Source of the DNA: Lyophyllum atratum
Lineage: Eukaryota > Basidiomycota > Agaricomycetes > Agaricales > Lyophyllaceae
Assembly (NCBI GenBank): GCA_014905825.1
Contig: JACGCN010000031.1
Coordinates: forward strand, 310,001 to 374,000
DNA: 64,000 nt
Direction: 5' to 3'
Part shown: positions 1-64,000 of the stretch, piece by piece
Position numbering within the stretch: the stretch's first letter is position 1
Layout of the letters: each line of letters opens with the position of its first letter
Notes under the pieces: generated by a model
Told to the model about the DNA's origin: nothing
The model's input: only the letters and a program-made list of their open reading frames with translations
Databases searched by the model: none
Program-made: the position numbers and the translations under genes

Positions 1-1
1 T

Positions 2-952
2 CCTCGCGGTGCCCCAACGCCTATAACTCGCTCGTCATCACTTACGTTCGACTCGGATGCGGCGCCCCTGGATCCTTCGACAATTGCTACTATCTCGACA
101 TCGTCAGCCGCACTGCGGGCTCGTGAGGAGGCGGAGGAGGAGGAAAGATGGGCCAAGGCTGAGAGGCGGGAGAAGAGGAGGCAGAGGAAGGAGCTCAAGA
201 AGGTTGCCAAAGCACTGGCTCTAGCGGAGCAAGGTCAGGACTTCGAGGGATTCCAAGGCAGCGGTAGTGGGTTCCCCTCTGAGGAGTATGGGCCGTTTGT
301 GCGTGGTGGGAACGAGAACGTCGATGACGAGGGTGATGCGGATGCCGATCTGGACGGAGCATTGTATGCCCGTAAGCACACCACTGGGAACGGCTCAGGC
401 TCAGACTCGAGGAGCAGAACCTCCGCCTCGAGGTCGCAGCAGTCGCACGGTGATCAGCCATACTCTCAAAGAGCTCATCAGCGACGGTTGTCGGAGTCGC
501 AGGTTAATGCACCCCCTCCAGGTGGCACCGATTCCGCAGTCCCTCGCAAGAAGAAATCAAAATCTAAGTCATCTACCACCACTCGCTCGACAGCATCAAG
601 AGCGTCCCGATCTAACACTAGCGGTTCAACCTCACAGTCACCTTCCCTCGCGTCGCCTGTGTCACCCACCTTTACCGGGTCAGAGAATTTCCCCAAGTCG
701 AAACTGAGCATCGCGGACAGCGATTTTGACGGCAGTCAAGGTCTCCCGGAGATCGACCTCCCCACTTCTGCTCTTCGCGGCGGGTTTCCCTCAACGGGCC
801 TGCGCGGTGGCTTCCCCTCGCAAGGTTTCAAGGGGTTCCCGAGTTCCGGTCTCGGCGGCCCTCCAAAGATCGAGCGGAGGGACTCCTTACTAGCCAGGGG
901 CGGCGCATTCTTGGCTACAAGGGGTGACCCGCCAGGGGACGTTGATGGCTGA
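2..952 (+). CDS. 3' end of a Ser/Arg/Lys-rich protein of unknown function (partial)
   Basis: An open frame enters from the left edge and runs without a stop to TGA at 950-952, so this is the C-terminal ~316 residues of a longer gene. A highly charged, probably coiled-coil stretch (about residues 40-70 of the fragment, rich in Glu, Arg and Lys) is followed by a Ser/Thr/Arg-rich disordered segment with a Lys-Lys-Lys-Ser-Lys basic patch. Near the end lie several Gly-Phe-Pro-Ser repeats (about 775-870). No intron is needed in this part. I do not recognise a family. The composition would suit a nuclear or signalling scaffold protein, but that is only a guess. The frame is supported by the uninterrupted 950-bp opening and coding-like composition. 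Confidence 0.6.
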   Translation, partial: PRGAPTPITRSSSLTFDSDAAPLDPSTIATISTSSAALRAREEAEEEERWAKAERREKRRQRKELKKVAKALALAEQGQDFEGFQGSGSGFPSEEYGPFVRGGNENVDDEGDADADLDGALYARKHTTGNGSGSDSRSRTSASRSQQSHGDQPYSQRAHQRRLSESQVNAPPPGGTDSAVPRKKKSKSKSSTTTRSTASRASRSNTSGSTSQSPSLASPVSPTFTGSENFPKSKLSIADSDFDGSQGLPEIDLPTSALRGGFPSTGLRGGFPSQGFKGFPSSGLGGPPKIERRDSLLARGGAFLATRGDPPGDVDG

Positions 953-1809
953 GTCTGCGGTGGAAATCCGGATTTCTAGATCTTTATACACTCTCGTTTC
1001 TTTTTTGACGTTCCCGACGTGCGGGGTCACTTAAAAGAAGACCTGCCAGTTTCGACGGGTCCCGACGCTTCTCCCGACATTGGTCATCGTCCCGCCCTCT
1101 ACCGCTATATATCTCGTTCTTTCAATCTCTCCATTCCTCTGCGGCCCCGCTCCCTCTTCTTCGACGGGAGATCATGATGTTTCTTCTGGATTCACGACCT
1201 ATATGCACGAATCACGCCATCGTTGTTTTTCTAATGCCACCCTGACGCACTGCCACCTTTTACTTTCGATCGCATTCGTCTTCATACGATGTGTAGACTC
1301 ATATACCCCACCACTTTCTAATGACATTTGTACCTGTTCTACCTCAGGATCTATAGCGGGAGAATTTGGACTCAGACTTCGCCTTTTGCTACATTCTATG
1401 CCCTTCTACAGCCTTCTACAAGGCATGTAAGAGCAGGTGCTTTTGCAGCCCGTGACTCTGTTGGATGCCTCGTGTTTGAACGTCGATAGGCTGGTAGCTT
1501 GACATCACGAATGACGTCCGAACCTGCGGAACTTTGAGGCAAGATAACGGAACTTGAAGATACGTTCTTGAGCAATGTATATCCGGCGTCATGGGCATAG
1601 CATACGGATAAGATCGTGCTCGAGGCAACAGAAGCGCTACTCAAGACTCAAGGGTAGAAGTACACTTTATTTCTCATCAGTCGTAGTTACATGACACTGT
1701 GGGAGACGTGGGGATAGTGGGATTATACAACATCGGATTGAAGAGCCAGGGAGTGTTTGGATTGGAGTCGTGGTGAATGGATCTGATCATCGGAGGCGTG
1801 GTGCAGCGA
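953..1809. other. Intergenic stretch, no gene recognised
   Basis: This is the 3' flank of the Ser/Arg-rich gene and the 3' flank of the metallothionein. Short open frames occur on both strands but show no conserved motif, no plausible exon chain and no repeat structure that I can see. Confidence 0.5.
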
Positions 1810-2035
1810 TTAGCACTTGCATTCTCCGGCCTTGCAGCCGCAGCTATGGGATCTAGTCAGTTTACCCATTATAGACACAGACAAGTGAGGTGCGCACCTA
1901 TCACCGCAGTTGCAGGTAGAGGAGCCGCAGTTGGCGTAGGAAACGGGGGTCGCGGTAGTCTGGAGGTGAAACAGTGTTAGAGAGGATGTTCATATATAAC
2001 CACGTTCGATGATGGAGGGGGCTTACGGAGTGCAT
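1810..2035 (-). CDS. Metallothionein, 7-Cys basidiomycete type, three exons
   Basis: This is a small cysteine-rich protein that binds Cu(I), Zn or Cd through thiolates in the cytosol. Reading the minus strand, exons 2035-2027, 1959-1898 and 1843-1810 join across introns of 67 bp (GTAAGC...CAG) and 54 bp (GTGCGC...TAG). The product is 34 residues with seven cysteines spaced C-x4-C-x-C-x3-C-x-C-x4-C-x-C, ending in Glu-Cys-Lys-Cys. That pattern matches short basidiomycete metallothioneins. Exon 1 encodes only Met-His-Ser. The exact 105-nt sum and the intact Cys array after splicing support the model. An alternative acceptor for intron 2 (at CTGACTAG) would keep frame but add residues and break the Cys spacing, so it was not chosen. 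Metal-responsive expression is expected from the family; no specific metal element was identified. Confidence 0.85.
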
Positions 2036-2120
2036 TGTGATCTTGGTGGATTGTAGGCGATGGGTAGGTGTGAGAGTTGCTTGTCTTTTAGGAACGGAGC
2101 ATCTTGGGGCGAAGTGGCCC

Positions 2121-2130
2121 CTATTTATAA
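2121..2130 (-). promoter_or_regulatory. TATA box of the metallothionein gene
   Basis: On the minus strand TTATAAATAG lies about 90 bp upstream of the metallothionein ATG, a normal distance for a fungal TATA element given a short 5' UTR. Confidence 0.55.
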
Positions 2131-3371
2131 AGAACATGGCGAGGGATATTTGTGGCTATTTGCTCTTCCACTGATAATCAAAATCAGGGATCGATCTGTC
2201 GCGTTGCTCCTTTCCGTTTTCCCTTTCAGTGCAGTTCAGTCCCAAGTCCAGGCTCGGATTAAACAATAAGGAATCGACAGCGTGGATCGTCTACGCCTTG
2301 GAAACCAGACACGTTTGTGAGAAGAAGCCTAGATCTTTCTTGCGCACGGATTCCGTTATCTCGCGCTGGAGACATGTACACTGCCGGGTGCTAGGACGGA
2401 AATAGCAGCTCTTTGACGTCAACCGTGATGGACTCAACGACTCCGGCATCCCTTACGACACTTTATTGTCAGCTGCTAAGGTCAGTCGTCCAATTTCTCA
2501 GCTAGATTCCAGCTTTTTTCGTCGACCAGGCAGCCCGAAATTTCAGAGGCCCTCGACATGGCGAAAGGAAAACCTGGTAAGCCGGCATGTCCTCGTTCAA
2601 TCTGTATCTGCGCGCGGAAAGTAGACACTGCGTGGAGGCGAGGGCTCCTGGGCTTCGAGAAATTTCACAGGATGTCGAGTCGCGGATGCATTTTGCATGG
2701 GAGACTTGTTCCTACTTTGAACTAGACTTGAAATCTCGGTCTCTGGTGATTTTTTGGGGCATACGATCATGTGGTCCGCGTTCTATGCTGAACGGTGATG
2801 GCGGCTTGTCCGTGGCGCTACTGCAGGAGTGGACGTGTGGTGAGTGATATATCATACCGCGGTCGAGACGTCACGCTACTCGCAGCTTTTATTCTGTGTT
2901 CGAATGGAATCAATGCATATCTTCTGGAAGTTGACCTGTAGAGAATCTCCAAACTTCCGAGAGCGGCTGCCATTCCGACGTGTTCTGCGCGTACAAGATA
3001 CAAACAGGCGACAGCCATGTCGTTTCAAATCAGCACTGTGACGCTCCATCTTATTGCTTTTAATTGACTCACCCACCCCCCTAGCTACGCTAAACCAACC
3101 AGTTCATCCACTCTTTGGGTTCACCCGAATGTCGGCATCGCCACCTACACCCTTCTTACTCGCCACAAGCCCCTGGCGTCGCCCCTTCAAAGCCAGAGCC
3201 TCCAAATCAGACGCAGGTTTTGTGTTCGACGGCCCTATGTCGTATTTCAAGGTTTCCCTCGTGCTAGCGACATTTTGCGCTCATGAAGTCTTCCCTCATG
3301 GTGACATAGCCTTCGTGTAGTAGTTACAGTGAATTGAGTTTTGGTTTCGCGATCGCACTCGCACTCGCACA
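2131..3371. other. Gene-free stretch
   Basis: Only short random-looking open frames are present. I see no exon chain, terminal repeats or RNA gene. It is the upstream region of the metallothionein on one side and leads into a copia relic on the other. Confidence 0.4.
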
Positions 3372-3474
3372 CCCTTCGAAATCGCACACCCGGGCCAAAC
3401 ACATTGATATAGGACATTACTCTGTTCAAAAACGAGTCCCAAGAAAAGGACATCGAATCATCCATTTCGCATCC
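3372..3474 (+). pseudogene. Relic of a Ty1/copia RNase H / Pol C-terminus
   Basis: The plus-strand translation contains Ser-His-Thr-Arg-Ala-Lys-His-Ile-Asp-Ile followed by an Arg-Val and Ile-Ile-His pattern. This matches the end of the copia Pol RNase H region as seen in the intact element at about 9890-9990 (Gly-His-Ser-Arg-Ala-Lys-His-Ile-Asp-Ile). Only ~35 residues are recognisable and no LTR flanks it, so it is a decayed fragment of a different or older copia insertion. Confidence 0.6.
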
Positions 3475-4270
3475 ACATTATATGGCGGACATTCTAAACC
3501 GCAGGAACGGCCTTACACGTCAGGGAGAATGTTGGAGGCCGCTTCTAACATGACGCATCGAGGACTGCCGACTCGCGTGCTCGCTAATCAAGACCGATCA
3601 TGTGGCAAATATTAGTTCCGTGCTCTCGATGCCGAGTATCAACATTGTTTTACTTACAATTGCGCAGAGATACTTACTGACCATGCACAAATTTACTTAC
3701 AATTTCCATAGAAATCTTACTTTTCCAAAAATATAAGCTGTATGTGGGCAATTACTTTATCGCTCGACGTGCCTCCACTCTACGGACTCTCAGGCTAACA
3801 AAGGTTTCAATGAAAAAGAAAGGATCGATTGGGATTCATGTAGGTACATATGCGGACATGTTGGTCATAAAATATCGTACAATATTGCTAGTATGTATGT
3901 TCGTTTGCTGCTCAGTATTACAGTTGACCGCTTCTGACAAACTCAACTTGGTTATGTTCTACCATATTGTTACCGTGGTTTCCAACTTGGTATTTCTCAA
4001 TTCCAGACTCAGTACGCTCGAACTCATACTGCGCTTCTTCACGTCTGGAAACACGATCACTCCCCTGTTAGAATTGAAGTATGTATAAGGCTCCCCAACT
4101 GTCGAATCAGTCGAAGTAGTACGCACCGATCTGCTGAGTGGAATGCTACGAAGGTAGAGAGCTGCACCACGTGGTACAGTGATTTCCCCTGCTCTGCCAC
4201 CGGGGTATTTGAACTCTTTAATCAGATACACGATCATGCCTGGCTAAATACAGAACTCTCAGTACGGTTA
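3475..4270. other. AT-richer intergenic stretch, no gene recognised
   Basis: Two weak open frames (one per strand, about 3744-4088 and 3959-4237) have no recognisable motif and no partner exons. They may be decayed transposon sequence adjoining the relic at 3.4 kb and the MITE at 4.3 kb. Confidence 0.35.
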
Positions 4271-4278
4271 TTAGGTAT

Positions 4279-4857
4279 CAAGGGGGTCCCGGCAACAAAA
4301 AAATAGACCTAGGGTCGGATTTTTCTTTTTCAGCGAATTGTCTGAACCTACCTACCTCGATTACTATATAAGGAAGGTGCACGTGACAAACACGTGTTTC
4401 CAATCACTATTTTACCGTCAACTTCGCGTTCTACATTGGTTTACATTACTACCTCTTCATCTTTTCAAGCCTCGTACTTGCCCCAACAATGTGCATGACT
4501 CGCAGGTCTGACTTCTGGCTGATATCTGTAGCCAGACACATCCTAGATGATGATATTCTGTTTCACAGCCTGGCCGTCTATAAGTACATTCTCGTGACAT
4601 AGTTCCAAGGCTATTTGAGATCAATTTGAACATGTATATCTACTTTGGAAGGTGCTGCCCTTCAAAAGATGTATTGCACTCTAATTATCTACCTATATAT
4701 TGGAGAGTTTCTTTGCTAATGCTAAAGGATACTTTGTAATGGCCTATTCTATCAAAAACTTGGTCAATTTCTTGGAGGTCAATTTTTTTTTCCTGGCCTG
4801 ACGGCCGAACCTACCTACCCGCCTCAGGTGTCGGATCACGTTGCCGGGACCCCCTTG
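4279..4857. mobile_element. Non-autonomous hAT-type element (MITE), 579 bp
   Basis: Perfect 18-bp terminal inverted repeats (CAAGGGGGTCCCGGCAAC at 4279-4296 and its reverse complement at 4840-4857) are flanked by a perfect 8-bp direct repeat TTAGGTAT at 4271-4278 and 4858-4865. An 8-bp target duplication with short TIRs starting CA is diagnostic of hAT superfamily elements. The interior has no transposase-like frame. Near both ends there is a direct repeat GAACCTACCTACC (4344-4356, 4807-4819), a possible subterminal transposase-binding motif. A perfect TSD and TIRs suggest a fairly recent insertion. Confidence 0.85.
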
Positions 4858-4865
4858 TTAGGTAT

Positions 4866-5241
4866 CTGATGATTGAATTCATACTGCGTACCTGATAGAG
4901 ATATTCAGAACTTAATCCCCCACGTTCCCTTGCTAGGGAGGTGTGGGGAACTCTCTGCGATTTAATTGGTACGTGTGTGCGTCGTAGATACTTGCGCTCT
5001 CGAGGGGCCACGGCCCGATAGACTGCGTTCCGAGCGGTTAGTTCAGGGACTGCACCGCCTCGTGGGGGCTATAAAAGACTGTAAATCATAGTGATTATTG
5101 AGACCATGTTATTCGACATACGGTATGGACGCAGATGGCAGCTTTGATAATCGTAACAACTTCCCCGACGGCCAGCACCTCGCGGGGGGCATCGGGCTTG
5201 TTGACCTCGCTTGCTCCGACTGCCACAGAGAGTCTGACTTC
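4866..5241 (+). other. Flank of the copia insertion with a possible small interrupted ORF
   Basis: A TATA-like GCTATAAAAG lies at about 5068-5077. About 30 bp downstream, a Met-Asp-Ala-Asp-Gly... frame (first ATG about 5107) stays open into the 5-bp target site of the copia element. On the far side of the element (10505 onward) the same frame continues for ~33 codons to a TAA at about 10604. If real, this is a small hypothetical gene split by the retrotransposon. There is no family match, so this remains tentative. Confidence 0.3.
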
Positions 5242-5246
5242 GGTAC
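5242..5246. repeat. Target-site duplication (GGTAC), left copy, of the copia element
   Basis: GGTAC immediately precedes the 5' LTR and is repeated at 10505-10509 right after the 3' LTR, giving the 5-bp duplication expected of Ty1/copia integrase. Confidence 0.9.
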
Positions 5247-5657
5247 TGTTGGGGTTCGACTTACCAGTACCACGATACGTTCCATCTTATCTTATCTAAA
5301 ATCATATCTCTCACCATTTACAGTACGATCACCTACTCTATATTTAGTCCTATTCAGTCTCGGCAGGCTCGAGACTGCCCCCCCTACTACGGGCGGCTTA
5401 TCCAGCGCCCGGAAAACTTTCCTACCATATTTAAACCCCCTTTATGCTACCTTCCACCCTCAGTCATCGACTACCTTGTGTCCAATTACTGAGGGTGAGT
5501 TTCCATTAATTTACCTCTCAAAAGTACCTTACTGATGTGCTCGTAGTCTATCTTATTTGTGATAACTCTAGGTACATCAATACAGTCATCGACTACCTTG
5601 TGTCCGATTACTGAGGTCTATCTTATTTGTGATAACTCTAGCCCCCATAACTCTTCA
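5247..5657 (+). repeat. 5' LTR of the Ty1/copia element (411 bp)
   Basis: The LTR begins TGTTGGGG and ends CTTCA. It matches the 3' LTR at 10094-10504 over the full 411 bp with about three substitutions that I can count. A TATTTAAA box lies at about 5427-5434. Downstream of it is an intron-like segment, GTGAGT...TCGTAG at 5495-5546, flanked by a 34-nt and a 25-nt sequence. The same 34+25 nt recur fused, without the 52 bp, at 5583-5641. Confidence 0.95.
5495..5546 (+). other. Candidate 52-bp leader intron inside the LTR
   Basis: The segment starts GTGAGT, ends TCGTAG and holds a CTGAT branch-like site 9 bp before the acceptor, the usual design of introns in this window. The spliced equivalent exists a few bases downstream (5583-5641). 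The 3' LTR has the same arrangement at 10342-10393 and 10430-10488. Confidence 0.6.
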
Positions 5658-5738
5658 GGTTAAGGTGCCCCGCTCGCGTTTCACAACGGACACGCTCGAA
5701 AAGACTCAATACTTTCACACATACGCTACACATTCACT

Positions 5739-8700
5739 ATGTCGACTACTACTTCCAACAATCTACCTCCTATCTTCCCCGAAGAGCAGCAATTCGACGG
5801 GGAAAACTTCACGGCCTTCAAAGATCGAGTGCTCCTGGCCGCGCGAGCCCGTGGCGCAACAGGATACTTGACTGGCAACATTAAAAAGCCTACAGAACCC
5901 CTGCCGACAGCTGCGCTGTCCCCGGAGGCGACTGCGCTACCCCCCGACTCCTCCAAGTGGTCTTCGCCCTACCCATCGTACGACGAATGGGAGTCGCGCG
6001 ACGCATGGACCCTGTCCCTGGTCGCATACAACACGAAGAACCCTACAGGAGTTGGTATAAAATTGACTGGCAGCGCCGCCGAAGCATGGGAGGTACTCAC
6101 CTCTCAGTACGGCACCATCTCCGAGATCGCCGCCGTCGCTGCAGAGGGCCACCTCAGGTCTACGAAGCTCGCAGAGGGAGTGGACTTCCAGGAACATATC
6201 CGAAACCTTCGCACCAAGTGGAGGATCGCTACGGAGAAAGGAGCCGAGGTCACAGATAAGACATTCCGTGCCATAGTCATCTCGTCCCTCCCCTCTTCCT
6301 GGAACACTATCGTCAGCTCCTTATACTCCACCAAAATGTCGAGCGAGCTCGTCGCTGGGCTCACCGTCCACTGGGACCTCTTGAAGGGACAGAACGAGAC
6401 CGCCGGTGTGTCCTCCACCGCTCTCCAGGCAAAAGTGACGCCGGGGAGATCGAGTTCGAAGTCGGACTTGCTATGCTCGAACACCAAAAATTGCGGTAGA
6501 AAAGGCCATCTCATTAAGGATTGCTACTGGCCTGGAGGAGGTAAGGAGGGTCAGTTCCCTCCGAACTTCCGAGGCCGTAAACCTACCTCCACTGCTGATG
6601 ACACTTCCACTACACCTACCGCCAACCTCGCCTCTACCGATCCCCCGCCCACTCCCTCACATACCGTCTACGCCCTGATGGCAGCGCAATATGCGCCGGC
6701 CGCCCTATACGATGAGCATAACGAAGCCATCGACACGTACTTATCCTCGAGTGCCCTCGCCCTAAAAGCCACCACCAAAGTCTACACCTACGCAGACTCC
6801 GGCGCCAGCGACCATTGTTTCGTCGACAGATCAGCCTTCACGGACTATGAACGGTACGGGACGCCACGCCGTGGTCAGGCGGCCGACCGAAATGGCTCGT
6901 TCTCCATCGTCGGGCGTGGCACTGTGAAGAAGATGATCAAAACAGGAGATACCTCTTCTGAACTCGTGTTCCGTGCCGCTCTCCATACCCCAGACCTTTC
7001 CGCCAACCTCATATCCATTGCCAAGTTTGACGAAGCAGGCTTCTTCATCACATTCGGTGGAGGGAAGGTGACCTTCAAAGATGGGAAAGGGAGATTAGTG
7101 GTGGAAGGCGTGAAAACGAGTGGTCTGTACCTCTTAGGGACCCTGGATCCAAACGCAGGGCTCCGCGCCCCCACGGTCATGGCAGCTAAGTCCCTGAACA
7201 TGCCTGTCAGCCTAGACACCTGGCATCGACGCTTCGGGCACGCCGGTGTCACTGGAATTCGCAACCTAGCGAAGAAAGGATTAGTGGATGGGCTCGAGAT
7301 CAAGGGAGGATTGGACATACAGGGATTGTGTGAAGACTGCGTGTACGGCAAACATGCGGCCCGCGTGTACGACGGTGTGGTAGAGCCCGAGGTGGAAGTG
7401 AACTACCGGGTACATATGGACCTCTGGGGCCCTGCAAGTGTGATGTCGCTCGGAGGAGCGGTCTACCTCATGCTTTGCGTGGACGGCGGCACACCGAGGA
7501 TGTGCGGGTTCCCTCTGTCGCGGAAGGACGCCAACACGACACTGGCGGCGTTTAAGACCTACCACCGCGAATCGGAGTTGCAGACGGGGAAGCGTATCCA
7601 CTTCATCCGTATTGATGGGGGCCGAGAGTGGCTGAACGAGATGTGGTACGACTACTGCAGGGAGTCGGGTATCCAACTGGAGGTTAGCATGCCGTATGCC
7701 CATGGTCAGAACGGTCTCGCCGAGCGGTCGATACGTACCGTGATTGAAGGGGTGCGTTGCATGATGGCAGAAGGCGGGCTACCGAAATACCTGTGGGCCG
7801 AGCTGTCAGACACCTCTACTACCCTGCGGAACTTCTTACCTTCCTCACGCCACCTCGACACCGTACCCGAGGAGAAGTGGACCGGGGAACGTCAGGAGGT
7901 ATCACACTTCCGCCCACTGGGATGTGTTGCATTCGCCAAGGTGCCGCTGGAACTCGTCGCATCCAAGCTCGATGCCCGCTCCGTGAAATGTGTCATGATC
8001 GGGTATTCCCCAAATGGGTACAAACTCTTCGATCGGAATAGCTGTTCCATCATCGCCTCTCGTGACGTCATATTCGAAGAAGGCACCGGGCACCGATCAC
8101 TTACCATATTGAGCGACGAGGACGACCTCCTCTCTTCCATCGCGCCCCCTCCTAACCCCGCTGTACCTGGTGTACTTCTCCCAAAACAACCAACGGCCGC
8201 CCGCATCCGACCAACTGATCCGCCCCTCCACCCCTCCACACCTCCTGCCGCTGCACCTAACACGCCAAACGCGTCCGACTCCGTTCCTGAACCCCCTGCT
8301 CCTTTACGTCGTTCCGCACGCCACGCGAAACCGACACCCGCCATCATTGCCTCTGAGGCATCCCGAGCTGAGGAAGAAGAGGCACGCGCTGCTGGGAAGG
8401 ACTGGGCGACCGACAATGAGATACCTCACGGATTACTGGCCGCTATAGGTGCCTTCGCATTCCTGGCTTCCCACGACGCCGCGGTTGACAGGTCCTCGGA
8501 TACCTACGTGCCTAAACACTATGGCGAGGCTATGCAACGTCCGGACCTGTGGCTACCTCCTATGGAGGCCGAGCTAGCCGTGCTGGAGAAGAAGAAGGTG
8601 TTTAGACTGGTGGATGAGTCGGAGGTACCTGCGGGAAAGAAGATTATCGGGTGTATGTGGGTCTTCGCCAACAAATACGACGCGGATGGGAACATCACTA

Positions 8701-10070
8701 GGAGGAAAGGTCGCCTCGTCGCGAAGGGATACACCCAGGTCCACGGCGAGGACTTCGACGAAACATACGCTGCCGTCGTACGTCTCGAATCCCTCCGGAT
8801 ATGCATCGCCCTCGCCGCACACATGGGTTTCTACATTTGGCAAATCGACTTCGTCTCCGCCTATCTCAACAGTGTTCCCACTCACGAGGTTTACATGCGC
8901 GTCCCGCCAGGGTTTCAGGGGGGAGAGGGCAAGGTCTGCCTACTGTTGAAAACCCTTTACGGGATGATGCAGGGTGGGCACGACTGGTATCACACACTCG
9001 ATGGAGCCTTCAGCAAACTCGGCTACACGACATCGCGCGCAGACAGCTGTGTCCGCGTCAGAGCACTCGACGACGCCTGGACCATCACTAATACATATGG
9101 CGACGACATCTTCGGCATCTCATCGAGCAAAGCAGTCGGAGATTTAGCTAAAGGCGAGCTGATGAAGAGCTTCGAGGCAAAGGATCTGGGGGAGCCGAGT
9201 TTCCTACTCGGGATGCGCATCGAACAGGACCCCCACACCCATTCCATTTCACTCTCCCAACGCACCTACCTCGAGCGCGTACTCCAACGCTTCGGGATGA
9301 CGGACTGCAACCCGCACCCAACACCCCTACCGTCTGGCATCCAACTCACCGAGATGAAGACACCGATCTCCGAGGCGGACAAAAGGTTCATGGAGGGAAA
9401 GCCATATCGGGAGGTACTGGGATCACTCATGTGGGCGCAGGTCGCAACACGACCCGACCTTTCCTACGCAGTCGGGGTACTGGCCAGGTACCAGTCCAAC
9501 CCCGGGCCCATGCATTGGAACGCGATGATGCATGTGCTCGGGTACGTGAAGGGCACACTTGGCTATCGTATCACGTACCGACACCGCAGGGATGGAGCGA
9601 ACCTTAAACCCGCGGGATATGTAGACGCGGATTACGGGGGAGACCTGGACACGCGCCGCTCAACGGCAGGGTACGTGTTCATGATGTCGGGCGGCCCTGT
9701 ATCTTGGAGCTCAAAGCAACAGGCGACCGTCGCCCTATCCACTACCGAGGCTGAGTACATGGCACTCACGCGAGGCGCTCAGCAAGCATTGTGGATGGAC
9801 AGTTTCCTTCTGGAGGTCTCGGCCGAACAAGGACGCCCGGCTATGCTCTACGGCGACAACTTATCCTCGATCGCACTTGCCGGATCCACTAAGGGTCATT
9901 CTCGTGCAAAACACATAGATATCCGACACCATTACATCCGCGAGCGTGTCTCCAGCGGCGACATCGAGATTATCCACATCCCCTCACAAGAAAACATCGC
10001 CGACCTCTTCACCAAGTCTCTTCCTCGGGCCACCCACGATTACATCGTCAAGCTCCTCAATATGGCCTAG
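5739..10070 (+). CDS. Gag-Pol polyprotein of Ty1/copia element
   Basis: This is a 1443-residue single frame with domains in copia order. An N-terminal Gag domain is followed by a zinc knuckle near residue 250, whose Cys/His spacing is C-x5-C-x4-H-x4-C instead of the usual C-x2-C-x4-H-x4-C. An aspartic protease follows with Asp-Ser-Gly-Ala near residue 352. A GAG-pre-integrase His/Cys finger lies near 485-535, then the integrase core with first Asp near 561, an Asp-Gly-Gly-Arg-Glu-Trp block near 625, and Glu in Gly-Leu-Ala-Glu-Arg. The reverse transcriptase has catalytic Tyr-Gly-Asp-Asp at 1120-1123 (many copia elements have Tyr-Val-Asp-Asp). RNase H near 1290-1430 includes the Thr-Glu-Ala-Glu-Tyr motif. 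The ATG at 5739 is the first in frame after the LTR. No stop or frameshift was seen. Confidence 0.95.
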   Translation: MSTTTSNNLPPIFPEEQQFDGENFTAFKDRVLLAARARGATGYLTGNIKKPTEPLPTAALSPEATALPPDSSKWSSPYPSYDEWESRDAWTLSLVAYNTKNPTGVGIKLTGSAAEAWEVLTSQYGTISEIAAVAAEGHLRSTKLAEGVDFQEHIRNLRTKWRIATEKGAEVTDKTFRAIVISSLPSSWNTIVSSLYSTKMSSELVAGLTVHWDLLKGQNETAGVSSTALQAKVTPGRSSSKSDLLCSNTKNCGRKGHLIKDCYWPGGGKEGQFPPNFRGRKPTSTADDTSTTPTANLASTDPPPTPSHTVYALMAAQYAPAALYDEHNEAIDTYLSSSALALKATTKVYTYADSGASDHCFVDRSAFTDYERYGTPRRGQAADRNGSFSIVGRGTVKKMIKTGDTSSELVFRAALHTPDLSANLISIAKFDEAGFFITFGGGKVTFKDGKGRLVVEGVKTSGLYLLGTLDPNAGLRAPTVMAAKSLNMPVSLDTWHRRFGHAGVTGIRNLAKKGLVDGLEIKGGLDIQGLCEDCVYGKHAARVYDGVVEPEVEVNYRVHMDLWGPASVMSLGGAVYLMLCVDGGTPRMCGFPLSRKDANTTLAAFKTYHRESELQTGKRIHFIRIDGGREWLNEMWYDYCRESGIQLEVSMPYAHGQNGLAERSIRTVIEGVRCMMAEGGLPKYLWAELSDTSTTLRNFLPSSRHLDTVPEEKWTGERQEVSHFRPLGCVAFAKVPLELVASKLDARSVKCVMIGYSPNGYKLFDRNSCSIIASRDVIFEEGTGHRSLTILSDEDDLLSSIAPPPNPAVPGVLLPKQPTAARIRPTDPPLHPSTPPAAAPNTPNASDSVPEPPAPLRRSARHAKPTPAIIASEASRAEEEEARAAGKDWATDNEIPHGLLAAIGAFAFLASHDAAVDRSSDTYVPKHYGEAMQRPDLWLPPMEAELAVLEKKKVFRLVDESEVPAGKKIIGCMWVFANKYDADGNITRRKGRLVAKGYTQVHGEDFDETYAAVVRLESLRICIALAAHMGFYIWQIDFVSAYLNSVPTHEVYMRVPPGFQGGEGKVCLLLKTLYGMMQGGHDWYHTLDGAFSKLGYTTSRADSCVRVRALDDAWTITNTYGDDIFGISSSKAVGDLAKGELMKSFEAKDLGEPSFLLGMRIEQDPHTHSISLSQRTYLERVLQRFGMTDCNPHPTPLPSGIQLTEMKTPISEADKRFMEGKPYREVLGSLMWAQVATRPDLSYAVGVLARYQSNPGPMHWNAMMHVLGYVKGTLGYRITYRHRRDGANLKPAGYVDADYGGDLDTRRSTAGYVFMMSGGPVSWSSKQQATVALSTTEAEYMALTRGAQQALWMDSFLLEVSAEQGRPAMLYGDNLSSIALAGSTKGHSRAKHIDIRHHYIRERVSSGDIEIIHIPSQENIADLFTKSLPRATHDYIVKLLNMA

Positions 10071-10093
10071 AGGGTCCTGGACGTCGGGGGGAG

Positions 10094-10504
10094 TGTTGGG
10101 GTTCGACTTACCAGTACCACGATACGTTCCATCTTATCTTATCTAAAATCATATCTCTCACCATTTACAGTACGATCACCTACTCTATATTTAGTCCTAT
10201 TCAGTCTTGGCAGGCTCGAGACTGCCCCCCCTACTACGGGCGGCTTATCCAGCGCCCGGAAAACTTTCCTACCATATTTAAACCCCCTTTATGCTACCTT
10301 CCACCCTCAGTCATCGACTACCTTGTGTCCGATTACTGAGGGTGAGCTTCCATTAATTTACCTCTCAAAAGTACCTTACTGATGTGCTCGTAGTCTATCT
10401 TATTTGTGATAACTCTAGGTACATCAATACAGTCATCGACTACCTTGTGTCCGATTACTGAGGTCTATCTTATTTGTGATAACTCTAGCCCCCATAACTC
10501 TTCA
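10094..10504 (+). repeat. 3' LTR of the Ty1/copia element (411 bp)
   Basis: Same length, ends and internal structure as the 5' LTR, including the intron-like segment at 10342-10393 and its spliced twin at 10430-10488. Differences from the 5' LTR include C/T near 10210 and A/G near 10330. Confidence 0.95.
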
Positions 10505-10509
10505 GGTAC
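10505..10509. repeat. Target-site duplication (GGTAC), right copy, of the copia element
   Basis: GGTAC follows the terminal CA of the 3' LTR and matches 5242-5246. Confidence 0.9.
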
Positions 10510-10958
10510 CAGGCTAGTAAGTAACGAGATAGTCAGCCGTTGCTGTCGAGGAAGCGAGTTATCATTCATTCACCAGATAAGCAGGCGCTTGCGGTGTAGG
10601 GATTAAAGTGTGCGACATCATGAGAGGAGAGGGAGGTTGTGGAGGTAGGAATACTATCAGCGTGGTTTATATAGGCAAGCTGAACAATTTGCTTGACTCG
10701 AAGCCATATTTTAAGAGTCGAAGGTTAAGGGTTCCATAATCTAGATTGTCAGTTCAGCGCTCGAGAAGCTCATCTCATAATGGAAGCACCTTTTGGTGCC
10801 AAGGCCTTGAGAGGGTGTTGCCATAAGCAGTAATGATCGGAGAAGGGGAAATCTTGGAGAATAGGCATTACGGGTAGTCAAAACCAACCATATTGGTCTA
10901 TCTAAATATACGCAGTTAACGGATCGAAGTGACAAGGAGAAAGTGTTGACAATATGAG
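10510..10958. other. Flank between copia element and kinase A
   Basis: The first ~100 bp continue the possible interrupted small ORF. The remainder is the 3' flank of the minus-strand kinase-like gene. I see no other gene. Confidence 0.4.
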
Positions 10959-12568
10959 TCAATAGTGCAGGAAGGTAGATATAGTTTCTCGAGTCAGATG
11001 AATGCTTCGACGAACCCATGCAACAGTGCATAGGACCCAGCGATACCTACACATGAGACGTATTAACTTAGTGCTTCGCGGCAGTGGAGGTTCTCGATAA
11101 GCAGCCCATTGTTCGCAGAAATTCGCATCGAGCCCTGCCCATCGGTCTCTGCTGTCAAACGCACGAGGCCGAAAGCGCACTTGGAGTTGTCCTCTGGGTG
11201 TCCGGGGGTAAACCTCGTCTTCCAGGAATTGAAGAGCTTGGGCAGCCGTGAACCGTTGCGCGACGTTTCGAGTTACAATGCTGTCTAGAAATGGTGCTAG
11301 CATGGGAACATCTGGAATCATATGCTGAAATCGCGTCAACTAATGTCATGCATTTATCGAACTGAAGATCTCACTCCATATTCCATGCATAGTAATAATC
11401 CCAAAGCACCAACATCCCAAGCGAATGGGTCAAAATCGAATTCCCCCTGACAGGTATCGAGCGGCACACACCCGGGTGTTCCCTGCCAAGACTTTCGATA
11501 AGGGAGACGACACTCCTCCAAGGAACATGATTCAGGGAACTTCGTAGAGAGATCAAAATCGAAAAGTGCATAGGTCAGATGCCCTTCTGAGCGTAGACGT
11601 ATTCGGAAAGGATTTTCGTGATCCCAACTGGCTCGTGCAAAATGGTTAATAAGCACGTTTCCGTGGCTTATGTCCTAAAGATGCTAATTGTGACCGTGAT
11701 AGACAGGACGGTGGAAAACACTTACCCCATGGGCGATTTTATGTTTGTGAAGGAAGGTGAGTCCCTGTGGGATCAAAGATCAGTGCGGAAACTTGGAATT
11801 TTAGAGCAGGGGGGTTTCAGACTTTCAACAGGGAATGCATAATTTCGAGAACTTCGTCCATGGTGGAGGGAGGAGGTAGAGACCAACTATCGCCCCACCT
11901 GTTCTCATGCTGAGCCTCACACTCAAGGCTCATTGTGTAATCAATATGACTCGCCTCGGCATGACAGCGAACCATAATTCGCCAAAGGGAAGCAATTCAA
12001 GTACAGGAATAACATGTTTGAAGTCTTGGCGGGACACGGAACTGCCTTCCTCGTGAAGAAATCAAAGGATGTCATACTCGTGACTGGCGTCGTCGACTAC
12101 TTTGATGGCAACATGCCGCTGTTGTGGATCTTGGGCATAGAAAACATTTCCCTGGGTCAAGTCAGCTCGAGAAGCAAAGCTTGCATTCGACAGAGCCTCA
12201 CTGAATGGCCCATGTCTGCCACCAAAGGGGGTATATGTAGCCGGTGAGCTTCCTCTGAGTGTCCGCCGTGAATGGCGTATGGAAAGTGGGAATTGATAAG
12301 TTCGTCAACGGTGGCAATCGATGGTTGTGATGTGTATGTCAGGGATCCTTCAGCATCGAGTATTGAAGTGTATAGTGTATAACCATGTTTCAAGAACCAC
12401 TGATGCATATAATCCGAGTTAAAGATAGCTGCCCGCTTTTCGATGTCGGCGTCATCGCGATGATTTTTCAACTCTCGTTGTATTGTTGACTTGAAATTTA
12501 TCAGAAAGTTAGAAGAGGTTCTACGACATATGAAAAGAGTGTTGAGTTACCTCATTAAGTTCATCCAT
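10959..12568 (-). pseudogene. Kinase-like gene A, one premature stop
   Basis: Member of a protein-kinase-like family present four times here. Exons on the minus strand can be followed end to end: start ATG 12568 (Met-Asp-Glu-Leu-Asn-Glu), then a 61-bp intron 12490-12550, and an exon with the family Gly-Tyr-Thr-Leu-Tyr-Thr motif. The nucleotide-binding Val-Ala-Ile-Lys follows. The catalytic loop is His-Gly-Asp-Ile-Ser-His-Gly-Asn-Val-Leu (in place of His-Arg-Asp). Next come Asp-Phe-Asp (DFG-like) and a C-terminal exon ending at 10959. At 12062-12064 a TGA replaces the Arg codon found in copies B, C and D (CGA in D), consistent with a CpG C-to-T change. The intron after Met-Pro-Arg would start GC rather than GT. 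Otherwise the gene looks intact, so loss is recent or the stop is a sequence error. Confidence 0.7.
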
Positions 12569-13059
12569 GTATTACCACCAAATAAAAGGGGAGTTCAAAG
12601 GTCTCGAAGTCGTTTCAAAGGTGAAGTGGTCAAGTGAGTTACAAGTACTTTGACAAGCAGCGGCAATTCAAACTGCCGAACTTCGTGTACACAATGCCAC
12701 GTGGCCGATCATCGATCATGCGTCCCGCCACACTGTCAACCACGACCAAAAGTCAGTCTCTCCATTAATGCTTGTCATACACATTTTCGACAAAAAGTTG
12801 GTGTTATCCTGCATAGTGCAGTGGTGTCTTGCTTTCCTCAAGATGGCTCATGGAGAGAGAGAGACCCCGCTTACTCTGACTCGAGCAAAAAGGCATCTGA
12901 CATGCGCACCATCTTTGTCTTGTAGATCATGATGGTGAGTTCTATAGCCACATGAATTAGCACGCTGATCTCCCTTCTAATGCGAATCTGTCTTATGGGT
13001 GAGTTAGAATCTAGGCATAGTGCGAATGCAAGGTGCTGTTGCACTTTTGGCCATACTGA
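12569..13059. other. Upstream region of kinase A, partly duplicated upstream of kinase B
   Basis: About 12595-12745 is similar to 14100-14240: shared stretches include GAAGTCGTTTC, CAGCGGCAATTT/C and CACGTGGCCGATC. It lies just upstream of kinase A (minus) and also upstream of kinase B (plus), in the same orientation relative to the plus strand. No gene is seen. Confidence 0.5.
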
Positions 13060-14085
13060 CCTGACCCTAGTTTGATACTGGTCGCAGACGAACCCCACCA
13101 TGCGGAACAAGTCCGGCGGCCAGAAAACGATCATCATAGTTCAGGAGGAGCTCGATTCCGGTTAACATGCGGCTCACTGGTTGTAGCCGAGACGGATCGG
13201 GGTATCAGTTGTGGGTCCATGCCAAGAAAAACAAGGGGCATAGGAAGCAAGGAAGTGGAAAGGGGAAAGGAGGAGATAAGTAATAAGAACTTACGAAGAG
13301 CCCGAGGCGGTGTCCGCCATTCATTAATCGCACTGCCAGTGTTAGACGGAACTGTGAGTCACAAAGACGAAGGAGGAAGGGTGAGAGCAAGAGGCACGCA
13401 CCACATGCGTGGCAGTTGGCGTTTCTGGGGTCGTAGTTGACGAAGCGCAGCTCGTTCCCAGCTTTGGCGCTGTCGATCGATATCATTATAATTAAGCCGG
13501 AAAAGTACTCCGCCCACGATGCATGGACAAAAAGCTGAGGCGATTTTGTATGGGGTTTTTGGGCGAATGGAGGCGCAGATGTGGTACTCACCCTCGTCAG
13601 ATTGAGGTACATAGACCTCTAGGAGCTCGCCAGTGTACTCTATACGAAAAAGGCGGTGAATCAGATTAAGCGGTCTAGGAGGACGAGCATTTGCATCATG
13701 GACCGATGACAAAATTAGCTTCCTTTGCTTCCTCGGCATATACATCTCCAAGTTGAACCCTCATGCGCTCTGTCGCTGGGTAGGCGCGCCGCACAAGGTC
13801 AGCAGGCGTGTCGTGCTTCCATCCGGGAAATGATTCGCAACTTAGGTTTATTCTTGCATGAATCCGATGAGTCGTCTGATTGACAAAAAGTTTTTTGTTA
13901 CGCGGAATGCGGTGGGAGGCTAGATGATTGGGGTTTACTCTAGGAGAAGGGCGGACCTGCTGCGTCATTTGAGGCAAATTGCGGGGTAGCACTCTCCGTC
14001 CGCCTTGTAACACGTCAGCACGAGGTTCAATATGTCTGTTGCTGCCAACTGGCCTCTTTCGGACTAGCGCACGCACAGCCTCGCC
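13060..14085 (-). pseudogene. Truncated, frameshifted copy of the EZH2-like SET methyltransferase
   Basis: This segment aligns with the CXC-SET end of the intact gene at 23745-26614. Landmarks are Phe-Val-Ile then Glu-Tyr-Thr-Gly-Glu-Leu, Ile-Asp-Ser-Ala-Lys-Ala-Gly-Asn-Glu, and a terminal Gly-Ile-Glu-Leu-Leu-Leu-Asn-Tyr. The part before the CXC domain is absent. The CXC equivalent (about 13980-14050) has lost most cysteines and ends in a TGA. Within the SET domain one base is missing near 13525 relative to the intact copy, which puts Ile-Asp-Ser out of frame with the preceding exon. It is therefore a dead partial duplicate. Its 5' break point abuts the promoter of kinase B. Confidence 0.75.
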
Positions 14086-14339
14086 ATTGGTGGAGAGTAA
14101 AGGCCTTGAAGTCGTTTCGAAGGTGAAGTGGAGGAACGTCAAGTGAGGACTCGGACTTCGAGTTGACCAGCAGCGGCAATTTGAAACTGCCGAACTTCGT
14201 ACAGACACGTGGCCGATCTTGTCCCGCCACACATGAGAGCGTTGACTCGGTTGAGCGCCAAGCCTCGAGTCGACTATACCGTGACCTTCCCTCGACACGC
14301 TGTGTACACACGTCAATATTCACAGACGCCAGCATCTAG

Positions 14340-15943
14340 ATGAATGAAGATACTCAAGTTTGTCCTTTCAACATAACAGCCTTTTTAACAGTGCGATGAT
14401 CAAAGGCTGAATATCTGTAGTCCCGAGAAAATCTTGATTCTATTCTACAAACCCCGGCGGACTACGTGGATATTTATGAACAACGGGTGGTATGGTGGGA
14501 CTCGGATGTCCTGAAGTCTTGGTTCTCCGCCAGGGGTTATACACTATACACTTGGATTTATCACGAGGGTCGCTCGACAGGTTATACATGCCCTCCCCGT
14601 GCTGAACCAAGGGAGGAGGTGTTTCCATACGCACATCATGGGGGCAAGGACTTTGGCCGGTGGAGTGACACGCCACCTCTGGCTGCGTACGCCGGGGGCA
14701 GGGTGAGAACGGATAACATGGAATAAACAAAGACATACTCATCCGCGCTCTAGGTCGTTGTGGTTTGCGCTCAAGACTCTCAAGGTCGACATGTTGCTAT
14801 CAAGGCAATAAAAGATGGCACCGAAGAGTATCGAGTCCTCCGTTACCTCCATGAGCAAGGCGTGTCGACTTCGATGGACGACTTCGAGTGTGTGATACCT
14901 ATACTCGACCTCCTACCATACGACGGCTACTGGTTTGCTGTCATGCCTAGGTACGTCTTTACGCCGTGCTCCTTGAGCTATATCAGAGTCGTCGCATTAA
15001 TTAGTCCATTAGATGGGGTGATCATCCTGATCGCCCCATTGCTCAAAGCATGAGGGAAATCCTGCGGTTCATCCACTGTCTACTAAAGGTGGGTTTGTTT
15101 TCGACTGACACCATGTTTCATCCTGAAGGTTTTCAGGGATTGCATTATCTCCATAAACATAGAATCGTACATATGGTAGGTTTCATTAAGGGGTCGTCTA
15201 CCTAAGCAATACTAAAAATCGCCCCAGGACATCAAATTGGGAAACATACTTGTCAATCATTTTGGCCGACAAAGCGACGACCAAACGAATATGCTTCGCC
15301 AAAGCTTAAGATCTCAAAATCGTTTAACCTACGCCTTGTTCGATTTTGATTGTGCGACGATGTTTCCGCAGTCTTACACGCCTGAAGAATGCCGTTTGCC
15401 CTACCAAAGATCATGGAGGACATTGTACTTCCAAGTTCCTTCGGATACTTCGCATGGCGAACCAGACTTCGATCCCTTCGCGTTTGATGTTGGTATGTTG
15501 GGTGTGATGTTCTGTCATCGGTTCCAGGTAAGTTTTCTCCACCCTTTTCCTCGAGTTTATCTTCATTGATACCGTTGACCATCTAGCATCTTACACCCAA
15601 GGTTCCAATGTTGGCACCCCTGTTTGACAGGATGATAACTCGTAACATACCTCAGCGCTTTACCGCTGCTGAAGCCCTTCTGTTCTTTGAAGAGCAGGTC
15701 TATCCTCAGACAACTGAAAGCCAGCTTGAAGAGGATCCAGTGACACTGAGGGATAGTAACTTCCGACCGTTCGACTTCTATGATCGATGGGAAGGCCTCG
15801 ATCCATCTTTTGTGGAAAAATGGGCAGCGTTTCGGGAGCCCCCTGTTCCGTGGAGGATCCGAGTCTTGCGCTTCATCTGCTACCGCCTCTGGGGCTATCG
15901 CATGGTCGCCTGCATTCGGCGAATATGTCGAGCCTTTCGTTGA
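14340..15943 (+). CDS. Kinase-like gene B, intact, seven exons
   Basis: Exons 14340-14357, 14421-14702, 14754-14950, 15013-15088, 15137-15175, 15228-15527 and 15587-15943 join in phase to 422 residues. Visible kinase landmarks are Val-Ala-Ile-Lys (Lys about 117), a catalytic loop Val-His-Met-Asp-Ile-Lys-Leu-Gly-Asn-Ile-Leu (Asp about 205; Met replaces the usual Arg), an Asp-Phe-Asp in the DFG place and a Phe-Asp-Val-Gly helix-F-like motif. The family is strongly expanded in mushrooms; its substrate is unknown. The lack of the HRD arginine and DFG glycine leaves catalytic activity open. The start was chosen because a six-codon first exon with the same phase is found in all four copies. About 1.8 kb including the promoter is duplicated as copy C. 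Confidence 0.85.
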
Positions 15944-16324
15944 TGTCGTCTTTAGGGAGAGCAGATATCAGCCCATCCAATGTTTGGGTAAGGGTTTGGA
16001 ACATGTACACGTAGTTGATATGTCCGCATTAGCGAAGGAGCCCAGCAGATCGGTAAATAGCAAAAAGAAATCTCGATGTTCGAGATGGATTACGCGCCGG
16101 CTTCTCGATAGACCTGCGTTATACATATACAGTGGGCCCCATCAGGCTGCACACGAATGTCGTATGAACGCGCGCAGGGCTGTTTTCATAATATTCAAAG
16201 ATTGTAGATTGCCATGTTCGCAACACACTAGGTGTGGGATTATTCGACCTTCATGCCTGAGGTTATTTGATGTTCCCATGAGTCGATGCTTCTTCATGTC
16301 TCCGCGCACAGCAGAACATGCGCT
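15944..16324. other. 3' flank of kinase B, shared with kinase C
   Basis: The first ~140 bp (to about 16085) are nearly the same as the flank of kinase C (23507-23665), so they belong to the duplicated segment. After that the two diverge until the PIF element begins at 16328. Confidence 0.6.
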
Positions 16325-16327
16325 ATT

Positions 16328-16365
16328 AGGGGGAGTCAGAGTGGCCGGTTCTGGGCCGGTTCTGA
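16328..16365 (+). repeat. Left terminal inverted repeat of the PIF element
   Basis: Starts AGGGGGAGTCAGAGTGGCCG and matches the reverse complement of 20348-20385 base for base by eye. The GCCGGTTCTG motif is repeated within it. Confidence 0.9.
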
Positions 16366-16571
16366 CGTCGGTTTTGAAGTTGGTTTTGATTTCAAATTTT
16401 GTGGAGAACCGTGAGAGAACCGGATGTCACTCTGACCACCCCGGTTCTGGCAGACGGTTCTCCCCTCACCGTCTCCTTGGTTTTACCAGCCATCAGCCGC
16501 TTGTTCAGCAACGTCATGTACTTATCTGAATTTTTAAATGCTTTTATCTTATTCTACTGGCATCCGTTTTC

Positions 16572-18371
16572 ATGCCTCGTCGCACAGACCGTCAAATTCG
16601 CGCCGCAAATCTCCTCAAGGGTTTTATTCGGTTCTTCCGGGAGCATGCTCGTCGCAAGAAACGCAGAGTTCGACGCGACGCACGCTTACGACGTCAGCTA
16701 AATCACTCTTCTCACATCGATGAAGAACTTTTGGTGGATACTCGGCTTGAAAGACTTCAATTTGACGACCTAGCCATGGAGCCCACCTTCGACACAGAAT
16801 CTAGCGGCTCCAGTGCTGATTCCAGCTCCGTGACTTCTGAAGGGAGTTGGGAAAGCTCTGATGAGGAAGACGAGGACTCTGAAGGGGCTGATGAAAGTGA
16901 TGACACGGATGACGAGTCAGAGTGGGACTTGGGAATTGAGGGAGATGTCGAGGACTGGGACCCGGAGGATGATGTCGAGTTTCCACGCGTACGGGCCACT
17001 ACACGTATGTCAAATTTTGTTCGCGGATCTGTCGAGGACATGTATGCCCACCGTTACGAGGCACCACGCAACCGCATGTCCCGACCACCTGCCGATCTTC
17101 GCCATATCCTAGATGTGGATAAACATGACCGACCAGATATCTTTCGACGCGAGCTTCGCGTCTCACCTTACACCTTCGATCGGATGGTCAATCGGCTACT
17201 CAGTGACTCAGTTTTTTCCAACAACTCGCAAAACGAGCAAATGCCTGTTGAAGACCAGCTCGCCATCACTCTCTACCGCTTCGGACACTTTGGCAACGCA
17301 GCTGGATTGGATAGTGTTGCGAGGTGGTCAGGGTATGCGAAGGGCACAGTATCTCTTGCAACACGACGTGTCATGACCGCAATTCTTCGCAAGGACTTCA
17401 TGGACACGGCCGTTCAACCTCCTACGCAAGAAGAAAAGGAGAGGGCCAAACGTTGGGTTGAACGAACCTCTTGTAAAGCCTGGCGTGATGGATGGTGTAT
17501 GGTTGATGGGACTCTTGTGACGCTGTATGACCGTCCGTTCTGGTATGGGGAAAGTTATTTTGATCGAAAATGTAACTATTCATTGAACATTCAGGTGAGT
17601 ACGTTGTAGCCTCCATGACTCGGCAATGACTAACATCTGCTTAAGATCATCTCCATGCCCAATCTTCGTATCATCGACTTTGGATATGGCTTCACTGGAA
17701 GTACTCACGATTCGACAGCCTGGGACGAGACGCGCTTCTATCAGGAACATGATTTATTTCTGGAAGGAGAGGAGTTCATTTGGGGTGATTCCGCCTATCC
17801 GGTGGGTGCTGCTACATTACGGCGAACATCATCTGTGATCTTACCAAGGTAGCAGATCGAAACCTGGCTCGTGGCACCATACAAAAGACCGGACCGTGAC
17901 CTTGAAGATAACGAGGTATTTAATAATCATGTTTCCATGGTCCGCATTCGGTCCGAGCATGCAATCGGCTTCCTCAAGGGACGATTTCAGTCACTGAAGG
18001 GTCTCCGGATAAACATCAAGAGTGAAGCCACGCACAAATTTGCTACGTATTGGGTGGTGAGCTGCATAGGTCTTCACGCATTTGCCATGATTTGTGAGGC
18101 TGAGGAGCGTGGCGGGTCAAGTGCGGAGGAAACAGATCCATTCGTTGCTGACGGACTATCATCATCGGCACCGTCCTCTGACAGCAGGCTCCCTCCGCCT
18201 CCTCCGCAGATTGGTAGGGGTGTGCCCCGCAGTTTGCATGCAGCTAAAGCACGGCGTGAGAGATTAAAAGCTCAGTTATTTCGTGCCAAGGAGCGGCGGG
18301 CATCTCATCGGCAGCATAGACGTGATGAAGGGCAGAGTTCGGAGGATAGTGGGTCAGACGATGGCTTCTAG
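16572..18371 (+). CDS. PIF/Harbinger transposase (DDE nuclease, HARBI1-like)
   Basis: Three exons (16572-17594, 17646-17801, 17856-18371) separated by 51- and 54-bp introns encode 564 residues. An acidic Ser/Asp/Glu-rich N-terminal region (about residues 75-140) precedes a helix-turn-helix-like segment (Glu-Asp-Gln-Leu-Ala-Ile-Thr-Leu-Tyr-Arg...). The DDE catalytic core follows: Asp in Cys-Met-Val-Asp-Gly-Thr, Asp in Ser-Thr-His-Asp-Ser-Thr-Ala-Trp, and Asp in Trp-Gly-Asp-Ser-Ala-Tyr-Pro. It ends with the family motif Arg-Ser-Glu-His-Ala-Ile-Gly-Phe-Leu-Lys-Gly-Arg-Phe. The C-terminal 100 residues are low-complexity and basic. It would cut and rejoin element ends in the nucleus together with the Myb-like partner. 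Confidence 0.92.
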
Positions 18372-18432
18372 ATATCATGATTCTGTAGACAGAATAAGAC
18401 AAGCTTCAATTTGTTCTGTCTACGATGACTTT

Positions 18433-20071
18433 TTACTCAAGTATCAAGCTGTACGGTGTACCAGGGTGCGGACTCGAGGGTAAGAACATACCATAGGGAG
18501 CAAGGGCCTCCCAATCATCCACACCATTGGCACTTGAAGAGGAAGAAGTGGAAAAGGAAGCATCGGATATAGACATGTCGGTGAATAGGGATGGCTGGGA
18601 TGATGGCGTTGCCGAGGCGTGTGACGATGTCGATGGCCCAAGATCTGTTATGTTCTGTTGTCGCAGTCGAGCCAACTGCAACTCATGTTGCAATCGCATC
18701 TTTTCCATCTTTGCCTCGTGCTTCACCCGTCGCTTGTCTGCCCTCTCCTCTTTCTTACTCTCTATCATCGCCAGCTTTGCCTGAAGAATTGCCTTCTCCG
18801 ATTCCACCTTCACCCGTGCCGCAGCCTCCACCTTAGTCCTCGCAAGATCCAACTCTTTCTGGCGACTAACTTCTTCAGCCTGAGCGATAGCGGTGAATTC
18901 CTCCATCTTGGACTTCTTCGCAGGAGGCTTCCCAGGGACTGCCGGCTTAGATGTCCCAGCTCGCGCGGGTGTCTTCCCTCCTAGAGCCTCCTCAAGCTTG
19001 CGCTTTGCGTTGCCGGCCACAGTGATGTCTGAAACCTCAGGCTTGATGGGTGTAGCATGAGTCGGAGGAGGCAGCTTTGGTGTGGCGAGGGCCTCTGCTG
19101 CCAGCAAGGATGGGTGCGGGAGATCATCGTCATCGTCGGCAGGTGAGTTATCATCTGATATGTCAATCTCTCCTATGATCTCAACCTCCCCATCGCCAGT
19201 CGCCAGTGCCGACATCTCAATTTCGGTGCCACTATGTCCTATCCCCGTGGGTACGAGGTTCGGCCGCTCAGCGATGAGATCTTTCATATCAAAAAACCAT
19301 GGACAGATTTCCTTGATTGCCTCTAGAAGGGACACCGGTGAGTTGTTTGCATTTCCGCGACGTGTACACATACTCACTCCACTTATTAGTGAGCTTATTA
19401 TCTTGGGTCATGTCGATATCACTCTCGCGAACTATTCCAGCGCCCGTCTCACCCATCTCCGCCATGTAACCTCGTGTTATTTCCCCCATCCTATGTAACG
19501 TGAAAGTGAGTCCTGTGTGTTGCTCGTTACAGACAAATGAGGTACCTCTTCAACCTGTTCTTTATCTTCTCAGCCCATGCATTACGAAGCTTAGAAGCCG
19601 TTTTTGGGTTGGTCTTCTGTGCATCGACGACGGCCTGGATTGATGGCCCGTACTTCGCATGTGCCTCGAAGACAAGAACAGCAAGATCCCAGTGCCAGTC
19701 CGTCTTGCTTCTACCTCCACCATGAGTTGTCGAGGCATGGGCACCCGGGGACGGGAACAGACCCTGTTTGATGTCCTTGTCGTCGGTTATCGACGCAATC
19801 AGCTTCTCCGTCAAACCTTTTTCGGTCCAGCTGTGGCCGAGGTCAACTCTCGTGGGTGTTGCATCACGCTACGTGGGACTCACTCAAGTTTAGATGCTTC
19901 TGCCGCAGCCTGGCCAGCTGCTCTAGTCTTCCCTCGGGTCGTCGGCGCCTCTTCTAGATCGGGAGACCCCTCAATGTGGTCCTCATTTCGAGCCTTCTTG
20001 CCTCGTGACTTTGCTGGAGTCTTCGGCCCTGGCTTAGACGTCGACTTGGCAGCCCCTTTTTTCGGTGGCAT
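18433..20071 (-). CDS. PIF/Harbinger Myb/SANT-like accessory protein
   Basis: Exons on the minus strand 20071-19884, 19830-19546, 19490-19378 and 19322-18433 join in phase to 491 residues. The N-terminus is Lys/Pro-rich. Next comes a trihelix/Myb-like DNA-binding domain with Trp-Thr-Glu-Lys-Gly-Leu-Thr and, across an intron, Trp-Lys-Ala-Ile-Lys-Glu-Ile-Cys-Pro-Trp-Phe-Phe, typical of the second ORF of these elements. An acidic stretch and a long charged coiled-coil (about residues 300-400) follow. In the superfamily this protein binds subterminal DNA and helps bring the transposase to the nucleus. An in-frame ATG 36 bp further upstream (20107) is a possible alternative start. Confidence 0.85.
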
Positions 20072-20347
20072 GGGTTGAAGCAGAAAGGAGGTCAAAGATG
20101 GTTGCAAGCTTGTATGAACACGCGCAGGAGATGGAACGTGTCTTGGAAAAGATGTTTTAATTTTATTTAAATAAATATTTTTATCGAAAACACCAAATTG
20201 CCCATGTTAACGAGAACCAGAGAGCAAGAACCGGCCGGTTCTTGAGCAGAACCAACTACAGGAGTTGGTTCACCGGTTCTCGAGATCTCGGTTCCTCCCA
20301 CGGTTCTGGGCCAAAAATCCCTTCCAGAACCGACTTCAAAACCAACC

Positions 20348-20385
20348 TCAGAACCGGCCCAGAACCGGCCACTCTGACTCCCCCT
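20348..20385 (-). repeat. Right terminal inverted repeat of the PIF element
   Basis: Reverse complement of the left repeat at 16328-16365, ending ...CTCTGACTCCCCCT before the ATT target duplication. Confidence 0.9.
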
Positions 20386-20388
20386 ATT

Positions 20389-21006
20389 GCTGTCAAACAA
20401 AATACGGGAGAAAGCGCTAAGTGAATGATCAACTGTTCACCAGACATGTCGGCATTGTTCGAGATTTCCGGACAGAAAGCTTGCGACATGAGGCGAACTT
20501 CGAACCGGCTGCAACCCATTAAAAATGGACTCACGGAAGCAATAGGGAATCTCACAGTAGCGGATTTGAGGCGAATTTGGGCTGGTTTTTCAGTTGGGTT
20601 TGAGACCCTCAACCTCGAAAACCAGGACCTTGGGGTCTTCGTGGCTGATCTCGACTGGAGAGGAGTCATGAGTAGAAAAATCCCGATTTCGTTCCGACCG
20701 GTCACCACCCTATCTGTGAAGTGCGCAACAGGCAGATCTTCAAGAATTTTTTGAGATGCAGTGATGAAGAGCGATATCGACGATCAGTGTGACGAGAGGA
20801 CCTGGAGTTGATCTTCACCTATCTTCACCCATTCAGGAGCTCCAACACAAGGCAAAACACCCCCACGATCATGCCACCGTGATATTTCTTGTTCATGGTC
20901 TGTTCATGGTCACTCGGCGCTGAGTGAAGAGCCTCGAGTCGACTATACTGTGACCCTCTCTCGACACGGTGTACATACGTCAATCTCCACAGACGCAAAT
21001 ATCTAG
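20389..21006. other. Upstream region of kinase C
   Basis: The last ~70 bp (from GCCTCGAGTCGACTATAC, about 20930) match the promoter of kinase B (about 14264 on). The remaining ~550 bp hold no gene I can support. Confidence 0.5.
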
Positions 21007-21103
21007 ATGAATAAAGATACCCAGGTTTGTTTTTTCAACATAACAGTGTTTCGATCGAAGACTAAACATTTGCAGTACCGGCGAGGTAACCTTGATTCTC
21101 TCC

Positions 21104-21245
21104 TGTTGGAATACGATCTCGCGTGCCTGAGAAAGGAGATCTCTTCCGTGATTGTCGTGGTTCAGGGTCAAGAATGTCTAAAGTAAATACATGTAAATAA
21201 ACGCTAAATATCCCGATTTCCTCGAGAACGACCCAATTCCTAACA
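21104..21245 (+). repeat. 5' LTR of TRIM (142 bp)
   Basis: TG...CA ends; identical by eye to 21866-22007. Confidence 0.88.
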
Positions 21246-21865
21246 CTCCCACTCGGTCTCGAGGTAATCCAGTAGCTAGAAAATCATGAATATGATGAGG
21301 TCCACCAAAACTGTGTCGCTCCCACGTTCCTCCTGGTCCCAACTTCTCCCAAGCCTGATCCATCAAAACTTGAATACTTACCAAACATCCGGCTCCCACA
21401 GACTTTTAGACCCTTAGTCTCTAGAGTCCTCCAATCCTCCCCATCGGCTGGCATTAACACAAAGTGTCCATCAGCAACCCAACTTCACAACTCCTTCGTC
21501 ATTCCGTCGTTCCAAAAGTTGTCGATAACCGTGACACATACGTGACCGTGACAAATTTTCCGTTCCGGTTTCCGTTCCGTGCCTCGCTCGAGGGCTTCCA
21601 TATCGTCGAGTTCCTTTGCCTCAGTACAGTCGAGGACTTCCGTTGCGCCAGTACAATCGGCGGCTTCCGTGCTCCAGTACAATCGGAGTCTTCCCGTGCG
21701 CCAGTGCGGTCGGCGGCTTTCGATTCCTGCCCCTGGACTCTCGGGGACTTCTGAGTGCATCGTCCAATGGCCTCCTGACCTGAGGGCTTTCCGGTTTGTT
21801 CCCACGTGAAGGGCCTTCGTGGGGGTCAACAGCAACAACGCAGGGCAAGTCCGGGGCCCATAACC

Positions 21866-22007
21866 TGTTGGAATACGATCTCGCGTGCCTGAGAAAGGAG
21901 ATCTCTTCCGTGATTGTCGTGGTTCAGGGTCAAGAATGTCTAAAGTAAATACATGTAAATAAACGCTAAATATCCCGATTTCCTCGAGAACGACCCAATT
22001 CCTAACA
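21866..22007 (+). repeat. 3' LTR of TRIM (142 bp)
   Basis: Second copy of the 142-bp repeat, followed by the TCTCC target duplication. Confidence 0.88.
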
Positions 22008-23744
22008 TCTCCTACAAACCCCAGCGGAATATGTGGATATCTACACACAACGGGTAGCATGGTGGGACTCGGATGACTTGAAGTCTTGGTTCTCTGCCCG
22101 GGGTTATACACTATACACCTGGATTTATTACCAGGGTTGCTCGACCGGTTATACACGCCCTCCCCACGCTGAACCAAGAGAGGACGCGTTTCCATACGCA
22201 CATCAGGGGGGCAAGGACTTTGGTCAATGGAGTGACGCGCCACCTTTGGCTGCGTACGCAGGGGGCAGGGTGAGAACGAATAACAGGGATTGACTGAAAA
22301 GATGCTCATCCGCGCTCTAGCTTGTTGTCGCTTGCGCTCAGGACTCTCAAGGTCGACATGTTGCTATAAAGGTAATAAAAGATGGCACCGAGGAGTATCG
22401 AGTCCTCCGTCACCTCCATGAGCAAGGCGTGTCGACCTCGATGGACGACTTCGAGTGTGTGATACCTATACTCGACCTCCTGCCATACGACGGCTATTGG
22501 TTTGCTGTCATGCCTAGGTCTGTCTGTACACTGCGCTCCTTGAGTTATATAAGAGTCGTCGCATTGATAAGTCCATCAGGTGGGGTGATGATCCTGATCG
22601 CCCAATTGCTCAAAGCATGAGGGAAATCCTGCGGTTCATCCACTGTCTACTAAAGGTGGGTCTGTTTTCGATCAACTCCATGTTTCATCCTGATGGTTTT
22701 CAGGGATTGAATTTTCTCCATGAACATAGAATCGTACATATGGTAGGTTTCATTAAGGGGTCTACCCAAGCAATACTAAAAATCGCCCCAGGACATCAAA
22801 CTAGGGAACATACTTGTCAATCATTTTGGCCGACAAAGCGATGACGACACGAATATGCTTCGCCAAAGCTTAAGATCTCAAAATCGTTTAACCTATGCCT
22901 TGTTCGATTTTGATTGTTCGACGATGTTTCCGCAGTCTTACACGCTTGAGGAATGCCGTTTGCCCTACCAAAGATCATGGAGGACATTATATTTACAAGT
23001 TCCTTCGGATACTTCGCATGGCGAACCAGACTTCGATCCCTTCGCGTTTGATGTTGGTATGTTGGGTGTGATGTTCTGCCATCGGTTCCAGGTAAATTTC
23101 TCCAGCCTTTTCCTCGAGTTCATTTCTATTGACACCGTTGACGATCTAGCATCTTACACCCAAGGTTCCAATGTTGGCACCCCTGTTTGACAGGATGATA
23201 ACTCGTAACATACCTCAGCGCTTTACCGCTGCTGAAGCCCTTCTGTTCTTTGAAGAGCAGGTCTATCCTCAGACAACTGAAAGCCAGCTTGAAGAGGATC
23301 CAGTGACACTGAGGGATAGTAACTTCCGACCGTTCGACTTCTATGATCGATGGGAAGGCCTCGATCCATCTTTTGTGGAAAAATGGGCAGCGTTTCGGGA
23401 GCCCCCTGTTCCGTGGAGGATCCGAGTCTTGCGCTTCATCTGCGCCCGCCTCTGGGGCTACCGCATGGTCGCCTACATTCGGCGAATTTGTCGGGTCTTT
23501 GGTTGATGTCCTCTTTAGGGAGAGCAGATATCAGCCCATTCAATGTTTGGGTAAGGGTCTGGAACATGTGCGCGTAGTTGGTATGTCCGTATGTGAATAT
23601 ACATCCAGCATTAGCGAAGGCGCCCAGCAAATCGGTAAATAGCAAAAATAAATCTCGATGTCTTCAAGAACGGTTCCGTGCGAGTCATGTTAGGCAAGGT
23701 CACACCGGCAAAATATCGAAGGACCCATACTGCACACACTGTGT

Positions 23745-26614
23745 TTAATCACTGTACGTCTCGTCCGACGAATGCTGATCAAGAGTATACACCACCTGCT
23801 CCAGGCTCGAGGCTAGGGCGCTCGGAGCTCCTTCCCCCTCTGGTGCTGCATCGCCCTCGCGTTGGAAGAATGAGTCACCGTAGTTTAGGAGGAGCTCGGT
23901 TCCGGGTGACATGGCGCTCACTGGATGAAACCGAGTTGGAGAGGGGTTGATAATCAGTTGTGGGTCCATGCCGAGAAGATCAAGGGACAGAGGGAGGAAT
24001 GGGGAAAGAAGGGGACAAGAACTTACGAGTGAAGAGCCCGATGCGGTGTTCGCCGTTTACCAATCGCACTGCGGATCTGTGAGTCACGAAGACGAGGGAG
24101 AAGGGGTGTGAGAGAGAGAGGGCACATACCACCGGCGTGGCAGTTAGCGTTTTTGGGGTCGTGGTTGATGAAGCGCGACTCGTTCCCGGCTTTGCTGCTG
24201 TCGATCGATATCATGGGATTGAGTTGGAAAAGGTAACTCCGCCCTCGATGCGTGGACACAAAGCTGCGGAGATTGTAGATGGGTTTTTTTTGAAAGGATG
24301 GAGGCGCGGATGTGGGACTTACTCCCGGCAGATTGAGGTGACCTCGTATACGAGCTCACCGGTGTATTCTATACCGGACAGGCGGGGAGTCAGATGGAGC
24401 GGTCTAGGCATCGAGGTCTTGCATGACGGACCGATGACGAATTCCTCTTCCTTCGCTTCCTCGGCGATATATAGCCCCAACCCCCATGCGCTCTGTCGGA
24501 CCTCTGTGCGCTTTTGAGTGGGCGCACCACACAAAGTCAGCAGACGTGCTGTGCTTCTGACAGGGAAGTGACTCATACCTTGGGTATACCACGTTGTATA
24601 CAAGCATTCTTGCATATATCCGACGACGCGTCTAAGTGATGATGAAAGTTTTTTTAGTTGGGCGGCATGCAGGGCGGGGTATGGAAGATCACGAGCCCAC
24701 CTCTGAGATACGAGGACACAAGGTGAGGCGCCCTAGTCGGATTTTCACTTTGGAGAAAGGAGTGGGTACGGACCTGGCTTCGCACTTGATGCAGAGTTCG
24801 GGATCGCACTCCCGATGCGCGCGATAGCATGGGCAGCGCGAGGTTTTGCATGTGATATGCTGCCTACCTTGCTGCTTAGACTTCGCGCATTGGCATCCCC
24901 GCCACCGGCGGAGGCCTGCATAGAGTAAGTAGCCGCTCATCGTGAAGGATAGAAATGCGACTCATAATCACATTTTCGGTCACACCGGCAGCTCCGCTCA
25001 CAGTGCGCGTCGTTAGCGAAACAGGGGCAGTTGTTATCACAGGGACCTAAATGTGAGCAAGGCCAGTTTCTAAGAAGAAATGTTGGAGATGGTAGGCGGA
25101 TAGAGGTTCTATGGGGTCCTTACGGTGTAAACGATGCGGCGTCGTGGTCTGGGGATTTGCGGCGCGTGAGGAGCAGCGCGTTTTCCATAATAAGAAAATG
25201 TCTACCTTGAAACTGGTGCGCAAGCGGCCTGGCAGGACGACCTTTAGTCACCTTGTCGATAACCTTCGCGAAGACGGAATCTGGGAAAAGGCGTCCCCGG
25301 TGTTTGAATACCTTTCATGAGAGTATTGATTTGTAGTGACATAAGATACTTGGAAGAGAATGCTCGCCTCTTGGCATGGCTTGCGGCAGATGGTCGCTAG
25401 GTCGCATGGCGGCAAGTCTGGAGAGAAGGAGAGGATAGTGGTTAAAGTCTCGACGTCTTCAGCGCTCCAAAATGTGCCCTACATCGTTGTGAGTGAGAAA
25501 CCAGAATTCAAGACGTGAGATTGATCACCATAGCTGGAGCTTTTCCGCGGAGGAAACACTGTGCCCCACACGGTGAATTTACAGAGTCAACGAGAGCATT
25601 CGTAGATATGGTGGGTGGGATGGCCTCAGGCAAAGGCATATCTCCCACTTGCGAGCGTTTAGCTCGATTTAATGTGGATGAGGCAAAGACTTACAGTGTA
25701 CTGTGCAGTAACCGATTACGCAGTTCGCATTGTTGCAGAAGTCGTTCACGAGGTTGGACAATGTCTTTGAAGGGCCCGCGTTGGCGTGGGATGGCATATA
25801 GGGTAGAGGAGACGATATTTCAGGCCATTCCGGAAAGTCGCTATGGACAGGAAGATTAGTTACCCTTGGGAAGACGATGGAATATATATACCGGCGGCGA
25901 CTGGCGGGAAGGATGTTTGAAGTGACGGATTGAGGTAGGACCCCCGTTTCGTCGATATCTTGTAGTGACAATTTATGGGTATCATGAAGTGTGTGCACCG
26001 TCTGCTTCAAAATGACTTGCACTCAGAAATCCAAGCCATTCTGTGAGTTGGTTGGATGGGAATACCAGAAGGGTCAACTTACAGTCAGGATTGCGGTTCT
26101 GCACCTGCCAGTCGAAGTATTTGTAGTCTCCCGCATGGAGGAGGAAATTAAATTTTGGATCGTCGATGAGGGGTATAAATGGCATGTATTCAGAATCATC
26201 CCCGACGTTGATATTCCGGTTCGTGGGCGTACATGCTTCGTAGGCGGCGCACGGTTCTATATGACGTGTGATATCCACAACTTTTGCTGAGACGGTCGTG
26301 GTCCGGGGTTCCCTGCCGCCATGGGTGTAATCCATGATGGTGAAACTTTCACTGTCGGTGTCAGAAGACTGGCTGTCCTCGAGTGATAAGGAGGATACAG
26401 GGAGGGAAACAGAGCTACGAAGTCTAGATGTAGATTGTTCTGTCTGAGGTATTTCTTGAGGAAGAGACCGAGCCAAGGAGTGCAAGGTTCGTAGACAGTG
26501 ATCCTGTTCCCAGACATAGAAGTCGTCCCAAGTCATTTGGTAGACTGTTTTGACCAGATCAGCCTTAGTGGAGTCTTGCAGAGAGGTCGCCGAAGCCATA
26601 GCATCGAGGATCAT
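23745..26614 (-). CDS. Enhancer-of-zeste (EZH2/KMT6)-type histone H3K27 methyltransferase
   Basis: Catalytic subunit of PRC2, expected to methylate H3K27 and silence chromatin. On the minus strand, exons start at ATG 26614 (exon 1 to 26083), then 26015-25695, 25647-25529, 25478-25350, 25311-25206, 25046-24972 and 24915-24774, followed by SET exons. Motifs in order are Phe-Cys-Asn-Asn-Ala-Asn-Cys, Cys-Gly-Ala-Gln-Cys-Phe, Asp-Leu-Pro-Pro-Cys-Asp-Leu-Ala, then pre-SET CXC (Gly-Pro-Cys-Asp-Asn-Asn-Cys-Pro-Cys...Arg-Glu-Cys-Asp-Pro-Glu-Leu-Cys). The SET domain has Glu-Tyr-Thr-Gly-Glu-Leu, Ser-Arg-Phe-Ile-Asn-His, Val-Asn-Gly-Glu-His-Arg-Ile-Gly and Glu-Leu-Leu-Leu-Asn-Tyr-Gly. The exon join between CXC and SET (about 24590-24700) is uncertain by phase. 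Stop TAA is at 23745. A partial dead copy lies at 13-14 kb. Confidence 0.85.
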
Positions 26615-26802
26615 AGACTACAGTGTGGCGGGTCCTAGCTTCAGTATTTATGTTCACCGAGGGTCAGTTTATGCTTGAACACACCTCGGATATTTTTGGC
26701 GGATCGGGCCCGTGGCTTACGTAATTCAAGCCAACCATTTTTTGTTTTGGACGTTTGTGACTTGCTAATCAAGGTCATTTACCCGACTTTCTTTACTCCA
26801 TC
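26615..26802. promoter_or_regulatory. Shared divergent promoter of the EZH2-like gene and BRR2
   Basis: Only 188 bp separate the two start codons, which point away from each other, so both promoters must lie here or overlap the first exons. No clear TATA element was seen. Confidence 0.4.
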
Positions 26803-29800
26803 ATGGCTGGTAGACCTGATCTCTCTGGCTACAACTATGGGGCCATCTCGTCGCTGGTCCTGACGGCGGACAGGTCAGCTTTACCACGAAGAGACAAGGA
26901 GCCAGATGGCGCCCCAACTTCGCTCGCTGGCCGAATTGACCCCCGCGAAATGGGCTCGCGGGTCATTCGCCAGGCTCCAAAAGATCTCGACAAGAAGAAA
27001 AAGAAGGTTACAGACCGCCACGACGCCTCTGAGAAGCAAGCAGCGAAGCGGAAAGCTGAGCTTGGCTTCGGGTATACTGATATCATCGAGGCGACCCAGG
27101 ATGTAGAGGGCCTCACGTACCGACCACGCACCGCTGAAACACGCGAAGTTTACGAACTCATTCTTTCTTCTGTCCACACTGCCCTCGGCGACCAGGCCCA
27201 GGACATCGTGCGCAGCGCTGCCGACACCGTGTTGGAGACGCTCAAGAACGAGAATATGAAGGACTTCGACAAAAAGAAGGAAATCGAGGAGGTTCTTGGG
27301 AACGTGTCGAACGAGCATTTCTCTCAGCTTGTTAGTCTGGCGAAGAAGATCACAGATTATGGTGCTGAGGATGAGACGATGGTGGATCCCGGCATGGAGC
27401 GGAAGGATGCTGAAATTGATGACGAGGTCGGTGTTGCCGTCGTCTTTGACGAAGAGGAGCAGGAAGAGGAGGATGAGGAAGGGTTTGAGATCAGGGAGGA
27501 GTCGGAGGATGAAGAGGAAGAAAAGGAGGCGCCAGAGGGACCAGGAGAAGAGGCAGAGGAGAGTGATGATGAGATGGTGATAGGTGGCGACTCATCCCAA
27601 GTCAGAGCTGCGAAAACCGACCAAGACATCGTCTCTCCTCATTTTATCGACGGCTTCTGGGTCCAACGGCAGATTTCAGAAATTTATCCTGACCCCGTCA
27701 CTGCTGCCGATAAAGCTGCCTCCGTCCTGTCCATTCTCGGGTCGGAATCAAGTCTGCGCGACGTCGAGAACCAGCTTATGGAGCTCTTCGAGTACCAAAG
27801 CTTTCACATCATCACCAAGTTCCTCAAAAACCGCGATGTCATCGTCTGGTGTACCAAGCTCATGCGCAGCGACGCTGACGAGCGTGTCAATGTCGAGGTT
27901 GCGATGCGGGAGAAGGGTGTTGGTTGGATTCTGCGGGAGCTCGCTGGGGACCGCCAGGCTAAGGCACGCGACGATGCCATGGACGTCGACCAAAAGCCCG
28001 AGGTTCCTAAGACCGCCACCCTCGCCCCCGGCTCTACTGTCCAGCCCAAGCGCACAGTCGATCTTGAGAGTATGGCGTTCAGCCAAGGCGGCCATCTCAT
28101 GTCGAACAAGAAATGCAAACTCCCCGACGGTTCTTTCAAACGCGCGAAGAAGGGTTACGAGGAGATTCATGTCCCGGCGCCGAAGCAGAAACCGCCTGTG
28201 GAAGGCGAACTCGTTCCTATCACGGACATGCCTGCCTGGTCACGAGCTGCTTTCACTGTGCCTAAGCTTAATCGGATCCAGAGCAAGCTATACCCCGTCG
28301 CTTTTGGGACTGATGAACCTATCCTTCTGTGTGCTCCTACTGGTGCTGGAAAGGTACGTTTTACACTCAAACCCAATATATATTCTGCTGACGTCCCGAT
28401 CCCAGACAAACGTTGCCATGCTTACGATACTGAATGAGCTCGGGAAGCACCGCGACGAAGAGACCGGCAACTTTGATCTGGATGCGTTCAAGGTCGTCTA
28501 CGTCGCGCCCATGAAGGCTCTCGTGCAGGAAATGGTCGGCAACTTTACCGCCCGCCTCAAAGTCTTCGGAATCAAGGTCGGCGAGTTAACTGGAGACTCT
28601 CAGATGACGAAGCAGCAGATCGCGGAGACCCAGATCATTGTCACGACCCCCGAAAAATGGGATGTCATCACACGCAAGAGCACGGACACCAGCTACACGA
28701 ACCTTGTGCGCCTCCTCATCATCGACGAAATCCATCTACTCCATGACGAGCGTGGGCCAGTCCTAGAGAGCGTTGTCGCCCGTACTATCAGGCGGATGGA
28801 ACAGACTTCCGAGTATGTCCGTCTCGTCGGTCTTTCCGCAACCCTCCCGAATTACCAGGACGTTGCGACCTTCCTCCGTGTCGACGAGTCGAAGGGGCTG
28901 TTCTACTTCGATGCATCGTACAGGCCCTGTGGACTTCAACAACAGTTCATCGGTGTCACGGAGAAGAAGGCGATCAAGCGGTACCAGATCACTAACGAGG
29001 TGTGCTACGAGAAGGTGCTCGACCAGGCGGGGAAAAACCAAACGCTCGTCTTCGTACACTCGCGGAAGGAGACAGCCAAGACAGCGAGGTTCCTGCGCGA
29101 CATGGCCATCGAGAAAGAGACGATCACGCAGTTTGTCAAGCCCGACGGCGCGGTTCGCGAGATCCTCACTGAGGAGGCCAACAATGTCAAGGACGCCAAC
29201 CTGCGCGATCTTCTCCCCTTCGGGTTCGGTATCCATCATGCGGGGATGACGAGGGAGGACCGTGGCCTCGTGGAGGAGCTGTTCGCCGACGGCTCGGTGC
29301 AGGTGCTCGTGTGCACAGCGACGCTTGCGTGGGGTGTCAATCTCCCCGCGCATACGGTCATTATCAAGGGCACGCAGATTTATAACCCGGAGAAGGGTCG
29401 CTGGGTCGAGTTGTCGTCCCAGGACGTGCTGCAGATGCTCGGACGCGCCGGTCGTCCACAGTATGATACGTATGGAGAGGGCATCATCATCACCAACCAC
29501 TCCGAGCTGCAGTATTATCTGAGTTTGCTCAACCAGCAGCTCCCCATCGAGTCGCAGTTCGTGTCCAAACTGGCCGATAACTTGAATGCGGAGATTGTGC
29601 TGGGCACGATCAGGAATCGCGACGAGGCTGTGCAATGGCTGGGTTACACCTATCTGTAAGTCGCTTATTCTATTTTCTGCTGCCTGGGAGTTAGCTGAGT
29701 GTTTTTGATTAGCTATGTGCGGATGCTCAAGTCGCCTGGCCTGTATGGTGTCGGCGTCGACTACCAGGACGATGATCTGGGTTTGATCCAGAAGCGTGCC

Positions 29801-32800
29801 GATATCATTCATTCGGCCGCTGTGCTGCTCGAGAAATGCCAGCTCTTGAAGTACGAACGGTCGACTGGGCGATTCCAAAGCTTGGAGCTGGGCAAGATCG
29901 CGTCGCATTATTACGTGACATACAGCTCGATGATGACCTACAACCAGCATCTCCGCTCAACTATGTCGACGTTGGAGCTGCTGAGGGTTTTCGCCTTGTC
30001 GAATGAGTTCAAGCTACTTCCGGTATGTCCTCACGTCTTCGCGTACTAGATATCTTACTCACCAGTTGTATAGGTCCGACAAGAGGCACGTGGATATTTT
30101 CCGCCTTCCCTTTTCGAAGCTTACCTTCTTCTGACAATAGGAAAAACTAGAACTTGCGAAGCTACTCGAACGTGTGCCGATCCCTGTCAAGGAGGGTGTC
30201 GAGGAGCCCGCTGCGAAGATCAACGTCCTCCTTCAGGCATACATCTCGCAGCTCAAGTTGGAAGGTATGTGCATGTCGCCGTATGTCGCACTACATCCAT
30301 CTGACAAACGGCCTCAGGATTCGTTCTCCTTGCGGATATGGTGTTTGTTCAGCAGTCGGCTGGACGGTGAGTTGTTTAGCTTGCTATTGCTCTTCTGCGT
30401 TTCTCATGCTCGGTCGTCCAGGATTATTCGGGCCATGTTCGAAATCTGCCTCAAGCGTGGCTGGGCTGTGCCTGCGAAGTCGGCTCTCGATCTCTGCAAG
30501 ATGATTGAGAAACGAATGTAAGTTGTGTTTTCTATTCTATAAAGACATGTCTCTGAGGATACTAGGTGGGGATCGATGACGCCTCTGCGGCAGTTCAAGG
30601 GTGTTCCTCCCGAGGTCATTCGCAAGGCGGAAGGAAAGCAATTCGTATGTCCTTCAGTACTTCCCTCACTGTATATACTAATGCTATCTCTAGCCATGGT
30701 ATCGCTACTTCGATTTGGTAAGTTTTTATAACATGCCGTATAGATTTGAGTCTGACATCACTTCGTTAGAGTCCTCCCGAAATTGGCGAGCTTCTCGGTA
30801 TACCAAATGCTGGACGTCTTGTCCATCGCCTCGTCCACAGTTTCCCCAAGCTACAGTACGTTGATTATGCTCTAACAAAAACTTTTCTTTGACAACTTAT
30901 CGGTCTAGACTGCAAGCTCAGGTGCAGCCAATCACGAGGTCACTGCTGCGTATCGATCTCTCTATCGTGCCTGATTTCCGGTGGGATGAGAAGATCCACG
31001 GCACAGCAGAGACGTTCCACATCCTTGTCGAGGACGTGGACGGCGAGATCATTCTGTTCCACGACTCCTTCGTTCTACGGCAACGATATGCAGAGGATGA
31101 ACACAACGTGACGCTGACTGTCCCGATGTTCGAGCCTGTACCCCCGAATTACTACATATCCGTCATCTCTGACCGCTGGCTCCATGCCGAAACCCGCCTT
31201 CCCATCTCGTTCAAGCACCTCATCCTCCCCGAGAAATTCCCACCTCCCACACCTCTTCTGGACCTGCAATCCTTGCCGTTGTCAGCCCTTCACAACAAGG
31301 AGTTTGAGGATCTATATTCGTCTACTATCCAGACATTCAACAAAATCCAGACCCAGGTCTTCCAAGCCCTGTATACGTCTGACGAAAACGTGTTTATCGG
31401 AGCACCGACGGGAAGCGGGAAAACGATCTGCGCTGAATTCGCCCTCCTTCGACTTTGGAGTAAGCGCGAGCAGCCTCGAGCAGTCTGCATCGAACCGTAC
31501 CAGGAGATGGTCGACCAGCGTGTGGCGGAGTGGCGAGCGAAGTTCTCGAAATTGCAAGGCGGTAAGGAAATTGTCAGCCTGACTGGGGAGATGAGTGCGG
31601 ATCTTCGTCTTCTGGAAAAGGGCGATGTTATTGTCTGTACCCCCTCGCAGGTTCGTAGCTTGTCTTCCTTTCTAGTTTGAGTTGAGTGCTAATATGTTAC
31701 AATAGTGGGATGTCTTGTCGAGGCGATGGCGCCAACGCAAGAATGTCCAGAATATTGGCCTTCTAATCGCAGATGAGGTTCAGTTGGTTGGAGGGGAAGT
31801 TGGTCCTACGTATGAGGTGGTCATCTCCCGTACGCGGTACGTTTCTGCCCAGACGGAGATCAAGACACGCATCGTTGCTTGCGGAGTATCACTGGCTAAC
31901 GCACGGGATCTTGGCGAATGGATGGGTGCCCCTTCCCATGCCATCTTCAACTTCTCGCCCAGGTATGTCGTTACACATTTTGCTTTGAATCTCCTGCTGA
32001 GCATGTCTTTCAGTGCCCGCCCGTTGGACATGGACATTCACATACAATCATTCACGATACCCCACTTCCCATCCCTTATGATCGCGATGTCGAAGCCAGC
32101 ATACCTCGCCATCGTGGAATACTCGCCCACAAAGCCCGTTATCCTCTTCGTTTCTGACCGCCGGCAATGCCGACTTACTGTCGATGACCTGCTTACGCAC
32201 TGTGCCGCTGACGACAAACCCGATCGGTTCCTGAACATCGAGTTGGAGGATCTCCAACCTCATCTCGACCACATACGCGACCAAAGCCTGGCTGAAACAC
32301 TCAAGCATGGTATTGGCTACTTCCACGAGGCTCTCGACAAGCAGGACAAGCGGATTGTTCAACGTTTGTTCGAATCCGGAGCCATTCAAGTCCTTGTGGC
32401 TTCCAAGGTATGTTTCGTCGACCTTGACCCGATCTCGGAGTTGAAATTTTGTCTAGGACACTGCTTGGAGTCTTCCTGTCGCGAGCTATTTGGTCATCAT
32501 CATGGGAGTGCAGTCCTACGAAGGCAAGGAACATAGGTATATCGACTACCCTGTCATGGATGTGCTCCAGATGATGGGTCGCGCATGTCGACCAAGGGAA
32601 GACGAGCGTAGTCGCTGTGTTCTTATGTGCCAGCAGACACGGAAGGACTTCTACAAGAAGTTCTTAGCCGAAGGCCTTCCGATCGAGTCTCATCTGCCCA
32701 CTCACCTCCTCCACGACTACTTCCTTGCTGAGATTGCTGTCAAGACCATCGAAAACAAGCAAGACGCGATGGTAAGGCTTTGTTATATCGTCAGCCAACT

Positions 32801-34217
32801 GTTCTGACCGTATATTGCAGGACATCCTGACCTGGACGTACTTCTACCGACGCATGACCCAAAATCCGAACTACTACAATCTTCATAACGTCAGTCATCA
32901 AGCCCTCTCTGACCACCTTTCCGAACTCGTCGAGAACACCTTGAGCGATCTCGTCAACTCTAAGTGCATCTCCATTGGTAAGTCATCGTCATATATCTAG
33001 CCTTCAACGATCCTCATATTTGTACAGAGGACGAGATGGATGTGTCCGCGCTCAATCTCGGTATGATTGCCGCATACTACAACATATCTTGTGAGTTTCT
33101 AGCCCGTTACACTTGTCAGCGATACTCAACATTGCTTTGTCAGATGTTACCGTGGAGGTGTACACACTGTCACTGAAAGAGCGTACTAAGCTCAAGGGTC
33201 TCCTGGAGGTCGTATCCTCTTCGGCCGAATTCGAGAACATTCCCATTCGTCGGCATGAAGAATCGCTACTTCGCCGGATCTACGATCGTGTCCCCGTCAA
33301 GCTGGATAATGCCGACTTCGAAGCACCGCATTTCAAGACGTTCCTCCTCCTGCAAGCTCATTTCTCCCGTTTGCAACTCCCAGCAGACCTCGCGGCTGAC
33401 CAGGTGCTCGTCCTCGAGAAGGTCCTTAACCTGTTGTCTGCTTGTGTCGATGTCATGTCCTCGAATGCTTGGCTAAGCGCCTTGGGTGCCATGGATCTCT
33501 CTCAGATGTGTGTACAGGCGATGTGGGAGACGGACTCCCCTTTGAAGCAAATTCCTCACTTCGAGCCTGATGTACGTTACATCTTCTCCTTTAGTGATCT
33601 CGGCTCATGTTTGATTTTCAATAGGTCGTTAAACGCTGCAAGGATGCTGGTGTCGAGTCCGTCTATGACGTCATGGAAATGGAGGATGAGAAGCGGAACG
33701 AGCTCCTGCAGATGACCCCGGCGCAGATGTAAGCCACTAACACCCATTTCTATTGCACGTACTAATCCTATTCGTCAGGCGTGATGTTGCTACGTTCGTG
33801 AACTCCTACCCCACCCTTGACGTCACGCACGAGCTCGTCAAAGGGGAGTACACCGCCGGAGCACCTATCATCCTTCAAGTTGCACTGGCACGGGATGTGG
33901 ACGAAGACGATAGTGAAGCGGACGATCAGAACGTGGTCGCACCCTTCTACCCAGGCAAGAAAATGGCCAACTGGTGGCTCGTTGTCGGCGACTCGAACAG
34001 CCGCCAGCTCCTTGTCATCAAGCGGGTCACCGTGACTAAGAGTCTTGCAGTCAAGCTCGAATTCACGCTGCCTAAGGGCACCCATTCTCTGAAGCTCTAT
34101 GTCATCTGCGATTCGTATATCGGCGCGGATCATGACATTGCGCTTGAGCCTATTGATGTTGCTGAGGGCGAGGAGAGTGATAGCGATGAAGACATGGAGA
34201 GCGGGGATGAGGAATAA
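26803..34217 (+). CDS. BRR2: BRR2, U5 snRNP DExH RNA helicase
   Basis: ATP-dependent helicase that unwinds U4/U6 during spliceosome activation. About 17 exons encode roughly 2150 residues. The order is an N-terminal region with an acidic stretch, then helicase cassette 1 with Ala-Pro-Thr-Gly-Ala-Gly-Lys-Thr (split by an intron after Lys at 28353), Asp-Glu-Ile-His and Ser-Ala-Thr-Leu-Pro. A Sec63 unit follows, then cassette 2 with Gly-Ala-Pro-Thr-Gly-Ser-Gly-Lys-Thr and a changed Asp-Glu-Val-Gln box, and a second Sec63 unit ending in an acidic tail. A degenerate second cassette is normal in Brr2, where it works as a binding platform for Prp8 and other factors. One 12-nt exon (30074-30085, Val-Arg-Gln-Glu) is followed by a GC-AG intron. 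The start is the first ATG of the long first exon. Confidence 0.95.
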
Positions 34218-34425
34218 TGGCTTGGTTCTCTCTGATGAGGCTTATATTGTACTCGATGATCATCTGTATCTGTAGTTTCTTGTAATTGCTTTTTTTTTGC
34301 TGCTATATATCTTCTGTCTTCTAACGAACACGACATGGTGACATGCAAGAAATTATGTACATGTATCGTTGTATTTTCCGAGATACGCAACCCCACGTCG
34401 AGGCATGGCTGTCTACGTCGGGATG

Positions 34426-35855
34426 TCATGGACGTGTGATCGCGTACAGGCCATCTGTATTCAGCTCCCCTTGCTTGACTTGCTCAAGGAGCTGCTTTAA
34501 CACAGCGAACAGCTGTATTTTTTCGGGTTTCTGGTGTACTGACGTCATAAGGGAATGGTTAACAAAACATACCACCGAACCATACCTGTGGTATAACAAC
34601 CCTGGCAGAGCTACTTGGCAGGGCGTAGAATAGAGTTTCGCGGGGACCTGCGTCACTGTTTGTCAATCCATGATAGGGAAATTCGCCTGCGTATGGGTAT
34701 GGGCTCACCGATAGCGCGACTATGAGAGTCACTATATACGAGTTTGTAAGATTGCAGGCCTGTTGTAGACGTCGCGACTTTAACGCCTTGGAATTTCTGC
34801 AGAATGGCGTGAGAAGTTGTTAAGTTGGAGAGGATGAAAGTACAGACCTTGGGTAGACCCAGTTGTTTCTGTGTCGTCTTCGCTATATCTAATCCTATGA
34901 AACAGACTATTCGTGGGCGATAGAGAGCGATCTTAGCGAGGAGCGTGGGAACACCAGCAGTTTGCTCATCCGCGGAGAGTTCGTTTTGCTGGTCGTGCCT
35001 TCAGCTGATTGAATTGTGGATTAAAGGAATGGGTGCGTACCTCAGCAGTTGGGCGATCAACCAGATTTGTCTGCAGCAGACTGAGGCTTCTGAGCGAGGA
35101 CCATGAGCACGAGAAAACGTACCAATCCTAGTGAGAAGCGTTCGGGTAACGTGTGGTCCTCTTCGGGTTTGAGCTTAACAGGAGTAAAGCCTGGAAGATA
35201 GTGGGTAAACGCTACGAGCTACGTCGTTCAATGCCGAACGGCACCTGACTCGTGTAGGCAGGACCAAAAATGGTTTGTAGGGTGGCCAAAGTGGTGACCA
35301 ATCTCTGCGGACTTTTGTCCAGGACTGAAAGCATAGTAAAGTCAATAAATGTCGAACACCGTGCAAGCCCCAGCAGTACTGACTTGATACCACAGAAAAC
35401 CACTAAAATGAATCTTGGTAAATATAATGTTACTGATTCGGCTATGAGTACGCACCGTCCAGACCTTCTGCCAAGTGATCCTGTAATTCGCGAAGATGCG
35501 CGTACGTCTCTGGGGAAGCATATCCACGAGGCTCGACCTGTTTTTTCCTCGGGGACGCAGACGCACGCGTTTCAGATCGTTTTCTCTTCCTAGAAGAGGG
35601 CCCAGAAGTCCTTGTGATTGAAGCTTCCTCCTTCACGTCCAGGGCAGTCTGCGAAGCATGAATTCCGAAGTTTAAGTTAGGTGACTTGGGCGAGCGTTTC
35701 ACGCTCTCTCCTTTCGACTCTGAGCGACGTTTGCCCGGGTCTGGAACGAATGCAAAAGAAGCGAGAGACGCCCGAAAGCCAGACAGCGCTGTGGATGTTG
35801 ACATTTCGGTAGAAATGTCATTTGAATCACTGTGCTCATCGTGACTTTGGTTCAT
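34426..35855 (-). CDS. G/T(U)-mismatch thymine-DNA glycosylase (TDG/MUG family)
   Basis: Base-excision repair enzyme that removes T or U opposite G. Minus-strand exons start at 35855 with a Ser/Lys/Arg-rich disordered N-terminus (about 130 residues, with a Lys-Arg-Lys-Arg basic patch). They then give the catalytic block Val-Val-Phe-Cys-Gly-Ile-Asn-Pro-Gly, whose Asn is the family's catalytic residue, interrupted by an intron inside the Asn codon. His-Pro-Thr-Asn-His-Phe-Trp-Ser-Cys-Leu follows, then Gly-Leu-Thr-Asn-Leu-Val-Asp-Arg-Pro-Thr and Glu-Thr-Leu-Phe-Tyr-Ala-Leu-Pro-Ser-Ser-Ser-Ala-Arg-Val, the usual C-terminal motif. The stop is at 34426. Eight or so short introns keep the frame throughout. 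It is convergent with BRR2, ~200 bp from its stop. Confidence 0.9.
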
Positions 35856-36294
35856 TGTAGTGACTTGTGAATGGAGGTTCTGACTTTTCAGTTCTGCTCA
35901 TGGATAGATTGCCATTGATGAACGAGAACCTCGCGCATGGGGTAGAGTGGACCTGAGCCGTAAGTAGGGGTTCGGTGGTAAGGAGGAGTGCTTACATAAA
36001 CCGAGTGGCACGACCTAGAAAACTTGTTGAAGCCGCAAGCGACTTACGGGAAGCAAAGTAGCCTCAAGGAGCGCCATTAGCTACTCCACATGCCGTTGTT
36101 TTATCGGTACTGAGGTTCTCTGTGACCTATGAAAATGTCTTCATTTGATGTGTACAGCCAAAACTTTTGTAATTGATTGGCGTGATGGCAATGCTAGATA
36201 CAACAAGGATACAATTTGCCCAAGGTAGTTGTACACAAAACCCAAATCCCTTTGCATAGATATACAATTTCTCTTCTCAACGTCTCGTCCACGA
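35856..36294. other. Intergenic region upstream of TDG
   Basis: This 439-bp stretch holds the TDG promoter and the 3' flank of the fungalysin gene. No gene was recognised. Confidence 0.4.
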
Positions 36295-38896
36295 TTAGCA
36301 ACCTGTGGGGACAGCGGAGCTGTCGTTGTAGTTGGCGGCGCCGACACCGAGACCACGGCTGGCAAAGGCTTTCCAGAGAGTGCACTTGTTAGCACCTCCG
36401 TACCTGTTGACATCAGCCTGGATCCACGCATCACGGGCAGACACGACTACGAAGTTCGTTGAGTAACACGGTCAGGATAGACTTCCGGTGAACCTACATG
36501 TGGGGTTGCAAGGCTGGAGGGCGAGGGCATCGATGAAGAGATGCAAGAAGACGACGTTGCCCTCCGTGCCGTTGGGGTTGGTGCGGGCGGTGGCGGACCA
36601 TCCGTGTGCGGTGACGAGGGAAGCGTAGACATTGTGGAGGAGGTTGGCCCAGACCTCACCGATGTCTGATGAAGAAAGAACGGGTCAGCCTAGGCAGAAG
36701 ACAGGAATATCCGTCCATTGCTTACTGTGGACTTCGTTAAGAGCCTTGATGCTCGAGTAACGGAGGGGGTTGACGGAGCTATGAGGAGGAATGAGATGAG
36801 ATCGTTATCGTGCGAGAGCCAGGAGGTACATACGCGGAGGTAGAGTAGGGGTAGTTGCGGATACCGGTGGGGTCGTTGACCACATATTGGCCCATGACGT
36901 AGTCGGGCACTGAGCTCGAAGTGTGCTCGGTCCATCTGCGTCCTATGTCAGAAGAGTGAAGCAGTTTGTGCATCGGGATCAGCTCACTCAGCCATGGCAT
37001 CGGACCATCCCTCTCCCATGCCTCCAGCCTCGGTGGTCTGCAAGCATCTACCACTTCCACCACCAGTCATGCGGTTGGTGATTCCGTGGGTGTACTCGTG
37101 GATGACGATGTCGTTCTCGAGGGCACCGTCACGCTGGGGCTACATTAATAGGTAAGTCAGCGGCAAGCATATCCTCTGGCCAACGGCTACATACTGAAGT
37201 GTAAGTCCACAAGAACATCCCTGTGAATCTGTGAGCATGCTTTCCATTTGGCAAACCAATCGACACGCACTCATGTGTCCTGATTGACCACTGATCGAAG
37301 GCAAGCACGTCAGCATACGAAGATGGGTGAGCGAATAGGTTCTTACTCAGGGGGTGTGGAGAAGTCGGCGTTGTTGGTGCCGGCAGAGTCCTGAACGGAG
37401 ATGGTGACACGGTCATTTCCTGAACCGCCCTTGCCCAAGTTGTTGGTCTGGAAGTTGAACGCGGACTCAGTGAAGCCGTAGCTAGAAGGTGGTGTGAGAA
37501 AAATTAGAGAAGAGAGGTCAGAAGCGCGACAACGGACCGGTAAGAGAAGTCGTGGATGGTGTTGCCGAGGTAGAAGGCGTTGACGCGGGCTGCGTGGACG
37601 TTGGCGGTGGTGGTGGGGGCAGTTGACGGCGATTGAGGGTAGATGAAGTTCAAAACGGACGAGGATTGGGGGGTGGTCGCCGATGTGGAGCTCTTGTAAG
37701 ATAGGACGTTGTTTCCGCTAAAATGGCGGACTTAGCCCGATGTTTTCGGAGGAATTCTTCTACTCAGTACTTACTCAGTGGCACTGGAATCAAACATCAG
37801 AAAGTCGTAAGAACGGTTGCAGAAAGGTCTACTCACGTCGTGCTGGTTGTTCCGGTAGAGTGCCAGCCGTTGGGAGATGCGGTGGTGTCTTGGGGGTCGG
37901 TGATGGTCTGGAAGCCTTGCGTCGGGACTTCCGAGGTAATGGGAAGAACGAGGTACTACAAAGTGCATTATATCAGCATGTTTCTAAAAACATCCGGAGG
38001 CTGCAGAGACTTACTGAGGCCTGAGTGACGAAGTCTGTGATCGACGCAAGCTCTCCGGAGTGGGCATCAACGAAAGCCTGGTACCAGGTGCCGGCGGCCT
38101 CGTTCTGGATCTGGATGACGTGGGTCAGGACGACGGAACCATCATCCTTAGCGAGGTATTCGAGTGTGGTGGGGTGCTGGTTGTATTTTCCGTCAAGGGC
38201 CTCCTCGGCCTTTGTGATGGCTTCATCTGCGGAAACGGTGGGCGTCGAGGCAGCGATGCTCTCTACAATTGGAAACAGTCAGGGTTGTTCCGAGTACTAA
38301 AATAGAAGGGGACGAACTGGGCTTGACGAAAGAGGAACCGAACGCGACGACCTGATGGAAGATTAGATGAATTGTGGTGCCGATATGGAAAAAGCGCATG
38401 CCTTGTTCTCATGGTTATAGGCGATGTTGGCAACTGCGTTGGCAAAGGGAATGCCATCCTTTTTGACAGAGTCAGTTGAAGTCATCATAGTGATACCATG
38501 TACGACATACATGAACTTGGGTGACGTAGGCGTGCTTAGCAGACTCGGCTGAGTACCCAGTGCGGTATTTGATCGTGTTCGATTTAACCTTGAGGTGTGA
38601 CTCGACGAAGGAGACACTGGCGCCTTCGAGGTCGGAGTCGGCACGCCTCGACAGGGGGTGGTCGATACCTGCGCCAAAGGTCTGCGAAGGTCAGCACAGC
38701 GCATTATAAGCGGATGAAGAGGGCTTACCTCGTACGACGAGGAAGGGTGGAAGGCCTCGACTTTCAGTCCACGACCAACAATCCTTGTGCTGTGAGTGGC
38801 GTGCTTGGACTCTGACGGGATCGCGAAGGCCGAAGAAACCGACGCGTAAGCGATCGCGAGGAAGACAGAGGTGAAGAACTTGTTAAAAGCGACCAT
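36295..38896 (-). CDS. Fungalysin, secreted M36 zinc metallopeptidase
   Basis: Secreted endopeptidase that degrades extracellular protein. The minus-strand start at 38896 encodes a signal peptide with a hydrophobic core (Phe-Leu-Ala-Ile-Ala-Tyr-Ala-Ser-Val) and likely cleavage after an Ala-Phe-Ala region. A FTP-type propeptide follows. The catalytic exon at about 37010-37140 contains His-Glu-Tyr-Thr-His-Gly (zinc ligands and catalytic Glu) and, downstream, Gly-Glu-Gly-Trp-Ser-Asp, which gives the third ligand. The last exon ends Gly-Ala-Ala-Asn-Tyr-Asn-Asp with stop TAA at 36295-36297. Many ~50-60 bp introns interrupt the gene. All key M36 motifs are present, so it should be active. Confidence 0.9.
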
Positions 38897-40480
38897 TGTT
38901 AAGACAAGGGATGATAGGTGAGTAATCCGGGGATGGGAGAACCTGGAAGTTGTTCACCCGCATCGTAGGACTTTATAGGTTTTGGTCGTATGGTGTGTTT
39001 GGCGCGTATGCCCATGGACGGAACATAGTCTTCGCAGACCGCGTGTTGCGACGCATGATAAGGGAGAAGGGTCCAGAAACCGAACATAAGTTAGACAGCG
39101 CCATGGTGCCAAATCAGTCGGATGCTGCCAGCGGGTTATCAAAAACAAGGCAGAGCAAGATACGATTTGAGTTCCAAAAAGGAAGTTATGGGCACGCAAT
39201 GAAATACGCGTGGCGAAGAACAGCTCAACAAGTTTGCAACGCTCTTTCATCAAGAAGCGCACAGCGTTGGTACCATATGGCTCGCGAGGATTTCAGACAT
39301 AAGGGCAGAAGCACGACATGCGGGGGGGAGATAATCAGGTGCTGGCGGCATATGATTCGCAACCAAAGAAATGTCGCCACCGTGATCAAGTTATGGAGAT
39401 AAATCAAGGAAATATGACAACTCCACGGGCCCGATTCGCATGCAGATTCCGTTGATAGTCTGACGTCGATGCCAGAAGCGATCTCGGCAAGCTAGTGTTG
39501 ATGAATCAAGGAGGCCCCGGGTTACCGTGTACCCGTACAGAATCTGAATGAGGATGCGTTTTGAGATTTTTGTAGAGAAAGAGCTGTCCAATTATAGAAT
39601 GCTTACCGCTGTTGGATGACGCCGCCCATGATAAACCCATGCTTATCCCTGCTCTGCATGATTCTGGGTTCATAGCTCTCGCCGGTGCGGAACTGGTTGC
39701 GGGCCGGATACAGTAGCAAAACTTGTCGCATGGTCTTCGAACCACTTCTTGATCGCGTGCTTGCAAAGACGATGGAGATGGAACAGGTGTCCACAAAACG
39801 TTCCTGATGGGATCTAAAAATAAACGCCAGTCTGTTATCATTATAACGACTGTCATTTTGAAATGACCGAGCATGCAATACAACGATGAGTATCTCCGTG
39901 GAAGCTGTTGAGAAGCATCTTTGCCATTGCGGTCACCGAATACGGTCTGGAGGTCATATGGAGTCCAGTTAGCACAGGTTAGCACCCTTGTGGCAGTTGT
40001 AGATGGCAAACTCCATCAGGCACCTGGCAAGATAGCCCCCAATGCATTGTTGTACATCATGGTATGCCTGCCGATATGCATCGCCGAATCAACCTTGCCA
40101 GTCTGATGAAGAGAGTTGCCTGTATGAGATTCAGAAGGCATTGAAATTACAAGGAGGCCATAGTCCGAGTCGCTCCGTCGATATTAGCCACGGGTTGAGG
40201 CCTTCATTGTCGTCACTATCATCGACCTCCGATGGAGAGTTGTATGCAGTTCTGTAAGTTCCCAGTCCCGACCGATCAACCTCAATGTTTGATTCTGCTT
40301 GGTATGAGACTTGAAATACAACAGCCATCAATCTTCCAGGGAATTTCTTTCACCGCCATCCCATTTTTGGCGAGCTACACAATTCCCTGCTGTATACTAT
40401 CTAATGCCTCTTCTACCCTATTATCCACCGCATTTCACAACTACCTATGGCGTAGGTCGGCACTTGTAATCCTATTATTG
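38897..40480. other. Gap with no supported gene
   Basis: This is 1.6 kb between the fungalysin start and the small ATPase. Minus-strand open frames at about 39506-40009 and 40131-40331 lack recognisable motifs, and I could not chain them into a convincing exon set. They could be a decayed or species-specific gene. Confidence 0.4.
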
Positions 40481-41094
40481 TCATAGGCGCAGTAGCCCGA
40501 GCACAGTTATAAGTCTCTCCTCCAAGAATCTCATCTCTGGACCAATTTCTCGAAAGTGGATTCCCAATTCTCCGAGTATGACTTGGAATGCCTCAAAGCA
40601 TTGGGACTGTTGCTCTATGAGACGGACACCGTCGTCTTCCTGCCACTCGGTAACAGGCGCAAGCAACAGAAACGTCTCATTGCGATAGTTCTGGAGTGCA
40701 AGTTGGAAGTCTAGTGAGTTCACCAGAATATCTCGTCGTCTTTGCGCTTCTTCGTCACCGTTCGACGTCAACACGGCGTAGACAATGGGATCCACGGCTG
40801 ACCTGTCGCATATTTGTATAGGACACAATCGGCCTTCAGCCTCCTTCTTTAAATGTGCGACCATTATGGCTTGCTGCATCTCGAGTGAGCCCACGTCTTT
40901 CCGACTAGATCCTTGAGTCGCCATCACATCCCGAGCGATCTCTCTCACTACTGCAGGCCCTTCCAAAGAAAGTTTCTTGGCGAGTATATTTATAAGGGTG
41001 GTCTTCCCCGTCGACTACCAGCTCCACGTCAAGGCATAAACGCAACGGAGCGAGTAGAACTCACCGATGGCCCGACAAGATAGATTCTCTTCAT
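40481..41094 (-). CDS. Small P-loop ATPase, NadR/AAA_28-like
   Basis: Two exons: ATG at 41094 with Met-Lys-Arg-Ile-Tyr-Leu-Val-Gly-Pro-Ser, a short intron (GTGAGT...GGTAG), then an exon from about 41019 to the TGA at 40481-40483. Splicing rebuilds a Walker A motif Gly-Pro-Ser-Ser-Thr-Gly-Lys-Thr-Thr. Further features are Arg-Glu-Ile-Ala-Arg-Asp-Val and Ile-Cys-Asp-Arg-Ser-Ala-Val-Asp-Pro, where the Asp-Arg pair recalls the second motif of NadR-type nucleoside or NMN kinases and AAA_28 proteins. The length is about 187 residues. The substrate is unknown. It is divergent from, and only 143 bp away from, the RdRP-helicase gene. Confidence 0.75.
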
Positions 41095-41237
41095 CTATAC
41101 CTTGCAGAAGATGAAGGGGGAACGTAAGATAGGCTGGCTTCTTTAGCGCTGCGGATTTTAGGTTTTAGGTTCAAAGAAGCGCCCGCGAATGCTTATGGCC
41201 CCTCTATCGCAGCTTCACATCAACTGTAACTACCATC
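41095..41237. promoter_or_regulatory. 143-bp divergent promoter between the ATPase and the RdRP-helicase gene
   Basis: The two ATGs face away from each other across only 143 bp, so the genes very probably share control elements. No specific motif is claimed. Confidence 0.4.
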
Positions 41238-44200
41238 ATGGTACCCCACGTTCTGCGCGATAATCCTTCCAAGGCCGATGACAACTGGCGGTTCACTGTT
41301 CCATCCGGGGTCTTGAAAGTCCCCTCGAACCGACCCAACCACGGGAAGCTCATCAGCTTCAGCAGTGACAAGATTACACTACAGATAACAAAGTTCCCTG
41401 AGAACAGAGTTCTACGCTCCGATGACCCCTCGAAGTTCATCCTTCTGTCCTTTGGAAATCTTCGATTCCCTGAATCCACTATCCGGGAAGGATCGGAGTA
41501 CATCATGCGTTTGTTTAAGGCTGGATTATTCTTAAACGGCGTCCAGTACCGATTCTATCATCATAGCAACAGTCAACTTGTAAGTATCGACCCTAACGAC
41601 ATAGTAAACCTGTTGATGTGTCTACCAGAGGGGGCGTTCCTGCTTCGTACGCGAGGCCAATTCGGATGCTGAACTAGATGCTCGAATTTACGCCTTGGGA
41701 GATTATGGGAAGATCATGAATATCGCGAAACGTGAGTCCGATCTGTTGTTTCCAGGGTGCTCGCCCTCTTATCAGCTTGACCAAGGTGCAAAACGGATAG
41801 GTCTACTGTTTTCAGAGGCCCAGCTTGACTGGCAACTGGATCCTGGCTTTACTACAGATATCCCGGATATTAGATCAGGAGATGAGATCTTCTCCGATGG
41901 ATGTGGACTCATGTCGCGACACTTTGCAGTACAGCTAAGTAGAGCAAGAAAGATCATTATCAGAGGTGCAAGATACACGCCTACAGTTTTTCAGATCCGG
42001 TAAGCCAACATTATATCACATTACTGTATGACTTTTGCTGACTCCGAAAAGATATCTGGGTTACAAGGGTGTCTTGATGTTGCATCCTGATCTCGACGTG
42101 CAAAAGAAGCACCTGGTGCAATTTCGAAAGAGTATGAGGAAATTCTCGACCACCGCGGATCTCACCTTCTCACTCGTCGGCTACTCAAAACCTTATACCT
42201 TCGGTCGCCTTAATAACGACGTCATTGTTCTTTTGTCGAGCCTTGGCATCACGAATGACAAAGTCCTGGCCAAGCAACAGGAGTATTTCGAGTGGATTAC
42301 CAATGCTTCGAAAGATCCAGTCAAGGCCGTCGATTTTCTGTTTGCCATTGGCGAAAACGAACTTGCTGAAAGAGTCCTTCTGGATGGCCTCGATCATCCA
42401 GCCGTATCCGCACAAATACGCCGACGCCAGTTATCGGAAACGGCCAGGTTCCGAAACGAGAAGGGTCGATCCAAAGCGCCCATCTTCATCGGGGACTCTC
42501 GACGATTATTCGGAGTGTGCGATCCCTACCAGGTACTTAAGGAGGGGGAAGTCCACATTCGCATAATGACTGCCCGCAAGGGGCCGTCCACTCCGATCCA
42601 TGGCGATGTTATAGTGGTGCGAAACCCTTGTCTTCATCCGGGTGAGCACTTCATTTTGCTGCTTGTGCGGAAGCCCAACTTATAGTGAGATAGGCGACTG
42701 CCTAAAATTACGTGCGGTGCATCATAACAAACTGGCGCATCTTGTGGATTGTATCGTGTTCGCATCCGTTGCGCGACCTGGGCATCATTCTGCTCCATCT
42801 ATGAGCAGTGGTGGAGACCTCGATGGTGAGTTATCCGGCGTGATGTATTCGCTGCAGACCATTGAAGCTGGTTTGTTCCAGGCGATGAATACTTTGTCTG
42901 CTGGGACAAAGATCTAGTACCTAGCAAAGTTGCGGAAGTGAGTTTTCAACTTTTTTTCTTATTCATTCATTCCTTGATATGTCGCCACAGTCATACGATT
43001 ATCCAGGAAACAAGGAGTTTACAAGCAAAAAGATTGAAAGATCAGATTTAGCGAACCATTTCGCGTCGTATAGTGGGTAAGCGTAACAAGATAACATCGT
43101 TTTTCTAGATCACAATTCTTACGATTTCTAGTGCTGGAGTGGCCAGAGTGTCATCCCTCCATGCCAAATGGGTCCGCGCCAGTCCATCGGGCGCTTTATC
43201 TGCGGAATGCCAAGAGCTCAACGCCCTGCACTCCCAATGCGTGGATGGCGCACGAATTAGGATTCCTGACCGCCTTACCAACCCGCCCGATCGGCCAGAT
43301 TTGGAGCCTTATATCCTGGACCTCTTGGAGGCAGACAGAACAAAATTTGCTGACGAATTCACTAAAGAGGTGTCTCTAAGGGAAGCGATGACATCCACGG
43401 ACATCAAAGAGGGGAAGGAACTCCTCGTCGCGCTTCTCCAGAGCCAGCAAAGTGCAGTATCCGAGTATGAGCTGTTTACCCTTGCGTGTCTTGTTGCGCG
43501 CAAGCACGACTTCGATGTCACGCCTTTCTTAAGCCATCTCGATGTGTCCGCTCTTAGCGCTCAAGAAAAACATGCGCTTAGTGCCACTTTGCGCTTGTCC
43601 CCCGAAAAGCATCCTTACGTCTGGAACTCCTTGATTCGTTCTGATATCCTGACGCCACGAGATCTGTTTCAGAGAGCCCTCAACCATCCTTTTTCTATGC
43701 AACGTCTGTATTCGTCCAAAGTCCATGGGCTCACGACGTTTTTTGAGTACCTCCAGATGGCGACGCAGGAGTACACTAGAAAGTTACTTATTCTCAAGGT
43801 GACTAATTACCGTTACACAACCAGGTTTTGCGTGAACTAATGTGTTCCTAGACCGAAGAACGATTCGCGATCGGAATTTTCATGAGAGGCGAAATACCAT
43901 GGGACGAGGATCCGGATGTGAACGAGAACGTTGTAGTCTGCTCTTTTATGCCGAATACGGCTTCCACCCTATCCGGGTATCGGCTTGCATGTTAGCGACA
44001 CTCACTTTCAGCTCTACAACAGACATATTGGCGACACATTCATCTTCCTCAACCGCGCGCCTCGCGCTTCTGATTCTGAAATTGCCGCAAGCATCGCATT
44101 GGGGAAGATTTCTGCCACTGTCCAAAGAGTACGAATGTCGTCTTTTCTACATACGCGTTTGTTGACTCTTTGTGCAGCAAATTGGCCGGATACGGAGCAC

Positions 44201-47139
44201 CCCTGTGATTGCTATCGAGCTTCACGTCGTCTCTAACCGTGATCGTGTAGCGCATCAGTTGTTCGATCTATGGTTCGAACAGTAGGTCCAAGCCCTTATT
44301 GGCTGACAAGTTCTGACCAACCTTTAGTGTCCCGACTGAAGAACTCCTTCCACGCTTTCAACGCCGCGCAACACCGTATCAGTTCAATGACCTCCGTGAC
44401 GTGGACTGGAAGGACCCAGAAAATCGGTTACTTCTGCCATCCTTCTTTCCCAAGGCGTCGAGCGTATTCCCGAGGGTGGATTCGCCATCGAATGCGGCAT
44501 TCGGGCCTCCGCCAGGATCAATCCCTGACGACCCCAAATACGAACATCACACGCAGGAGAGTATGAACGCCCATTTATCCAAAAAGGTCGCACCAGAGAT
44601 CAACAAGATCATGGAGTTTGCTCTCGAACATCACGCAGAAGAAGAAATGTTTCTCATCTTCAACTTCACTGTTGCTCAGACGCCTCTAGATTGCGCGACA
44701 GTGAAGAGATGGATGGAAATGTTCCCTCCACTAGCCTTTACCTTGCTCAAATCCTTCCCACCCAAGGAAGACGGATCTCTCGCCGAAGAAATTGCAGATA
44801 CCGCTCACGATATCTGCCGCAATATCATCCGATGCGCAAATTCTTTGGGAATTGCCGTCCTCGTGGCACTAGAGAAGATTTCGAGAGCCATTGCGACTAT
44901 GGATGTCGAGCAATATTTCGATCTCCTCACGTTGACAGCCCTTTCCGTTCGTTCGCGGCATCTTGTCCAAGAAATTCTTCTGGTCCTGAACGACTGTCGC
45001 ATAAACGCTGCAATTGGACCATTGTCACCATCCATGAAATATGGATGTAAATTTGCGCTTTCAATTGCTTTCGACCGAGCCGAGGAAGCCGCTGACGAGT
45101 GCCCATGTGACGACTCAGGAAAGCCAGGGAGGCAGAGGACGCCACCTACCCAAGCGAAACTCTCGTTCATCCCTGACGATCCTGCTCATATCCGCGCCGT
45201 GGTTCGGGTTGATGCTAGAACTGATGTTCGTTTGCATTCTCATGTTCGACTCCAAGCAACATCCAAGGCTACAAATCGATGGACTGAAGCACTTGTTCTT
45301 GACGGCCTTGTTGTCGTGGCAATGAAAGGAGAGCTCAAGATCAGCTTACTCCATCCGCCCCCACCTGAAATGGAACGCATGGACTGGAATATGTACAATG
45401 CAGGAATTATAGGTACGTGCGGCGGGATTGTTTCTACTGCGATGCAATATTCAATTCCCCATGGATTTCTAGCAACATCCAGAGCGATGATGGACGCAGT
45501 CTTACGCCTCTTGAAAGAAGGGGCGGCTTGCTGTAAATTCCACAAAATTATCACAGGCGAACTAGAGGAAAACGATGATCTCGGCGAAGAACCCGCTATT
45601 TCGAATTTGGGCCATTCGACAGCTTCTGCGCGACTTAATGAAAGTCAAGTCATGGCAGTGAATTCCTGTACAGCACCTCTGTCGCTGATTTGGGGGCCAC
45701 CTGGTATGTCACTATGATTTCTTCACCCCAGGCGTGTCTGATTCCGCGAAACTGTTAGGGACCGGAAAAACAACTGTCGTCGTTGACATCCTTCGAGATA
45801 TCATTAAGAAATCCTCTGGAGGAGATCTCCCCAAGATTCTGATGACAGCATCGACTCACAATGGTAAACCCGTTTCTAGCGAAATGTACTCTCAGATTGA
45901 CTGAATGAGTAGCGGTCGACAACGTGTTGGAGAGGTTTGTTGCCATCAACGGAAAGGAAGAGCTTCTTCCAGAACAGCAAATATTGCGGGTTGCGACCGA
46001 CCAATCGAAAGTCAACGAAGACCTCAAGCATTACACTGTCGATGCTAGGGTGGGTGGCGACACCAATGAAAACAATCGACTGGCGAAGAAGGCTCAGGAG
46101 AGGGTCAAGGCAGCCGTTCTGGTGTTCACCACTTGCGCTGGTTCGTATCCTGTACAATCATATAATGCTGATTCTAACTATCACTTCAAGGCGCCGGACT
46201 TGGAACTCTGCGGAAAGTCGACTTTGACATCGCGATTATAGACGAGGCATCCCAGATCACGGAGCCGGGTTCACTCATACCCCTTGTGAAAGGAATCAAG
46301 AGGGCTGTCCTTGTCGGAGACCAGTGAGTCCTGTATCAGCGGCAAGCAAGCTGGGAATTATTGACATGTCATACAGCGTACAACTACGTCCGACAGTAGG
46401 GAAGATGGGTGCCGTCTTGGAATTCGACATATCGCTGTTAGAGCGGCTCTACACTCACGTCGAGAAACCTCAAATGCGCAAGACCATGCTGGATGTACAA
46501 TATCGTTCGCCGAAGGAGCTCATGGCTTTCCCCTCCAAGGCCTTTTACGATGGCAAGCTGAAAACAGGCCTCCAGGACACTGTGAATATTCTCAGGATCC
46601 TCTCTTTCTCATCCTTCCCTTGGCCTCGTCGTGCTGGGGCGCTCATCCCTACCGTCTTCATTCAGTGCTCAGACGAGGAGGATACGGGTGGCATGTCGAA
46701 AAGGAATATCGGCCAGGTGGACCTCGTTGGGCACATCCTCCCAATGCTTACTACACCGGAAGGAGGAGATGTCACCGTGTCGCCTAACGACACGTCGTCT
46801 TTGGCTTCTTTGAAAATCACAGTTTTAACGCCATATAAGAAACAAATCCAAGCCCTGTGTGACAAACTTCCTTCTTCTGTTCCCTGCTCGACAGTCGACG
46901 CGTTTCAGGGTCGCGAAAGCGATATCATCATCTTCTCAACGGTTCGATGCAATACACAAGGAGATATTGGTTTCCTCGACGACAGGAGGAGGTTGAACGT
47001 CATGTGGACCCGCGCTCGTTTAGCGCTGATAATCATTGGTGATCGCCAGACCTTGGGCGCCAATCCACTCTGGAAGGAAGCGCTTGATTCATGTACAGAA
47101 GTCAAGGTAACTTTACCGGAAAGCAGCGATGTCAGTTGA
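41238..47139 (+). CDS. Cellular RNA-dependent RNA polymerase fused to UPF1/Hrr1-like SF1 helicase
   Basis: Fifteen exons (41238-41579, 41629-41731, 41786-41999, 42052-42641, 42694-42825, 42882-42937, 42991-43076, 43132-43798, 43852-44128, 44178-44281, 44328-45703, 45759-45863, 45913-46140, 46191-46323, 46377-47139) chain in phase to about 1724 residues. The first ~650 residues are a eukaryotic silencing-type RdRP: Ser-Asn-Ser-Gln-Leu, Ala-Lys-Arg-Ile-Gly-Leu-Leu-Phe-Ser, Asp-Gly-Cys-Gly-Leu-Met-Ser, Gly-Val-Cys-Asp, Arg-Asn-Pro-Cys-Leu-His-Pro-Gly-Asp and the catalytic Asp-Leu-Asp-Gly-Asp near 457-461. After a ~600-residue linker of unknown fold comes an SF1 helicase: Gly-Pro-Pro-Gly-Thr-Gly-Lys-Thr near 1315, Asp-Glu-Ala-Ser-Gln, Gly-Asp-His-Val-Gln-Leu-Arg-Pro and Asp-Ala-Phe-Gln-Gly-Arg-Glu. 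One extra base at 43984-43987 breaks the frame. This is either a real lesion or a sequence error. Confidence 0.8.
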
Positions 47140-47855
47140 GTCTCGAAATCTATTACTTGGTGTTCTCATGCGTACCGCGCATCTATCCTTGCAATCATGA
47201 GGCAAACAGCTCAGATCTGTTTCATGAGTGGGATAACATACTTACGAGGCGAGAAAAAGAATTGACTTTATGTAAAGTCTTCCTGGGACACAGGACTGCC
47301 TAGCTCATGAAGGAATCGGAGGATTTTATGCTCTTGACTGCCATCAGCGACTATCTTGATGGCCACCTGCCGCTGTTGTGAATCTTGCGCAAAGAAGACA
47401 GTTAACTGAAGAGGATAAGCACTGGAATAAGAGTTCGTATTGAACGGAGTCTCACTCCACGGCCACTGTAAGCTGCGAAAGGGGGCGTATATCGGTCGAC
47501 AGCTTCATATCGGTCGACAGCTTCATATCGGTCGACAGCTTCCTCTGAGGTTCCTCCAAAAATGGCGTACGGGAATTCGGAATTGCAAGGTTCATCGGGG
47601 GGAAGCAAAGGTTTTGAGGTGGCAGTGGGGTCTCCATCTTCGTCGAGCACTGAGGTGTACAGTGTATAACCGTGGCTCAAAAACCACTGATGCATAAAAT
47701 CCGAATAAATGATATCTTTCCGCATTTCGATGTCGGCATCATCGCGAAGAGCTTTGAACTCCTGCTGTATTTCTGACTATGGTTCATGAAAGACATTGAA
47801 CTACATTGAACGACATCAGAAAAAAATGAACGCTTACTTCGGTCAGTTCATCCAT
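47140..47855 (-). pseudogene. Kinase-like relic D (N-terminal part only)
   Basis: Fourth copy of the kinase family. Exon 1 is 47855-47838 (Met-Asp-Glu-Leu-Thr-Glu), followed by a 58-bp intron. Exon 2 starts at 47776 with the family's Gly-Tyr-Thr-Leu-Tyr-Thr motif. After another intron the frame gives Val-Ala-Ile-Lys, Leu-Arg-Phe-Leu-His-Glu, and then a stop in Glu-Asp-Phe-Thr (about 47275). A weak trace of the next segment (Val-Ile-Pro-Leu) may follow near 47230, but the catalytic loop and C-lobe are missing. Three in-frame copies of an 18-bp unit (47491-47544) add repeats of Glu-Ala-Val-Asp-Arg-Tyr. It is a truncated pseudogene lying directly 3' of, and convergent with, the RdRP-helicase gene. 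Confidence 0.7.
47491..47544. repeat. 18-bp minisatellite, three units
   Basis: ATCGGTCGACAGCTTCAT is repeated at 47491, 47509 and 47527 (the last unit with one change), inside exon 2 of kinase relic D and in frame. Confidence 0.9.
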
Positions 47856-48184
47856 CTTTTACGTGTTCTCAATATAATTGTATGTCGAGAAGGAATAAAT
47901 AGGACGACCTTGAGCTTGGAAGAAGTTGTTGACCACTGTCGAAGTCGGATTCAGGTCAACTTCACGCTGCGGCCTGCGGCCACCGAACTTGATACACGTG
48001 ATGGACGCGTCGCTAGTTCATCCATCTTTTACGTGTTCTCAATTAAATGGTATGTTGAGAAGGAATGAATAGGACGACCTTCAGCTTGGAAGAAGTTATG
48101 ACCATTGTCGAAGTCGGACTCAAGCCTCCAACACGCTGCCGCCACCGAACTTCAAGATGCACGTGATGGACGCGTCGCGTCCGT
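47845..48184. repeat. Tandem duplication (period 170 bp) of kinase D promoter and first exon
   Basis: 47845-48014 and 48015-48184 are similar over their length (shared AGTTCATCCATCTTTTACGT at the start, then the same order of motifs, ~85% by eye). Each copy starts with the reverse complement of an ATG-GAT-GAA-CT first exon, so the upstream copy carries a second, orphan start codon. Confidence 0.85.
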
Positions 48185-48683
48185 CACGTCGCCAGGTTGA
48201 AGTCACAATGCACTCTCGGTCCTCGGAGTCGTACTGTCAATTCATGCAGAGCGCGCGCAATATGGTCGGACGATCATGGACAGCATGATGGACAGCCTGG
48301 ACTTCTCGGATAGTAGGCATTGAAGATGTGAGCGTCGCACCGACAGTCCAAGAAAACGCGACTCCGAGCCCGCTTACTTTCATCTACTTCGCCGTGGACC
48401 TCTCGACCAGGATGGATTAGGTCCATATAATAATATCTTGGAACGTCGATGGCACTCGACGTGGTACCCAGGTCCCAGAGGCCGGGCACGTGGATATCTA
48501 GATCTAATCGAGATCATGCACTTGACCTAATCTAATCGCAGACTATCAATGCTTTCGTTGGACTCCAACACAAACTGGGTTCTTCGATGCATTCAAAGAC
48601 CCAGTGCTCAACCGCTCTTCTTTCGAACCAGATATCCCTCCCCGTATTACTTCTCCTACATTTTTCCTGATCAATCCGATTCA
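48185..48683. other. Gap with no supported gene
   Basis: The stretch holds short open frames only and lies between the kinase D promoter repeats and the 3' end of the next minus-strand gene. Confidence 0.4.
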
Positions 48684-49276
48684 CTACGCACAGAACCCCA
48701 GCTCGCTCCAGTACTCTGCTGAGTCCGGCCACGCCTCGATGTATTGCTCAACACGTTCTTCAGCTTCTTGGACGAACCCCCCCGGCATCCACTCATTATT
48801 GTCCAGACGAGCGCCATACTCATGGAGCGCCATCTCCAAAAGCTCTTCATCCACCGTCGTCTTCTCTTGCATGCGTGGCCTCGCGTCCGTGAGATGGTCC
48901 GTCCATCCCCGGAGCTTCAGCAGAAGAAGGGCGAGGAAAGGGATGTCCGGGATGTCCTGGAACGCACCCATGCGCACTATAGCCCCCGCAGGAATACGCG
49001 GGATGCTGAGCAGACCAGGTACCAGGATGTCCACTTTGCAGGCACGGCGTGGGCCGCGGGGGGAGTGTACACAGGGAGAACCACAGCACTCGGCAGGTTA
49101 CGGTAGGAGAGATGGTAGGCACCCACGTTTGGCTCTCTGTTCTCCATCCCGTAGATTGCGCAGGCCGCGCTACCGAAGAGACATGCCTTGAAGTCATGCA
49201 TTTCTAAGACCCATGTAGCTTCGCGAGCGGCTTGGCGTATCTCTGTGATAGTCAAGGGGTCGCCACGGTTAGGCAT
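48684..49276 (-). CDS. Hypothetical nucleotidyltransferase-like protein
   Basis: Two minus-strand exons join across an intron beginning GTGCCT and ending GCAAAG (about 49035-49111). This gives ...Cys-Leu-Phe-Gly-Ser-Ala-Ala-Cys-Ala-Ile-Tyr-Gly...Glu-Pro-Asn-Val-Val-Asp-Ile-Leu-Val-Pro. A Gly-Ser/Gly followed ~20 residues later by Asn-x-x-Asp-x-x-Val is the layout of minimal nucleotidyltransferases. Mushroom genomes carry many such proteins with the following Leu-Leu-Leu-Leu-Lys-Leu-x-Gly-Trp-x-Asp-His segment, also seen here. The start was taken at the Met of Met-Pro-Asn-Arg (49276); an upstream Met at 49312 is in frame. The substrate is unknown. About 170 residues. Confidence 0.6.
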
Positions 49277-49504
49277 GATGCATAGAGTTGGGCCGCGGGC
49301 GCCTGAGCACAACTCATCTATTACTCAAAAAAGGCGCTCAATCAGTGATCACCGACAGAATGACGCTAGGCACGAAGATCACGCGTTTATTACGTCCTCG
49401 CAATCTGTTAATTATGCAACTAGGAGAATAGGCACGAAAAAAAATATGTTACATGAAAATGGATCCCAAATATTCAATCAACAATACAATCCGTAATCCA
49501 CAGT

Positions 49505-50473
49505 TTACTGCGATGTCGCAGCCGGTGCCTTTCGCTGAGCACTAAGTGTAGCCTGCCTGTCCGCAAACCTCTTAAAAACCACTCCCTGCAAAGTCGGCCA
49601 TGATCAGCACCTGTTCGTGAAGGTGATAGACCAGATGAACAAACCTCGTCCCAGGTCTTCTTGAAGCTATCCCGGGCCATGATGTCGCTGAAGTACTTGT
49701 GATAGCGTGCAAACTTGGGGTCCGTCGTCAAGGTCTCGTACGCCTTCAGACCAGTGCCCTCCTCGTACGATCCGAAGTCATTCTTGAGGACGACCTCGAT
49801 CCTCGCCAGGAAGGGTGCGATAGACGCGTCTGCGATGGTGAACTCGGGACCGATGGCGAATCCGTCCGAGGGGAGGAGGGTCTGAATCTTCTCTATCCCA
49901 GCAAGAACTTTCTCAACAGGTTCGCCCCGGAGAACGCATGCTCCGAAGGCGGTGGTGAGGTGGTTAGATACGGCGTCGATGAAGAAGCGGGCTCTTGCGC
50001 GGAGGACGGGGTCGGTGGGGAGGAGTTTGCCAGAAATGTCTACGACGAACTCGAGGAGGACGAGGGATTCGGCAATCTTCTCAGAATCAGGGGATGGCTT
50101 GCTGGGGTCGGTGGGGGGACCACCGTATGCAATGGCCGGCACCTTGAAGGTGGCAATGTCAGCATCCATGTGAACAAGAAGTGCGGGTGTGGACGCACTT
50201 TGCTGGCGGGGTTTACTTGAGGCGCATACCACTCCGGCTTGTTCTGTAGATCGATCTCATAGCGGGTGTATTGGAGCTGGGCCTCCTCCAGGGCGATTTC
50301 CACCTGTGCAATGATGTCAGCGTCATGTGAAGTTGAGATGCAAGGATGGGCTCACTCTGTGGGCATATGGGCAGACCTGCAATCGTGTAAGTTAGATACT
50401 GCGACTATGATGAGCGCCGAAGCCAATGAGTCACCTTGGCGGTGTATAGAGTGAGTTGTTTTGATGCCGTCAT
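49505..50473 (-). CDS. Glutathione S-transferase, omega/GTT-like
   Basis: Minus-strand start ATG 50473 (Met-Thr-Ala-Ser-Lys-Gln-Leu-Thr-Leu-Tyr-Thr-Ala-Lys), then a tiny exon Val-Cys-Pro-Tyr-Ala-His-Arg, then Val-Glu-Ile-Ala-Leu-Glu-Glu-Ala. The Cys-Pro-Tyr-Ala at the start of the thioredoxin-fold helix marks a cysteine-type (omega-like) active site. Later come Val-Pro-Ala-Ile-Ala-Tyr, Ser-Glu-Lys-Ile-Ala-Glu-Ser (the glutathione gamma-Glu binding Glu-Ser) and an all-helical C-terminal domain with Phe-Thr-Ile-Ala-Asp-Ala-Ser-Ile-Ala. The last exon ends Ala-Ala-Thr-Ser-Gln with TAA at 49505-49507. Expected roles are detoxification or glutathione-dependent reduction in the cytosol. Confidence 0.88.
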
Positions 50474-50943
50474 GGTTGGAAGAATCGAAGTTGGTAGAAC
50501 GGTGTGATTCTGTTACCGCTACCTCCCAGGCTTTATAGTCAAAAGGTACAGCTCGATCGCCATAGTACAGTAATCGTAATACTCGTAATCGATGTCGAGT
50601 TCCACAATGAGTTACTCATTGACAGTCAGCTGGTGGGTCGGTTTTGTCAGCGCGGGAGCCGGGCTATGATGCGATTATTCGCCATCGCTGGCACTGGGCA
50701 AAAGTTACCAGGATAGTCAGCCTTGGGAACGTTTTGCTTTACCTTACAAAGAGGCAGTGGGAAGCAAGAGAGTACTACTGTACACGCAACGTTCGGCTCA
50801 TCATTGCGGTCGAGTTGCTTAGGTTCGGGGACATTGCCAAACAAGGTTGCGGAGAGTGGAAGCTACGTAGCTGGGTACTGTCTAGTAGATCTAATAATGT
50901 ATTGTACAGTCATGATAAGGAGTATATGCAACAAACACAGGGA
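50474..50943. other. Intergenic region between GST start and CFT1 end
   Basis: It holds the GST promoter and the 3' flank of CFT1. No gene was seen. Confidence 0.4.
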
Positions 50944-53900
50944 CTACCAGGTACCAGAAAGGCTAATCCAATCTCGCAACACCACCATCCTTTCAGTTCC
51001 AATCTCCCGCGTAACCTCTACTTGTCGCGGAATCGGCAGGGCCTCGAAGTGGCTCAAGAGATTGCCGTCAAGGATCCCCTTCGACAGCGGCTTCGAGACG
51101 AAATCATTCCGCACGATCCTAGAGTATAATTATGAGAGACATTCCACTTTTTTGATTTTGAGCTACCTACCGGAATGCCTTGGGGTTGAGTCCAGCAACA
51201 TGCTGGATATTTCGGGTCAGCTGTCCTTGCAGCAACTGAAGACGCTTGAAAGCGTGTTCGTCGACCGGAGTTAGATAGGCCAAGGATCCATCCGTAGATC
51301 CTGGATGTATGGTCAGTCAAACTGTATAAGCGTGCGATAAGGAAGATAAGGAACCTGTTAGGAGTTTTGCTTGTGGTATTGTGGGATCGTCGTTGGTCCT
51401 TCGCGCGATGAGAGTCGAGGTGCGATACTCAGATTGGCTGTGGAATTCCGTTCGCAAGAGCAAGTGGCGTCCGTCCCTCGATTCAGGGTCTAGACACCAA
51501 CAGTCAAGCGCATGTAAAGAACGGAAGACTGCATACACGTACCGTGTGGATTGTATTCATATACACGCAGGATGCCCTCTTCGTCCCCGGTCACGATTGA
51601 CAGCTGGCCGTCGGCGAAGAAGAAATCAGCTATGGTTACACAGACACGGTTGATGTCTTTCCCCAGGAGGACAAGTTTGTATGGATCCTCCTACGAAAAT
51701 GTAAACACATAAAGCTTATCATACATAGCTGGAAGTCTGACCTGGAACGCAACGAATGTGACACTCTTGACAGCATCGCCTACTAGCAACAGGTTCTTCA
51801 GACTTCGAAGAGACGTGACATACACCCCGACGTCGAGGAATGCGACTCCCACGAGGCGTTCGTCGGAATCAAATGCGCGAACGAAAATCTAGGAAGGACA
51901 TGTGAATTCTAGGACGAAACTGTGTCGCTGCAACACACCTTTTGCCCCATAGATGAAACGAGGTAGCCAGTGAAGCCGCATACGGCCGTAACTGGACCCT
52001 TCGCCTCATCCCTGCATCGAAGGCGTAACTTGTACCACCGCTTGGAGGAGACGGCAGGGTCTGGAACGACCTCTACGATCTCGAAGATGTAAGTCTGCAT
52101 ATTCCACCACCGGGTTAGACAGGTCAAAGCATGTGATGTCACGAACTTACAGCACCCTTTGCTGCCAGGTCTTCGCCTCGATTGACGGTTGTCCCGACAG
52201 CAATGAAGTCCTTGCTTCCAGTTTCGGTGCTTGACGTCTCGAGTGTCACGACGGCCACGTCATTGATGAACTCGTTAGTTGCAAACTCGAACCTGAATAT
52301 CACAACAACATGATAACGTCAAAGTAGCACATGCAGCAAAGGTTACGTACCCATCCATGGTCACCCAAATATCCGGTGATATGAGCTCGAGAGTAGAACA
52401 GTCGCACAGGGGGTCCGAGACATTGGGTGCTGATTCCCAGAGAAGTTAATTTCTGGCACTGATCGAAGGCTCAACTGTCTTACCATCAGGCTCCCAGATC
52501 CTATTGTTATCTTCGTCGAAGGAAGCGAACCGGGCTTGGAGGGAAGATGCGGCGACAATTAACGACGTTGAGGGCTCAAAGATGAGGTTTGAGTACGGGC
52601 GTCCACGCGGGATGGATCGGTACGGGAGGGGCCCATGAAGTTGGAAGTTCGGTATCCATTCTAGCAGGATCGGACCCTAAGAATCAACGGTGAGGCCCGG
52701 CACAACCTCAAAGTTGCATCAACATACGTCTTCAGTGTAAAGCAAGAAGTCGCCTTTCGATTCCCAAAGCGAACACGGGGTAAAGGCGTGTACAACATTA
52801 TGACCCGATGGGTAGAGCTGCACCCCACTTTTGTCGGTGCCCAGGATCCAACTGGGCCGATCGCCGGTGAAGAAGACCCCGGAAAATGTGGTTCCCGGGG
52901 TGGGTGTTGTGACGAAGGGTATGAACATGCGCAGGACACGTTTTTGTTCTGCGATGATGCCTTTCTCGCCTTCTTCGGGCCTTGAAATTTCGAATGCCTT
53001 CGAGAGGACCTTGACGAATTTGATATTTAGGCTTGACGCCCTAACGGCGGTTGGGGGCTCAGCCGCTTGACCGCCGGTAAGGGCCTCGTATATTGCCAGC
53101 TGGCCCGATCGCAGGAAGACCTTGATGCGGCGGGGAGGTAGGTCAGGTCCAAGGAACGGTAACGATATATGAACGGCTAGTGACGTACAAAGAGATGCGG
53201 CTGGGGTGAAGATTCGCCAATCGGAGACAGGAGGATCTGCTCGACATCTAGATCCTGTGGCTTGCGGGGTGGGTCCTGTGGTAGAGATGGGGCAGGGGGG
53301 TCATGTGAGTCTGTAAGGACGTTCTGCAACGTGGTCAACATGGGGGTGGAGAATACTAGCGTCAGCTTGGGGAGGTTCCAGATCTAATAATAAATTTCAT
53401 TAGGAGCGATGCAGGGTGTGCACGGATCAAACGAACCTCCATGACACCTTGAGGCCGAACGAGAACGAGCGATTGTCCGCTGCTCCCAGCATTGACAGCA
53501 GCTTGTAGAGTGGTGGTGGCACCATTCAGGGGCACGCTGCTCTTTAGGTTTTGCTCGAAGAGTCCAGTGGAGTCGATGTAGAAGCAGCCAGCAATGTACC
53601 GAGAGGTCTATGGAGTGTGAGTACCAGGCACAGAAGACGTTCCGATGCACGCACTTTATCACCCATGGGAGACATGTCTTTGCGTCTAATCTTTCCACGT
53701 TCCGTTTCTCCAATAAACAGCCCGATAGAATCGTCTTCTCTCACAATGAGCACGAACGGATCAGAGATACTGCAAGCCCTGATCTTGGGCCGTGGCATAT
53801 TCCCATCCATATCCTTGATGATTTGCCTTTCCGTTCCATCTTTCCAAGAAACGCCATCAGGTACGTCGGTCAGAAATGGTAGCTCAAAAAACTATACCGG

Positions 53901-56417
53901 ACTCCAGAACCCGTATCGCGTTCGTCATGACATGCAGAATCGCCGTCCGCTGGAAAAACGGAGCAGCGCCAATGGTAGTACCTGGAATGCGCGTTGAGAT
54001 CACGATCTCCGTTTTATTGCTTCGTGTCGCAATCTAGGGATAGATATTGGAACACGCAGATCCCAAAGTGGTATAAGACCTACCCGAGAGAGGCCCGGAG
54101 AAGGGTTGATATCAGTGCTGAGGATGAGGCTGTCGTTCTCCGTTTGGTGTGGATTTATAGTTTGCTCGTAGGAGATCCCGCTGGTCTTGGACTGTCGTAT
54201 AGGCAAGGACCACATTCCGCGTGCTCCCCCAATCGCATGTATTCTACGCTTCATCCGGCTGGGTAGGTCGCGCTGGAGATGGTCCTCAGTGAGGTGATCA
54301 TCAGGAAAGAACTATCACATACCTGGAAAAGTGTGAATCCACCCAAAGGGCCAGACCCGGTTGCGGTAACCAGTTCTGGAACAGGACGTTCCTGTAGAGG
54401 TCTATTGTTAGCAAAACTAACGGTATAGAATGAGACACCTTACGCCGTTCCGAGCAAGAGAAAACGTCATATCGGCAATAGGACCATGGGCTGGTAGCGA
54501 GTCGCAAAGGGAAAGTCTGATGACGGTTCGGGTTTTCTTCACATTTGTGTGGCCGTTGGTGACTGGCTCATTAGCCTTAGAGTCGCCGTAAATATCTGAA
54601 AAGGTCGTCAAAAAGATATTTAATTTCTTAGTTTCGCGGAAATGGTACCATCATCGTCGTCGTAGTACATATCGTGGTCGAGCTGGACGACTGCACTAGG
54701 AGCAAGCATCTCCGTGTCTTCCTCGACTTCTTCCTCCACATGTGCGGCTTTCAGTAGGACAGACGGACCGACTGTGCTTCCAACGAAGACGTGGTTGTCA
54801 GTGATTCGTCTCATGACGGTGGGGATCGTTGTCTGGGCAAGAGCAGGGCCCATAGTAAGATTGGATACGGTCTTCCCGTCAATGACGATATCGACAGGGT
54901 AAACGGTTCCATCTTTGAGGATGATGAAGATGGTTTTGTCGTCCACAAACGATGCACGGCAGCCCTCCAGTTGGACGTTGCGTGTTAGATGCTCGGGAGC
55001 AATGGGGGGAAACGAGAGGTCGCTGATCCGTCCTGGCCATCCGTTCAGAGGAAGAGTTACGCGCCGAGTGGACTGGTCGACGTATATCAAGGAGTTGCTT
55101 GTGATGATTACCACACCGCCAATGGATGTCCCGCAGGCCATGAGGGAAAGACAGTCGTGAGGCAGCCCATCTACGGACGTGATGATGGGATAGTTCTGGG
55201 TGACGATGTCCATCGTAAAGATCATGAGTCGGGCGGTGTCTTTGTACTCCTTCAAACGCCTATAAAGGGGTTTATGAACGAACATACGATGAAGAGGCTA
55301 TACTCACCCTGTCCACGTTTTCTGGGTCTCGAAGAGGACAGCCAAGGTGGGCTTGTTAAATCCGGGGAGGAACACAAAGTCAATCACGTTTCGAATATTC
55401 TGATCCACGACTGCAGGAAGGTCCAATATGAAGCTCGGCGCGTACGGCACGTCCCTATTACACGTCAATGCCGGTTCTCTCTAAATCTATGGCACATACT
55501 TCGTTTGGGTCTGGTCCTGATCCATCACGTCTAGTTCTGCCTGTGATTGGTAGAAAGGGAGGATTGCGAAGGCATCTTTGGGCAAAGACAGCGCCGCACA
55601 TCGCGAAAGGGGGTCAACACGAAGTTCAGCTCGGAATAAGGGCGAATCCAAAGACATCTGGGTACATATTTGGTATCAGTCCTTGAAGAAAGATATAAAG
55701 TTGACGAACCAGCTGTGGCGCACGTTCATAGGTATGAATGGAAACAGTCACCAGGTCATGCACTGCAGTTGACCATTCGAGGAGCGCGACCTAATACTCG
55801 GGTAAGTGAGGTACATGAACAACGCCGCAGATCCGCACCTTCGCATCCTTAAAAGACACCAAAAGCCTGTCAAGCTTGTCCTCAAGTGTCGCGATTACTT
55901 TAACGCCTTCCATGCCCGTTACTATTCCATGTAGACGATGTTCGCGCACCAGATAAAACCTGGTGATGGTTCGAGGCGCTCCAGCCGCATTCTTGCCTAC
56001 AGACTGGAGAATTTGATCAGCGTTGCTCGCAAGATTCAATTCACGGCCCAAAAAAATGTGTTTTCTGCAGACAAGTACATGAACCAAACTAATCACCTTG
56101 GCTATATTCACAAATCCTTCTCCCTGCTCGTCCATCTCGATCTCGCCCTCCACTGCCTCCGTTCCTCTGCGCACTTTCGACCCTCTCTCCCGCTCATCCT
56201 CTAGTTGAGGGGGTGCCGGTTCCTCGCGAAGTTCAAATATCCGAAGAAGGCTTGAGCGCGCAACAACCACGTTGCACAAGGCTCGTGCTGCAAACTCGTG
56301 CCGCGTGGTCGCGTTCGGGGGTGTCTGAAGCTCGCCAAGCGTCGACGGCGTCAACCTCAAACTCGTCGCGAACTCTACACCGCTTGGAGGAAGTATATCT
56401 TGACGAAATGCATGCAT
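50944..56417 (-). CDS. CFT1: CFT1 / CPSF160, cleavage and polyadenylation factor subunit
   Basis: Large WD40-type beta-propeller subunit of the cleavage and polyadenylation machinery, binding near the AAUAAA region with partner subunits. The minus-strand start at 56417 gives the family N-terminus Leu-Pro-Pro-Ser-Gly-Val-Glu-Phe-Ala. An acidic loop with Asp-Asp-Asp-Asp-Gly lies in the exon at 54620-55285. The MMS1-N-like propellers fill the middle. The last exons carry the CPSF_A C-terminus (Phe-Lys-Arg-Leu-Gln-Leu-Leu-Gln-Gly-Gln-Leu...Gly-Leu-Asn-Pro-Lys-Ala-Phe-Arg) and end Ser-Leu-Ser-Gly-Thr-Trp-stop at 50944. The gene is split by many short introns; total length is about 1400 residues. 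DDB1 and RSE1 are related, but the N-terminal Pro-Pro-Ser-Gly-Val-Glu start fits CFT1. Confidence 0.88.
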
Positions 56418-57589
56418 AATGGAAATCTCCTCGCCAACGATGCCTGAGTAGATAAACTTGGCTTTGAAACCAGGTCAATATTTCTGCTGCTGCTACTTTG
56501 ATTTTCTTGAGCAGCGCTGCAGAGGTTCTGGTCGTCGTTGCAAAATTTCCGATTTCCGCTCATCAGTGTGTTACATAAGCACGCACTGAACACGTGGCTG
56601 GGCGCTTATGCTGCATCGCTCAAGTCGCGCTTGAAACTCCTCCGAAACCTCCTGCGAAACGTGTACATCGGCCTTGTTCAACTACTACAGGCTCTGAAGA
56701 TGGGCATCTATCGAATAACGTACGTTACCAATTTTTATCGTTTGATGAATCGGCTCTGCAGGCTACGGCGAGGTTGATGAAGGTTAGCCAACTCTAGTAT
56801 CCAATTTTTTCCAGTCCGAGAAACCGAATCTCGGCGGAAAACACTTTCTGTCAATGGCAAACGATATTGATCATTAGAAGAACCCCGTAATGACTTACTC
56901 AGTCTCAAACGACTAGCGCAGATGTGTAGAAGTTTCACCCAAAGGTCATCAGGTCACAGGTGGCCATGGTTTGTTGATCCTTCCATTCACCTATCCAGCA
57001 TACCGAGCCCTTTATTGACCCTGTGCCAGTGCTCATGATCGAGAACAATGTTATCCTCGCCCATGCTTGCACACGATGCCCACCTTAGAACATGGAGCCA
57101 CGGCTCTCAATCACTTTAGACCAGCACCCAGCTTAAATGGTTGTATACCAGGTGGACTCCAACTTCATTCGCAAAGGAGGAGCATTCGAACGAGTCATGT
57201 GTGGAGTCACAGCCGCAAACAAACGCGTGCTTAGCATGGACTGTGATGCTCGCCGCAAATTAATTGCAATCCCCTACCACGATGGGCTCAAATATCGCAA
57301 GTGGCGCCGATTCTCGATCACTTGTTCCACCCTTGCACTTCGGAAGAACCGGTGCTGTGCAACACTGTCAAATACCGCGTGTATCACCTCAAGCTCGACT
57401 CGTGTCATGAGCGTGATGTTCGCTTGCCCAGTACATATACTGTTGAAGCGGCGTAGATGGACCCTAATGCTAATTTTCTTTGTATACTATGTTCTCAGTA
57501 GGTACGACGAGTTCGAGACACAGTCAAGGGTTCCCGAAGGTGAGTAACGCCACGACACTCTCATTCCGCTAGCTGACTTGAAAGCGTAG
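56418..57589. other. Upstream region of CFT1 and of the next gene
   Basis: It contains the CFT1 promoter and, very likely, the unmapped first exon(s) of the plus-strand gene at 57.6 kb. A plausible donor (GAAG|GTGAGT, about 57539) pairs with the acceptor at 57589. The open frame from ATG 57137 has no recognisable motif, and its phase does not give a clear join. Confidence 0.4.
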
Positions 57590-60500
57590 AGCTATGCTCC
57601 ACAGGTTCCGAAAGGATTCAGTGTACGGGTTTTTAAAGGGCCAGCCCTCTCATCATTTCCTCACGCGGCTCCTGCCAATTTTGACCATGGATACCGTGCT
57701 ATCCCGTTGGCTGAGCCACCGCGACAGAGCCAAAATTGGTACCCTTCCAGGCCGCAAACCACTTCAAATTCTTCATCAGCTCCTAGTGACCCCCAGAAGT
57801 CTTCGTCACGTTCTCAGATCACAGATAATTCCAATTCTCCAACCAACCGACAGGGGGCATACGAATCTAATTCACGAACCCCAACCCCGAGCTACTCTAT
57901 TTATCAAAATTCAAGAGACACCTATGTTTATGAGGCTTCTCTATCATCCAAATCCGATGTTCATTCGAACTCGGAATACGATGACGCCTCGACGGCAGCA
58001 TTTACTCCTTCCTCAACCTTTTCTCCTGCCATGTCCACCGACAGTATCACCACTTTGAGAGGAGCAGCGACCCCTGACGCTTCGATGACCGACTTCCGTC
58101 CGCCCGCATCCTTCAGAAATTCAATTCCATCATTTCCCATGCATATTCCTGGTCTTTCCCAGGCCCAATCTGCCATCAGAGGAATATTTCGGAGCCAGAC
58201 CCCGCAGGATGGTCAGTCCGCTCGTGCAGATAACTCATACGCTCCCCATGCCTCCCCCGCCAGGCCTACGCCGCTCCCTGGCTCGGCAGATGCTGGCCGA
58301 TCGACCACACCCATTCGGCTGTCAGCCACGTCTTCAGGGTCGGGAGACCAGCCCATACCCCGTGATGCATATTCGACAACTTCCTCTGCTGAGCACCCCA
58401 CACAACCTTATGCACGTGCACGCAGCCCCATGTCAGAGTCCGAACACGGCGATGTCGACAGGGTTGCAAGGGCGAATGCGGAATATAACGCTGCCTCGTC
58501 TGCATCTTCGTCTGCCTATTATTCTGCTCGCGATTCTGCCGCCTTTACATCCACATCCTCAGGTGCACCATCCCGCCCGGGCGATGCTACCCGACAGATT
58601 TATTCGAGTCTCCCCCTTCGTAGCAGCCCCGAACATCAACATGCACCTGTTAATGGCGCCAGTTCATATACAGGAGACACGAGCCGCCAAAGATCGTCCT
58701 TGTACCACACGACAGCCAATAATACGAGCATGGGCACCGGGAACAATGTTCAGCCAGATTCATCATTCCAATACGCACCTTCAGAATCTGAGGACACCGT
58801 GACGACCCAGTCTTCGCAGTTTATCCCACCCTTAGCGGAGTGGGTCGAGAACAGAGAACGCAGGCAGCCTCCTGTTCGACGCTCGTCCGAAGAGCACTCG
58901 CCTCCGGATATACCCCAGTTTCGTAACGAAGGTCCTACTGCAAGCCGCTATGTACCAGCGTCTCGTACCATGCTGCCAAGCGGCCAGCCTACTACGCTGA
59001 GCAGTGCTCCGTCAGAACCAACGGCGGCTGCAAGGGAGAATGATCGACCGTTGCCTGTACCTCCCCCATCTATGAGGAGCTCCCAGAGGGAGCGTAGGAG
59101 CTCAATCTCCCAACCCTCCGTTTCCTCTACTCCATCACTCTTTTATGCGTCTCACGAAGGAAGCGGGGCGCCGATGCGTGCCACGAATACACGTGAGAAT
59201 GAACCACACAGGAGGGATTCGTCAGAACAACAGCCCACTTCATACGCGCCTTACCCTAGCAGGCAGCCCAACTTGCCTCCAAGTCGAGAATACGCGCCAA
59301 CAGCAGAAACGCCTAATCAGAGACCTCCTCCACCTAATGTTCCACCCCCTCCTTCTCGTTCGCTGCCTCCACTTAGGACATCCCCGGAGGAACTGAATCG
59401 GCTGCAGTCCACCCACTATGCCATCCCAAGCCAGGACCATGTAACTGCACCACCTTTGCCACCAAACAATGTTGGCCCTGCCGCCACTCGACAGCCAGGC
59501 TCTTCCCCTCCTCAGACGGTACCGCTCAGAGCATCTCCTGAACAAATGCATCGACTTTCTTCGAGCCGTTACAGTTTGTTACAAGCTCCAGATCATGCCC
59601 CTGCGCCGCCCACCGCAGGCGTGGCTTCAAACTACGTTACTTCGTCGTCTACCCGACGAATGAGCACGTCTCCTCCAGGGCGACGTAATTCAATCGTTAT
59701 GCCTACTCGTGGGCCTCCCGAGCCCGTCCTTTCTGCCAATTCTCTCCAATCGCCTTCACAGAGTCGCCAGCCGCAGGATGTCCGCGATGACGCCCCTGCG
59801 CCGCCCACTTCAGGTGTGGCTTCAAACTACGTTTCTTCGTCGTCTACCCGACGAATGAGCACGTCCCCTCCAGGGCGACGTAATTCGATCGTTATGCCTA
59901 CTCGTGGGCCTCCTGAGACCGTCCTTTCTGCAAATTCTCTGCAATCGTCTTCACAGGGTCGCCCGTCGCAGGATGTCCGCAACAGTCCTCCTCGCAGTCA
60001 GCGGAGTGGATATGAGTCCCGAGAGACCCATATCAACGACCGACTCAATGATCACGATCCTCGCAATACGAATGGTCCAATGCCGACATCCCGACCAATG
60101 TATCCGCTACCACCAATGGCTGCCTCGACATCGCAGAGATATGCTGCCTCAAACGAAGTCCCTCCGGTACGGACCCGACATAACAGTGACGCGCACCCTG
60201 TCGAACCTATTCCTAACCAGCACCCATTTGCGCCGCCATCGGTGTCATCAGACCCGGGGCCCGAGAGCGATCATCGAAGGACATCATTTGTAGAGCCGCA
60301 GCGCATTGCCGGAGGTACTACATTCCACTCGCAAAGCGTCCCTGTCGCGGCACCTGCCAGGGTCCTGCCGATTCCTGGAGCCTCCGCCAACGTCAGATCC
60401 GAGGCGGCGACCGTAATTCCTGAAACTGATCAGAGCCGCTCACACATGCCATTTCATGATATTCGTCGGCCCCAGGAACCGCAGCGAAGCCATTCGGATG

Positions 60501-61028
60501 GCGATAGATCCATTCCCAGCAGCTCTTACCCGCCCTACGCATCCTACCAAGCTCACAATAGTAGTGGCGCTTCGACTCCTGCTGCGCAAGCAGAACCACA
60601 GCCACAACGGCGATACTCCGACGGCGATCAGATCGATCCGTCGAACGCCTCCGAAAGAAATACGCTTGCGCTCTTCCGCACGGTTAGATGGAACGATAAT
60701 CTCGTCTGCCCTTCGCCTATCTTCGCCCATCAGCGAAGGAAGGGATGGTATAATCGTCGAGGGTGAGTCTTATATCTTTCAAGCGTCCAAACATAATACT
60801 CAATGGCACTGGTCCAGGGATCAATTGTGGACGAACGACGGTGCTTACAAACCCTCGCCAGTGGGTCAGGAATATCCACCAGACCTAGACGGTTATCCCG
60901 AGCACGGGGAAGGTTGGATGAATGAGGAGAGCGTACGCATTGACATGGGACATCGTCTCATCCCCAAGGCGCCTCTCAAGTCTGCTTTGAAGCAAAACAG
61001 GACTCAACATATCGAGCCGGGTAACTGA
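57590..61028 (+). CDS. Long Ser/Pro-rich protein with a conserved C-terminal module of unknown function (5' end uncertain)
   Basis: A frame opening after an acceptor (GCGTAG, 57589) runs to about 60690 and then through two introns (GTTAGA...CATCAG; GTGAGT...GTCCAG) to TGA at 61026-61028, roughly 1100 residues. No in-frame ATG exists near its start, so the first exon lies upstream. Most of the protein is disordered Ser/Pro/Arg-rich sequence with an internal duplication of 65 residues (59597-59791 and 59792-59986). The last ~85 residues are compact and ordered-looking: Gly-Trp-Tyr-Asn-Arg-Arg-Gly-Asp-Gln-Leu-Trp-Thr-Asn-Asp-Gly, Tyr-Pro-Glu-His-Gly-Glu-Gly-Trp-Met-Asn-Glu-Glu. I recall similar ends in uncharacterised mushroom proteins; no function can be named. 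Confidence 0.65.
59597..59986 (+). repeat. Two-unit in-frame tandem duplication, period 195 bp
   Basis: GCCCCTGCGCCGCCCAC begins both units (59597 and 59792). The two are nearly identical and encode 65-residue repeats containing Ser-Thr-Arg-Arg-Met-Ser-Thr-Ser-Pro-Pro-Gly-Arg-Arg. Confidence 0.85.
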
Positions 61029-61194
61029 ATGTTGAGTATTGAAATTATTCCGAATGTAGCCGTCCGGAGACCTGAGCATCATGTATTTACTGTAACCTAT
61101 TCGCATCCTACCATATGTAAGTCAATACAAGTACATCCTATGTTTATTCGCAGGCTTCCCCATGTATCCTCGTATGTTCTACCATCGTAATATA

Positions 61195-64000
61195 TTAATC
61201 CGACAGAACCAGCACCGTCCTATCATTCTCCGTTACAATATGGGTTTTAACCCGTCCTTCGACATCGCAAGTCTTTGTCCTCCTGAGTCTCTTGGGAGCC
61301 GGAATTGGACCCTTGTTCCGCATTGTATTAGACCACTGGCCATCCATGTCATAGTCGTCGTCGTCGTCGCTGTCGAAGAGGCCACGTCGTCTATACGGAC
61401 CTGATAAGGGTCGCGGAAGAGGTCGCGGAGGAGGTTTATCCTTGACCATGGAGTTGACATCGTCGTCGTCGCTGTCGGTCAGGCCACCTCGTCTCGACGG
61501 ACCTGATAAGGGTCGCGGGTGAGGTCGCGGAGGAGGTTTATCCTTGACCATGGAGTTGACATCGTCCTCGTCGTCCTCGTCCTCATCCAAAACAGTATCA
61601 AAGCTTTCTCCCTCCTGGTCGTCCGAGTCCGAGACCGCTCTTTTCCGTTTCCCCGCCGCCACAGCGCTTGTAGGTTTTTTCGACTTCGATGGAGCTTTGC
61701 CATTGGCCTTGATTGCCTTCTTCGCCTTCTTCCGAAAAACACACTCGATCTTCAACGTGGAATCCTTCAGGGTTTCGCGGGTGAGGCGAGAGAGGCGAGG
61801 CGCAAGTTGACCACGGGTCATATAGACGTTTGTCGAGTAACTTGTTTGCTGATATTTCTCTCCTAGGTACTTCTCCCTGACCAGCTCGATGATTAGGTGT
61901 TCGATCTCCTGTGGGCGATATCAGCGCGATGATCTCGGAAAAGGCCATGCTACGACATACGTCTTTCGTAAGATCCACTTCGCCGCCCGCGATAGCGTCC
62001 AGATCCAGCTTCTGCTTCTCTTTCACCTTCCCGCTCCCTTTCTTCCCGTTCCCACTGCGTGTAACCTCATATGCACCCCCTACGTTACCCCTGGCCAAGG
62101 CCACAAGTGAATTGAGTGTAATGTTCGCATCGTCCTGGTCCAGGGCTTCTGTGATCTTTACGAGCTGCCACGCCTCGAGCGTCACGTCCCGGCGATCGAT
62201 TTCATCCGCGGGTCGGGTACAATTGTCGCAGTGCCCGCATCTCGTCAGCGCGTCGGAGTCGCCAGTGGTCCACGAGGACATGGCGAGTTGTGAGGAGTGC
62301 GAGAAATATCTGTCGGGAATCTCCTCAGAACCGGTACCAATGAAGGAGAAACTCCACCTACTTGGCGAACTGGATCTTGCGACACTCCGTCAGGTCCTGC
62401 GCAAATCCCAACATGGCGTGTACTTGACCAATCGATGGGAAGTCAGCTACGGGGGAAGTGAGAGGCCAAGGCAAAAGTGACGGACGTTTGTATCTTCCTT
62501 CCTTCTCGTGGGCCACCATGGAGCTCAGGATCGTCCCATCCTGCGGACGGTAATACAAAACGCAGTCGGAATCCTTTCCGTCACGGCCTGCGCGACCAGA
62601 CTCTTGGTAGAAGCCTTCCAGCGATTTCTATGTTGGTTCAGTCATCGATAAGGCGCCAGGGATGAATGCCTCATGACCACGTACCGAAAGCTATAGAAGC
62701 AAACGGAGCAATTAGATGAAAACTAGTACACAGCAATGGAACGGACGAACGGAGTGATGCAACACGAATCGCACGTCACCTTTGTCGATCCCTAGGCCAA
62801 ATGCTAAAGTACGCTGATGAGTGGGGCCAAGTAAATGAAATGGAGGACGTTATTCACCTATGGTGGCACATACGACCTTGATAGTGCCACGCCGCCATGC
62901 GACATGGAGACCTTCCTTCTCGCGATCGTGCCGGTCAGCATGATACACGCCTGTCTTGATCCTGTTCCCACTCAGTTCTTGGAGGCCCTCCGCCACATTT
63001 TCTGCGTCCTGCACAGGGGCAACCACGTGAATTACAGCAGACGTGAGGAGCGCGCGAGGATCAGATCAAGGCACACCTTCTTGCTCAGGCAGTAGATGAT
63101 CCCGCTTTCGTCCAGGTGGTTTTTGAGGATGTAGTCTACCATGGCCTGCAAGGCATCGGCACCTTTCGCCGGCTTCGGAACGACAGTGTAGTGGAGGTTC
63201 TTGCGGTAGAGAGGGGCTGTGAAATATGCAGTGCCTTGCGTATCGGCATCTGTAGGAAGGTTAGGCAGGAGACGACGATAGGTCTAGGGAGTCACCCACT
63301 GTTTCCATCTACGACTGCCTTGAGGCCTAGTGTGGTGATGAGGTCATCCAGAACCTTCGGCGGGCAGGTTGCTGAGAGCGCCATGATGGGCACGCGCGGA
63401 AATAACGCTCGCAGTCGGTGTAGTCCCTGGTAATCTGGCCTATGGTGATGTCATAAACAGTCCGTCAAAAGAGAATACGAACTCCGTACCTGAAGTCGTG
63501 CCCAAGCTGAGAAACGCAATGTGCCTCGTCAATCACAATCCGAGCTAGTGAAAACTAAGGTTGACCGGTGTACATGAGCCTTTATGATCCGCGATTTACC
63601 TAGTTGTCGCGCGTCCGACAGCTTCCCCAGCAAACCAACGAACTGCTTGCTTTTTGCGATCTTCTCGGGCTGGGAGGGGGGTTCAACATGCATGTGCACG
63701 TAAGCCAAGAGGTTACTGACCGTCACGTAACAAAGCTTGATCTCCTCTTCATTGGATGCGACTTTGCGTCCTGCAAGGGCGTACAGACGCTGGGTGATCT
63801 CGTTCGCTTCTTGCTTTGAGGTTCCGCTCGTAAGTTTGACCGCTTGGACTACTTGAGATTCAGAAAGACGTTTCAGAAATGAAGGAAAACAGAGCTCACC
63901 GCCAGATTCGCGGAGGTGCAGAATTTGATCGGTAATGAGCGATATTAGGGGTGAAATCACAAGTGTGCATCCCGGCTGAAGGAGCGCAGGAAGTTGATAT
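61195..64000 (-). CDS. RecQ-family DNA helicase, 5' end beyond the window
   Basis: 3'-5' DNA helicase of the RecQ family acting in recombination and repair. The minus-strand reading enters at the right edge with Pro-Leu-Ile-Ser-Leu-Ile-Thr-Asp-Gln-Ile (motif Ia). It passes Val-Ile-Asp-Glu-Ala-His-Cys-Val-Ser-Gln-Leu-Gly-His-Asp-Phe-Arg (Walker B plus aromatic loop; the usual Trp is Leu), then a Ser-Ala-Thr motif III and Gly-Arg-Ala-Gly-Arg-Asp-Gly (motif VI). The RQC zinc site follows, with Cys-Gly-His-Cys-Asp-Asn-Cys near 62240. The C-terminal tail is charged, with a nuclear-localisation-like Lys/Arg cluster and a duplicated ~37-residue Asp/Pro-rich unit (61370-61560). Stop at 61195. Walker A must lie outside the window. 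Confidence 0.88.
61370..61560. repeat. Two-unit coding duplication in the RecQ tail
   Basis: The stretch GACCTGATAAGGGTCGCGG...GACCATGGAGTTGACATCGTC occurs twice (about 61400-61465 and 61500-61567) with few changes. It encodes Asp-rich plus Met-Val-Lys-Asp-Lys-Pro-Pro-Pro-Arg-Pro units. Confidence 0.8.

Follow-up and report, generated by a model that had tools for sequence, protein, structure and literature searches.

A gene of the FgRdRp5 type in Lyophyllum atratum joins an RNA-dependent RNA polymerase (RdRP) to a UPF1-like superfamily 1 (SF1) helicase through a conserved linker of about 700 residues, making it a new member of a little-studied, unusually widely conserved family. Protein comparisons across two fungal phyla indicate that this RdRP-helicase fusion family is real and widely conserved. 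We put at about 80% the probability that the family is old and that its chains of about 1,700 residues, in each of which a cellular RdRP is linked by a conserved bridge to a UPF1-like SF1B helicase, couple template handling to double-stranded RNA (dsRNA) synthesis for small RNAs. The architecture was already described for one genus, Fusarium. A first-pass annotation of the window, the whole 64,000-nucleotide stretch of DNA that was analyzed, had observed both sets of motifs in one gene and interpreted them as a fusion. Its observation was partly confirmed, holding in outline, and its interpretation was partly supported.

Joining the two halves requires 17 exons rather than the fifteen first proposed. 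The splice model, built by dynamic programming with some introns placed by hand, encodes 1678 residues and gives the following features.

41238..47139, + strand: conceptual 17-exon model of an FgRdRp5-type gene that fuses RdRP, linker, and SF1 helicase, 1678 aa
41397..43273, + strand: RdRP domain PF05183, residues 54-555, 8 exons (Pfam)
42816-42825/42882-42886, + strand: RdRP catalytic DLDGD, residue 458, split by intron 42826-42881
43301..44281, + strand: linker part 1, residues about 565-830, the RdRP end and a conserved alpha/beta module (HMM, P0274 model)
43977..44022, + strand: lesion region, 20 nt fewer than the partner haplotype, with in-frame TAG 43993-43995
44554..45099, + strand: linker part 2a, predicted helical array, model residues 76-257 (AlphaFold)
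45136..45411, + strand: predicted 1B-type beta-barrel of the SF1B helicase, model residues 270-361 (barrel matches; P0274 whole-helicase match)
45694-45703/45759-45772, + strand: Walker A GPPGTGKT, split by intron 45704-45758
46191..47139, + strand: helicase motifs II-VI, AAA_11/AAA_12 (Pfam and motif reading)
46241-46255, + strand: DEASQ
46316-46323/46377-46392, + strand: GDHVQLRP
46897-46917, + strand: DAFQGRE
40482..41014, - strand: neighbor outside the system, a divergent AAA_28 (PF13521) P-loop open frame with its upstream edge ~220 nt from the fusion ATG

Motif reading recovered every RdRP and SF1 motif named in the first-pass annotation on the plus strand and in the order given, along with RRLNVMWTRAR within 46191..47139 (+). 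The catalytic DLDGD, expected near residue 460, lies at residue 458, and the Walker A GTGKT, expected near 1315, starts at residue 1270. On the single conceptual chain, PF05183 scores 337 bits (cut-off 23.8), AAA_12 148 bits, and AAA_11 144 bits, and the NCBI protein at the locus (P0001) is likewise one chain, of 1689 aa and 99% identical to the model. With PF05183 over its cut-off and DLDGD present, the first half reads as a cellular RdRP; the nearest solved chains are RDRs (180 bits), to whose first 340-450 residues the family RdRP has no counterpart. The second half has the Walker A and B motifs, motifs III, V, and VI, and the stalk and 1B barrel of a UPF1-like SF1B helicase, the fold being taken from orthologue P0274 and window exon 12. 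An RdRP followed by an SF1 helicase in one gene is the FgRdRp5 arrangement, although the simplest frame of the window haplotype is broken between the two, and the homology is collinear through the linker (aligned via P0005 and by HMMs). Downstream of the gene, at 47489-47542, an 18-nt unit occurs three times in tandem without a mismatch, within an open minus-strand frame.

The frame-matched joining of the halves claimed at first pass survives as a possible one-chain model, but one join is weak and TAG 43993-43995 stands in the plain frame. Barring an extra splice, the RdRP-side frame runs into this TAG and yields a 777-residue product. The frame could be rescued by a splice at 43933-44011, with a weak donor, or by the 46-nt splice implied by P0001; both are predicted only and amount to conceptual routes round a gap. 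The assembly (64.8 Mb in 151 contigs) appears to hold two haplotypes, with the window on contig C77 and its counterpart on C130 (L009). This partner has 20 more nt in the linker, and a single frame is open in it across window 43852-44128. Of 120 listed relatives, 104 have the bridge stretch that the window copy lacks, filling 12 or more of its 18 alignment columns; the 16 models missing it include P0001, P0003 (Tricholomella), and P0004 (L. shimeji). The simpler reading, which we favor over a small intron in some species, is that 20 nt were deleted from the window copy. Since the bridge residues are missing from the near relatives P0003 and P0004 as well, a splice there may be real in some species.

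The partner haplotype has two frameshifting gaps of its own: an RdRP exon lacks 5 nt (42550-42554), and a helicase exon lacks 4 nt (46048-46051). P0003-P0005 retain the residues at both sites. Judged from sequence, the window copy is probably damaged, and unless the assembly is wrong, both haplotypes seem broken, at different places. These three gaps, the stop at 43993, and the retention of the affected residues by relatives give a little under an even chance that the locus in this strain is a decaying pseudogene pair, the window haplotype encoding at most the 777-residue polymerase-only protein. Tempering that view, differences between the haplotypes are mostly synonymous (75 synonymous and 29 nonsynonymous, with dN/dS about 0.12 when gap-touching codons are left out), P0003 and P0004 allow that the splice may be real, P0001 restores the frame on paper, and the gaps may be assembly errors. 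Mostly synonymous differences are also what would be expected if the damage were recent; by part, synonymous to nonsynonymous counts are 34:8 in the RdRP, 21:8 in the linker, and 20:13 in the helicase. As both haplotypes look damaged, activity in this L. atratum strain is doubtful. The natural fusion proposed at first pass holds for the family, which widely carries both halves and the linker, but the window copy is not cleanly open.

Two protein lists bear on the breadth of the family: a mushroom-side search that found 217 proteins and listed 120 of them, and a mould-side list, obtained with a query carrying a Fusarium helicase piece, of 120 listed proteins, 119 of them new. Coverage reaches at least half of every one of the four segments (RdRP, linker 1, linker 2, and helicase) in 94 of the 120 listed mushroom-side proteins and 104 of the 119 listed new mould-side proteins. 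One-chain models thus prevail, the fusion is conserved in other Agaricomycetes in the protein lists checked, and orthologues that are always two genes, named at first pass as the contrary outcome, were not what we found. Less than half of the helicase is covered in 26/120 listed mushroom-side models and less than half of the RdRP in 15/119 listed mould-side models, and because of these models short of one half, some species may make separate products. To judge by their names, mushroom-side members belong to the orders Agaricales, Boletales, Polyporales, Russulales, Hymenochaetales, Auriculariales, Sebacinales, and Cantharellales; named members on the mould side represent the classes Sordariomycetes, Leotiomycetes, Dothideomycetes, Eurotiomycetes, Lecanoromycetes, and Pezizomycetes. 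FgRdRp5 itself (FGSG_09076, here P0257, 1721 aa) is in the mould-side list, and P0005, 69% identical to the window model, aligns with it nearly end to end (35% identity over 1802 columns).

HMMs were built from the window model and from 19 mushroom-side and 15 mould-side members that are among those counted. In an out-of-phylum test, the mushroom-side HMMs scored all 15 mould-side members (RdRP 494-587, helicase 409-491, linker 1 140-187, and linker 2 76-161 bits), and the mould-side HMMs scored all 19 mushroom-side members alike. The best scores on other loci sampled in the genome were 113 or 136 for the RdRP, 206 or 225 for the helicase, and 6 for the linkers, all lower bounds because they are sums over exon pieces. 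Linker part 1 stayed under 5 bits on the 20 sampled loci, 8 other RdRP and 12 other SF1 loci of which some may be haplotype copies. Among long proteins with both motifs readable, the median distance from DxDGD to Walker A is 822 residues on the mushroom side (n=65) and 829 on the mould side (n=97). Long members keep DLDGD in 89/92 and 98/101 cases, respectively, and the Walker A lysine in 77/92 and 101/101.

Named members among the listed proteins are Agaricomycetes and filamentous ascomycetes, a distribution that could suggest separate origins of the fusion in Ascomycota and Basidiomycota, or its horizontal passage between them. We consider this very unlikely, since the linker is common to both groups and occurs in none of the 20 other RdRP/SF1 loci sampled in the genome, and since mushrooms and moulds separate in the trees of all three segments, where late transfer should nest one group. 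Support for the split after rerooting is 0.957 in the RdRP tree, 0.388 in the linker tree, and 0.663 in the helicase tree, high for the RdRP only, and strongly supported conflicts within the two groups number 9, 5, and 3 in the three pairings of segment trees. A family-like helicase filed under the willow Salix suchowensis (P0185) is probably fungal contamination of a plant assembly. Extra Pfam domains in the single predicted chains P0315, P0345, and P0076 (transporter, short-chain dehydrogenase, and alcohol dehydrogenase) probably reflect neighboring genes run together by prediction.

Many incomplete models break at one place. If intron 45704-45758 is left unspliced, translation reads GPPGMSL and then stops; 12 of the 26 helicase-short models, or 12 of the 120 listed on the mushroom side (P0059, P0072, P0073, P0077, P0078, P0084, P0086, P0087, P0093, P0104, P0107, and P0108), end 1-49 residues past WGPPG, inside Walker A, and these end points coincide with the intron dividing the motif between GPPG and TGKT in L. 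atratum. They look like intron retention in gene models; the remaining helicase-short models stop further along the helicase or ahead of it. Four species have RdRP and helicase models on equally long contigs (Tephrocybe 22309, with consecutive locus tags; Mycena alexandri 186683; Psilocybe cubensis 3132992; and Serpula lacrymans 3547952). The helicase neighbors P0128, P0133, and P0135 start after Walker A, and P0122 contains it, its RdRP partner stopping earlier. Boundaries in Walker A imply that most split products are not whole genes. Despite these pairs and the 26 models with RdRP, linker, and under half of a helicase, the least probable explanation of all is that an RdRP gene and an adjacent UPF1-like helicase gene were joined in error by gene prediction, given those boundaries, a linker conserved across phyla, and a near-constant active-site spacing.

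The linker had been put at first pass at about 600 residues of unknown fold; it is longer, and its end is, according to structural models, the helicase's own stalk and 1B barrel. Linker part 1 is alpha/beta in the P0274 model. The AlphaFold check proposed at first pass, run on a 361-residue linker piece, gave a mean pLDDT of 92.2 and a helical array (residues 76-257) followed by a 1B-type barrel. This barrel (residues 270-361) matches those of SETX, Sen1, and UPF1, with F1/V-type ATPase barrels scoring equally, and the whole-helicase fold match of P0274 backs the 1B assignment. Among solved structures, UPF1/NAM7, which has no RdRP, is the helicase's nearest match in both sequence and fold; IGHMBP2 equals it in fold, and ZNFX1 is a weaker match. 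The genome also holds two ZNFX1-like helicase loci ~11 kb apart on contig C13 (L016, whose pieces score 224 bits to ZNFX1, and L017, alike).

We rejected the fused gene as the genome's UPF1 orthologue. A separate UPF1 locus (L015) scores 276 bits over 180 residues against human UPF1, and the zinc-binding CH domain, a UPF1 hallmark, is absent from the Pfam hits of six family proteins.

The first-pass annotation knew of no characterization of this architecture, but PMC4515635 printed the RdRP-helicase-AAA arrangement of FgRdRp5 (FGSG_09076) in 2015, and a deletion phenotype followed in 2024. PMC11237814 describes an RdRP, a DEXDc domain at 1277-1478, and an AAA domain at 1475-1677, a roughly tenfold rise in expression during sporulation and the sexual stages, and a drop in ascospore discharge to 47.6% of the wild-type level in the deletion mutant. 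It reports a role in ex-siRNA accumulation and sexual development for this F. graminearum member, whose function in the biogenesis and accumulation of ex-siRNAs is partly shared by Fgrdrp1 and Fgrdrp2; the authors leave open the contribution of the helicase domain, and the deletion phenotype covers both halves together. In the sections available, PMC6764512 tabulates FgRdRp5 in antiviral defense, citing others, and both it and PMC4870495 name FgRdRp5 with no mention of a helicase. In PMC11130915, a figure legend on the domains of F. fujikuroi RNAi proteins includes an AAA box but does not name the protein that carries it. An RdRP-SF1 helicase fusion is not described in the accessible text of PMC9610886, PMC4290597, PMC7763443, or PMC5563155. 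Within literature available in part, we found the architecture for Fusarium only, and we do not claim its absence from print for mushrooms; our literature search found no enzyme assay of any family member. FgRdRp5 resembles the mushroom-side member in having an RdRP, a DEAD-like helicase, and AAA (PF13087) collinear in one chain. It differs in being an ascomycete protein whose helicase the papers call DEAD-like, whereas both L. atratum haplotypes have frame-breaking gaps.

Silencing also needs an RdRP and a helicase in the Schizosaccharomyces pombe RDRC (Rdp1, Hrr1, and Cid12) and in the Neurospora SAD-1/SAD-3 system, but there the two are separate proteins. Physically, RDRC is associated with a nucleotidyltransferase of the Cid12 type and with an Argonaute complex. 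Hrr1 and SAD-3 are named as helicases for RNA silencing in PMC11237814 and PMC7763443. Helicase and RdRP also share one chain in Dictyostelium, oomycetes, Hydra, and Nematostella (PMC3661229 and PMC4791657), but those fusions have an N-terminal DEAD-box helicase, in contrast to the C-terminal UPF1-like SF1 helicase of the L. atratum type.

In this conserved architecture, most long members keep their catalytic motifs, and the active sites lie at near-constant spacing. Under the coupling model that we prefer, the helicase half would load on single-stranded or aberrant transcripts, move 5' to 3', strip proteins and structure, and carry the polymerase towards the 3' end, where it would start the complementary strand. 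Dicer would then process the resulting dsRNA to small RNAs, chiefly during sexual development, a step based on the Fusarium work; the polarity, the handling of templates, and a matching role in mushrooms are presumed. UPF1-type helicases move 5' to 3', and an RdRP travels along its template 3' to 5'. Because the two are opposite in direction on one template, the helicase more likely clears the RNA and delivers the polymerase to the 3' end than runs ahead during copying. We regard as unlikely a further reading, in which mushrooms and filamentous moulds have a one-chain surveillance and copying machine with the Walker A intron as a switch. Here, the UPF1-like translocase would scan transcripts 5' to 3' and hand its own RdRP to the 3' end, making aberrant-RNA recognition and double-strand synthesis a single act, and intron retention would produce a polymerase-only protein ending after WGPPG, as in the 12 listed models.

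How silencing RdRPs choose and prepare their templates is an open question. The FgRdRp5-type architecture is common in mushroom and mould protein lists, and a fusion that two fungal phyla retain with its spacing almost unchanged is strong evidence that a UPF1-like helicase and the RdRP act on the same RNA. The fusion also provides one polypeptide whose two activities can be switched off singly.
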